DNA from: Gemmatimonadota bacterium
GTDB taxonomy: Bacteria; Gemmatimonadota; Gemmatimonadetes; Longimicrobiales; Gaopeijiaceae
DNA: 42,469 bases
Reading direction: 5' to 3'
NCBI GenBank assembly: GCA_015664885.1
Contig: DQPL01000063.1
Location: forward strand, 1 to 42,469
Shown: positions 1 through 42,469 of the stretch, in pieces
How positions within the stretch are numbered: the first letter of the stretch is position 1
Layout: every line of letters begins with the position of its first letter
The notes under the pieces: model-generated
Seen by the model: only the letters and a program-made list of their open reading frames with translations
The model's database searches: none
What the model was told of the DNA's origin: nothing
Made by a program: the position numbers and the translations under genes

Positions 1-218
1 GAGAAGCGCAAGGAACATCAAACGTGCGCCCCTGAGGGCTGCGTCATCCTTGCCGCGGTCGGCAAAAAATAGCGAACAGGGCATCCTCGTCCAGAAAAAG
101 TGGGACACCCTATCGCGTTGTTATATAACGGCTTAGGGGAATCAGACCGCACAATCGTTGGCCGGCCCATCGCTTGCGAGGAGAATGGTGAAGGACTGTT
201 CCGCTGCTCTCGCATCCG
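1..218. other. 5' intergenic stretch, no supported gene
   Basis: No convincing coding region is seen here. An ATG on the minus strand at 16-18 opens a hydrophobic start (MFLALL) that leaves the window after six codons; it could be the signal peptide of a gene to the left, but six residues prove nothing. The stretch also holds an AT-rich palindrome at 120-129, described separately. Confidence 0.4.
102..129 (+). promoter_or_regulatory. possible promoter for the 219-650 ORF
   Basis: GGGACA at 102-107 lies 16 bp before TATAAC at 124-129, close to sigma70 -35 and -10 boxes. The -10 sits inside a perfect 10-bp palindrome, GTTATATAAC (120-129), unusual in this GC-rich window. Support is sequence pattern only. 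Confidence 0.3.
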
Positions 219-650
219 ATGACCAAGAACAAGCTCAGACGTCAGCTCTACACAACCGGCACCATCGGCGTGCTGGGAGTGCTCGTATCGACTTCGGCCC
301 TAGACCGAGTGGTCAGGGCCGCAGCGCGAGGGGACCGGGCGATTGAGGTGGGCGCCCCCGCGATCTCCGCGGGAGGTGGCCCACTGACGCCTGACTCTCG
401 GCCGGCGCTGGTGGACTTCGAGCGAGCAAACGACGAAACGAGTCGCGCCACGCTTCTGCTCGCTCTGTCCACGACTCTGACACCGCTTCTGATTTTTCTG
501 AACGTGCTTGGTTTCGCGGGCTCGTCTGGGGGCGAACCGACGTACTACCGCGCCCGGCGTGACAACCGCGAGGAAGAGGAGGAGAGCGAGACGGGCGGCT
601 ACGACCCCCAAGTCACTTTGGCTCACCTTGCAAGAGGGGACCGAGCGTGA
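219..650 (+). CDS. hypothetical small membrane protein upstream of the VWA lipoprotein
   Basis: This 143-residue protein is not recognised. A basic N-terminus is followed by a hydrophobic stretch at about residues 13-27 and a second one at about 79-101, so one or two membrane segments are likely. The C-terminus is charged, with a Glu run near residue 120. Its TGA (648-650) overlaps the GTG start of the following lipoprotein (647-649) as GTGA, a layout typical of translational coupling, which is the main reason to believe it is a gene. It could instead be a chance ORF in GC-rich DNA. Confidence 0.45.
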   Translation: MTKNKLRRQLYTTGTIGVLGVLVSTSALDRVVRAAARGDRAIEVGAPAISAGGGPLTPDSRPALVDFERANDETSRATLLLALSTTLTPLLIFLNVLGFAGSSGGEPTYYRARRDNREEEEESETGGYDPQVTLAHLARGDRA

Positions 651-1938
651 GGCGCCGGGGCCTAACCCCGTGCGCGTTGGCCCTGCTCACAGTGTTCGCG
701 GCTTGTTCGGATACTCCGCTCGCACCCGTGATGCCCTTCGAGGTGTCGCCCCCCCGTTCACGGTGATCGACGGTGGAGAGGTCAACACGTCCATCACGGT
801 TGAAAGCCTGATTCAGTGCACGGAGAAGGCGGTGGTGACTGTGAGCATCGAGGGCGTCACGCCAGCGGCTGCATCAGCCCTGCTCGACGTGATCTTGGTG
901 ATCGACGAATCCGGAAGCGTCGATGCCGTGGAGAACGAGCTGGTCGTCGCGGCTGCTCGAAGCTTCCTGGAGACCATGGACCAGTCAGATGGCATCGACG
1001 ACAACGGGCTCACCGGCGTCAGAATCGGCGTCGTGCGGTACGGCAGCTTGGTCAACCTCGCACCCTTACCGACAACTACGACAACATTTTCCAGGCGGTC
1101 TCTGTGCGGCTCACGTTCGTTGGCACGACCAACACCTATGGTGCCCTCGAGAAGGCTCGAACCCACTTCGCGGAAGAGGCGCGCCCCACCGCAGCGACCG
1201 CAGTCGTCTTGATGACCGACGGTGAAAACAGCACCTCCTTCTTCAGGCCTGAACAACACGCGAACGCAATGAAGGCCGCCGGCACGACCATCTGGGCGGT
1301 CGGCGTCGGTACCGAGGTGAGCCAAACGGAGCTAGAAGCCATCGCGTCACCGGACCAAGTCATCGAACTGGAGGAATTCGCCGAGCTGGAGGCTGCTTTC
1401 GAGCTGATCGCCGGCCAGTTCACACCTCCTGCGGCGACCGACCTGGTCTTCTCAGCCAGCGTTCCAGCCGACTTCACCTTGGTGGCCGCCTCGGCGGCGA
1501 CCGCTCGGGGCACGGTGATCGAAAGCGGGAACACTGTCGCATGGCAGATCGACCGACTCGGCGCTGAGACAATCACGATGACGTATCAGATCAGACACGA
1601 CGACGTCGCAACGCCTTCCGGTGGTACTTTGACCGCGGTCACTAACGCAGTGCTGACCCTGACGACCCCTGTGGGTGGTGCCGCGTTCAGCGAGGCATAC
1701 GCCGACGTCGACACCCGAAGTCACGGGCTGCAGTGCGCCTCCACCACCCACCTCCTGCTCCTCGGACCGGTCGAAGAAGTCCGACAAGTCCGCGAAGTCG
1801 GCCAAGTCCACGAAATCAGACAAGTCCAGCAAGTCGGACAAGAGCACTAAGTCATGCAAGTCCGGCAGGAGTCATAAGTCGGCAAAGACCCACAAGTCCG
1901 GCCAGAGCGACAAGTCCGCCAAGGGCAAGAAGGGCTAG
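647..1938 (+). pseudogene. VWA-domain lipoprotein with (Lys-Ser-X)16 tail, three frameshifts
   Basis: The protein is readable only by joining frames. GTG at 647 opens a lipoprotein signal peptide with its cysteine at residue 20 (VFAAC). The frame shifts in a C7 run (749-755), after which a von Willebrand factor A domain begins with MIDAS motif DESGS (about 907-921). A second shift occurs at CCC 1063-1065; the domain continues with LTDNYDN, GTTNTYGAL and LMTDGE. A DUF11-like beta domain follows (about 1435-1710). A third shift at CCC 1714-1716 opens a Pro/Cys linker and a tail of Lys-Ser-X triplets ending in KGKKG. Joined length is about 430 residues. VWA lipoproteins usually bind protein or polymer ligands on the cell surface; the cationic tail could bind anionic polymer (inference). 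Either a real pseudogene or an intact gene with homopolymer errors. Confidence 0.8.
1777..1920 (+). repeat. 16 tandem 9-bp units encoding Lys-Ser-X
   Basis: Sixteen consecutive 9-bp units encode KSD, KSA, KST, KSS, KSC or KSG triplets, with variants RSH, KTH and QSD. The serine codons are TCC, TCG, TCA, AGC and AGT. TCN and AGY serine codons cannot interchange by one silent change, so the Lys-Ser protein pattern has been kept by selection. This fixes the real reading frame as the one ending at 1938, not the overlapping frame ending at 1850. Confidence 0.85.
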
Positions 1939-4661
1939 TTACCGTTCCCCTCATGGTCGCTTTCATCCTCATCCTCATCCTCTGTCGGTGCGGTCCAGAA
2001 GTCGTCGTTGTCCGGGGCCTGCGCGGCGACCTCCCGAGCGTAGAGCGCCGCGTTGAAGAGCACCTTGAACGTGCCGAACGGCTGACCACGCCACTGCGGC
2101 TTCATGCCGAGCAGTACGACCCGGCCGTCCCCGTATTCCACGTCGAGCGCCGCTGCGTACCCCTGCACATGCTGCTCACCGAGGAAGTACCCCGACAGAA
2201 GGGGTGATCCGTTCTCGGAGTATTTTGCGAGCACGTGTCCCTCGAAGTCCTCCGTGGTCTTGAAGACCGGGCTGCCACCGACGAACACCTTCGAGCGAGC
2301 GCTCATGCCGCTCATGACCGGTTGAGAGGGATCCACCAGCAACTCGACAATCGCCCCACCCGCGAAATACTCGTCCCTGGGCACATCCTCAATCACGTTC
2401 TCGACCGGCAGATGAAGCTCGTCGATCACGAAGTTGCTCGAGCGGTTGATCGTCACAAGCGTACCGCCGGAACGGACGAACGCGTCGAGCTCCCGCACTC
2501 CTTCCGGCCCTATGCCTCCCGCGTAGCGGGGTGGCACGGAGCCATTGGCGGAGCCGTTGACGATCTGCCCAGCGCGCATGTCGGCGAGCAGAATCACGTC
2601 GTAGCGCGAGCCCAGGTCACCGGCTCTTACGTCCGCGCTGTAGAGGCTCGTGAAGGCGAGGCCGTACATCTCGAGCAACCAGCGCGTCCAGCCCTCGTCC
2701 ATGCTGGCGTTCCAGGGGCGGTACAGACCAACGCGGGGTTGGCTCACCGCCGCACCGGCTGATCCGCCCCGTGAGGCACGTAAAGCGTACTTGCTAACCA
2801 GCGAGTTCTGCGCGTTGCCCGAGAGACCCGTGACGATCCAACGACCGCTCGAGCCGCCCGCACCCTCCTCCCCCGCGGCGCCGGGCTGGAAGCGGACACT
2901 GCCCCCGTTGCGCCACGCCTCGGCAAGAGCCTTGTAGGAGTTGTTCTGAGCCGGGTCGAGCAGCAGGGCGCCGCCGCCGCCGGTCACGACCCCCGCCGGA
3001 GGCACAATCGCGCGCGCGACCGGATGGCTGTCGAAGCCAACTCCAGGAGGCGTGTCCCACGTCTGTGCATCGCCCGGCGCGTTCCACGGCAGCGGGTCCG
3101 AACGGACCTCGGCCATGGCGGTGCGAACCTCGTCACTCAACGGCGTTCGCGCCTCTACGACCCTCACGTCGAACTGGTAGGGGAGCGTCCAGCCAGACAC
3201 GTCGTACGGTTGCTCCGGCGGGCCCTCAGGATACTCGCGCAGATCGGGATAGTCCTGCACGGAGAAGAGCTGACGCACGAAGTTCGCGTTCGCTTGATCC
3301 ATCGGAATCACCCAGCTCCCAGCGGCGTGGCTGACGCCATCGACGGTGACCGCGCCCGAGAGCTGCCTAACGCCGATGCCGTTGAAGGCCAGTCGGCGCA
3401 GCATCTCGACCGCCGCTACGGGGTCGCGCTGGTCCTGGGCGATGAAGTACGCGTAGGGAGGTCCCGTCCTGTACTGCTCGATGACAGCTCTCGCCGCCTG
3501 GAAGCGGTTGAAGAGGATGTCGTTTTTGTACTTCGCCGCCACATCGAGCACCGAAACCGAAGCGGTCAGCATGTAGTCGACGGCGTCCTTGATACGCCAC
3601 CAACCGCCCGGCCAAGGGCTCGCATAAAGCGACTGGGGCCGAAGTTCGCGCTGGCCTCGCGGAAAGTCGTTGATCGTATAGAAGTGCGGCGTGGCGTAGC
3701 GGTACAAGCCCGTCTCGGTCAGGAACGACGCGACGTTGTGGAAATTATTGGCGTGGTCCAGAAATCCTGGATACCAGTTGTCGAAGCCGCTCCCCATGTG
3801 CATGGCACCCTTCTGTCCACGCTCCTCGAGCGCCTGAGCCATCGCCATCCCGATCAAATTGACCGTGCGCCACATGAGTGGATGCACGTTCGGGCTGATG
3901 GGCTCCGCGAAAGGCGGAATCCAGATGCGCGCGGGGAAAGGCGCCGTCTGGTGGTGGTTGTAGATGATCTGCGGTTCCCAGTGTCGATCTATGCGCGTCA
4001 CCACCCGCGACTCGATCTGATTGATCATATATCCGTCGCGGTTGTTGTCGTGCCCGATGTACTTCTGATACAGGAACGGCGTGCCCGAGACCTCGAACGG
4101 TGTGCCCAGGTTCTCGTAATACCAATCCGACACCATGGTCTGGCCATCGGGGTTGATGCTGAACCACAGCACCAGGATGACGTTGTCGAGGATGGCGGCG
4201 ATCTCCGGATCGGCATCGCCCGTCACGAGGTCGTATGCGAGCTGTATCGTGTGCTGCGCGTGCGCTACCTCGGTGGCGTGCAGCCCACCGTCGATGTGCA
4301 CGATCGCTTTGCCCTCTTCGGCGAGCGCTCGCGCGTCTGATGCGGTCAGGTCGTCGCTCGGATACGCGAGGCGGTGCGCGATTTCCCTGTAACGCTCCGA
4401 GTTCCTGAGATTCTCGGCCGACGATATCAGCGCGAGATACCACGGCCGGCCAAAGCTGGTCTCGCCGATCTCGAGCAACTCGACTCGGTCGGACGCGGCG
4501 GCAAGCCGCTCAAAGTACTCCAGCGATTGCTCGTAGTTGGCGAGCTCGAAATCGGCGCCCACGGGATATCCGAGCACCGACTCAGGCGTGGGAATCTGCG
4601 CGGCGACGGGAGCAGGTAGTGCCAGCAAGCACGCACCGGCGACGAAGGTTAGGACCCGCAT
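1935..4661 (-). CDS. secreted M14-family zinc carboxypeptidase-like protein (908 aa)
   Basis: A signal peptide (about residues 1-21, ending PVAAQ) leads into a metallocarboxypeptidase fold. Zinc ligands are visible as His128 and Glu131 in GGLHATEV and a histidine of YNHHQ (236/237); the likely catalytic Glu is 316 in FLTETG. The substrate-pocket region carries the GHDNNRDGY motif. The 500 residues after the catalytic domain include a likely glutamine-amidotransferase-like Rossmann region, common in large bacterial M14 proteins. It probably trims peptides outside the cytoplasm. It shares layout and motifs with the 873-aa protein at 34366-36987. Its stop codon overlaps that of the convergent VWA gene in a CTAG. 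Exact substrate is unknown. Confidence 0.9.
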   Translation of the reverse strand: MRVLTFVAGACLLALPAPVAAQIPTPESVLGYPVGADFELANYEQSLEYFERLAAASDRVELLEIGETSFGRPWYLALISSAENLRNSERYREIAHRLAYPSDDLTASDARALAEEGKAIVHIDGGLHATEVAHAQHTIQLAYDLVTGDADPEIAAILDNVILVLWFSINPDGQTMVSDWYYENLGTPFEVSGTPFLYQKYIGHDNNRDGYMINQIESRVVTRIDRHWEPQIIYNHHQTAPFPARIWIPPFAEPISPNVHPLMWRTVNLIGMAMAQALEERGQKGAMHMGSGFDNWYPGFLDHANNFHNVASFLTETGLYRYATPHFYTINDFPRGQRELRPQSLYASPWPGGWWRIKDAVDYMLTASVSVLDVAAKYKNDILFNRFQAARAVIEQYRTGPPYAYFIAQDQRDPVAAVEMLRRLAFNGIGVRQLSGAVTVDGVSHAAGSWVIPMDQANANFVRQLFSVQDYPDLREYPEGPPEQPYDVSGWTLPYQFDVRVVEARTPLSDEVRTAMAEVRSDPLPWNAPGDAQTWDTPPGVGFDSHPVARAIVPPAGVVTGGGGALLLDPAQNNSYKALAEAWRNGGSVRFQPGAAGEEGAGGSSGRWIVTGLSGNAQNSLVSKYALRASRGGSAGAAVSQPRVGLYRPWNASMDEGWTRWLLEMYGLAFTSLYSADVRAGDLGSRYDVILLADMRAGQIVNGSANGSVPPRYAGGIGPEGVRELDAFVRSGGTLVTINRSSNFVIDELHLPVENVIEDVPRDEYFAGGAIVELLVDPSQPVMSGMSARSKVFVGGSPVFKTTEDFEGHVLAKYSENGSPLLSGYFLGEQHVQGYAAALDVEYGDGRVVLLGMKPQWRGQPFGTFKVLFNAALYAREVAAQAPDNDDFWTAPTEDEDEDESDHEGNGN

Positions 4662-4884
4662 GTGGCTTTCCCGCTAGGAGGTACGCGTGCTGAGGAGGCA
4701 GGAAAGTGTCCTCCCCAACCGAGAGAAGCTACCGGCGGGCAGTCCCCATTACTCGCGGTAGTTCGTCCCGCGTCCCCCACTCGCGCCGAGAGCCGTCTAG
4801 CCACGATCAAATTCCGCATCATCTTCCTCTCCTCGAACTGGACTCCGTCACGATCAAACGTCGACGCTCGCGCTTGGAGGCGTC

Positions 4885-5400
4885 TTGAACCAACCCAACG
4901 TGGAAGTTCAGTCCATCCCAGCCCCGGCACCGACCGCGAGCTACTCAGGCACGCCCTCGCCACGCTTGCGTATCGCGGCGGCAAGGTCATGCGCGGAGTG
5001 CCGGCGGAATTCAGCGACTTCCGCATCGGCCCCGCGAGTCGCTCTCCAATCGAGATCCTGGGCCACATTTGCGATGTGCTCGACTGGAGCCTCGCGATGG
5101 CGGAGGGCGAGCACAGATGGTCCGAGACGCGCTCGACCGTCTGGCGGGACCAGGTCGACCGTTTCTTCCAAGCGCTTACGGACTTCGATGACTACCTGGC
5201 CTCGGATCGCGAGCTCGGGTTCCCGATTACGCAGCTGCTTCAAGGACCGGTCGCGGACTCATTCACGCACGCCGGCCAGATCGCGATGCTGCGCCGCTTG
5301 GCTGGCTCGCCTGTAAAGGACGAGAACTACGCCAAGGCGAACATCACCAGGGGTGTGGTGGGCGCTGAGCAGCCACCCGCCGAGCCAGAATTCGACTGAA
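4885..5400 (+). CDS. DinB-like protein, probable one-base frameshift near its start
   Basis: The body (from about 4929) reads LLRHALATLAYRGG..., then LGHICDVLDW and FTHAGQIAMLRRLAG. The histidines of the last two match the metal-binding helices of the DinB/YfiT four-helix bundle. That frame has no good start nearby. A TTG at 4885 with GGAGG 4 bp upstream opens another frame (MNQPNVEVQSIPAP) that would join the body if one C were restored in the C4 run at 4922-4925, giving about 172 residues, a normal family length. DinB-like proteins are mostly thiol-dependent transferases of unknown substrate. The gene is alone, divergent from the M14 gene. Confidence 0.7.
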
Positions 5401-5421
5401 TGCGGCCGCTAGTCGTCCTCG

Positions 5422-5562
5422 TCAGCCCGCCTTCGTCGTCTCGCTTGCTTCTGCGTCATCATTCGCTTCGTCGTCATCCCACTCGTCATCGTCCCAGTCA
5501 TCGTCGTCCCAGTCTTCATCGTCCTCGAAGTCTTGGCCGTCGTCAGGACGCCCGTCGATCAC
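5422..5562 (-). CDS. 46-residue highly acidic Trp-Asp repeat protein coupled to the CDF exporter
   Basis: GTG at 5562-5560 overlaps the TGA of the CDF gene (5561-5559), with GGAGGG a few bases upstream inside the CDF gene. The product has 25 Asp/Glu in 46 residues, only two basic residues, and Trp at 18, 23 and 28, forming W-D-D-D-(D/E) pentads. Asp codons alternate GAC and GAT and Glu codons GAA and GAG, which argues against a simple DNA repeat. No family is recognised. Acidic clusters can bind divalent cations, and the position after a zinc-type exporter makes a metal-buffering or partner role attractive, but that is inference. Confidence 0.6.
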   Translation of the reverse strand: MIDGRPDDGQDFEDDEDWDDDDWDDDEWDDDEANDDAEASETTKAG

Positions 5563-6494
5563 CTCACGCCCTCCACCGTCGGTATCTGATACAGCCTGCG
5601 CATTTCGATTTGGAACGTCACGTGATCGATCCCGTGGCTCGCAACGAGCTCCCTGACCTCGTTCAGCACGCGACTGTGATCGGTGGGGTCATCGATCACG
5701 CCGTGCGCTGAGATGGCGACGAATCCGCTGGTAAGGGTCCACACATGCACGTCGTGTATTTCGTCGAGGCCATCGATGCCGGAGAGTGACTCGAGCACTC
5801 GATCCATGTCGATGTGAGCCGGGACCGACTCGAGCAGCACGTCTGTTGCCTCGCGTACGAGCTTCCAGGCGCTCACCAGAATGAGCAGCGCGATCACCAC
5901 CGAGATGATCGCGTCCGCGGGCATCCAGCCAGTGGTGAGCACGATAATGCCCGCAGCTATCGCGCCAACAGAGCCGAGGAGATCGCCGAGAACGTGCAAG
6001 TACGCGCCGCGCACGTTGAGGTTGTCGTGAGCGTGGCTGTGCAAGAGCAACGCTCCAACGATGTTCACGCCGAGCCCTAGCGTCGCCACGCCGAGCATGA
6101 TGGTCCCGTCGATGGCGACCGGATCGCGGAGGCGCTGCCACGCCTCGATCACGATCATGCAAGCAATCAACAGCAGTGTCGCCCCATTAACGAGCGCGGC
6201 GAGGATCTCCAGGCGTACGTACCCGAAAGTGCGCTTCGTATTCGGCGGGCGCTGCGCAATCCGCATCGCGAAGAGCGAGAGAGCCAACGCCCCCACGTCG
6301 GTGAACATGTGGCCAGAGTCGGCGAGCAGCGCGAGCGAGCCCGAAAGCAGGCCCCCGACGACCTCGGCAATCATAAAGAGTGCCGTGATGACCAGGACCC
6401 ATTTCAGTCGACCAGCTTCGGCGCCCCGCTGGACGAGTCCGTGGTGGTGATGACCGCGTGGACCATGGTCGTGTTGGTGCTTCGCGTCGCTCAT
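5559..6494 (-). CDS. cation diffusion facilitator, zinc-type (CzcD/ZitB-like)
   Basis: This 311-residue inner-membrane antiporter exports divalent metal, most likely Zn2+ (also Cd2+/Co2+ in the family), against protons. The N-terminus is His-rich (six His within residues 6-18). Six membrane segments follow. The metal site is seen as D59-S-G-H62-x3-D66 in TM2 and the H-x3-D motif HVLGD in TM5. A cytoplasmic C-terminal domain (VHVWTLTSG...) ends the protein. The ATG at 6494 is chosen because it overlaps the upstream antiporter stop as ATGA and begins the usual His-rich leader; the open frame extends further upstream inside the antiporter gene. Confidence 0.93.
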   Translation of the reverse strand: MSDAKHQHDHGPRGHHHHGLVQRGAEAGRLKWVLVITALFMIAEVVGGLLSGSLALLADSGHMFTDVGALALSLFAMRIAQRPPNTKRTFGYVRLEILAALVNGATLLLIACMIVIEAWQRLRDPVAIDGTIMLGVATLGLGVNIVGALLLHSHAHDNLNVRGAYLHVLGDLLGSVGAIAAGIIVLTTGWMPADAIISVVIALLILVSAWKLVREATDVLLESVPAHIDMDRVLESLSGIDGLDEIHDVHVWTLTSGFVAISAHGVIDDPTDHSRVLNEVRELVASHGIDHVTFQIEMRRLYQIPTVEGVR

Positions 6495-7834
6495 TCCGGT
6501 GCCTCTGATCCCTGTGCGGACGAACCGCCGGCTGCCAAGGCCCGCCCCAACAGAATGGGGCCACCGAGAATGTTGCCGAGAACGATCGCCATCGCCAAGG
6601 CGACCACACCCGCTCCCAGCTCCGGGAACTTGCCCTGGATCATCAAGATGAGCCCCAGCGAAACCCCACCTTGAGAGACCAGACCCTGCCACGCTCTCTT
6701 TCGGATAAGAGGGGGCGCGCCCGCGAGACTCGCGCCCTTGATGGTCGCCCAGCGCGTCAGCGCGATTCGGGCGACGAGCAGCAACAGCGCCACAAACCCG
6801 AATCGCGCGACGGCCTCGAGATCCAGGCTCGCGCCGGCTATCGCGAAAAAGAACGCAAAAATGACCACCGCGACGGATCGGATGCCCTCGATCATGCGAT
6901 CGCCCGCCGCAGAAAGATTCTCGATCACGAAGCCGGCGGACACACCGGCCAAGAGCAACTCCACGTGTAGCTCCGCCGCGAGCACGACGAGCAAGTACGC
7001 GAACAGAAAAGTCGCAAACGGTGAGCGCGGATCGGTCTCATCCCCTCCGAGATACTGCGAGAACGCCCATCCCATCCCCGCCCCGAGCAATAGTGCGCCG
7101 CCCACCTCCCTCGCGAGCACGAGCAGCTCATGAGACGAAAACGAAGCTGTAGGGTCGAGCAAAGGTGCAACGAGGGCGAGCGTGAGGGTGAAGAGCACGA
7201 TCACGACCACGTCCTTCACGATGGTCACGCCCAGAATCACATCCACCAATTCCCCCTTCGCCCGTCTCTCTTCGATCACGGCAACCGTGAGGTCCGGTGA
7301 CGAGTTCGCCGACCAGATCCCGAGCAATAACGCAACCGCGACTGTGCCCTTCAGCGGCAACTCCGCCAAGAACGGAACCAGTGGACTCACCGCGAGCACC
7401 GCGGCGAACATGCCCGTCCATACGACGGCCGTGACCACAAGGGTGGTCGTGACGATCACACGCGCCTGTGGTCTCAGCGTGTCCATTTGCAATTCGCCGC
7501 CCGCGAGCATCGCGATGAGCGCGAGCGCGAAGCTGTCGATGAGCCTCAGGTCGCCCACTGCGGACTCAGGCAACAGCCCGAGCAAGGACGGCCCCGCCGC
7601 GATCCCGACGAGAATGAACCCAGTCAGACGCGGCAGGCCCACAGCGCTCGCGAGCGCACCAGCCGCGGACGCCGCGAGCAAAACAAAGCCCACGAGGATG
7701 GACAGGCGGCCATCCTCGTAGGACGCGGTGGCGACCTGGGAAGTCAGCCACATGACCACGAATAGCAGCGCGAGCGTCGCCAGGGGGCGAAGCAGGACGA
7801 TCGGACCACGCGGTGGACCCGCTACATGCGCCAT
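6491..7834 (-). CDS. cation:proton antiporter, CPA2/Kef type
   Basis: This 447-residue, highly hydrophobic protein has about 12 membrane segments and matches the Na+/H+ exchanger domain of the monovalent cation:proton antiporter-2 superfamily. It exchanges Na+ or K+ for H+ across the inner membrane. Conserved-looking polar patches include GGELQMDTLRP, the SANSSPDLTV helix break, FFFAIAGASLDLE and the SQGGVSLGL loop. No C-terminal TrkA-N (RCK) domain follows, unlike classical KefB/KefC, so ligand control is unlikely. ATG 7834 is preferred over longer frames because upstream sequence overlaps the divergent peptidase gene. It overlaps the CDF gene by 4 bp. Confidence 0.88.
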   Translation of the reverse strand: MAHVAGPPRGPIVLLRPLATLALLFVVMWLTSQVATASYEDGRLSILVGFVLLAASAAGALASAVGLPRLTGFILVGIAAGPSLLGLLPESAVGDLRLIDSFALALIAMLAGGELQMDTLRPQARVIVTTTLVVTAVVWTGMFAAVLAVSPLVPFLAELPLKGTVAVALLLGIWSANSSPDLTVAVIEERRAKGELVDVILGVTIVKDVVVIVLFTLTLALVAPLLDPTASFSSHELLVLAREVGGALLLGAGMGWAFSQYLGGDETDPRSPFATFLFAYLLVVLAAELHVELLLAGVSAGFVIENLSAAGDRMIEGIRSVAVVIFAFFFAIAGASLDLEAVARFGFVALLLLVARIALTRWATIKGASLAGAPPLIRKRAWQGLVSQGGVSLGLILMIQGKFPELGAGVVALAMAIVLGNILGGPILLGRALAAGGSSAQGSEAPE

Positions 7835-7951
7835 AAGCTCATCGACCGGAGTGCGGAAGAGGAACAAGAGAGGAAGCAGGCGCGGCTGGAACAATAGCCA
7901 GGCACGCGTACCTTTCCTGCGCCCCCCGCGGTGCACCTCCTCCTCACACCT

Positions 7952-10033
7952 ATGACGCACTCGACCAACCCCCTGCTCTCTACACAATTCAGGATCCCGT
8001 TCCACCTGATCAAGGCGGAACACGTGGAGTCCGGCATCCGCGAGGCGCTCGCGGTGGCACAGACCGAGATCGATGACCTCGCTGTACAATCCGGCACAGC
8101 GACCTGGAAGAACACCATCGAAGCCCTCGACTCGATCACGGAGCGGCTGGGTCGATGCATCGTGCCGGCAAGCCATCTCGTCTCCGTGGCCGAGACGCCC
8201 GAGTTGCGTGAAGCATACAACGCGGTATTGCCCGAGATGTCGGCCTTCTGGTCCAGCCTACCGCTGAACGCTGCGCTATGGGAGCGCGTGAAGGCGTTCG
8301 CCCGGACGAGCGAAGCAGTCGCATTGACCGGCACGCGAAAGCGGCACCTGATGAAGACGGTTCGCGACTTCCGCCGGGCGGGAGCCGATCTTGGCGACCA
8401 GGACAAGGAGCGCCTACAGGAGGTCACGGTCGAGCTCGCCACGCTGCAGCAAAAATTCAGTGAAAACGTTCTCGACGCGACGGCAGCATACGAGCTCAAC
8501 ATCACCGACGACGTCCGTCTGGAAGGCGTACCGGAGGCGGCGTTGAACCGGGCCCGCGCGAAGGCCGAAGAGGAGGGACTCAGCGGTTGGCTGCTCACGC
8601 TCGACTACCCGTCGGTGGAGCCGATCCTCAAGCACTGCCAGGACCGGGAGCTTCGCCGCGAGATCCACCATGCGTTCGTCACCCGCTGCCGCGACGGCGA
8701 GTTCGACAATAGACCGCTGCTGGCCCGCATCCTACGGCTGCGCGACGAGGTCGCGAGTGTACTCGGCTACGCGAGTTTCCCCGACTACGTACTCGAGGAC
8801 CGCATGGCCCGGAAGGGTGAGCGGGCCATCGAATTCGAGCACGAGATGGTGGACCGTACGCGGCCCTATTGGCAGCGCGACGTCGATCAGCTGCGGAGCT
8901 TCGCCGCCGAGATCGGCATCGACGAAGTGGAGCCGTGGGACGCCAGCTTCGTGATGGAGGCGCTTCGGAAGTCGCGCTTCGACATCGACGACGAGGCGCT
9001 ACGCCCCTACTTCCCACTCGACCAGGTACTGGACGGTCTGTTCTCGGTCGTGCGCCGTACTTTTGGATTCCGGGTCGAGAAGCGTGAGATCGAAGAGCTC
9101 TGGCACGCGGACGCAAAGTACTACGAGATCTTCGACGAGTCCGACGAGCTATTGGGCGCATTCTACACGGACTGGTTTCCGCGCAAGGAAAAACGTCCGG
9201 GCGCCTGGATGCACGACTTCATCACGGGCGGGCCTCGAGAGGACGGCTTTTCGCCACATCTCGGAGTGATCTGTGGCAACTTCACGCCCTCCGATGGCGA
9301 CGGACCTGCGCTGCTGACGCATCGCGAGGTGGAGACCACCTTCCACGAGTTCGGACACCTCCTGCACCACTGCACGTCACGCGTCGAGGTTGCGGGCCTT
9401 TCAGGCATCCACGTCGCTTGGGACTGGGTGGAGCTACCGAGCCAGCTCATGGAGAACTGGACCTGGGAGCGCGAGGCGCTCGATCTCTTCGCTCGGCACC
9501 ACGAGAGTGGCGATCTCCTGCCCGACGAGTTGTTCGACCGCATGGTTGCGGCGCGCCGCTACATGGGCGGTTGGGCGCAAATGCGTCAGTTGTCGCTGGG
9601 CACGGTCGACCTGGCACTGCACAACGAGTTGGCGCCGAAGCTGCGCGCGGACGCGCCCAAGGCCGACGACGAAACTCTAGACGAGCACCAAGGTCACGAA
9701 GTGATGGCGTTCGGCGAGTCCCGGTTTGCGGACTTCGCAGCACAGCCGCGATTCGCGGAGCTGCACGGACTCACCACATTCACCCACCTCTTCGCCGGAG
9801 GGTATGCCGCGGGTTACTACAGCTACCTATGGTCCGAGGTCTTGGATGCCGATGCATTCACCCGCTTCAAGAAGGAAGGAGTCTTCAACCGTGATACGGG
9901 ACGAAGCTACGTCGATTCCATCCTGAGCCGGGGAGATTCTGCCGATCCAGAGGACCTGTTCCGCGAGTTCATGGGACGCGACCCGGACGCTGGAGCTTTG
10001 CTCGAGCGGAACCTCGGCCCCTTAAGCGCTTAG
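7952..10033 (+). CDS. prlC: oligopeptidase A, M3 family metallopeptidase
   Basis: This 693-residue cytoplasmic zinc peptidase hydrolyses short peptides and cleaved signal peptides. The zinc-binding helix is TTFHEFGHLLHH, with His465, Glu466 and His469; the third ligand Glu lies in the downstream VELPSQLMENW helix. Typical M3 features such as LTHREVETTFHE and FAGGYAAGYYSYLWSEVLDAD are present, and length equals the family norm. ATG 7952 is chosen over GTG 7931 because the alignment-like start STNPLL matches the family; no strong Shine-Dalgarno is visible. The next gene follows after 8 bp. Confidence 0.95.
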   Translation: MTHSTNPLLSTQFRIPFHLIKAEHVESGIREALAVAQTEIDDLAVQSGTATWKNTIEALDSITERLGRCIVPASHLVSVAETPELREAYNAVLPEMSAFWSSLPLNAALWERVKAFARTSEAVALTGTRKRHLMKTVRDFRRAGADLGDQDKERLQEVTVELATLQQKFSENVLDATAAYELNITDDVRLEGVPEAALNRARAKAEEEGLSGWLLTLDYPSVEPILKHCQDRELRREIHHAFVTRCRDGEFDNRPLLARILRLRDEVASVLGYASFPDYVLEDRMARKGERAIEFEHEMVDRTRPYWQRDVDQLRSFAAEIGIDEVEPWDASFVMEALRKSRFDIDDEALRPYFPLDQVLDGLFSVVRRTFGFRVEKREIEELWHADAKYYEIFDESDELLGAFYTDWFPRKEKRPGAWMHDFITGGPREDGFSPHLGVICGNFTPSDGDGPALLTHREVETTFHEFGHLLHHCTSRVEVAGLSGIHVAWDWVELPSQLMENWTWEREALDLFARHHESGDLLPDELFDRMVAARRYMGGWAQMRQLSLGTVDLALHNELAPKLRADAPKADDETLDEHQGHEVMAFGESRFADFAAQPRFAELHGLTTFTHLFAGGYAAGYYSYLWSEVLDADAFTRFKKEGVFNRDTGRSYVDSILSRGDSADPEDLFREFMGRDPDAGALLERNLGPLSA

Positions 10034-10041
10034 AAATAGGC

Positions 10042-11049
10042 ATGAACAGACTATCGACGGTCGGAGCCCTCGCGCTCCTCGCGATCGCAGCCGCGGGGTG
10101 CGACACCGCCGGCATCGCATACGGCGACGTGAACGCCATCATCGCAGTCATGAGTCCGGAGCTGTGGAGCGAAGTGCAGGACGATGTCTACGAGGCTCTG
10201 GAGCCCACCGTGCGCACGGTACGTAACGAGAAGACGTTCACCGTCACTTACCAGGAGCCTTTCGCGGAGCACTGGATCGACTTGAGGCGCTTCCGCCAGA
10301 TCCTGATCGTCGGCAGCGCCAACGACCCCGTCATCGTCGAGGCGCTGGACCGCGCCGGCGAGCAGATCAGCCAACTGGGCATGCATCAGATTGGCGACGT
10401 CTGGGCCCGCGGACAGGCGATTACGCTCGTGCTGCTGCCCGAGGGCGGCGGAGCGGAAGATCTGCGTCCACATCTGGCTGAGGTGAACGAGCTGCTCGAT
10501 GGCCAGTACCGCCGGTGGGTGCTCAACCGCATGTACATGTCCGGCCGGGACTCGGCGCTCGCAGACACGCTCTCCGCAGAAGCCGGTTTCGCGCTGATTG
10601 TGCCAGAGGTCTATAGGTGGAGCAGTTCTGATTCGGTCTACGTCTTTCGCAACGACAACCCCGATCCCGCTGAGCTCATTCGGGAGGTCGCCGTGACGTG
10701 GCGCACTCCAATCCCACCGGACCTACAAGCCGAGGACATTCTCGAGTGGCGGGAGCAGCTGGTCGCCGGCTACTACTCGGAGCCACAGGTGAACGCGCTG
10801 GACAACGCGGTGGCCGCTCCCATGGAGTACCGCGGACGCTACGCGTACCAAATCCGCGCCGAGTGGACGAATCCTCCGGACCGCGGCTGGCCTGCGGGAG
10901 GCCCGTTCATTACGCGCGCCGTGGTGTGCGAGAACCAGAACCGCATGTACCTGGTAGACTCCTGGCTCTACGCGCCCGGCAAGAAGAAGTACGAATACGT
11001 GATCCAACTCGAGACGATTCTGGACTCGTTCCGGTGTGGAGCCGCCTAG
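10042..11049 (+). CDS. DUF4837 family lipoprotein
   Basis: The 335-residue product begins with a lipoprotein signal peptide, lipobox AAAGC with cysteine 20. The body matches DUF4837: an early IIAVMSPELW strand, a central GHFI-like aromatic region (RWSSSDSVYVFR) and the closing GPFITRAVVCENQNRMYLVDSWLYAPGKKKYEYVIQLE segment pattern (family resemblance judged by eye). Function is unknown; the family is mostly found in Bacteroidota and relatives. It starts 8 bp after prlC and is probably co-transcribed with it. Confidence 0.82.
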   Translation: MNRLSTVGALALLAIAAAGCDTAGIAYGDVNAIIAVMSPELWSEVQDDVYEALEPTVRTVRNEKTFTVTYQEPFAEHWIDLRRFRQILIVGSANDPVIVEALDRAGEQISQLGMHQIGDVWARGQAITLVLLPEGGGAEDLRPHLAEVNELLDGQYRRWVLNRMYMSGRDSALADTLSAEAGFALIVPEVYRWSSSDSVYVFRNDNPDPAELIREVAVTWRTPIPPDLQAEDILEWREQLVAGYYSEPQVNALDNAVAAPMEYRGRYAYQIRAEWTNPPDRGWPAGGPFITRAVVCENQNRMYLVDSWLYAPGKKKYEYVIQLETILDSFRCGAA

Positions 11050-11171
11050 CAGCCCGTGGTAGCAGCCCGTCCCTGGCAGGTAGCCGCGCCGGCCGCTATA
11101 TCCACCCAAGGAACCGACGTCGGGCCCCGGGAGTTTATCCTGCGCCCAGATCTCGCAGACAGGATGACGAC

Positions 11172-11699
11172 ATGCGCATCCCCATGACGTTCGCCTCGCT
11201 CGTGGCTGTATTCGTTTTCGCCGCGGCGGCATGCGCGCAGGAGCCGCCGGCAAGCCAACACGGAACGGTCTCTCAGTCCGTCAATACCACGACGATTACG
11301 CTGGAATTCGACCGGCCGGTGCTAAGGGGTCGGTCCCTCTTCGGCCAACTCATCGACTACGATGTCATTTGGACGCCCGGCGCGAATCGCGCGACGTGGG
11401 TCGACTTCTCCGCCCCGGTAAGGGTACAGGGCCAAGAGCTCGCGGCTGGTAGATACGGCCTCTGGACCATCCCGCACGGAGACGAGGCCTGGGAGATCAT
11501 CTTCTTGAGCGAGTGGGATGCGCACCACTCATACTTCGCGCGGGAGACTGAGGTGTTACGCGTCGAGGCTCGTGCGGAGCACGGGGCGCATATGGAGGTG
11601 TTGGCGTTCTACTTCCCGCTGGTCGGCCCGTACGAGACGACGTTGCGGTTCCACTGGGGCGAGGTAGTCGTGCCACTGCAGATCGAGGTGGGACGCTAG
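11172..11699 (+). CDS. DUF2911 family exported protein
   Basis: The 175-residue protein has a signal peptide ending near the cysteine in AAAACAQ, so it may be a lipoprotein or simply periplasmic. The core contains the family hallmark GQELAAGRYGLWTIP followed by WEIIFL, and a C-terminal beta strand pair ending in VVVPLQIEV. DUF2911 proteins are small beta-sandwich proteins with no known activity. ATG 11172 opens the signal peptide. A 122-bp gap with a doubled AGCAGCCCGT (11049-11071) separates it from the DUF4837 gene. Its stop overlaps that of the PadR fragment on the other strand in CTAG (11696-11699). Confidence 0.82.
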   Translation: MRIPMTFASLVAVFVFAAAACAQEPPASQHGTVSQSVNTTTITLEFDRPVLRGRSLFGQLIDYDVIWTPGANRATWVDFSAPVRVQGQELAAGRYGLWTIPHGDEAWEIIFLSEWDAHHSYFARETEVLRVEARAEHGAHMEVLAFYFPLVGPYETTLRFHWGEVVVPLQIEVGR

Positions 11700-11878
11700 C
11701 GCAGCCAGTCCGCCTCCAGCTCGAGCCGGTCCATGGCGGTGTAGACCGCCCCAGGTGACACCCGACGCCCAGTCGCTCGTTCGATGCCCTTTCTCAGCTC
11801 TACGCCGTACGCGTCGTCTCCGAGATTCAACACCGCGAAGAGAAGCAGTTGCTCGAATTCCCCGAGCTGTCTGGACAT
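11696..11878 (-). pseudogene. truncated PadR-family regulator (N-terminal 60 residues)
   Basis: The frame starts at ATG 11878, preceded by GGAG 7 bp upstream, with a standard PadR start: EFEQLLLFAVLNLGDDAYGVELRKGIE followed by RRVSPGAVYTAMDRLE pattern. This is the winged-helix DNA-binding half, up to the recognition helix. A normal PadR protein has 100 or more residues, with the wing and a dimer helix; here six unrelated residues follow and the stop falls in the CTAG shared with DUF2911. The dimer helix is missing, so it is probably a remnant. A short functional protein cannot be excluded. Confidence 0.75.
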
Positions 11879-12183
11879 CGGTCACTCCACGATAACTGCG
11901 TTGCAGGCTTCGACGAATACTACGGTGCAGTTACCGAAGACGTCAGAGTTTGCAGCAACTCCGGAGACACGCCGCCGTCGGACCACGCGGTTGCAGCCGA
12001 CGGAGGCCGCGAGCACGGACTAGTAGCGCGCATGTTGGCGGCCGGAAGTGTCGCCGTGTTAACACTTCGAGTAGAAAATGTACACGTGCGAGCAAGCGCC
12101 TGCCCAACCGCCTGGCGCGGGCTCTCGCCTGCGCTAGAATACTCTCGTCACCGCCTCAGCACTCGCCGCCCAGACCTGTTGCA
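11879..12183. promoter_or_regulatory. 305-bp gap between PadR fragment and dnaE, with an inverted repeat
   Basis: No gene is seen. An inverted repeat has 7-bp arms GAAGTGT (12045-12051) and ACACTTC (12062-12068), with the palindrome GTGTTAACAC (12056-12065) inside it. A weak promoter candidate for dnaE is TAGAAT (12135-12140) with TGGCGC (12113-12118) 16 bp before it. Any regulatory role is a guess. Confidence 0.3.
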
Positions 12184-15100
12184 TTGAGCTTCGTCCACCT
12201 CCATACGCACTCGGAATACTCGCTTCTCGACGGCGCCAACCGCATCAGCGATCTCGTCAGGAAGGCCAAAGAATTCGAGATGCCTGCTCTAGCCCTCACG
12301 GACCACGGCTGCATGTTCGGCGCGTGGACCTTCCACAAGATGGCGAGCAAGGAAGGCATCACGCCGATCGTCGGCATGGAGGCATATGTCGCGCCGGGTG
12401 ACCGCCGCGACCGTTCCCGCTCGGGCCAGGGTGAACGCGCCTACTACCACTTGGTCCTCTTGGCCCGCGATCAGGAGGGATACAAGAACCTTGTGAAGCT
12501 CTCCTCCATCGGATACACGGAGGGCTTCTACCACCGTCCCAGAGTCGATCGCGAGGTGCTCGCCAAGTACAGCAAGGGCCTCATCGTCTCGTCGGCGTGT
12601 ATGGCGAGCGAGGTCTCACGCCACCTCGCGGCGGACAACTGGGATGGCGCGAGAGAGGCGGCCAGCTGGTACGCGAACCTTTTCGACGGGCGCTACTACC
12701 TCGAGGTGCAGGCGCACGATTCGGAAGGCCAGGCCGAGCTCAACCAGAACATCTTCAAGCTCGCCGACGAGCTCGGGCTGCCCGTGGTGGCAACCAACGA
12801 CACGCATTTCCTGCGGCCCGAGGACCACGAAGCGCACGACATCCTGCTGTGCATCGGGCTCGGAAAGGATCGGGACGATCCTGCGCGCATGCACTACGAC
12901 CAAGGGCTCTACTTCAAGAGCGCCGAGGAGATGGCGTCGCGTTTCCCAGACCGCCCGGACGTCATCGAGAACACGCTCAAGATCGCGGACGAAGTCGATC
13001 TCAAGTTCGAGAAGAGCTATCTGCTGCCCGCGTTCCCACTGCCCGAAGGGCATTCGGACGAGAACGACTACCTCGAGCACCTCGCGCTCAAAGGCGCGAA
13101 GGGTCGGTACGGCGACCCGTTGCCCAGCGAAGCACAAGAGCGGTTCGACTACGAGATGGGGGTCATCAAGGGAACCGGGTACGCCGGTTACTTCCTGATC
13201 ACGCAGGACTTCATCAGCTGGGCTCGCGAGCAAGACATTCCGGTCGGGCCCGGCCGTGGCTCCGCCGCCGGTTCACTGGTCGCGTACTCGCTGGGTATCA
13301 CCAACCTGGACCCGCTCGAGTTCGACCTGCTCTTCGAGCGTTTCCTGAACCCCGAGCGCATCTCGATGCCGGATATCGACATCGACTTTTGCTACGAGCG
13401 GCGCGGCGAGGTGATCGAGTACACGCGCCAGAAGTACGGGAAGGACGCGGTCGGGCAGATCATCACGTTCGGCACTATGAAGAGCCGAGCGGTCATTCGT
13501 GACGTTGGTCGCGCTCTCGGCTTCGAACCATCCGAGACCGACCGGATCGCGAAGCTGATCCCGAACCAGCCCGGCCAGGCGTTCACCGTACAGGAGGCGG
13601 TCGACGGCCTCAAAGAGGTGAAGAACTTCTACAACCTCGACGAACGCCATAAGCAGCTCTTCGACTACTCGATCACGCTCGAGGGTCTATCGCGTCACGC
13701 GTCGGTGCACGCGGCCGGCGTTGTAATCGCGCCCGGCCCGATCGACGACTACGTGCCCGTCTCCGTGCAAACCGGGAAGAACGGCGGGAACGGCGACGAC
13801 GCGATGGTCGTCACGCAGTACGACATGAACTGCCTGGACGAGGCAGGCATGCTGAAGATGGACTTCCTCGGCTTGAGGACGCTCACGGTCATCCACGACG
13901 CAGTGGTGATGCTGAAGGCGAAGAGCGGTAAGCTCGAGAATCCGGACACTGGCAACGTCTACGACACCATCGACGACATCCCGCTCGACGACTCCGCCGT
14001 CTACAAGATGCTGGCGCGCGGCGGCAACTCCGGAGTCTTCCAGTTCGAGTCCAATCTCGCGAACGCCAAGCTGCGCGCGATGAAGTGCGACCGCTTCGAG
14101 GATCTGGTCGCCACCAACGCGCTCATTCGACCGGGGCCACTCGACTCGGGCATGACCGACGTCTTCATCGACCGCAAGGTCGGGCGCAAGGAGGTCACCT
14201 ACCCCCATCCCGACCTCGAGACGGTGCTGGAGCCGACGTACGGCGTGATCGTCTATCAGGAACAGGTGATGCGCATCGCGTCCGAGCTCGCCGGCTTTAC
14301 GCTCGGCGAAGCGGACGTGTTGCGGAAGGCGGTCGGCAAGAAGATCGCCGAGCTCATCAAGGAGGAGCTGGGCAAGTTCGTCGAGCGAGCGGTTGAGCGG
14401 GGAGTCGAGAAGCGCATCGCGCTGGAACTCTCCAGCCAGATCGAGACGTTCGGCAGGTACGGATTCAACCGCAGCCATTCGGCGGCGTACTCGCTGATCT
14501 CCTACCACACAGCGTGGCTGAAGGCACACCACCCGGCCGAGTTCATGGCCGCGCTACTGTCCTCGGTGCTCGACAATACCGACAGCGTCGTGAAGTACAT
14601 CGGAGCATGCCGCGACCTGCCTCGTTATCTGCCCAAGCTCGAGGAGTCGCTGGAGGTCCTACCTCCGGACGTGAACGAGTCGGGGTGGAAGTTCATCGTG
14701 ACCGACGCCGCCAAGATCCGATTCGGGCTCGGTGCGGTGCGCGGTGTGGGGCAGAGCGCGGCACACTCGGTGCTAGACGCGCGCCAGCACGGGCGCTTCA
14801 CATCGCTCTTCGACTTCCTGGAGCGCATCGACATTCGTGCGCTGAACAAGCGAGCCTGCGAAGCTCTCATCGCGGCGGGAGCGCTGGACGCCTTCGGTCA
14901 CCGCTCGCAGCTGCTCGCGGGGCTCGACACCGCGTATGGCGAGGTCCAGGTCCGCCAGGCGGAGACCGACGCCGGACAGGCCTCGCTCTTTGGGGACGCG
15001 TCCGAACTTCCCCGCTCCGCACCAAGCCTGCCCAACCTCCCCGAGTGGTCGGAGGCCGACCGCCTCGCGCGAGAGAAAGCCGCGCTGGGCTTCTTCATCT

Positions 15101-15735
15101 CGGGTCACCCGCTCGACCGCTTTCGCGAAGTGGTGCGCGCCTTCGAGCCGGTGTCATCCGCTTCCCTGCAGGAGCAGCTCGGACAGTCGGTCGATCTGCC
15201 CTGCGTGGTCACGTCGGTCACGCGGCAAATCGCGCGACGCGACAACTCGGAGTGGGGCAAGATCACCGTGGAAGACTTCCACGGTACCGCTACGGTGCTC
15301 GCCTTCCGTGACGTCTGGCAGACGTACAAGGAGGTCCTCGTTCAGGATGCCGTCGTCCTGCTCTCCGGCAAGGTCAGCGGGCGGGAGCGCGACGAGGAGG
15401 ACCCGCCGATTTTTCTCGACTCCGCGCGGCTGCTCGAGCAGGTCACGTCAGCCGGCGAGCTCGCTGTGCAGATCAAGCTAGAGCTGCGGTCCGACGTCGC
15501 GGCGCAGGCATTCGAACAGGCGAAGCAGGTGCTCGTGCAGCACCCGGGCCCCTCACCAGTCTGGGTCCTCGTGGGCAGCGACAACGGTGAGCGCGCACCT
15601 CGGCTGCGCTCGCGCTCGCTTCGCGTCAGCCCGGATGGGGAGACGCTGGAGGCGTTGCAGAAGCTCTTCGGCCGCGGAAACGTGCGCTTGGTGAGGACGA
15701 CACAGACGCTGCAGGAGCCACCACCGGGCTGGTAG
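12184..15735 (+). CDS. dnaE: DNA polymerase III alpha subunit
   Basis: This 1183-residue replicative polymerase subunit is complete. The PHP domain opens at once with FVHLHTHSEYS (His5, His7, His9) and TDHG. The palm holds the catalytic aspartates in PDIDIDF (Asp397/399/401) and MKMDFLGL (Asp560). The fingers contain GFNRSHSAAYSLISYHTAWLK, followed by a helix-hairpin-helix segment and an OB domain (about residues 1000-1090). Length matches DnaE1. TTG at 12184 is chosen because the family starts right at FVHLHTHS; the upstream open frame is not conserved-looking. No Shine-Dalgarno is visible. It is the best phylogenetic marker in the window. Confidence 0.97.
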   Translation: MSFVHLHTHSEYSLLDGANRISDLVRKAKEFEMPALALTDHGCMFGAWTFHKMASKEGITPIVGMEAYVAPGDRRDRSRSGQGERAYYHLVLLARDQEGYKNLVKLSSIGYTEGFYHRPRVDREVLAKYSKGLIVSSACMASEVSRHLAADNWDGAREAASWYANLFDGRYYLEVQAHDSEGQAELNQNIFKLADELGLPVVATNDTHFLRPEDHEAHDILLCIGLGKDRDDPARMHYDQGLYFKSAEEMASRFPDRPDVIENTLKIADEVDLKFEKSYLLPAFPLPEGHSDENDYLEHLALKGAKGRYGDPLPSEAQERFDYEMGVIKGTGYAGYFLITQDFISWAREQDIPVGPGRGSAAGSLVAYSLGITNLDPLEFDLLFERFLNPERISMPDIDIDFCYERRGEVIEYTRQKYGKDAVGQIITFGTMKSRAVIRDVGRALGFEPSETDRIAKLIPNQPGQAFTVQEAVDGLKEVKNFYNLDERHKQLFDYSITLEGLSRHASVHAAGVVIAPGPIDDYVPVSVQTGKNGGNGDDAMVVTQYDMNCLDEAGMLKMDFLGLRTLTVIHDAVVMLKAKSGKLENPDTGNVYDTIDDIPLDDSAVYKMLARGGNSGVFQFESNLANAKLRAMKCDRFEDLVATNALIRPGPLDSGMTDVFIDRKVGRKEVTYPHPDLETVLEPTYGVIVYQEQVMRIASELAGFTLGEADVLRKAVGKKIAELIKEELGKFVERAVERGVEKRIALELSSQIETFGRYGFNRSHSAAYSLISYHTAWLKAHHPAEFMAALLSSVLDNTDSVVKYIGACRDLPRYLPKLEESLEVLPPDVNESGWKFIVTDAAKIRFGLGAVRGVGQSAAHSVLDARQHGRFTSLFDFLERIDIRALNKRACEALIAAGALDAFGHRSQLLAGLDTAYGEVQVRQAETDAGQASLFGDASELPRSAPSLPNLPEWSEADRLAREKAALGFFISGHPLDRFREVVRAFEPVSSASLQEQLGQSVDLPCVVTSVTRQIARRDNSEWGKITVEDFHGTATVLAFRDVWQTYKEVLVQDAVVLLSGKVSGRERDEEDPPIFLDSARLLEQVTSAGELAVQIKLELRSDVAAQAFEQAKQVLVQHPGPSPVWVLVGSDNGERAPRLRSRSLRVSPDGETLEALQKLFGRGNVRLVRTTQTLQEPPPGW

Positions 15736-15872
15736 ACAGGCTGACCGGCTCGGCAGCCCGCTCGGTGGACGGGCCGCACGTGCGCCGACAGGCTCGCCAG
15801 ACCCTTCCAATCGATGCGTCCCGCTGAGAGACTTTTGGCTCCGCACACTACAGAGCGAGCGACGAGCTGATC

Positions 15873-17438
15873 ATGATGAAGGACAAGATTCTCTCCGCAC
15901 TCGGTATTGAGGACGTAAACCCCGGTGGTTTTGCCGGCGACTGGCTCGGGTCCGGCCCCGATCTCGAGGTCTACTCGCCGATCGACGGCTCGCACCTGGC
16001 GACGGTTCAACAGGTCACGGAGCCGGAGTACGACGCAATCGTCGACCGGGCGCACGCCGCCTTCCTCGAGTGGCGCAAAGTGCCGGCTCCGAGGCGCGGC
16101 GAGATCGTGCGCCAACTCGGCAACAAGCTACGCGAGAACAAGCAGGCGCTCGGCGAGCTCGTCACGCTCGAGATGGGAAAGATCAAAGCCGAGGGTCTAG
16201 GCGAGGCCCAGGAGATGATCGACATCTGCGACTTCGCAGTTGGCCTCTCGCGTCAGCTCTACGGCCTCACCATGACGAGCGAGCGCCCCGACCACCACAT
16301 GCGAGAGCAGTGGCATCCGCTCGGGCTGGTGGGCGTCATCAGCGCGTTCAACTTCCCCGTGGCGGTATGGAGCTGGAACGCAGCGTTGGCGGCCGTATGC
16401 GGTGACTCCACTGTGTGGAAGCCGGCTTCGGGCACGCCGCTCACAGCGATCGCGGTGACGAAGATCGCGACCGATGTGTGCGTGGAAAACGACGTCGATC
16501 CGGCGATCTTCTCGCTCACGATCGGCAAGGGCTCGACCGTGGGCGATCGACTGCTGCACGACAAGCGTATCCCGCTGGTGTCGGCGACCGGTTCGTGCGC
16601 CGTCGGCAAACACGTCGGTGAGGTGGTCGGAAAGCGACTCGGGCGCACCATCCTCGAGCTCGGCGGCAACAACGCGATCATCGTGACAGCACACGCCAAC
16701 ATGGATCTCGCGCTACCCGCGATCCTCTTCGGCTCGGTCGGTACGGCGGGCCAGCGCTGTACCAGCACGCGTCGAATCATCGTGCACCGCTCGGTGCGGG
16801 ACGAGCTCGTGACACGCCTTGTGAACGCCTATAAAGGCGTAGTCATCGGCGACCCGCTTCAGGACGACACGCTCATGGGCCCGGTAGTCAACGCGCAGGC
16901 GGTCGACGACCTCTTGGCTGCACGACAGAAGGTGCAGGATGAGGGCGGCGAGATTCTTTACGGCGGCGAGCGACTGGAGGGCGACGAACACCCTGGCGGC
17001 CTGTACGTGACGCCATGCATCGCGGCAGCACAGAACCACTACCAGATCGTCCAGGATGAGACCTTCGCGCCCATCCTCTACATCATCGACTATGGCTCGG
17101 CAGACGCGACACGGGCCGAGTCAGTTGCAGAGATGGACGAGGCACTCGAGATCCACAACGGCGTGCCGCAGGGCCTCTCGTCCTCGATCTTCACGGACAA
17201 CTTCCGCGAAGCCGAGTACTTCCTTTCGCACCGCGGCTCCGACTGCGGCATCGCCAATGTGAACATCGGCACGTCGGGCGCCGAGATCGGCGGCGCGTTC
17301 GGCGGCGAGAAGGAGACCGGTGGTGGGCGAGAGTCGGGCTCGGACTCGTGGAAGGTCTACATGCGCCGGCAGACGAACACGGTGAATTGGAGCACTGAGC
17401 TGCCGCTGGCGCAGGGGATATCGTTCGGGGAGGGTTAG
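15873..17438 (+). CDS. aldehyde dehydrogenase, ALDH7 / alpha-aminoadipic semialdehyde dehydrogenase type
   Basis: The 521-residue NAD-dependent enzyme oxidises aldehydes to acids. Catalytic Cys296 sits in GQRCTSTRR and the general-base Glu262 in LELGGNN. FNFPVAVW and SATGS mark the cofactor region. The closing part NVNIGTSGAEIGGAFGG and SGSDSWK is characteristic of ALDH7 (antiquitin, AmaB, Pcd), which acts in lysine or pipecolate breakdown and on lipid aldehydes. No lysine-pathway neighbour is present, so the substrate is not fixed by context. It lies 137 bp after dnaE, probably a separate unit. Confidence 0.92.
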   Translation: MMKDKILSALGIEDVNPGGFAGDWLGSGPDLEVYSPIDGSHLATVQQVTEPEYDAIVDRAHAAFLEWRKVPAPRRGEIVRQLGNKLRENKQALGELVTLEMGKIKAEGLGEAQEMIDICDFAVGLSRQLYGLTMTSERPDHHMREQWHPLGLVGVISAFNFPVAVWSWNAALAAVCGDSTVWKPASGTPLTAIAVTKIATDVCVENDVDPAIFSLTIGKGSTVGDRLLHDKRIPLVSATGSCAVGKHVGEVVGKRLGRTILELGGNNAIIVTAHANMDLALPAILFGSVGTAGQRCTSTRRIIVHRSVRDELVTRLVNAYKGVVIGDPLQDDTLMGPVVNAQAVDDLLAARQKVQDEGGEILYGGERLEGDEHPGGLYVTPCIAAAQNHYQIVQDETFAPILYIIDYGSADATRAESVAEMDEALEIHNGVPQGLSSSIFTDNFREAEYFLSHRGSDCGIANVNIGTSGAEIGGAFGGEKETGGGRESGSDSWKVYMRRQTNTVNWSTELPLAQGISFGEG

Positions 17439-17499
17439 AACTGGCCCCACCGCGCATCACCACGTCCAGACCGCGCATCAAGGAATATGCAACGTAAAT

Positions 17500-17525
17500 T
17501 GTTGCGCAACATTATCTGTTGCGCA
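17500..17525 (+). promoter_or_regulatory. palindromic operator of the Xre/RES toxin-antitoxin pair
   Basis: A perfect 12-bp palindrome TGTTGCGCAACA (17500-17511) is followed by a second copy of its left half, TGTTGCGCA (17517-17525), ending 11 bp before the antitoxin ATG. A GCAAC half-site lies just upstream (17489-17493). Tandem half-sites 17 bp apart fit binding by a dimeric HTH antitoxin; autorepression is the usual control in this family. Confidence 0.6.
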
Positions 17526-17536
17526 TATTGTTCTCC

Positions 17537-17920
17537 ATGAACACCGCCCTCTCCACCCGACGTGCCTCGGCCCGGAAACCATCCACGGAGTTATCCCTCT
17601 CCGACTGGCATCTGCAAGTGTGCCGAGCCTCGCTCGGATCTGACCGCGCTGTCGCGGCCGTTCTCGACGTCTCCCCATCTCAGATTTCTCGCTGGCGGCG
17701 AGGCCAGGTCCCCGACGCCGACAACTCCGATCGCTTAGCGGGCCTTTCATTAGTGGTGGAGATGCTTGATCGGTGGCTCGAGCGAGAGGTTGTGGCGGAC
17801 TGGCTCAGCGGGTCCAACGCCCATCTCCAAGATAGAGCTCCCGCCTTTCTGATTCGGCGAGGTCAGGTCGCCGACGTCATCGGCGCCATCGAGGCGGAGA
17901 AGGCTGGTGTCTACGCCTGA
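17537..17920 (+). CDS. Xre/MbcA/ParS-type antitoxin
   Basis: The 127-residue protein carries an HTH (about residues 24-55, AAVLDVSPSQISRWRRGQVPD) and a C-terminal toxin-binding part ending in FLIRRGQVADVIGAIE, where these antitoxins usually cap the toxin site. ATG 17537 follows the palindromic operator; an in-frame TTG at 17519 would place the start inside the operator. It overlaps the RES toxin gene by 14 bp, the standard antitoxin-first order. It should neutralise the toxin and repress its own promoter. Confidence 0.85.
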   Translation: MNTALSTRRASARKPSTELSLSDWHLQVCRASLGSDRAVAAVLDVSPSQISRWRRGQVPDADNSDRLAGLSLVVEMLDRWLEREVVADWLSGSNAHLQDRAPAFLIRRGQVADVIGAIEAEKAGVYA

Positions 17921-18482
17921 CCAGGTGCTGGAGCTATGGCGAGTTTTCCCGTGGGACGAGTCAGCCAAAACCGGCGCCCGCTTCTCTCCCTCGCACGTAC
18001 CACCGCCGACCGGGCGAGGCCGGTTCGATCTTCCCAGAGAAATCTCTCACGTGCTCTACCTCGCCGAGTCTCCAGAGCATGCCGTGGCGGAGATGATTCA
18101 GCCGTGGCGTGGCAGGGGGCTCAGCGCGGCCCACCTTCGGCGAGCGACGCACCCTTTGGCTCTGGTTCGCGTGACCGCAGACATATCCGGCACGTCCGTC
18201 GCGGATCTGTGCGACCCTGAGGTCCTCGTGAACACCGGAGTCGCCCCCGATCGCTCGGCTTCCCGGCACAGGGACGTGACACAGCCTCTAGCTCGACGCG
18301 TTTGGGACCGGGGATTCGCCGGTCTGCGCTGGTGGTCGAGCTTCTGGGGTGACTGGCACACCTGCACACTCTTCACCTCGCGCGCAGCAGCCGGCATGTC
18401 CTTCGGCGAGCCCGAGCGCTTGGCGATCACCCACGCAGCGGTGACCGGAGCCGCCGAGTGGCTCGGCATCGAGTTGCTATAA
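17907..18482 (+). CDS. RES-domain toxin, predicted NAD+-degrading
   Basis: The 191-residue protein matches the RES domain: ELWRVFPW at the N-terminus, GARFSPS as the Arg-containing active-site strand, VLYLAESPEHAVAEMI with its conserved Tyr and Glu, and GLRWWSSFWGDWHTCTLF near the end. RES toxins (MbcT, Res) deplete NAD+ in the cytoplasm and stop growth. Start GTG 17907 gives the usual length and overlaps the antitoxin. The core residues appear intact, so the pair may be active. TA pairs move readily between genomes, so recent transfer is possible. Confidence 0.87.
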   Translation: MSTPDQVLELWRVFPWDESAKTGARFSPSHVPPPTGRGRFDLPREISHVLYLAESPEHAVAEMIQPWRGRGLSAAHLRRATHPLALVRVTADISGTSVADLCDPEVLVNTGVAPDRSASRHRDVTQPLARRVWDRGFAGLRWWSSFWGDWHTCTLFTSRAAAGMSFGEPERLAITHAAVTGAAEWLGIELL

Positions 18483-18500
18483 GTGGGTTCTAGAACCTAC
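18483..18500. terminator. near-perfect palindrome between convergent RES and DUF4340 genes
   Basis: An 18-bp palindrome with centre GGTTCTAGAACC and one G-T pair fills the gap between the RES stop (18482) and the DUF4340 stop (18497-18499). It could form a short hairpin in both transcripts and act as a bidirectional terminator, but there is no T tract and no loop sequence, so support is modest. Confidence 0.3.
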
Positions 18501-19411
18501 GAGCTCGGCTCCATCCGCTCCCGAGTCGGCGTGATCCGGTCGATGCGGAACGACGCCAACCGGTAGATCACGTCGTCTCCGGAGGCCTTCACCCAACGCT
18601 CCGAAGTGCCGCTCCCGATCGTCACCTCGGCCAGCACGTTACCGTCGGCGTCGAGTGCGACCGTGCTTCCCCCACGCTCGGCCTGTGCGAGCGAATCAGC
18701 CTCGGCGAGGACTCCGGCAGCGATGAGATTCGCAAGCTCGGAGACCACACTCCGCGCCGTGTTGTTGTTCGTCTCGGCGCCTCCCTCGAAGGTCCACGAG
18801 CTGTCGGCCCGCACGAGCGCGTACTGCTCGCCGTCCCGCTCGATCTCGACCCGGACTACCGCGCTGGTATCGATCCGGACCACGACCCTGTTCTGCCAGT
18901 CCGCCAGCTCGCGCTGGAGATGCGAGCGCAGATCTCCGTCGGCTACATAGACTTCGTTTTGCCCCGGTAGCCGCACGTACGTCGAGCCGAAGCGAGGGCC
19001 TTGGTCGCCGACCACCACCGTGCGGGTCTCTCCATCAATGTCGATCTCGAGTACCGCTCCGCCGTCATCGGCGACGCCCATGCGACCGTGGTTGTTGGGG
19101 TTGCTCGCCACGAGGCCTCCAACTTCCAACCCCGTGAGCACGTTCCAGAAACGGGTGATCGTTCCCGAGTCGATGCGCAGGTCGTTGACCGTCCAAGCGC
19201 CGGCACCCCCTGCCAGGACGACCTCACCGGACTCATTGCTCAGGCGCAGCCCGGTCACCGTCGCCTCCGACACTCCGTCGAAGACCGCCGCGATCTCCCC
19301 GGCAGCGCTGGGCACGCCACCGCCTCCCCCTGACAGCAGCGTCGCGATCGCCCACATGGCCACGACCAGGAATAGAGCCCCGACGAGTTGCTTCAGCGTG
19401 CGTTCACTCAT
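18497..19411 (-). CDS. DUF4340 protein of the Gld-type ABC operon
   Basis: The 304-residue protein has one N-terminal membrane helix (about residues 10-28) and a large extracytoplasmic beta-rich domain with the DUF4340 repeats: WTVNDLRIDSGTITRFWNVL, VVVGDQGPRFGSTYVRLPG and VYVADGDLRSHL patterns. DUF4340 proteins regularly accompany GldG-like ABC components; their role is unknown. ATG 19411 overlaps the end of the GldFG gene by 4 bp, so it is the last gene of a three-gene operon. Confidence 0.85.
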   Translation of the reverse strand: MSERTLKQLVGALFLVVAMWAIATLLSGGGGGVPSAAGEIAAVFDGVSEATVTGLRLSNESGEVVLAGGAGAWTVNDLRIDSGTITRFWNVLTGLEVGGLVASNPNNHGRMGVADDGGAVLEIDIDGETRTVVVGDQGPRFGSTYVRLPGQNEVYVADGDLRSHLQRELADWQNRVVVRIDTSAVVRVEIERDGEQYALVRADSSWTFEGGAETNNNTARSVVSELANLIAAGVLAEADSLAQAERGGSTVALDADGNVLAEVTIGSGTSERWVKASGDDVIYRLASFRIDRITPTRERMEPSS

Positions 19412-21630
19412 GCGACGATCCCTTCCCAGCGTGCTTCGGCCCTGCGTCGACGTCCGCTGATGCGGACTGCGCCAAAGAGCACGAAGGCGAGCGGAATGCC
19501 AAGGAGATTTCCCCACTTCAGGAACGAGCGCGTGAAGTCGGACTGGAACACCAGGTTCGGCGGCGTCCGGTTCTTGGACCGGATACGGATCAGCGCCTCG
19601 TCCTGGGCAAGCCAATCGATGGCATTCGCGAGGAATACCAGGTTGGTTGCGTTGGACTGCAGGAACTGGCCTTCAGCGAACGTGGCGTCGCCCACCACGA
19701 CCAATCGGCCGGAAGCCTCGCCTTCAGCCGGAGTGACAGCGACCGCGACCGTACGGACCCCGAGATCCTCCGGTGCGCGATTCCAGTCCTGGTCGGGCAT
19801 GATCGGCGCCATGGGGCCTTGTAGCGCCCCAGCTGCGGTAGTGGTCCATAACGGAGTCACTCGCGTTGAATCCCGGACTTCGAGCGCCGTGGCCCAAGCG
19901 ACCGTCAGCGAATTGAGACCGCTGGTGATCGCGTGATTCGACCCCGGGACGGTGATCGGCCACATGGGATAGGGCGCGATGACGCTGAACAGCCCGCGCT
20001 GCCCCAGATTCACGCGCTCGCTCGACTGCAGATCGATCACTAGGCTGCCCGTGAACCCGATCCCGTTCTCCTCCAGCAGAGGCTCGAGGCCCGAGCGGAT
20101 CGGCATGGTCTGGGCAGTGGTCGGATTCATCTCAATGGCTTCCAGCAGCAGCAACGCGGCGCCGCCCGCGTCAATGAAGTCTGTGACCCGCTGGACGGCC
20201 ATGCTGTCCAGCCTCTGCATGGGCCCCGCTACCACGAGCACCTCAGTGGAGTCCCGGGAGATCGCCGCCGCGGAGTCACCCGAGATGTCTATCGAGCGAA
20301 AGTTGTATCGATCCGCGAGGCTCTGCTGAAGCCCCTGGATCTCCGGTGCGGTTTTGGCCCCGAATCCCCGAACGAACGCGACTCCGGCTTTGGTCTCGTT
20401 CGTCATGCGGTAAATCGCCGATGCGATCCGGAACTCGAGATCATCCGTACGCACGATGATGGGCATGACTTCCTGCTCGTCAGCGTACACGATGGCCAAG
20501 CCGTAATAACCGCGCCGGATCTCGAACTGGTCGTCGCGCAACACGTTGAACTCGACGGGGAAAATTCCGAACTCGGAGGCCTCGGCTGCTGCGTCCTCGT
20601 CATCGTCTGGATCCACGTCGGTAACGACAAGGTTGCCGTTGGATGCGCGCCGCATGTCGGCGAGCAGGTCCCGCACGTCCCGGAGCTGAAGCTGGAGTTC
20701 CGGCGGCAGCTCGTTTGAAGCGAACAGCTTGATCTGCACAAGGTCGTCCAAGTCTGCGAGCAGTTCCCGAGAGCCGTCCGCAAGCGTGTACAGGTTGCCT
20801 GCGGTCAGGTCGAGGCGACCCCGCACGTGGCTACCGAGCAGGTTCAGCGTGATCACCAGAGCGGCAACAACCGCAGTACCGACGCGGAGTCGCTTGAATT
20901 CGTCACGCCCCGGGCTGAGTCGCTCCCGGCTGACTGCGCCCACCGCGAGCATCAAGAAGAGCCCCGTGGTGGACAGGAAGTAGAGCACGTCGCGAAGATC
21001 GACCACGCCTCGAGCGACGTTCTCGAAATGACCGAGCACCGAGAGGCGCGCGAGAGCACCTGAAATCAACGGCGGGAGCCCGATCTGGACGACCGGCAGG
21101 CCAATCAGAAAGAGTGCAAAGCTCAGCGCGGCCGCGACGATGAACGCCGTGATCTGATCGCGCGTGATGCTGGACGCCCAGAGTCCGAGCGCTACGAATT
21201 GCCCCACCAGGAGCCCGGCACCCAGGTACTGCGCGACGACGATGCCCGCGTCCGCCTCGGAGACCATCACCACGCCGATCGAGGTCGGCATGGTACCGGC
21301 GAGGGCGATGAGCACGAATGCCCAGTTGCCGAAGAACTTGCCGAGCACGAGCTCATTCTCGGAGAGTGGCTGAGCCATGAGCCACTCGAGCGTGTTGCCG
21401 CGGCGCTCTTCGGCTATCGCGCGCATCGTCGCCGCCGGTACGAAGACGGCGAAGAGCAAAGGCATCAGGTCGAAAAGAGGCCGCATGGTAGCAACCCCAG
21501 ACGCGTACATGGTCCTAAAGCCGAGGAAGAGCGACAGGCCCAGGAAGGCCACGATGAGGACGTACGCCGTCGGCTGATCGAAGTACCCACGCAGCTCACG
21601 CCGTGCGACGGTCCAGACTCCCCTCATCAT
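19408..21630 (-). CDS. ABC transporter permease fused to GldG-like auxiliary domain
   Basis: The 740-residue product joins two proteins that are separate in Bacteroidota. Residues 1 to about 245 form an ABC-2 permease (GldF-like) with about six membrane segments, starting WTVARRELRGYFDQPTAYV and containing EERRGNTLEWLMAQPLSENE. Residues about 265-690 are a GldG-like extracytoplasmic domain beginning LLGSHVRGRLDLTAGNLYTL. A final membrane helix (about 700-720) and a basic tail end the protein. GldAFG supports gliding in Bacteroidota, but close relatives occur in non-gliding bacteria, where the substrate is unknown. The gene overlaps both neighbours by 4 bp. Confidence 0.9.
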   Translation of the reverse strand: MMRGVWTVARRELRGYFDQPTAYVLIVAFLGLSLFLGFRTMYASGVATMRPLFDLMPLLFAVFVPAATMRAIAEERRGNTLEWLMAQPLSENELVLGKFFGNWAFVLIALAGTMPTSIGVVMVSEADAGIVVAQYLGAGLLVGQFVALGLWASSITRDQITAFIVAAALSFALFLIGLPVVQIGLPPLISGALARLSVLGHFENVARGVVDLRDVLYFLSTTGLFLMLAVGAVSRERLSPGRDEFKRLRVGTAVVAALVITLNLLGSHVRGRLDLTAGNLYTLADGSRELLADLDDLVQIKLFASNELPPELQLQLRDVRDLLADMRRASNGNLVVTDVDPDDDEDAAAEASEFGIFPVEFNVLRDDQFEIRRGYYGLAIVYADEQEVMPIIVRTDDLEFRIASAIYRMTNETKAGVAFVRGFGAKTAPEIQGLQQSLADRYNFRSIDISGDSAAAISRDSTEVLVVAGPMQRLDSMAVQRVTDFIDAGGAALLLLEAIEMNPTTAQTMPIRSGLEPLLEENGIGFTGSLVIDLQSSERVNLGQRGLFSVIAPYPMWPITVPGSNHAITSGLNSLTVAWATALEVRDSTRVTPLWTTTAAGALQGPMAPIMPDQDWNRAPEDLGVRTVAVAVTPAEGEASGRLVVVGDATFAEGQFLQSNATNLVFLANAIDWLAQDEALIRIRSKNRTPPNLVFQSDFTRSFLKWGNLLGIPLAFVLFGAVRISGRRRRAEARWEGIVA

Positions 21631-22613
21631 GCGTCCACCTCGCTCTCGTCCGCTCCGCGGTCGCGGTTCACGTCCGCTGCGTCATCTACGACGACGCCCT
21701 CCGTCAATTTCCGGAAGACCTGCTCCAGGCTCGCTCGCTCGCGATGCAGCTCCCACAGCGTCCAGCTTCTATCGCGCGCGAGCTCGAAGATGCGAGGCCT
21801 CAGGTCCTCCTCCCCATGCGCGTCGAGCACCACGCGCACACGACCATCCACCTGCTGAGAGGAGTGATCGGACACCCCCGGCAGCTGCGCCAGCACGTCG
21901 GCGACTCCCGAACCGGCGGCCTCGACCACGTAGCGCACAGCCCCGGACAAGCTGGCAAGCAACTCCTCGACGCTTCCGTCGGCCGCCAACCGACCCCCGC
22001 TCAGAATCACGAGTCGCGAGCAGGTCGCCTCGACCTCCTGCATCACGTGCGTGCTGAGCAGCACGGTGCGCTCTCGTCCGAGGCTCCCAACCAAACGGCG
22101 GATCTCCACGCGCTGGTTGGGGTCGAGCCCCTCGGTCGGTTCGTCGAGGACCAGCACCTCCGGTTTGTGCAGGATCGCCCCCGCCAGACCGATTCGCTGC
22201 CGATAGCCCTTCGAACATTCTCGGATTGGACGATAGAAGACCTCGCCCAGGCCGGTCTCGTCCACCGAGTCCCCGATGCCCGACCGTGTCTGCTCGAGGC
22301 TTAGCCCGCGTAGGTCCGCGACGTGCTCGAGGTACTCGGCGACGAGCATCTCGTCGTAGAGCGGGGTCGCCTCCGGCAGGTACCCAACCCGGCGCTTGGC
22401 GGCGGTGAGGTCGTCCGCGATCGGCGCGCCGTCGAACAGCACAACCCCCTGGTCCGGCTGTAGCGTGCCGGTGATCATGCGCATGGTCGTGGTCTTTCCG
22501 GCTCCATTCGGACCCAAGAAGCCCACCACCTCCCCGCGGTCGACCGTAAAGCTCAAGTCGTCGACTGCAGCGACCTCTCCGTATCGTTTCGTAACGCCCT
22601 CGACTGAGATCAT
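21627..22613 (-). CDS. ABC transporter ATP-binding protein, GldA-like
   Basis: The 328-residue ATPase drives the permease encoded next. Walker A is GPNGAGKTT (34-42), the signature is the degenerate SKGYRQR (134-140) seen in GldA and related ABC-2 ATPases, Walker B is VLVLDEP (153-159), and the H-loop is LSTHVM. The last hundred residues form a regulatory extension ending in an acidic tail. It is first in the operon, and its stop overlaps the permease start as ATGA. The nearest alternative is a generic drug- or copper-type ABC-2 ATPase, but the fused GldG partner favours the Gld type. Confidence 0.93.
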   Translation of the reverse strand: MISVEGVTKRYGEVAAVDDLSFTVDRGEVVGFLGPNGAGKTTTMRMITGTLQPDQGVVLFDGAPIADDLTAAKRRVGYLPEATPLYDEMLVAEYLEHVADLRGLSLEQTRSGIGDSVDETGLGEVFYRPIRECSKGYRQRIGLAGAILHKPEVLVLDEPTEGLDPNQRVEIRRLVGSLGRERTVLLSTHVMQEVEATCSRLVILSGGRLAADGSVEELLASLSGAVRYVVEAAGSGVADVLAQLPGVSDHSSQQVDGRVRVVLDAHGEEDLRPRIFELARDRSWTLWELHRERASLEQVFRKLTEGVVVDDAADVNRDRGADESEVDA

Positions 22614-22725
22614 CTAAGCTCCAGATCGGCAAAAACCACGTCGGGCTCGGAGCTCGACGTGGATGCGAGAGAGTCGTGCCCTCACGACAAACGCGTTCGA
22701 TACTATGAGCGCTGCGTGGGCTTGT

Positions 22726-23332
22726 CTACCCATCGGCAATCTTCGCGAAGCGGGCTGCCATTTCAGGACCGGCGCCGTCGTCCTCATGCTTGAAGAAGAT
22801 GAAAGCGCGCTCCCGGCCCTGCGCAGCCACGTTTTGAGCCCAGCGCCCGAGGTCGCCATCGTCGTAGGTGGGCCTGCGCAGGCGCAGGTAACCCCAGGGG
22901 GCGGTGTGCACGATGGGCAGCACGTCGTCCCCCCGCATCTTCGGTATCCGCACAAACCAGCGCCTGCCCGCGCTCGCGCAGCAGATCGTACACTTCATCG
23001 TCGTACCAGCTCTCGTGGCGAAACTCCCAAGCTACAGGGGTACCCTCCGGTAGCATCGCCAGGAGCCCAGTGAAGCGTTCGATGTCTTTCTTGAAATTCG
23101 GAGGTAGCTGGAAGAGCAACACGCCCATGCGATCGCCAAGAGATCCGAGCGTCGACAACAAGTACTCCGTCGGCTCCTGAGACCCGGCTTTGAGGCGGGT
23201 GAAGTGGGTGATCTTGCGAGAGGCCTTGATTGAAAACCGAAAGCCGTCCGGCACCTGTTCGGCCCAGCTCTCCAGCACCGATGTCTTGGGCAGCCGATAG
23301 AAGGTGTTGTTGATCTCCGCCGCCATCCTCAC
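22726..23332 (-). pseudogene. DUF72 (YecE-like) gene, 5' truncated and frameshifted
   Basis: The readable part starts at EINNTFYRLPKTSVLESWAEQ, a typical inner segment of DUF72 proteins, and runs to VAWEFRHESWYDDEVYDLL. A one-base excess in the run of six C (22929-22934 on the plus strand) then shifts the frame; the other frame gives VHTAPWGYLRLR and FIFFKHEDDGAGP, the family C-terminus. The usual N-terminal 30 or so residues (the WxGxFYP start) are not found in any frame upstream; a stop precedes. Two independent defects favour a true pseudogene. DUF72 proteins have a TIM-barrel fold and no known reaction. Confidence 0.8.
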
Positions 23333-23483
23333 ATCCTCCGCCGTCGAGTCATGCGCTGCGCGCCATCAAGATAGGACTTTCCGGGTGGTGTTCGCCCCCC
23401 CAATCACCGAAACTTGGACCGCGCGTCGGCCGTCGTGGTATGGATCGGGCAGGCGCCAGGTCTCCTTTCACGGGACGGTCTTC

Positions 23484-23822
23484 ATGGACCCACAAGTCTG
23501 GGTCATGCTAGCGGCGGTTTTCGTCGCGGGCGGAGCCATTGGCTCCGCCGGCACGCTGCTGACGCAATGGATTCTGCGCAAGGTCGATCTGGCACCCCCA
23601 CAAGGGGCGCTCGGAGCACCGGAGTACCGCGCGGTGCGAAAGGAGCTGGCGGAGTTGGGACGTCACATGCGCAACGTCGACGCGCGACTGGACTTCGCGG
23701 AGCAGCTCCTGGGCGGTGCTCTCACAGTAGCGCCGCCGCCTAGCCGACTGGCTCCGCTCGAGCCGGCGCCGGAGGAGGAAGAGGACGCCGAGGAAAGCGG
23801 AGGGGAGGAGGACGCGCAGTAG
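23484..23822 (+). CDS. small membrane protein with coiled coil and acidic tail
   Basis: The 112-residue protein is not assigned to a family. It has an N-terminal membrane helix (about residues 6-30, with a small-residue GGAIGSAGT motif), a helical region (about 45-75, KELAELGRHMRNVDARLDFAEQLL) that could be a coiled coil, a Pro-rich linker and a tail with ten or more Glu/Asp. The layout recalls PspB-like or LapA-like membrane anchors, but there is no sequence proof. ATG 23484 is chosen because it opens the membrane helix. It is monocistronic. Confidence 0.6.
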   Translation: MDPQVWVMLAAVFVAGGAIGSAGTLLTQWILRKVDLAPPQGALGAPEYRAVRKELAELGRHMRNVDARLDFAEQLLGGALTVAPPPSRLAPLEPAPEEEEDAEESGGEEDAQ

Positions 23823-23891
23823 GGGTAGCTTAGATCAGGTGCGGCGCGTGGCAAGGTATCGATGCCGGGCTTCGGAGGTTTCGTGAGTGCG

Positions 23892-24458
23892 TCACATCTG
23901 CTCCGCGAGGTCCAGGATCTTGGTGACCGACCGCCAGTTGCGCGCCGTCGCGTGTACTCCGAGCGCTCGTTCTATGAGCGTCGCTAGCTTGGCCCGGCCA
24001 AACCCACTCGGCGTATGTAGGTAGAGGACCTTGCCGGACAAGACATACTCCTCGGTCGCCGCCTTTGCGGCATCCATCTTGGCCAGGTCAGGATCGGCCG
24101 GTTGCTCGGCCAGGAGGAAGAGGTGCACCGCCTTGTCGGAGGCTTCGGTCTTCGGAAACGGACTTCCATGGGCCGCAGCGCGCAGCTCCTCCAGCGTTAG
24201 CACGATGACGCGAGGACGAAAGCCGTGGCTCGCTTCGACCGCGGCAGCGATCCGGTCGGACAAGCCAGCCGGACTCTCCGCGCCGCCGCGAAAGACCGCG
24301 TTGCCGCTCTGGATGTAGGTCCCCACGTCGGACAGACCGAGGGCCTCGAGCTCGCTCACGAGCTCCTTCATGGGCAGCCTGTTGCGTCCGCCGACGTTGA
24401 TGCCGCGAAACAGTGCGACGGAGACCACGCCGGGCGCAGCCTTTGGGCCGTCGCTCAT
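23892..24458 (-). CDS. DUF1697 family protein
   Basis: The 188-residue cytoplasmic protein carries the DUF1697 signature VALFRGINVGGRNRLPMKEL near the start, YIQSGNAVF in the middle and RNWRSVTKILDLAEQM at the end. Structures of this family show two ferredoxin-like halves; no reaction is known. Its ATG overlaps the stop of the upstream amidohydrolase gene by 4 bp (24455-24458), so the two are co-transcribed. Confidence 0.9.
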   Translation of the reverse strand: MSDGPKAAPGVVSVALFRGINVGGRNRLPMKELVSELEALGLSDVGTYIQSGNAVFRGGAESPAGLSDRIAAAVEASHGFRPRVIVLTLEELRAAAHGSPFPKTEASDKAVHLFLLAEQPADPDLAKMDAAKAATEEYVLSGKVLYLHTPSGFGRAKLATLIERALGVHATARNWRSVTKILDLAEQM

Positions 24459-26080
24459 CCTGCAGGCTCACCCGCCAACAAAGTTCTCGGAAATGCCGCC
24501 CCGCCTCGCAGGATCGGGCGACCCGGCATCTCGCCGGTCGCCGAGCCATCGCGGATGGCGAACACGCCGTTGACCAGCACGTGTACGGTGCCCTCCGAGT
24601 ACTGGTGCGCGTCCTCGTAGGTGGCCATGTCTTGCACCCGCGCCATATCCAGTACCGCGATGTCGGCGGCCATGCCCACGCGCAGATAGCCTCGATCGGT
24701 CCATCCCAGGAAATCCGCCGCCAGGCCGGTCATCGAGCGCACGGAGTACGGCAGCGTGATGAGCTGCTCATCGATCACGAGGTCCTTCAGCTTCTTAGTG
24801 AAGGAGCCAAACGCCCTCGGGTGCGTCACCGGCCGCGTCGGTCCGGGATCCTGGCCATCGGTACACGTCATCATCCAGTCCACGCCGGCGAGGTAGCGGG
24901 TGTTCTCCTCGTCATAGAGGCCGAGGTTCATCACCGATGCATTGCCCGTTCGTAGAATCCGCCTGGCCGCCTCGGGCGCGGTGAGCCCCCATTCCGCCGC
25001 CACGTCCGCCAGCGTCTTCCCATTCAGGTCGAGCCGCTCGTCCACGAGCAGTATGTGGTCGGCGCCACCGCGAATCGCGAGCATCTCGCGGGTCTGACGA
25101 TCGATGAGCGCGAGCGTGTCGGGGTGGTCGAACCGACGGATCATCGCGCTGTCGCCCCCGGCGACGACCCAGCTCGGGATGGTGTAGGAGCGCAGGTTTG
25201 ACTGCGTGGCCGTATACGAATGGTGGGCCCCCGCGACCTCGACGCCGCGCGCCCGAGCTTCTTCGATGAGCGCCGCACCCTCGGGGGCTCGTCCGTAGTT
25301 GTGCGCTCCCTGGGCGTTGAAGTGGCTGAAGATGACTTTGGTGCCGGCCTCTTCTCCTATACGTATGCCCTCGGCGATCGAGTTCAGGTAGCCGAAGGAC
25401 GGGTACGACGCCCCCAGATCTCGGTCATGGGTGTCGTAAATCGCCCCTTCGTACTCGGCCGCCACGCGGTTGAGCTCTATGACCTCCTGCGTCTCAGCGT
25501 AGTTGCCCGGCAGGTAGAACAACCCGGACGACAGGCCGTAGGCGCCCTCCTCCATACCCTTGCGCACGAAGGCGCGCATGGCGTCCAGCTCTTCGGCGGT
25601 TGGCGGTCGGTCCTCCATTCCAATCGCGGCGCGCCGTGCCGCATTATGCCCAACGAAGAGCAGCGCGTTCACGCCGATACCGTCGTCCGCCCACCTTGCG
25701 AGGCGTTCTGCGACTCCGCTTCCGCCCCCGCCGTCCACGCCCAGCACGACCGACGTAACGCCCTGGTACAAGAAGGCACGCGCGTCCCGTCCGTGGTCCG
25801 AGTCCAACTCGGCGTGCGAGTGCATGTCGATGAAACCCGGCGTCACCGTGAGGCCACGCACGTCCACCGTGTCCGCTGCAGTGATGCCGGCCGCGGCCGC
25901 GTCACCCACGTACCAGATCCGGTCTCCTGCGACGGCCACGTCAGCAATCACCGGATCCGCGCCGGAGCCGTCGTAAACCGAACCCCCAAGCAGGAGAAGG
26001 TCCACAGAGTCCTCGCCCGAAGCACAGGCACTAAAGAAGGGGGCAAGCACGGCCAGTGCCACAAAACGGAACGTCTTCAT
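24455..26080 (-). CDS. N-acyl-D-amino-acid deacylase family lipoprotein
   Basis: The 541-residue amidohydrolase begins with a lipoprotein signal peptide (cysteine 19 in FFSAC). The metal site starts at GFIDMHSHAELD (His87, His89); later segments include GLSSGLFYLPG, DTHDRD, FSHFNAQG and VAGAHHSYTAT, and the closing VHVLVNGVFAIRDG pattern is typical of D-aminoacylases. It should split N-acyl-D-amino acids or related peptides on the cell surface. ATG 26080 opens the signal peptide; the longer open frame is not needed. Substrate specificity cannot be told from sequence. Confidence 0.88.
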   Translation of the reverse strand: MKTFRFVALAVLAPFFSACASGEDSVDLLLLGGSVYDGSGADPVIADVAVAGDRIWYVGDAAAAGITAADTVDVRGLTVTPGFIDMHSHAELDSDHGRDARAFLYQGVTSVVLGVDGGGGSGVAERLARWADDGIGVNALLFVGHNAARRAAIGMEDRPPTAEELDAMRAFVRKGMEEGAYGLSSGLFYLPGNYAETQEVIELNRVAAEYEGAIYDTHDRDLGASYPSFGYLNSIAEGIRIGEEAGTKVIFSHFNAQGAHNYGRAPEGAALIEEARARGVEVAGAHHSYTATQSNLRSYTIPSWVVAGGDSAMIRRFDHPDTLALIDRQTREMLAIRGGADHILLVDERLDLNGKTLADVAAEWGLTAPEAARRILRTGNASVMNLGLYDEENTRYLAGVDWMMTCTDGQDPGPTRPVTHPRAFGSFTKKLKDLVIDEQLITLPYSVRSMTGLAADFLGWTDRGYLRVGMAADIAVLDMARVQDMATYEDAHQYSEGTVHVLVNGVFAIRDGSATGEMPGRPILRGGAAFPRTLLAGEPAG

Positions 26081-26129
26081 CGCTTCCACCCTCGGGCGGT
26101 ATGGTGAGCCGATGATAGTAAGACGCAAA

Positions 26130-26161
26130 CGCCCCGGCCCGCTATGTAGCGGTCCGGGGCG
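26130..26161 (-). terminator. hairpin downstream of the HTH gene
   Basis: Arms CGCCCCGG and CCGGGGCG plus inner CCGC/GCGG enclose a TATGTA-type loop, with one base bulged on each side, giving a strong stem of 12 pairs. It lies 23 bp after the HTH stop and is followed on the minus strand by TTTGCGTCTT, a weak T tract. Probably an intrinsic terminator separating the HTH gene from the amidohydrolase operon. Confidence 0.65.
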
Positions 26162-26183
26162 CTCAACGAGGTTGGAACCGAGT

Positions 26184-26615
26184 CTACTTCGAGCGCTTCT
26201 TACGCGCCTTCTTCGGCTTCCGACCCTGGTTGGGATGCTCGAGGAACTTCCACGTCTCGCCACGCCGAAGCATGTAGATGGTGCTGGGCGATACACCCAG
26301 CTTGCGAGCCCAATCGGCTCCGGACTTCTTCCACCTGTCGGCCTTCTCGTCCCAGTCATTCAGGACTCTTGTGGCCTGCTTCTCCGTCAATTCGGCATGC
26401 GGGGAGTTTGCCCCGCGGAGCCACACGTTCGATCCGTACCACCGATCCACTTTCTGGATCGGACCACCGACCTTCCTTCCCGTGTGTCCCAGGCAATAGT
26501 GGCGCACCTGATCGACGGAAAACGGCGGATGCATCCGCGAGATCTCCGCGTACAAGTAGCCTTCCTCGGCGAGATCCCTCCATACCCTCACGAGGGGCCC
26601 GTCGGGCTTGGCCAT
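26184..26615 (-). CDS. orphan helix-turn-helix DNA-binding protein, phage/mobile-like
   Basis: The 143-residue basic protein has two HTH-like parts: residues about 20-45 (YAEISRMHPPFSVDQVRHYC) and about 74-122, where LTEKQATRVLND leads to WARKLGVSPSTIYMLRRGETW. The second pattern is the one found beside HNH homing nucleases and in small phage proteins, but no nuclease motif is present. A Lys/Arg-rich tail follows. It stands alone between its own terminator and a 170-bp upstream gap. It may be a remnant or passenger of a mobile element; its target is unknown. Confidence 0.65.
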   Translation of the reverse strand: MAKPDGPLVRVWRDLAEEGYLYAEISRMHPPFSVDQVRHYCLGHTGRKVGGPIQKVDRWYGSNVWLRGANSPHAELTEKQATRVLNDWDEKADRWKKSGADWARKLGVSPSTIYMLRRGETWKFLEHPNQGRKPKKARKKRSK

Positions 26616-26771
26616 GCGTCTACTCTCCTACTGGGGGGGATACTGACAACGGTTCTTGTCGCCCATATCCCCGTGCGAAGAAGGAAGTTCCGCATCAATC
26701 GCGCTCTAGGCAACTATCCGAATCTGAAGCCTCCTGGCGCTTCCAGAAAACCGTTCTACCAGTTGACTTGT

Positions 26772-26789
26772 TAGGCTCCGCGAAGCCTA
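26772..26789 (-). terminator. possible terminator hairpin at the end of msrA
   Basis: TAGGCTT and GAGCCTA-type arms enclose a 4-base CGCG loop; the stem includes the msrA stop codon (26787-26789). There is no T tract after it on the minus strand, so it may only protect the 3' end. Further downstream (26724-26746) a weaker GAAGC/GCTTC hairpin is also seen. Confidence 0.35.
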
Positions 26790-27347
26790 GACGCCGCCAG
26801 CTTCCCGGCTCGCGGACTTCATGCGGTAGGCGAAGCGCTGCCGGAACTGTCCGACCTTGGGCGCCACGACGACCTGGCAATACGGCTGCCCCTCGTTCCT
26901 CCGGAAATATTCGTCGTGGTATTCTTCCGCAGGATAGAAGGAAACCAGCGGCTCCACCGTCGTCACAACTGGATCATCCCAGGGACCGTCCCGGTCCAGT
27001 TCCTGGATCACCTCTAGCGCGGTATCTCGCTGCGCTTCGTCTTCGTAGAAGATCGCGGAGCGGTACTGCGTGCCCACGTCGTTGCCCTGGCGGTTGAGCG
27101 TGGTCGGGTCGTGCACGACGAAGAAAATCTCAAGCAGATCACCGAAAGAGATGACTCCAGGGTCGTACTCGACCTGTACGATCTCGACGTGCCCGGTGGT
27201 ACCTGAGCACACCTGCTCGTAGGTCGGGTTGGGCGCCGCACCGCCCACGTATCCGGACTTCACCCGGCTCACGCCCTCCACCAGCTCGAATACGGCTTCG
27301 AGGCACCAAAAACACCCGCCGCCGAGCGTAGCTCGTTCCACAGTCAA
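26787..27347 (-). CDS. msrA: peptide-methionine (S)-S-oxide reductase
   Basis: The enzyme reduces methionine-S-sulfoxide in proteins using thioredoxin. The active-site motif GGGCFWC places catalytic Cys12 near the start; YVGGAAPNPTYEQVCSGTTGHVE and QYRSAIFY are family landmarks. There is no signal peptide, so it is cytoplasmic, about 186 residues, normal for MsrA. TTG 27347 is chosen because it overlaps the upstream peptidase stop (TTGA) and has AGGTGA before it; GTG 27341 is the alternative. Coupling to a secreted peptidase gene is odd but clear. Confidence 0.93.
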   Translation of the reverse strand: MTVERATLGGGCFWCLEAVFELVEGVSRVKSGYVGGAAPNPTYEQVCSGTTGHVEIVQVEYDPGVISFGDLLEIFFVVHDPTTLNRQGNDVGTQYRSAIFYEDEAQRDTALEVIQELDRDGPWDDPVVTTVEPLVSFYPAEEYHDEYFRRNEGQPYCQVVVAPKVGQFRQRFAYRMKSASREAGGV

Positions 27348-29371
27348 GAAATCACCTTCTTCTCGTCCTTCTCGTCGTCCTTCTCGTCCTTGGGGCGCTC
27401 CCATGGTGTCCACTCAATACCTCGCACGTACTTCTGGATCCAGCGGATCTCCTCAACGTCTCGAGTGCGTTGGTGGCGCGGCTCGCGGAACCCGTGCGGC
27501 TCTCGGGGGAAGCGGATGTAGCGGGCGATCTTGCCTTGATCCTTGAGAGTCTGGAAGAACATCATGCTTTGCGGCTCCGTGTCGGTGCGGTCGTTCATCC
27601 CGTGTAGGATGAGCGTAGGCGTCGTAACGTTGGCGACGTGTGTTAGTGCTGACCGCTCACGCCACTCCCCCGGATTCTCCCATGGCGTGCCGCCGATGTA
27701 CCAGAGCCGCACGTCGTGGTTGAAGCCTGGCCCGTACTCCGACGTCCAGTCCGAGACCATCGCGCCGATAGACGCGCCTTTGAACCGGTCGGTCTGTGTG
27801 ACCGTCCAGCCGCCGAGGATGCCTCCATAACTCCAACCCCGTAGCCCCAGCTGGTCCGGATCGGCGATGCCTCGGGCGACGACCTCGTCGACACCGGTCA
27901 TGAGATCCTCGTAGTCCCCGCCCCCGATGTCGCGCGCGTTCCCGCTCAGCAGTTCGTCGTCGTAGCCTGAGCTGCCACGAACGTTCGGGAAGAGCTGAGC
28001 ATAACCGAGCCCCGCCCACACGTGGTTCTGGGTCGAGAACGCGTTGCGGAAGACTCCAGCGGGTCCGCCGTGGATGTGCAGCAGGAGCGGCAACGCTTCG
28101 TCCGGGTCGCCGCTGGGCAGCATGAGAATGCCCTCGATCGCTGTTCCGTCCTTACTGGTCCACTGGATCAGCTCGCCTTTCCCCAACACGATCTTTTCCT
28201 CGATCCATGGATTCGCGTCCGTAAGGCGAACACCGCTCGAGCCATCGGTCGACCCGATCCACACGTCGCTCGGCGTATCGAAGTCCTGAAACACGTAGGC
28301 CATGCGCGTGCGGTCCCGACTGAACGAGCTCGGCGAGAGCGAGCCCAGTGCGGAAGTCACTTTGACGACGTCGCCAGAGCCGACATCGAGTCGGAACAAG
28401 TTGTTGTTGGTACCCTGCAGCCCACTGAATAGGATCGCTGATGCGTCCGGGGTCCATACGAACGTGCTGATGTTTCCATCGAAGGCACCGGAGACCATGC
28501 GCTTGTCGCCACTCTCCGGATCCATGATCCAGATCTTGTCGAGCATGAGCTCCCACTCACCGTCGGTCCGAGCGGTATAGGCCAAGCTCTGCCCGTCAGG
28601 AGCCCAGACCAGCCGACTCTCGGGTGCGCGGTTCTCGGTGAGCTGACGGATCTCGCCGCTCTCAACGTCCAGGAGCCGGATCTCGGAGTGGTTCTGCTGG
28701 TTGCGCCGATTCTCGCTTCGCGAGGTGAAGGCGATGCGGTCCGCTCCGGGCGATACCGCGAACGAGCCAATGCGGTGATCGACCTCGGTGATGCGCTTCT
28801 CCTCTTTCGAGGCCACATCGATGACCCAAAAATTGTTCCACGTCCCTGCGCGCTGGCCGCTCGGCCCTTCATCGACGAAAATGGCGTCGTCGCCATCCTT
28901 GCGGGCCTTTTCTTCCTCCTCGCTGCGAGGCTCTGCGGCAACAAAGAAGATCTTCGACCCGTCCTGCGACCAGCGATACGAGCCGACGGACGTCTTGTGC
29001 TTGCTCAGCTTCTGAGCCTCGCCGCCGTCGGTGCGCATGAGGAAGAGCTGCGACTTCTCGTCGACCGAACGCGTAAATGAGAGCGTGCTCCCGTCAGGCG
29101 AGAACTGGAAGCCGCTACCGCCTTCCTCCCCAATGAAGCGGTAGGGCTCGCCACCCCCCGTCGGGACCCGCCACCAAGTGATTTTGCGTTCGTTCTCGCC
29201 CCAGTCGAGCTCGGACTTGGAAAAGAGGACCCAGCTCCCGTCAGGAGAGATGGTGGCTCCGCCGACCCGGATCATGTCGAGGCCGTCGTCGGTGGTCATA
29301 GCACGGCGCTCCTGCGCGGCGGCAGGAACGGCTAGCAAGAGCATCACGGGGAGCAGCGCGAGCTTGCGCAT
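27344..29371 (-). CDS. secreted S9-family (prolyl oligopeptidase / acylaminoacyl) peptidase
   Basis: The 675-residue protein has a signal peptide (AVPAAAQ at about 15-20), a beta-propeller of WD40/TolB-like blades (ISPDGSWVLF, FSPDGSTLSF, WSQDGSKIFF, WAPDGQSLAY), and a C-terminal alpha/beta-hydrolase domain. The triad is visible: Ser514 in GWSYGG, Asp594 in GMNDRTD, His626 in EPHGF. It should release short peptides in the periplasm or outside. The C-terminus ends in a Lys/Asp/Glu-rich tail. msrA follows with a 4-bp overlap. Confidence 0.93.
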   Translation of the reverse strand: MRKLALLPVMLLLAVPAAAQERRAMTTDDGLDMIRVGGATISPDGSWVLFSKSELDWGENERKITWWRVPTGGGEPYRFIGEEGGSGFQFSPDGSTLSFTRSVDEKSQLFLMRTDGGEAQKLSKHKTSVGSYRWSQDGSKIFFVAAEPRSEEEEKARKDGDDAIFVDEGPSGQRAGTWNNFWVIDVASKEEKRITEVDHRIGSFAVSPGADRIAFTSRSENRRNQQNHSEIRLLDVESGEIRQLTENRAPESRLVWAPDGQSLAYTARTDGEWELMLDKIWIMDPESGDKRMVSGAFDGNISTFVWTPDASAILFSGLQGTNNNLFRLDVGSGDVVKVTSALGSLSPSSFSRDRTRMAYVFQDFDTPSDVWIGSTDGSSGVRLTDANPWIEEKIVLGKGELIQWTSKDGTAIEGILMLPSGDPDEALPLLLHIHGGPAGVFRNAFSTQNHVWAGLGYAQLFPNVRGSSGYDDELLSGNARDIGGGDYEDLMTGVDEVVARGIADPDQLGLRGWSYGGILGGWTVTQTDRFKGASIGAMVSDWTSEYGPGFNHDVRLWYIGGTPWENPGEWRERSALTHVANVTTPTLILHGMNDRTDTEPQSMMFFQTLKDQGKIARYIRFPREPHGFREPRHQRTRDVEEIRWIQKYVRGIEWTPWERPKDEKDDEKDEKKVIS

Positions 29372-29476
29372 CGGATCTCCTAGAAGGCTGTCGAGTTGCT
29401 TCTCCTAGTTACTTCGAAGCAGCACGGTCTATCTTCGGAAGCTACCGCACAAGACTCTCGGGCCCGGAGCGACTTG

Positions 29477-30064
29477 ATGTCGACCGCACGCTACATCATC
29501 GCAGTGCTGCTCATGATCAGCCTCCCGCCTGCGATCGCATGGTGGTATGTGATCCACCCGTTCGTCGGTTTCTGGCGGAGAGTCGGCAAGCCGATCACAT
29601 ACATGGTGCTGACGGTGTTCTTCCTCGGCAGCATGGTGGGGCTGTTCGCAATCCGTGACGCGCTAGTGCTCACCGACTTCGGCACAAATTGGATCCTGAT
29701 CGGCGTGGCCACGGTGCTTGTCATCCCCACGATCTGGCTCTCGATCGCGCGCGCGAAGTACCTGAGCTTTGCCATTCTCGTGGGAGTTCCCGAGCTAGAA
29801 GCGGACGGCGCGGGAGGCAAGCTGCTGGACGAGGGGATCTATGCGGTCACGCGTAACCCGCGGTACGTGGAGGTCGCGATGGGCACGCTCGCTTATGCGT
29901 CCTTCGCCAACTACCTCGGCGGATACATCCTCGCGGTGCTCACGATCCTGGGCATCCACGCGGTCGTCGTGTTCGAGGAGAAGGAGTTGGGCGAGCGGTT
30001 TGGTGAGCAATACGACGCGTACAAGGCAAGGGTGCCGCGTTACATCCCGAGAGGCGGGGTCTAG
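29477..30064 (+). CDS. isoprenylcysteine carboxyl methyltransferase-like membrane protein
   Basis: The 195-residue protein has about five membrane segments and the C-terminal cofactor-binding signature of the ICMT/PEMT group: GIYAVTRNPRYVEVAMG, then EEKELGERFGEQYDAYKARVPRYIP. Bacterial members methylate small substrates or lipids with S-adenosylmethionine; the substrate here is unknown. ATG 29477 opens the first membrane helix and has GGAG nearby upstream; the longer frame starts in non-coding sequence. It is convergent with the broken GNAT gene, 19 bp away. Confidence 0.85.
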   Translation: MSTARYIIAVLLMISLPPAIAWWYVIHPFVGFWRRVGKPITYMVLTVFFLGSMVGLFAIRDALVLTDFGTNWILIGVATVLVIPTIWLSIARAKYLSFAILVGVPELEADGAGGKLLDEGIYAVTRNPRYVEVAMGTLAYASFANYLGGYILAVLTILGIHAVVVFEEKELGERFGEQYDAYKARVPRYIPRGGV

Positions 30065-30083
30065 CTCAAGTCCCCGACTGCGG

Positions 30084-30928
30084 CTAGCGAAGCGGGGAAC
30101 CGTGTCGATGTCCCGCACGTCGCAGATCGCGTTGTATCCGATTCTCTGGTAGATCGCGTTCGGCGTCGGGTTCCCGAGGTCCGTGTACAGCACGCAGAAG
30201 GTCATTCCAGAGTCGAGCATACGCTGGCTCAGTCGTGCGATGAGCGCCGAAGCCTACCCGCGACCACGCAGCTCCGGGGGAGTGTACACGTAGCCGACGC
30301 GGCATCCGTTCGGGGTCGCGCCCTGCGCGACGGCCATCGAGGCCGGGCTCTCGTCCTGCCAGATGTGGGGGTCTTGCCGCTCGATCATTCGGTTGACCTG
30401 CTCCCGCGCGAGCAGGAAGGTATGCCCGGCATCACATGCAAAGCCCGTCCCCCAATCCGTGAGCAACTCGAGATCGTCCATCGTAGCGAGTCGCATGGCA
30501 CCCGGAACCGGCCTCACCGGCTCGACTTGATCCAGCCGGTAGATGCGCTGCTGCATGCCGGTCTCCCAACCACCGCCCTTCAGCGCGGTCCACGCCGACG
30601 CTACGGCCACCGTGGAGTCGGCCGGTCCGAGCACGGCGGGGATCTCATCGTACAACTCGGCCACAGGTCCCACGATATCCGGCGCTGCCTCCGGCGGCAT
30701 GGACGTGATCAGCAGTTTGTGGGGCGGTGTGCGGATCACACATCCCACGAGGTCTCCGTCCTGCTCCACCGTGCCGAAGAGCACGTCGGCGCCGGTGGCG
30801 CCCGCGTCCCTGCGTGCGTAGGCAAGACTCAAGTGGAGGTTGTGCTCCGCCTCACTGGCAAGCAGCCACGACTCCGCCCGCTGCAGGAAGTCTCCCGGAC
30901 CCGCATGGCGGACCAGCTCGTAGCTCAC
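30084..30928 (-). pseudogene. GNAT acetyltransferase with in-frame amber stop
   Basis: ATG 30928 opens a GNAT protein with an N-terminal extension and the acetyl-CoA loop VGYVYTPPELRGRG. The next codon is TAG (30254-30256), and the same frame goes on as ASALIARLSQRMLDSGMTFCVLYTD and NAIYQRIGYNAICDVRD patterns, the normal GNAT end. RGRGYAS is the usual sequence here, so one base change (TAC or TAT to TAG) broke it. The frame then misses its stop; one more base in the G4 run at 30094-30097 would end it at TAG 30084-30086. Either a pseudogene or sequencing error. Amber suppression is not supported by anything else in the window. Confidence 0.82.
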
Positions 30929-30965
30929 CCATCACCGCGCGTGCAGCGGTGGTGCCGACCGCGGG

Positions 30966-31928
30966 TCAGGCGCCGACGCCGGCACAACGCACCGTTAGTA
31001 GGTACCCCTGCCTCCGCGTAGTCTCGCTGCTCAGCAAGAGTCGCCCATCGTCCCGAAAGGCGATCGCCTCGCCCTGCCTCTGCAAGTCACCGAGGAAACA
31101 GGCTTCCGCCACCTGCTCCGTCCGTTGCGAGATCGGCCAGCGGAAGAAGTAGATATCCGAGTAGGTGCGCACCGCGAGTACGTCCCCGCTCGAATTGAGG
31201 GAGGCACCGGTCGTTTGGTTGCGCCACGAGGTCAGCTCGATCGGCAGTGAGCGGCCGGGGGCGAGCGTGAACGGCTCACCCGCCGCGCCCGCGGAGGCCA
31301 CGTCCTCCGCCGAGATCTGGAAGAGCCAGGGCGTGCCGCTTCGCTCCTTGGTAACAACGATAAGGCCCCCGCTAGGCGTCATCGCTAGAGATTCCACATC
31401 GTGCGGGCCGTCTGGATAGGTGAACGTCACGGACCCAATCGCAGCCACCTCGGCATCTCCCGCCGCGGGGTCCGGCTCCTCGATGATGTAGATCGTCACA
31501 GACTCGCGCGCGAATGCTATGTTGTTGTCGCCGACGTCCGCCATGTAGAGGCAAGACGATTCGCTCGGGCCCGGGCAGGGTCCCAACTCCATCGCCTCCC
31601 AGTCGCGCGCGCGCGCGCCCTCGACATCGAAGGTTGCCAAGAGCTTGGCGTTCGAGTCGAGCGCGTAGAAGCGTGGCCGGTCGCCCGAGTCGTTGTGCGT
31701 CCAAATGACGCCGGGGTGGCTCCGGCTGATCCCAAGTCCGGATGATTCTCGGAGCTCGCTGGGCATGGGACCCATCTCGACGGTGTCCGTCGGCGCGTAC
31801 TGGCTGCGCTCGGCCAAGCGCACCTCCTGCGCACGATCCTCCTGCACGTCCTCGACCCACACCGCTCCCATGGCGAAGAAACCGAGCAGCACGAAGCCGG
31901 CGAGAAGGAACTGGAAGGGTCTCTTCAT
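30966..31928 (-). CDS. membrane-anchored beta-propeller-like protein
   Basis: The 320-residue protein has an N-terminal membrane anchor (about residues 7-25) and an extracytoplasmic domain. ESSGLGISRSHPGVIWTHNDSG, VEGARARDWEAMELG, LYMADVGDNNIAF and VESLAMTPSGG patterns resemble the propeller of SdiA-regulated / esterase-like phytase proteins. Such proteins act on phosphate esters or simply bind ligands; no catalytic residues can be assigned here. It starts 1 bp after the threonine aldolase stop, so it is the second gene of that operon. Confidence 0.72.
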   Translation of the reverse strand: MKRPFQFLLAGFVLLGFFAMGAVWVEDVQEDRAQEVRLAERSQYAPTDTVEMGPMPSELRESSGLGISRSHPGVIWTHNDSGDRPRFYALDSNAKLLATFDVEGARARDWEAMELGPCPGPSESSCLYMADVGDNNIAFARESVTIYIIEEPDPAAGDAEVAAIGSVTFTYPDGPHDVESLAMTPSGGLIVVTKERSGTPWLFQISAEDVASAGAAGEPFTLAPGRSLPIELTSWRNQTTGASLNSSGDVLAVRTYSDIYFFRWPISQRTEQVAEACFLGDLQRQGEAIAFRDDGRLLLSSETTRRQGYLLTVRCAGVGA

Positions 31929-31929
31929 G

Positions 31930-32994
31930 TCATGGGCCCTCGGTGACCTCGACCTCTTGCGCGGCTAGCACAGACGCCATGAGCCCAAGCGCGCTGATCA
32001 CGTCGTCCCGACTCACGTCGCGGTGCGTCACTGCCCGCAGCCCGCGCTCACCGTTGGGAAGTATATGGACACCCCGTTCGTGGCACCGCGTTGCAAACAG
32101 CCCAGCGTCCATCACCGTGATCTCGAAGCGCACGATGTTGGACTGCACCGAATCGAGGTCGACGCTCATGCCGTCCATGCTGGCGAGCCTCTCGGCGAGC
32201 AATCTGGCGTGCTCGACGTCCTGGGCCAGGTCCTGCCGGTGGTGCTCGAGGGCATAAAGCGCGCCCGCGGCGATGATGCCCGCCTGCCGAAACCCGCCAC
32301 CGAACTGCTGTTTGAAGCGCCGAGCGCGTGTGATCAAGGCCTTCGGGCCCGCGAGCGCCGAGCCTACCGGCGCGCCGAGTGCCTTACTGAAGCACACGTT
32401 CACTGTATCGAAAGGCGCCGCGTAGTCTCGCTCAGGAACATTCGACGCCGCCGTCGCGTGCCATAGACGCGCCCCGTCCAAGTGGGTCGCGAGAGAGTGC
32501 CGCCGAGCAGCTTCACAGACCGCCTGTACATCTGCAAGCGGCCACACCGCACCGCCACCTCCATTGTGCGTATTCTCCACGCACAACAGGCTCGCGTGCG
32601 GGCTGAGCGTCGACGGATTGAACGGATGGTCCGGCTGCAAGGACGCGTCTACGTCGTCGGCGCCGAAGATGCCACCGCTGCCCACGAGCGGTTTCATCGT
32701 CACCCCGCTGAGTGCCGCCGCGGCGCCGCCTTCCGCGCGGATGATGTGCGCGGCTCGGTCGATGAGAACCAGATCGCCGGGTTCGGTGTGCGTGCGGATC
32801 GCGATCTGGTTCGACATGCTGCCAGTCGGCACGAAGACCGCGTCCTCTTTGCCCAGAAGCTCGGCGGTTCGCGCCTCCAAGGCGCGGACTGTGGGGTCGT
32901 CTCCGTACACGTCGTCACCCACTTCGGCCGTCGCCATCACGGCGCGCATGGCGTCGGTCGGCTTCGTGACGGTATCGCTTCGCAGGTCGATCAT
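31930..32994 (-). CDS. ltaE: low-specificity L-threonine aldolase
   Basis: The 354-residue PLP enzyme splits threonine or allo-threonine into glycine and acetaldehyde. The start [15 protein letters not shown] and [11 protein letters not shown] are hallmarks; the PLP lysine is Lys204 in [12 protein letters not shown], and LHLDGAR-type sequence appears as [11 protein letters not shown]. Length is normal. Acetaldehyde could feed the aldehyde dehydrogenase at 15873, though the genes are far apart. ATG 32994 is the natural start. The downstream beta-propeller gene follows after 1 bp. Confidence 0.93.
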
Positions 32995-33130
32995 GCCGGG
33001 TCACTCAAGGTCGGGTCCGCAGCGGGACGAGTAGCATCCCTAGACGCTCCGCCAGCCGCAAGGTTTGTGCCTTGACGTGGCTCGTTCGCCGGCCAACATG
33101 AGAGTCGCACGTACCCACCAGGAGCCCAAT

Positions 33131-33811
33131 GTGACCCATAGACTCGCTCGCGCCGCGTGCTCACTCGCCATGCTTCCCCTGCTCCTGGCTGCGTGCGGAG
33201 GAGACGCCGACAACGCCGAGCCGAGCCCGACCGCTAACCCGTTGCTCCGGCCTGACCGCTTCGCGGAGACCGCGCCAGCTACGTTCCGGGCGCATATCGA
33301 GACGAGCGCCGGTGATGTGGTCCTCGAACTTCATCGTGACTGGGCTCCGCTTGGTGTCGATCGCTTCTACAACCTCGCCAAGAACGGCTTTTATGATGAC
33401 TCGAGGGTCTACCGGGTCATGGACGGCTTCATGGCGCAGTTCGGTATCCCCGCGGATCCCTACGTCGCCCAGGCTTGGAAATCCCAGTTCATCGTGGACG
33501 ACCCAGTCGTTCAGACCAACAGTCGGGGCCGGGTCAGCTTCGCGAAGGGCGGGTTGCACACTCGTACGACCGAGATCTTCGTCAACTACCGGGAGAATGC
33601 GGGACTCGACGAAGAAGGCTTCACTCCCATCGGTGAGGTGATCGAGGGCATGGACGTGGTCGACGCCTTCTACGCCGAATACGGTGACGGCCCGCCCAGG
33701 GGCTCGGGTCCGTACGCGGCAATGGCGCAGGCGCGCGGCAACGAATACCTGGACGCCGAATTCGGGGAGCTGACCAAGATCATCCGCGTGACGATCGAGG
33801 AAGGGGCCTAA
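33131..33811 (+). CDS. cyclophilin-type peptidyl-prolyl isomerase lipoprotein
   Basis: GTG 33131 is chosen because AGGAG lies 6 bp upstream and it opens a lipoprotein signal peptide with cysteine 22 (LLLAAC). The cyclophilin domain (about residues 58-222) shows TSAGDVVLELHRDWAP, DRFYNLAKNGFYDDSRVYRVMDGFMAQFG-like motifs and GRVSFAKGG, with the family catalytic Arg in YRVMDGF. It should help fold exported proteins at the membrane surface. An earlier in-frame TTG (33065) lacks a ribosome site. Its TAA directly abuts the stop of the convergent PNPOx gene. Confidence 0.9.
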   Translation: MTHRLARAACSLAMLPLLLAACGGDADNAEPSPTANPLLRPDRFAETAPATFRAHIETSAGDVVLELHRDWAPLGVDRFYNLAKNGFYDDSRVYRVMDGFMAQFGIPADPYVAQAWKSQFIVDDPVVQTNSRGRVSFAKGGLHTRTTEIFVNYRENAGLDEEGFTPIGEVIEGMDVVDAFYAEYGDGPPRGSGPYAAMAQARGNEYLDAEFGELTKIIRVTIEEGA

Positions 33812-34369
33812 CTAGCGGCCGGAAGTGCCTGCCACGAACTCCACGATATCGGCACGCCAGTCCTCGGGGTCTCCGTTCGCGCCGTGCGGAACGGAAACAA
33901 TCTCCAGCCATAGCGGCGTCACCTGGATCAGGACTACGCTCTCGTCCCGATCCGGGTAGAACGGAGTCCATGACTCCTTCCAGTGCCGTGCCTTTTGTGC
34001 TGGCTCGTCGACTAGTCTCGCGCTGCCGACGAGCGTCACGTAGCCCGGCCCGTCGGCATCCAGGTAATAAAGGGCTACCTGCGGCTCCGCGCGGATTTGT
34101 CTCACCTTCCGGCTGCTTGGATTCGTAGCGAGCCACACGACCATGTCCTCGCCGGGAGCCTCCGCGTCCATGGCTCGCACGGCCGGCCGGCCTCGTGCGT
34201 CGACCGTAGCAAGCGCGACATAGGGCGCAGCGCTCATGATGTCCCTCGACGCGGACAAAAGCTCCGCCCTGCCCAGCGTCTGAGCCCCTGAAGAGCCCGG
34301 CGCCCACAAACCACAGGCGAGCAAGAAGCCCGCAAGGCCGATCCCGTGCCGCGTGGCCACCCAGCTCAC
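33812..34369 (-). CDS. exported pyridoxamine-5'-phosphate-oxidase-fold protein
   Basis: The 185-residue protein begins with a signal peptide (hydrophobic core about 10-23, likely cleaved after SGA at about 29). The rest matches the general-stress-protein-26 / PNPOx-like split-barrel: APYVALATVDARGRPAVRAMD, WLATNPSSRKVRQI and PQVALYYLD patterns. Such proteins bind FMN, F420 or heme and are normally cytoplasmic, so an export signal is unusual. Its ATG overlaps the stop of the M14 gene by 4 bp; joint expression with a secreted peptidase fits export. Cofactor and substrate are unknown. Confidence 0.83.
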   Translation of the reverse strand: MSWVATRHGIGLAGFLLACGLWAPGSSGAQTLGRAELLSASRDIMSAAPYVALATVDARGRPAVRAMDAEAPGEDMVVWLATNPSSRKVRQIRAEPQVALYYLDADGPGYVTLVGSARLVDEPAQKARHWKESWTPFYPDRDESVVLIQVTPLWLEIVSVPHGANGDPEDWRADIVEFVAGTSGR

Positions 34370-36987
34370 CCCGCGGCCGCTACACCCATGGGTACACGAC
34401 CGTTAACTAGCGCGTTGAAGAACAGCTTGAACGTGCCGTGGGTCTGCGCCCGATGCTGCGCCCGAAACCCGATCAGCAATACCGTGCCTTCACCGTGCTC
34501 CACCGATACCACGGCCGCCTTGTTGGCGATGGCTTCCTCGCCGAGCAACCAACCGCTCTGCAGGATGTCCCGATCGATGTATGTGACAATCCGGCGAACG
34601 TCTGCGCTTCTCGCCCCTGAGACCGTCTCGTAGACCTGACCGCCGGCCAGGAAGGTGGCAAGCGCGTCCTCGGGCATGCCGTAGGCGAAGCGGCTCGACA
34701 GATCGACGTCGACCTTGAGCGTCGAGCCAGGAGCCCAGAAGTCATTGCCTCGCATCCCCGCAACCGCATTGCGGATAGGCAGCCCGAACTCGTCGATGGG
34801 CAGATCACCCGCCTGTGCAAACGTGATCAGTGTGCCGCCGTTCTCCACGAAGGCCTCTAGAGCGTCAATGCCCGCCTGCCCAAATCCACTGCGGTATTCG
34901 GGTGGCGTTTGGTTGGGATTGCCACCTCGGCCATCACCACCCTCTCGGATGCCGGTCATCATGCCCTTGCTATCGGCGGGTAAGATGATGACGTCCCACT
35001 TCTCGTGTAGGTCACCTTCCAGGATATGGCGATCGAAGAGGCTCGTGTACTCGAACTCGAAGTCCTCGAGCAGCAAACGAGTCCACCCTTCGTCCATGTT
35101 TCCACCGTAATAGCGCTGATACATGCCAATGCGCTGCCGGCTCAACGGATGGCTCACACTGGATGCGTCGCTATTGAGCGATCCAAAATCCACGCCAGTC
35201 TCGGTGGCGATCTCACGAAGCGTAGCAGCCGCCGTGCCGGCGCCTACGATGAAGTCGCCCGCTTTCACACCTGGTGCGTCGGAATCCACTCGTCGCACCG
35301 TCGCTCCCGCATCAAACAGTAGGTTGACGGCCGTAAAGGCGTCGTTGAGAGCGCCGTCGATCACGTACCCGTTCTGACCTTGAGCAACGGTGCCTCGCGG
35401 CTCGATGAGCTCATCGACGATCATGAGGGGCGCCTTGATCGCGGTTTCCACCGGATCGACTTTGACACCCATAAACTCGGCAATCACGTCCCCCGACATA
35501 TCGTAAGGACGGATGGGGTCGCCATCCCGATCGCGCGTGTAGCTGTTGTCAGGATAGTAGGTCTGGCCCAACAACCATCGAATCAGGCCACGCTTGGGCT
35601 GGGCCATTGACACGACATACGACCCGGCATCGTAGACCCGTCCTTCGTGGGTGAAGCCCGCATCCGTACGCTCGACCGTGATGCCCTGCAGGAGCAGTTT
35701 GTTCACCATCTTCATCATGGTGAGCGGGTCGTGCTGATCGGCGGAAATCACGAAAGCCTTGCTGTCGTCCTCCATTCCTCTGCGTGTCTGCCGGCTCGCC
35801 TTGTTGTACGCGTTTCGCAAGACCGTTTCGCGGTTCTTAGCCGCCAATTCCAGCGGCGAAAAGGTTGCGAGGATCTGGCGGTCCACGATGTCGCGCACGC
35901 GCCACCAGCCTCCGGGCCAGGGGCTCGGGAACGTGGTCTGCTCCGCGTACTCGGGCAGCTGGCGCGATCCACCCAGCTGATCCGGGTGCACGTAGAGAGG
36001 CGTCGCTAATCGCGCACTCGCCGATTCGGTGAGCATACCCGCGATGTTGTGAAAGGGCGTGATCCAGTGGAAGCCGAAGTGTCCCCAACCGGAGTAGATC
36101 GCCGCACCGATGGCACCGTCGAGCTCGGCTTCGTCCATCTTGTACGCCATGTGCGCACCGTACCAAGTCATCTCACGCCATACCAGCGGATCGCCACCGG
36201 GCCGAATCGGCTCGGCGTAGGGAGGCAAGTAGATACGCGCGGTATAGGGGCCCATCTGGTGGTGATCGATGTACGCTTGCGGGACCCACTCCCGGAACAG
36301 AATCTCAGCGCCATACCACGACTCGATCGTGGCCTGCATGAACGCGTCACGGTTGTTGTCGTGGCCGATGAAATGATGGTAGAGCTCCGGTGGACCCGAC
36401 CCTTCGTATTCGGTGCCGACCCAACGGTTGTACCAATCGGTCACGATGATATTGCCGTCGGGATTGAACGCGGGGATCAGGATCGAGACGGTGTTGTCGA
36501 GGATTTCATTGATCCCGTCGTCATTTCTGGTTGCGAAGTCGTACATGATCTCCGCGGCGGATTGACTCGCAGCGACTTCGGTCGAGTGCAGCCCATACGA
36601 CTGGACGAAGACGACTTTGCTGTTTTCGATCGCGTTGTCGACCTCAGCCTCGGAGTGCCCTCGCGGGTCCTGGAGGATCGCGTTCATGCGCTTGATCTCG
36701 TCGAGATTCGCCAGGTTCTCGGGCGAGGACACGAAGATCGACAAGAACGGGTTCCCCAACGTGCTCGGGCCCATATGCACGACTTGCACGCGGTCGCTAC
36801 GCTCCCCGATCATGTCGTAATACTCGACCAGCTTGTCCCAGCGAGCGAGCTGTCGGTCCGCGCCCATCTGATGACCGAAGAACTGCTCCGGTGACGGGAT
36901 CTGTTGTGCTGCGGTCCACGCCGGAACGCACAACGTCAGCGTGAGCAGGAGCAGGACAGGGCGACGGGGAAGGTGATACGCTTTCAT
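34366..36987 (-). CDS. secreted M14-family zinc carboxypeptidase-like protein (873 aa)
   Basis: A signal peptide (about 1-27, ending TAAQQ) precedes an M14 domain. Zinc ligands: His134 and Glu137 in YGLHSTEV and a histidine of YIDHHQ (242/243); likely catalytic Glu321 in MLTESA. The GHDNNRDAF motif and the long C-terminal region, with ALEAFVENGGTLITF like a ThuA/amidotransferase-type Rossmann fold, mirror the 908-aa paralogue at 1935-4661. Both ends of the window thus hold members of one paralogous family. It is the first gene of an operon with the exported PNPOx protein. Confidence 0.9.
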   Translation of the reverse strand: MKAYHLPRRPVLLLLTLTLCVPAWTAAQQIPSPEQFFGHQMGADRQLARWDKLVEYYDMIGERSDRVQVVHMGPSTLGNPFLSIFVSSPENLANLDEIKRMNAILQDPRGHSEAEVDNAIENSKVVFVQSYGLHSTEVAASQSAAEIMYDFATRNDDGINEILDNTVSILIPAFNPDGNIIVTDWYNRWVGTEYEGSGPPELYHHFIGHDNNRDAFMQATIESWYGAEILFREWVPQAYIDHHQMGPYTARIYLPPYAEPIRPGGDPLVWREMTWYGAHMAYKMDEAELDGAIGAAIYSGWGHFGFHWITPFHNIAGMLTESASARLATPLYVHPDQLGGSRQLPEYAEQTTFPSPWPGGWWRVRDIVDRQILATFSPLELAAKNRETVLRNAYNKASRQTRRGMEDDSKAFVISADQHDPLTMMKMVNKLLLQGITVERTDAGFTHEGRVYDAGSYVVSMAQPKRGLIRWLLGQTYYPDNSYTRDRDGDPIRPYDMSGDVIAEFMGVKVDPVETAIKAPLMIVDELIEPRGTVAQGQNGYVIDGALNDAFTAVNLLFDAGATVRRVDSDAPGVKAGDFIVGAGTAAATLREIATETGVDFGSLNSDASSVSHPLSRQRIGMYQRYYGGNMDEGWTRLLLEDFEFEYTSLFDRHILEGDLHEKWDVIILPADSKGMMTGIREGGDGRGGNPNQTPPEYRSGFGQAGIDALEAFVENGGTLITFAQAGDLPIDEFGLPIRNAVAGMRGNDFWAPGSTLKVDVDLSSRFAYGMPEDALATFLAGGQVYETVSGARSADVRRIVTYIDRDILQSGWLLGEEAIANKAAVVSVEHGEGTVLLIGFRAQHRAQTHGTFKLFFNALVNGRVPMGVAAAG

Positions 36988-37158
36988 GGGACTCTCTCAG
37001 CGCAAAGCGAGGGCCGCTTTGATCAGTTAACAGGTGTTTACGTGATGGGGCGGGACGCCCCCCGACCACTCACACTAGACCGAGGGCTTCGAGCCCGGCA
37101 AGGGATCAGGTCCAGCTCGAACTCTCGCACGAGCTCAGCTCGTCTTCTTCCCGATACC

Positions 37159-37592
37159 TCAAGCGACCTCGTACTGCTCGATGAAGGTGTCCATGGGAAG
37201 CGATGCGATGGCTTCACCGATCACCTCGAGCGGCAGGTTTTCGAGCCTCTTGAAGCGAACGCACGACTGCCCCACGTCGTATCGCTTTCCGGTGGCCTTG
37301 TACGCCTTCTCGAAGTCGGCGCGCCTCCCTTGCTCGGTGTAGATACGGACAGGTACACGGCCATGTGGTTCTTCCGCGATGCCAGCGCCGCGTACATCAA
37401 CGGCTGCTTGTTATAGGTCTCGGGATATGTGGACAGCGGTACTTGATAGGTGATCATGCCCCAGTTCATCGCCTCTTCGTATCCGTCGGGCAGATTCTCG
37501 ACTATGACGCGCCGCACGGCGGAGATCGCTTCGCGGCGGTCCCTCGGGAGCTCAGCCAGATAGCCGTCCACTGTCTTCGCTTCGGAACGCAT
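37159..37592 (-). pseudogene. DUF1801 protein, single frameshift
   Basis: ATG 37592 has a strong AGGAGG 5 bp upstream. The frame reads KTVDGYLAELPRDRREAI, then EEAMNWGMITYQVPLSTYP and HMAVYLS, as in DUF1801. At about 37345-37350 the frame is lost; one base restored in the GG/CC pair (37347-37348) gives YLSRIYTEQG and continues with AYKATGKRYDVGQSCVRFK, then ENLPLEVIGEAIA, ending at TGA 37159-37161. The joined protein has about 144 residues, the family norm. DUF1801 folds resemble phosphoribosyl-binding domains of YdhG type; function is unknown. The gene follows the DksA-like gene by 22 bp. Confidence 0.82.
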
Positions 37593-37614
37593 GGTTCCTC
37601 CTGGGTCGTGCGAA

Positions 37615-37971
37615 TTAGCCGCACGCAGCGCAGTCAGGTGTCTCGGGAAACACGAAGAGACGCTCGAAAGGAATATGGCTCCCGCAGGCGGTGCACACGC
37701 CATAAGCGCCGGCTTCCATCTTCTTCAGTGCCTCGAGCAAGAGCGCGAGACTGATCTGCTCACGTTGGTGCAGATTTCTCGTCAGCCCCTGATTCTGCAA
37801 CAAATCGATACGTGAGAGGCGACCCACTGCGGTCTGGTCCAGTTCCACAGGACGCAGCGCCTCGTTCGTGACACGCATGCTGCGCTGTAGCTTCGCCAGC
37901 TGGCGGTCGATCTCGTCGCGCAGCGCACCGAGCTGTCCGTCGGTGAGGTGCGTCGGCGAATCGACGCTCAC
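37615..37971 (-). CDS. TraR/DksA-type zinc-finger protein
   Basis: The 118-residue protein has a helical coiled-coil part (about residues 8-85) and a C-terminal C4 zinc finger, CTACG and CAACG, ending right after the last Cys-Gly. DksA-like proteins reach into the RNA polymerase secondary channel and change promoter choice. The coiled-coil tip has no clear DxxDxA motif, so ppGpp-dependent DksA activity is doubtful. GTG 37971 is chosen because it overlaps the VOC gene stop as GTGA and GAGGG lies upstream. The DUF1801 gene follows. Confidence 0.85.
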   Translation of the reverse strand: MSVDSPTHLTDGQLGALRDEIDRQLAKLQRSMRVTNEALRPVELDQTAVGRLSRIDLLQNQGLTRNLHQREQISLALLLEALKKMEAGAYGVCTACGSHIPFERLFVFPETPDCAACG

Positions 37972-38939
37972 GAACCCGAAGCCCTCAGTTGCTGCATGAG
38001 ACGCGCATTGACTTCGACGTCGAGGAACGTGTCCCACTCGAGAAAATATCCCTCCGGATCGTAGCCGACGAAGACACGAACCCGTCCGCTCTCATCGGTG
38101 AACTCGCTTGTGCGCAATTCGATCCCCTGCGCCTTGGCACGCTCGAACCACGTCTCGACGTGGGACGTGAAGAATGAAACCGTTACGCCTTTTTCTTCCG
38201 TAGCCTGGTGAAGACCGCGCGTGCCGTCGACGAGCCCGATGTAGCCGGTGCCCGATGCCGGATAGACCTTCGCCCATCCCTGGTTCACGATGACTTCCTC
38301 ACCAAGCAGCTGCTCGTAGAACGCGCTGGCACCGGGGATGTCGGCGTAGTAGAGCCAGAACACGGTGGCGCGCACTTCCAGATCCGATGGGCGATCGCCA
38401 CCGGCGGGGCCAAGCGCAGAGAATTGCGCCATGCGCGGCAGGAGTTGAGTATTCTCCGCGTGAACGTTGAAGCGCTCGACCTCGATCAAGTACCCCTCGG
38501 GGTCGATGGCGACAAAACCGTCGTGGGGCTGCGCCTCACGGTAGTTGAAGTTGCCGCGCATGGGGACGCCTTTCGACTGCAAGTAGTCGTACCACCCTTC
38601 CACCTGCTCCGTCACCAGGGCTAGTGTGACGCTCTTGGGCTCGTCGCTCGAGTGCATGCCTCTCGCCTCGTCGACCAGGGTGAGGTATGACGCTGCGGCC
38701 ACACGCATGATCTTGGCGAATCCGTAGTCAGCCGCGGTCTCGAAGCCCATGACGTCGGTGTAAAACCTCCACGCACTCTCAACGTCCTCGTAGTAGTAGA
38801 ACGCGTTGGTCGCAAGAATGTCCGGCACCATCTGCTCGGCTTGGGGAACGCTTTCCGAATCTCGCGCTGCGTCGCCGGGGCTACACGCCAGGGCGTAGAG
38901 CGCCAAGCCCACTCCGGTGCGGCGGATCCTGGCTCGCAT
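37968..38939 (-). CDS. lipoprotein with two VOC (glyoxalase-like) domains
   Basis: The 323-residue product has a lipoprotein signal (cysteine 19 in YALAC) and two vicinal-oxygen-chelate domains: residues about 42-165 (AFYYYEDVESAWRFYTDVMGF, IDPEGYLIEVERF) and about 195-310 (YYADIPGASAFYEQLLGEEV, GYDPEGYFLEW). The repeated DPEGY-(L/F)-(I/L)-E strand holds a likely metal ligand Glu in each half. VOC proteins are mostly cytoplasmic; a lipoprotein form suggests an extracytoplasmic binding or detoxifying role (inference). Its stop overlaps the DksA-like gene start. Confidence 0.85.
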   Translation of the reverse strand: MRARIRRTGVGLALYALACSPGDAARDSESVPQAEQMVPDILATNAFYYYEDVESAWRFYTDVMGFETAADYGFAKIMRVAAASYLTLVDEARGMHSSDEPKSVTLALVTEQVEGWYDYLQSKGVPMRGNFNYREAQPHDGFVAIDPEGYLIEVERFNVHAENTQLLPRMAQFSALGPAGGDRPSDLEVRATVFWLYYADIPGASAFYEQLLGEEVIVNQGWAKVYPASGTGYIGLVDGTRGLHQATEEKGVTVSFFTSHVETWFERAKAQGIELRTSEFTDESGRVRVFVGYDPEGYFLEWDTFLDVEVNARLMQQLRASGS

Positions 38940-38998
38940 CGTCGATCTCCCGCTCGAGAATCGTCAGATCGTCAGAAAGGGGCAGCCTACGTCGTCCG

Positions 38999-39964
38999 TC
39001 ACCCGAGCGAAACCACCCGGCTGCGCACATCGGAGATGTCCGAAGCCGTCACGCGGCAGCAGCCTCCCACGAGGCTGGCGCCTGCTTCCACCCACTCGGC
39101 TGCGACGTCGCCCCAGGTGGCCCCCGTCTCCGCACCGGCCGAGTCCCCGCTCCAAGTCTTCGACACCGCATCGTACGTTTCGCCCGAATTCGGATAGACC
39201 ACCACCGGCAAGTCTGTATGTGCACGGATCTCGGAGATCAGCTCCGGCATGAAGCGCGGTGGTGTGCAGTTCACTCCAACCGCGGCGATGCGCTCCACGT
39301 CAGCACAAGCGGCCAGGGCATCCCGGATCGGCGTCCCGTCGTTGAGGTGGGTTCCGTCTCGACAGCTGAAGCTGAGCCACGCCCAAACGTCGGGAGTGTC
39401 ATCAAGGATCTGCACGATCACCTCGGTCTCGATCAATGAAGGAATCGTTTCGAAAGCGACCACGTCGGCCGCCGAGGAAGCCACGACGCCGAGACGGTCG
39501 AGGTGGAAGTGCTCGAGCACGTCGCGCCCCACGCTGTAGCGCCCATCATACTCAGACCCGTCCGCAAGAAACGCCCCGTAGGGCCCGAGGCTGGCGGCGA
39601 CCAGTGGCCGAAGTCGAAGCACCCGGTTCTCGGGCAGGGCCCAAAAGTCGTCAACCGCGCGTGTGGCCAACGAGACGGACTCGAGCATGAGCCGCTCGGC
39701 CTCGTCCCGACCAACTCCGATCTTCTCGAACCCCTCGAAACTTGCTTGGTACGTCGCGGTCGCGATGCAGTCCGCGCCCGCCTCCAAAAAGGAGCGGTGC
39801 ACGTCCGTCAGCGCGTCTGGGTCGTCCAAAAGCAGTTTCGCCGACCAGAGTGCAGAGTCGAGCGGTGCGCCCCAGCGTTCCAACTCCGTCGCGAAGCCGC
39901 CGTCCAGCACCACCACTCGCTGGTGATCGAAGAACGGCTGAAAGGGGTTCGCAGGTGAGCTCAC
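38999..39964 (-). CDS. mmuM: homocysteine S-methyltransferase
   Basis: The protein of about 321 residues is a cobalamin-independent enzyme of the Pfam S-methyl_trans family that transfers a methyl group, usually from S-methylmethionine, to homocysteine, making methionine. LDGGFATELERWG opens the barrel; zinc ligands are the Cys of VGVNCTPP and the Cys pair of GGCCRV. GTG 39964 is preferred (GGGAAG 5 bp upstream, 1 bp after the HEAT gene stop); TTG 39979 would lie inside that gene. It is the second gene of an operon with the HEAT-repeat protein. Confidence 0.9.
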   Translation of the reverse strand: MSSPANPFQPFFDHQRVVVLDGGFATELERWGAPLDSALWSAKLLLDDPDALTDVHRSFLEAGADCIATATYQASFEGFEKIGVGRDEAERLMLESVSLATRAVDDFWALPENRVLRLRPLVAASLGPYGAFLADGSEYDGRYSVGRDVLEHFHLDRLGVVASSAADVVAFETIPSLIETEVIVQILDDTPDVWAWLSFSCRDGTHLNDGTPIRDALAACADVERIAAVGVNCTPPRFMPELISEIRAHTDLPVVVYPNSGETYDAVSKTWSGDSAGAETGATWGDVAAEWVEAGASLVGGCCRVTASDISDVRSRVVSLG

Positions 39965-39965
39965 G

Positions 39966-40496
39966 CTACTTCCCGGCAAAGCTGAGTCCCAGCTCCCGAT
40001 ACCGCGTCAGTCCGTTGCGCGCGTGCAGCTTGAGTTTCCTGTCCTCTTCGTCGGCGATAATCCGCTCGAAGACGGGCAGTACACGCGCGTCGAGCGTCTG
40101 CACCGCGAGTATCACGGTCGCCATGCGCCGAACCTTGATGCTCTCATCCAGTTCGATGCGCTCGATGAGCAGCGGCACGATATCGATCGGGTTTCCGCCC
40201 AGCTTGCAGGTATCGCACGAAATGGAGTGCACCGCCCACAGCCGGACCTGGCTCTTGGGGTCACGAAGAAGGGGCAGCAGCGCTTCTAGGGACTTCGCGT
40301 CAGCGTGGTGGTCGAGATACATCGCGCTCCACTTTCGGACCAGCCAGTTACCGTGCCCGAGTCCCTCCCGGATGGCAGGCAACGCCTCGCCACCGTAATA
40401 GCGGTCCAGCTCGAAATAGGCGGGGACACGTGTCTCCGAGTCGGCCAAGGCGTCGACCAACTCCTCGGCACTACGACCTGTTCGTTCGATTTCCAT
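39966..40496 (-). CDS. HEAT-repeat protein
   Basis: The 176-residue soluble protein consists of helical HEAT-like repeats: ALPAIREGLGHGNWLVRKWSAMYLDHH, LEALLPLLRDPKSQVRLWAVHSI and VPLLIERIELDESIKVRRMAT patterns. A CDTC pair sits between repeats two and three and could bind metal. Such repeats bind proteins or act in bilin lyase-like and DNA glycosylase-like enzymes; no specific function can be claimed. ATG 40496 has GGGAGA upstream. mmuM follows after 1 bp. Confidence 0.78.
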   Translation of the reverse strand: MEIERTGRSAEELVDALADSETRVPAYFELDRYYGGEALPAIREGLGHGNWLVRKWSAMYLDHHADAKSLEALLPLLRDPKSQVRLWAVHSISCDTCKLGGNPIDIVPLLIERIELDESIKVRRMATVILAVQTLDARVLPVFERIIADEEDRKLKLHARNGLTRYRELGLSFAGK

Positions 40497-40626
40497 CTCG
40501 ATTCTCCCGGCCCGTCGGCCCGCTTGGAGCACGAGACCCCCGGAATCCAAGAAGGCCTCGCGCTCCCTCCATACATCGAGGACCGTCCGCGCGCGTTAGC
40601 GGAACGAGTACCATCGATGGAGTGAG

Positions 40627-40714
40627 CGCGGGGCCTTTACCCCGCGACACAGTTGTGACCACACAGTGCCCTCGAGCGGCGGCCAGGTCAACCGCCCGCA
40701 ACACCGGCCGCCGC
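40627..40714 (-). terminator. two GC-rich hairpins downstream of the SRPBCC gene
   Basis: Arms GCGGCGGCC (40676-40684) and GGCCGCCGC (40706-40714) form a 9-bp stem 17 bp after the SRPBCC stop. Arms CGCGGGG (40627-40633) and CCCCGCG (40640-40646) form a 7-bp stem with a 6-base loop further on. Neither has a T tract. One or both may end the ArsR-SRPBCC transcript; the gap 40497-40730 holds no gene. Confidence 0.45.
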
Positions 40715-40730
40715 TTCCCAGCACCGAGAA

Positions 40731-41144
40731 TTAGGACTCGAGCAGCGTCGCCAGCTCCCCGAGCTCCTCGTCCCAACCGCCGTCGTTCTGCTGGTGGTGG
40801 AGATCCGTGAGAAAGCCCGACTCGCGTAGGTACAGGGTCGTTCCACCGCCCTCGCGCTCCGTCAGGTTCCACTCGACCCTCGTCGCCGGGGCGTCATCGA
40901 ACGCCACGTCCGATTCGTGTATCCAACTCCATACCAGCCGGCGCGGAGCCTCGACCTCATCGACGCGCATCTCGTAGCGCCCATGCTTCTCCCAAGTCAT
41001 GGCTCCGTGCCCGCCCACTCTGAGGTCGAGCTCGGCCTCGTCACCGAACCACATGGCGAGCTCGGCTGGGTCCGTAATCGCCTTCCACACTCTCTCTCTG
41101 GACGCTTCGAAGTGCAGCGTCTTTTCAACTACCCTCTCGGTCAT
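40731..41144 (-). CDS. SRPBCC / AHSA1-like domain protein
   Basis: The 137-residue protein matches the activator-of-Hsp90-homologue-like START fold: VEKTLHFEASRERVWKAITDPAELAMWFG at the start, a central GRYEMRVDEVEAPRRLVWSW and ending TDLHHQQNDGGWDEELGEL. These small domains bind hydrophobic ligands; ArsR-linked members are common and mostly uncharacterised. ATG 41144 is preferred and overlaps the ArsR gene by 20 bp; ATG 41186 is possible. Tight coupling suggests a ligand-sensing or response pair. Confidence 0.87.
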   Translation of the reverse strand: MTERVVEKTLHFEASRERVWKAITDPAELAMWFGDEAELDLRVGGHGAMTWEKHGRYEMRVDEVEAPRRLVWSWIHESDVAFDDAPATRVEWNLTEREGGGTTLYLRESGFLTDLHHQQNDGGWDEELGELATLLES

Positions 41145-41493
41145 CGTCTTCTCCGTCTTCGTTTCGATCTGCATCTCCGTCGCCATTTTCGCCTCCGTCG
41201 AGGTGGATTCGCAGCCGCTCGAGACGCTCATCCCACGCCGCGGTATACGGCGCGAGCCAATCGTCAACCTCGCGTAGAGGCCCAGCTTCGAGCTCATGAA
41301 GCCTCTCGCGGCCCTGCACGCGTCTCCGGATGAGACCGGCCTTCTCGAGCACGTCGAGATGCTTGGTCACGGCCTGCCGGCTGATCGGGAGGACCGCGGC
41401 CAAAGAAGACACCGAGAGTGCCCCCTCGCCGCGAAGGCGTCCGAGGATCAGGCGCCGGGTGGGATCGGCTACTGCTGCGAATACGTCTAACAT
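41125..41493 (-). CDS. ArsR-family winged-helix repressor
   Basis: The 122-residue protein begins LDVFAAVADPTRRLILGRL and has the recognition helix SRQAVTKHLDVLEKAGLI, the classic ArsR pattern of the SRPBCC-linked subgroup. No cysteine metal site is visible, so it is not an arsenic sensor of the usual kind. ATG 41493 is placed by the family start and lies only 6 bp after a perfect -10 box, which implies a leaderless transcript. The C-terminal tail is Asp/Glu/Gly-rich and overlaps the next gene. It probably represses its own operon. Confidence 0.9.
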   Translation of the reverse strand: MLDVFAAVADPTRRLILGRLRGEGALSVSSLAAVLPISRQAVTKHLDVLEKAGLIRRRVQGRERLHELEAGPLREVDDWLAPYTAAWDERLERLRIHLDGGENGDGDADRNEDGEDDDREGS

Positions 41494-41499
41494 GTCGCC

Positions 41500-41529
41500 A
41501 TTATATGCAACCTTACAGTTGCATGCCAA
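41500..41529 (-). promoter_or_regulatory. ArsR operon promoter with embedded operator
   Basis: On the minus strand TTGGCA (41529-41524), an 18-bp spacer and TATAAT (41505-41500) form a near-consensus promoter. An inverted repeat with 7-bp arms ATGCAAC / GTTGCAT and a 6-bp spacer (41505-41524) fills the space between the boxes, ideal for an ArsR dimer to block RNA polymerase. The ATG starts 6 bp after the -10, so transcription should begin at or near the start codon. Confidence 0.75.
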
Positions 41530-41639
41530 GCGTGCAGCTCTCAGACCTCAGAACATCCAACCTGGTGACCTCGGGGGTGGCCGGAGTAACGCGGGCGCGA
41601 CGGATTGCCGGAAACCGATGGGGCTCTCAGATTCAGCGC

Positions 41640-42469
41640 ATGTCCTCACGAGTTGTAACAGCAGCACTCTCGACGGTGCTGCTCGCGAGTTGTATCGGAG
41701 AAGAGTGGCCGGCTCCACCGCCCGTAGACGTCGCTGTGTTCGACGCAGATTACGCGGAGTGGCGCGACCGTCGCGAGGGCCGCATGGTCACGCCGCCAGG
41801 CGGTCCCTTGCTCTGGATCGGGCTGTGGGAGTTGGAGCAGGGACCAACGCCGTTCGGGTCCGACGAGGACTTGAGCATCTCGCTGCCTTCCGCCGACTCC
41901 CCGCCGCTCGCCGGAACGTTGCATCGCTCGGGTCAGGAGGTCCGGCTCGAGCCAGCCAACGGCGCCGATTTGCGCATCGTCGACGGCGAGACGATCACGG
42001 ACATCATCGTGCTCGAAAATGACCGATCCGGTAATACGACGTACGTGGAACTCGGCTCGTTGGGCATGCGTGTCCACAGCGAGCCGGGCACCGACCGACT
42101 CTGGCTCCGTGCGTGGGACACCGACCTCCCGGTGAGGGACACGTTCTCGTTGCCCGAGTCATTCCCCGTCGACACAGACTGGCGCATCGCCGCTCGCTTC
42201 GAGCCCTACGCTGAGCCGATCACGTTGACGGTGCCCGACGTCACCGCCGGAACGATCGAGTACCGTGCGCCCGGAGAGCTCGTCTTCCAGATCGACGGCA
42301 CGGAGCACTCACTCATTGCTACGGCGAGCGAGACCGCCACGAGCTTCTTCATCATGATGTGGGATTCAACCGCTACGACCGAAACGTATCAGGCAGGCCG
42401 GTACATGCGTGTCGACATGCCCGACGAAGATGGGTGGACCACGATCGACTTCAATCGCACTTACAATGC
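41640..42469 (+). CDS. DUF1684 family lipoprotein, 3' end cut by the window
   Basis: The frame is open from ATG 41640 to the window edge (276 residues seen). The lipoprotein signal has cysteine 18 (LLASC). The body shows the DUF1684 pattern: AEYAEWRDRREGRMVTPPGG with PLLWIGLWELEQG, a DRLWLRAWD strand, and a final WTTIDFNRTYN, where the family normally ends a few residues later with NPPCAF. So nearly the whole gene is present. DUF1684 proteins are exported beta-rich proteins of unknown function, common in Bacteroidota and actinobacteria. Confidence 0.87.
   Translation, partial: MSSRVVTAALSTVLLASCIGEEWPAPPPVDVAVFDADYAEWRDRREGRMVTPPGGPLLWIGLWELEQGPTPFGSDEDLSISLPSADSPPLAGTLHRSGQEVRLEPANGADLRIVDGETITDIIVLENDRSGNTTYVELGSLGMRVHSEPGTDRLWLRAWDTDLPVRDTFSLPESFPVDTDWRIAARFEPYAEPITLTVPDVTAGTIEYRAPGELVFQIDGTEHSLIATASETATSFFIMMWDSTATTETYQAGRYMRVDMPDEDGWTTIDFNRTYN

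Follow-up and report, generated by a model that had tools for sequence, protein, structure and literature searches.

The locus and its split gene

The stretch of DNA analysed here, referred to as the window, is 42,469 nucleotides long and makes up the whole of contig C105 of the source genome (G000; 136 contigs, 3.96 Mb). Frame reading placed a gene on the forward strand at positions 647–1938, split over four successive open stretches (Table 1). The reading frame passes from 647 (open to about 763) to 757 (to about 1075), then to 1068 (to about 1727), and finally to 1729, and each of the four pieces is free of in-frame stops. As assembled, the gene cannot encode the joined protein. Both of its ends are shared with neighbours. 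The GTG start overlaps the TGA of a small upstream ORF (GTGA), for which no Pfam match was found, and the tail stop overlaps that of a convergent M14 zinc carboxypeptidase gene (CTAG, 1935–1938). An initial annotation of this DNA had proposed a lipobox, a VWA domain with an intact MIDAS, a DUF11-like domain and a cationic tail, in this order and interrupted by three shifts. The analysis supports both the list of parts and the three frame changes.

Table 1. Features of the locus, in window coordinates
Feature	Positions	Strand	Basis
Small putative membrane protein, 143 aa, upstream partner	219–650	+	ORF; one frame in G001, 60% identity
First piece: GTG start, signal peptide and lipobox (FAAC)	647–754	+	Aligns with N-terminus of G038 homologue; also a separate match in profile searches
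C7 run, site of first frame change	749–755	+	Sequence
Second piece: N-terminal beta region and first half of VWA	757–1071	+	Domain search; G038 alignment
VWA domain on joined pieces, interrupted by second frame change	886–1400	+	PF00092 match converted to window coordinates
MIDAS DxSxS letters (DESGS)	904–918	+	By eye; D-E-S-G in G038 too, then P
Third piece: second half of VWA and DUF11-like all-beta stretch (about 1422–1727)	1077–1727	+	PF00092; all-beta model
Fourth piece: CSAPPPPTSC linker and polycationic tail, TAG at 1936–1938	1729–1938	+	Translation
Sixteen nine-base units for K-S-X-like tripeptides	1777–1920	+	TRF; codon analysis
Convergent M14 zinc carboxypeptidase gene	1935–4661	-	PF00246, E 5.6e-15; tblastn against G001, 90% identity

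A basic start, a hydrophobic stretch and a lipobox with its cysteine were read by eye in VRRRGLTPCALALLTVFAAC. The lipobox reads ...LLTVFAAC, with the Cys codon at 704–706 and a Phe at position -3, which is not the commonest letter there. The joined pieces matched PF00092 with E 3.2e-19 and 70.3 bits (Pfam cut-off 23.8), while the unjoined pieces scored 22.1 and 48.8 bits, the stretch 1068–1847 giving E 1.3e-12. Among solved structures, the best VWA relative by profile was Proximal thread matrix protein 1 (4cn8, E 1.3e-18), which we take to be an animal matrix protein of the mussel byssus. By eye, the MIDAS pattern DxSxS...T...D is complete, as had been claimed, with DESGS followed by Thr at about 1125–1136 and Asp at 1218–1220.

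The DUF11-like stretch is a tentative assignment. No family match was found for the window copy at 0.05, whereas the copy of the region in G038, a relative in the same family, matched PF01345 with E 0.0014 and an NCBIfam DUF11-type repeat at only 0.047. A single-sequence model of 1422–1727 had seven strands and no helix, at low confidence (pLDDT 64). It gave no significant PDB match, the fold being too uncertain for one.

Homologues and the state of the gene

The core protein was found in two of 98 relatives and in two of 154 genomes of the order, in both cases G000 and G038. The search of the order was run with the core alone, because the profile used for the phylum also included the end of the G038 protein. 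In the phylum, a profile search matched 12 of 395 genomes; the 11 besides G000 matched mainly the Ig-like end of G038, and one of the matches in that search, in G170, covers positions 289–474. For the VWA part, no match at 1e-8 was found outside G000 among the 395 phylum genomes, a sample to which G038 does not belong. A related-locus search with 1068–1847 returned nothing from genome_contigs or viral_contigs, and the one match of the joined protein to plasmids by tblastn was a distant VWA protein (27.9%). The tailed gene itself turned up in no second copy.

The G038 gene (L012:3598–4992) is a single open frame with the same order of parts as the window gene. The two have in common the lipobox, the N-terminal beta region, the VWA domain and the DUF11-like region, with 41–44% identity. 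Because homology to G038 (41% identity) is continuous from the lipobox to a 'GC' and so spans the first two frame changes, the pieces make up one gene. At the third change the homology is slight, limited to the 'GC' and a few prolines. The proteins differ beyond this point: that of G038 has an Ig-like domain after the 'GC' and lacks a K-S-X tail. Its MIDAS reads DESGPS in place of DESGS, and the neighbours of its gene differ from those in the window. The G038 frame ends at a TAG (L012:4990–4992), and coding-like sequence continues (4990–5075) to the contig end. The G038 copy may be broken as well.

These results limit what can be made of the combination of parts, which the initial annotation had regarded as unusual. 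As a conserved architecture it did not hold up: the sole core homologue found has no K-S-X tail, and the gene is absent from G001, a genome of the same genus. That annotation had suggested a homologue search with the joined protein and had itself named homologues lacking the tail as evidence against its proposal; the search was run, and the G038 protein is such a homologue. As for an alternative frame ending at 1850, which had been raised as a competitor of the tail frame, G038 gives it no support beyond the 'GC' either.

The G001 locus is otherwise collinear. Window positions 45–571 and 1963–4736 match G001:C7 on both sides, with 91 bases between the flanks in G001 and 1391 in the window. The G001 copy of the upstream gene no longer has its own end and continues into read-through sequence, whereas the M14 gene there has retained its end. 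Since both window junctions are tight overlaps, deletion from G001 is our preferred reading of its missing copy; gain of the gene in the window lineage is the less preferred one.

Three frame changes within about 1.3 kb could reflect either a decayed gene or errors in the assembly. Compared with G001, the M14 gene shows no frame break over 892 aa (90% identity), and neither does the upstream ORF. Because the three changes fall in one gene between unbroken neighbours, a pseudogene is favoured, and inactivation, rather than assembly error, is the probable cause. A crude codon model flagged 14 frame switches without explanation in 400 kb of G000, and three in the window, one of these three in the gene, but as it overlooked or misfiled the gene's other two changes, this background rate is rough. 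No piece contains an in-frame stop, which would make any inactivation recent. Our leading interpretation, to which we give an even chance, is that the locus holds an accessory, lineage-restricted gene for an exported lipoprotein that was recently inactivated and whose product may have served in adhesion and polyanion binding.

The best surviving alternative is that errors of assembly or sequencing, close to the end of a contig, produced the frame changes, in which case the gene would be intact and would make a tailed VWA lipoprotein. Several features are compatible with this. Its start is 647 bases from the end of contig C105, which places the gene at the contig edge, and the first change falls at a C7 run; such runs have a frequency of 4.45 per 100 kb in the part of the genome sampled. 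The pieces hold no in-frame stops. The overlapping GTGA and CTAG junctions would be consistent with a living operon. Three errors in one gene would, however, form a strong local cluster between unbroken reading frames, in a window that is dominated by long ORFs. We regard errors of this kind as possible but unlikely, a pseudogene being roughly twice as probable.

The lysine-serine tail and related arrays

The fourth piece ends in a strongly basic, low-complexity sequence; its last 69 residues hold 20 K/R against 5 D/E, with a pI of 10.2. A sixteen-fold Lys-Ser-X repeat had been proposed. The count of sixteen units stands, although strict K-S-X occurs in 13 of them, the rest being RSH, KTH and QSD. 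Two further K-S-X arrays were found in G000, both on the minus strand, at C26:87746–87910 and C11:60136–60213. Across the three arrays, 35 core units could be compared, with partial units at the array ends (e.g. AAG GGC) excluded. The K position was K or R in 34 of the 35 units and the S position S or T in all of them, while the X position was free.

Codon usage within the units was informative. The mixture of TCN and AGY serine codons described earlier was confirmed, and the first two serine positions changed jointly to AGY, with both changed in 7 units, one in a single unit and neither in 27 (Fisher p 1.2e-6 over 35 units, a value that overstates the independent evidence since array units arise by duplication). 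Per-position entropies were 0.19, 0.19 and 0.66 bits for the three lysine positions, 1.82 for the third serine position and 1.45–1.57 for X, and thus lacked the even variation of a plain DNA tandem repeat. Because the K and S positions are kept, X is free and the serine changes are coupled, the tail frame looks to be under peptide-level selection, which strengthens the earlier suggestion that more than growth of a DNA repeat is involved.

The distribution of the arrays was then considered at three levels. Among relatives, a five-fold AARTC pattern at nine-base spacing gave five matches in G000, beyond what chance would give, and none in the other 97 genomes. A four-unit search of G000 with up to three mismatches added three scattered single matches, all of them at three mismatches. 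With two mismatches allowed, the five-fold pattern occurred in 15 of 395 phylum genomes, G000 among these, and translation of the other 14 loci gave several near-pure KSA repeats on other proteins. These KSA ends resemble the window tail in placing Lys-Ser-X near the ends of proteins, in other families of the phylum (SecF-like and signal-peptidase-like by eye). Unlike the window tail, they are mostly near-pure DNA repeats with Ala as X, on proteins that appear by eye to be cytoplasmic or membrane-bound. In genome_contigs, at least 116 stretches of the AARTC-type pattern were found.

One strong K-S-X protein stands out among the public loci listed, from an Opitutaceae MAG (L074). It is a secreted-looking ORF of 957 residues with a 24-unit K-S-X array that includes five AGY serines, followed by a Trp/Gly-rich end (WTWWGWWSWWG); no VWA domain was seen in it by eye. 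In a gammaproteobacterial MAG (L115), a Trp/Gly stretch lies ahead of a similar array.

The genes that carry the other two G000 arrays were examined. The array on C11 forms the end (...RRCKSAKSGKSCKSGKSGKSAKSNKSKKG) of an orphan ORF at C11:60136–60897 on the minus strand, a 5′-truncated-looking open frame of 272 residues. It had no match in the 97 other relatives or in plasmids and no Pfam match, and no signal peptide was seen by eye in three frames. Beyond the stop codon of this ORF, some 20 codons in a different frame match G001:C66 just before a tRNA-Arg, and the tRNA-Arg follows. The matching part of G001:C66 closes a frame that matches Phage_integrase at 38.3 bits; a second frame beyond the tRNA scored 20.8 for the same family, under the cut-off of 27.1. 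This points to a probable integrase remnant at an integration site beside the C11 ORF. The array on C26 lies in a short ORF that consists of the tail only, just downstream of a tRNA-Ala. At the same site G001 has about 3.4 kb, part of it a subtilase-PKD gene whose start is lipobox-like and whose product ends in a short basic stretch. All three G000 tails thus sit on broken or truncated-looking genes.

Three unrelated contexts in G000, and the absence of the tail from G001 and 96 other relatives at the five-unit level, could suggest that K-S-X is a C-terminal module shared by several unrelated genes of this lineage, a tag by which exported proteins are retained or sorted at the surface. The C-terminal charge of ORFs was compared in a sample of 967 kb (about 24% of G000), the ORFs being picked by a simple rule on length and GC3, and errors are expected in that set. 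Of the 870 ORFs sampled, none had a higher C-terminal net charge than the C11 ORF (+12), as such a tag might predict. On the other side, none of 31 sampled lipobox candidates had a C-terminal net charge of 5 or more, none of the three tails is carried by an intact exported protein, no partner enzyme was identified, and the G038 homologue has no tail. We consider a lineage tag improbable. The same low weight attaches to its mobile form, in which a lineage-specific K-S-X module would have been added to exported proteins of unrelated kinds to retain them at the surface or bind matrix, would have travelled in part with integrative elements that target tRNA genes, and would now be decaying at all three G000 sites.

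Even less probable is that the tail is a mere nine-base DNA tandem repeat that happens to be open in frame. TRF does call the window array, and nine-base AARTC-type arrays are widespread in the bacterial and viral contigs listed, mostly in short ORFs. Against a chance reading stand the lysine codon variation, which is mainly synonymous, and the coupled TC/AG serine changes. Among the matches listed, moreover, two or more AGY serines occurred in one of 171 public loci with six TCN units, although the search pattern itself disfavours AGY. The weakest proposal, phase variation of a surface gene through slippage at the C7 run, gains something from the position of the run at the first change, inside the first 110 bases of a surface-protein gene, but slippage there would leave the second and third changes, which lie away from long runs, and C7 runs are not rare in G000; we give it very little weight.

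Proposed function and known parallels

A lipidated cysteine tethers a protein to the envelope, and VWA domains with a MIDAS bind ligands through a metal ion. On this basis, the intact product of the putative accessory lipoprotein gene would be lipidated at the Cys encoded at 704–706 and held at the envelope, where a divalent metal would mediate ligand binding by its VWA domain, and the DUF11-like beta domain would serve as a spacer. The K-S-X tail, which is polycationic and presumably disordered, would retain or crosslink polyanions (LPS, exopolysaccharide or extracellular DNA, for example). The initial annotation had likewise suggested that the protein could bind polysaccharide, DNA or another cell, or that its serines could be modified. 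Surface location, adhesion and polyanion binding are all proposed here by analogy with the known parts.

A model for how such a lipoprotein could work is CglB of Myxococcus xanthus, presented in PMC12282271 as a VWA surface lipoprotein adhesin that acts through its MIDAS. The likeness is one of description. We know of no K-S-X tail on CglB.

The tail itself invites comparison with the silaffins of diatoms, for which PMC5501833 gives a criterion of five lysines in 12–14 residues, together with spaced lysines with serines and pentalysine clusters. Five lysines occur within 13 residues of the window tail (KSDKSAKSAKSTK), a likeness of composition only. Silaffins, according to that source, are eukaryotic, carry an ER signal peptide and belong to a silica context, while the window gene is bacterial. 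Assignment of the tail to the silaffins was considered and dropped on the signal peptide, the start of this bacterial gene being lipobox-like and not of the eukaryotic ER type. In the literature on lysine-serine or lysine-rich repeat tails and on VWA lipoproteins, no such bacterial tail was found, which is not proof of absence; papers that came up for Lys-Ser repeats seemed to use KS in unrelated senses, and a literature search that combined VWA, Gemmatimonad and lipoprotein found nothing.

VWA lipoproteins are nothing new, and accessory genes are commonly found broken. The cationic, low-complexity tail is less usual: it appears to be selected at the peptide level, and it was found on three different remnants in G000 but not in G001. 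K-S-X tails are rare among the relatives of G000, and the tail would seem to be more a curiosity than a new system. Should sister strains hold intact versions, these would allow a clean test of spaced-lysine tails as a general anchor to the bacterial surface or matrix.
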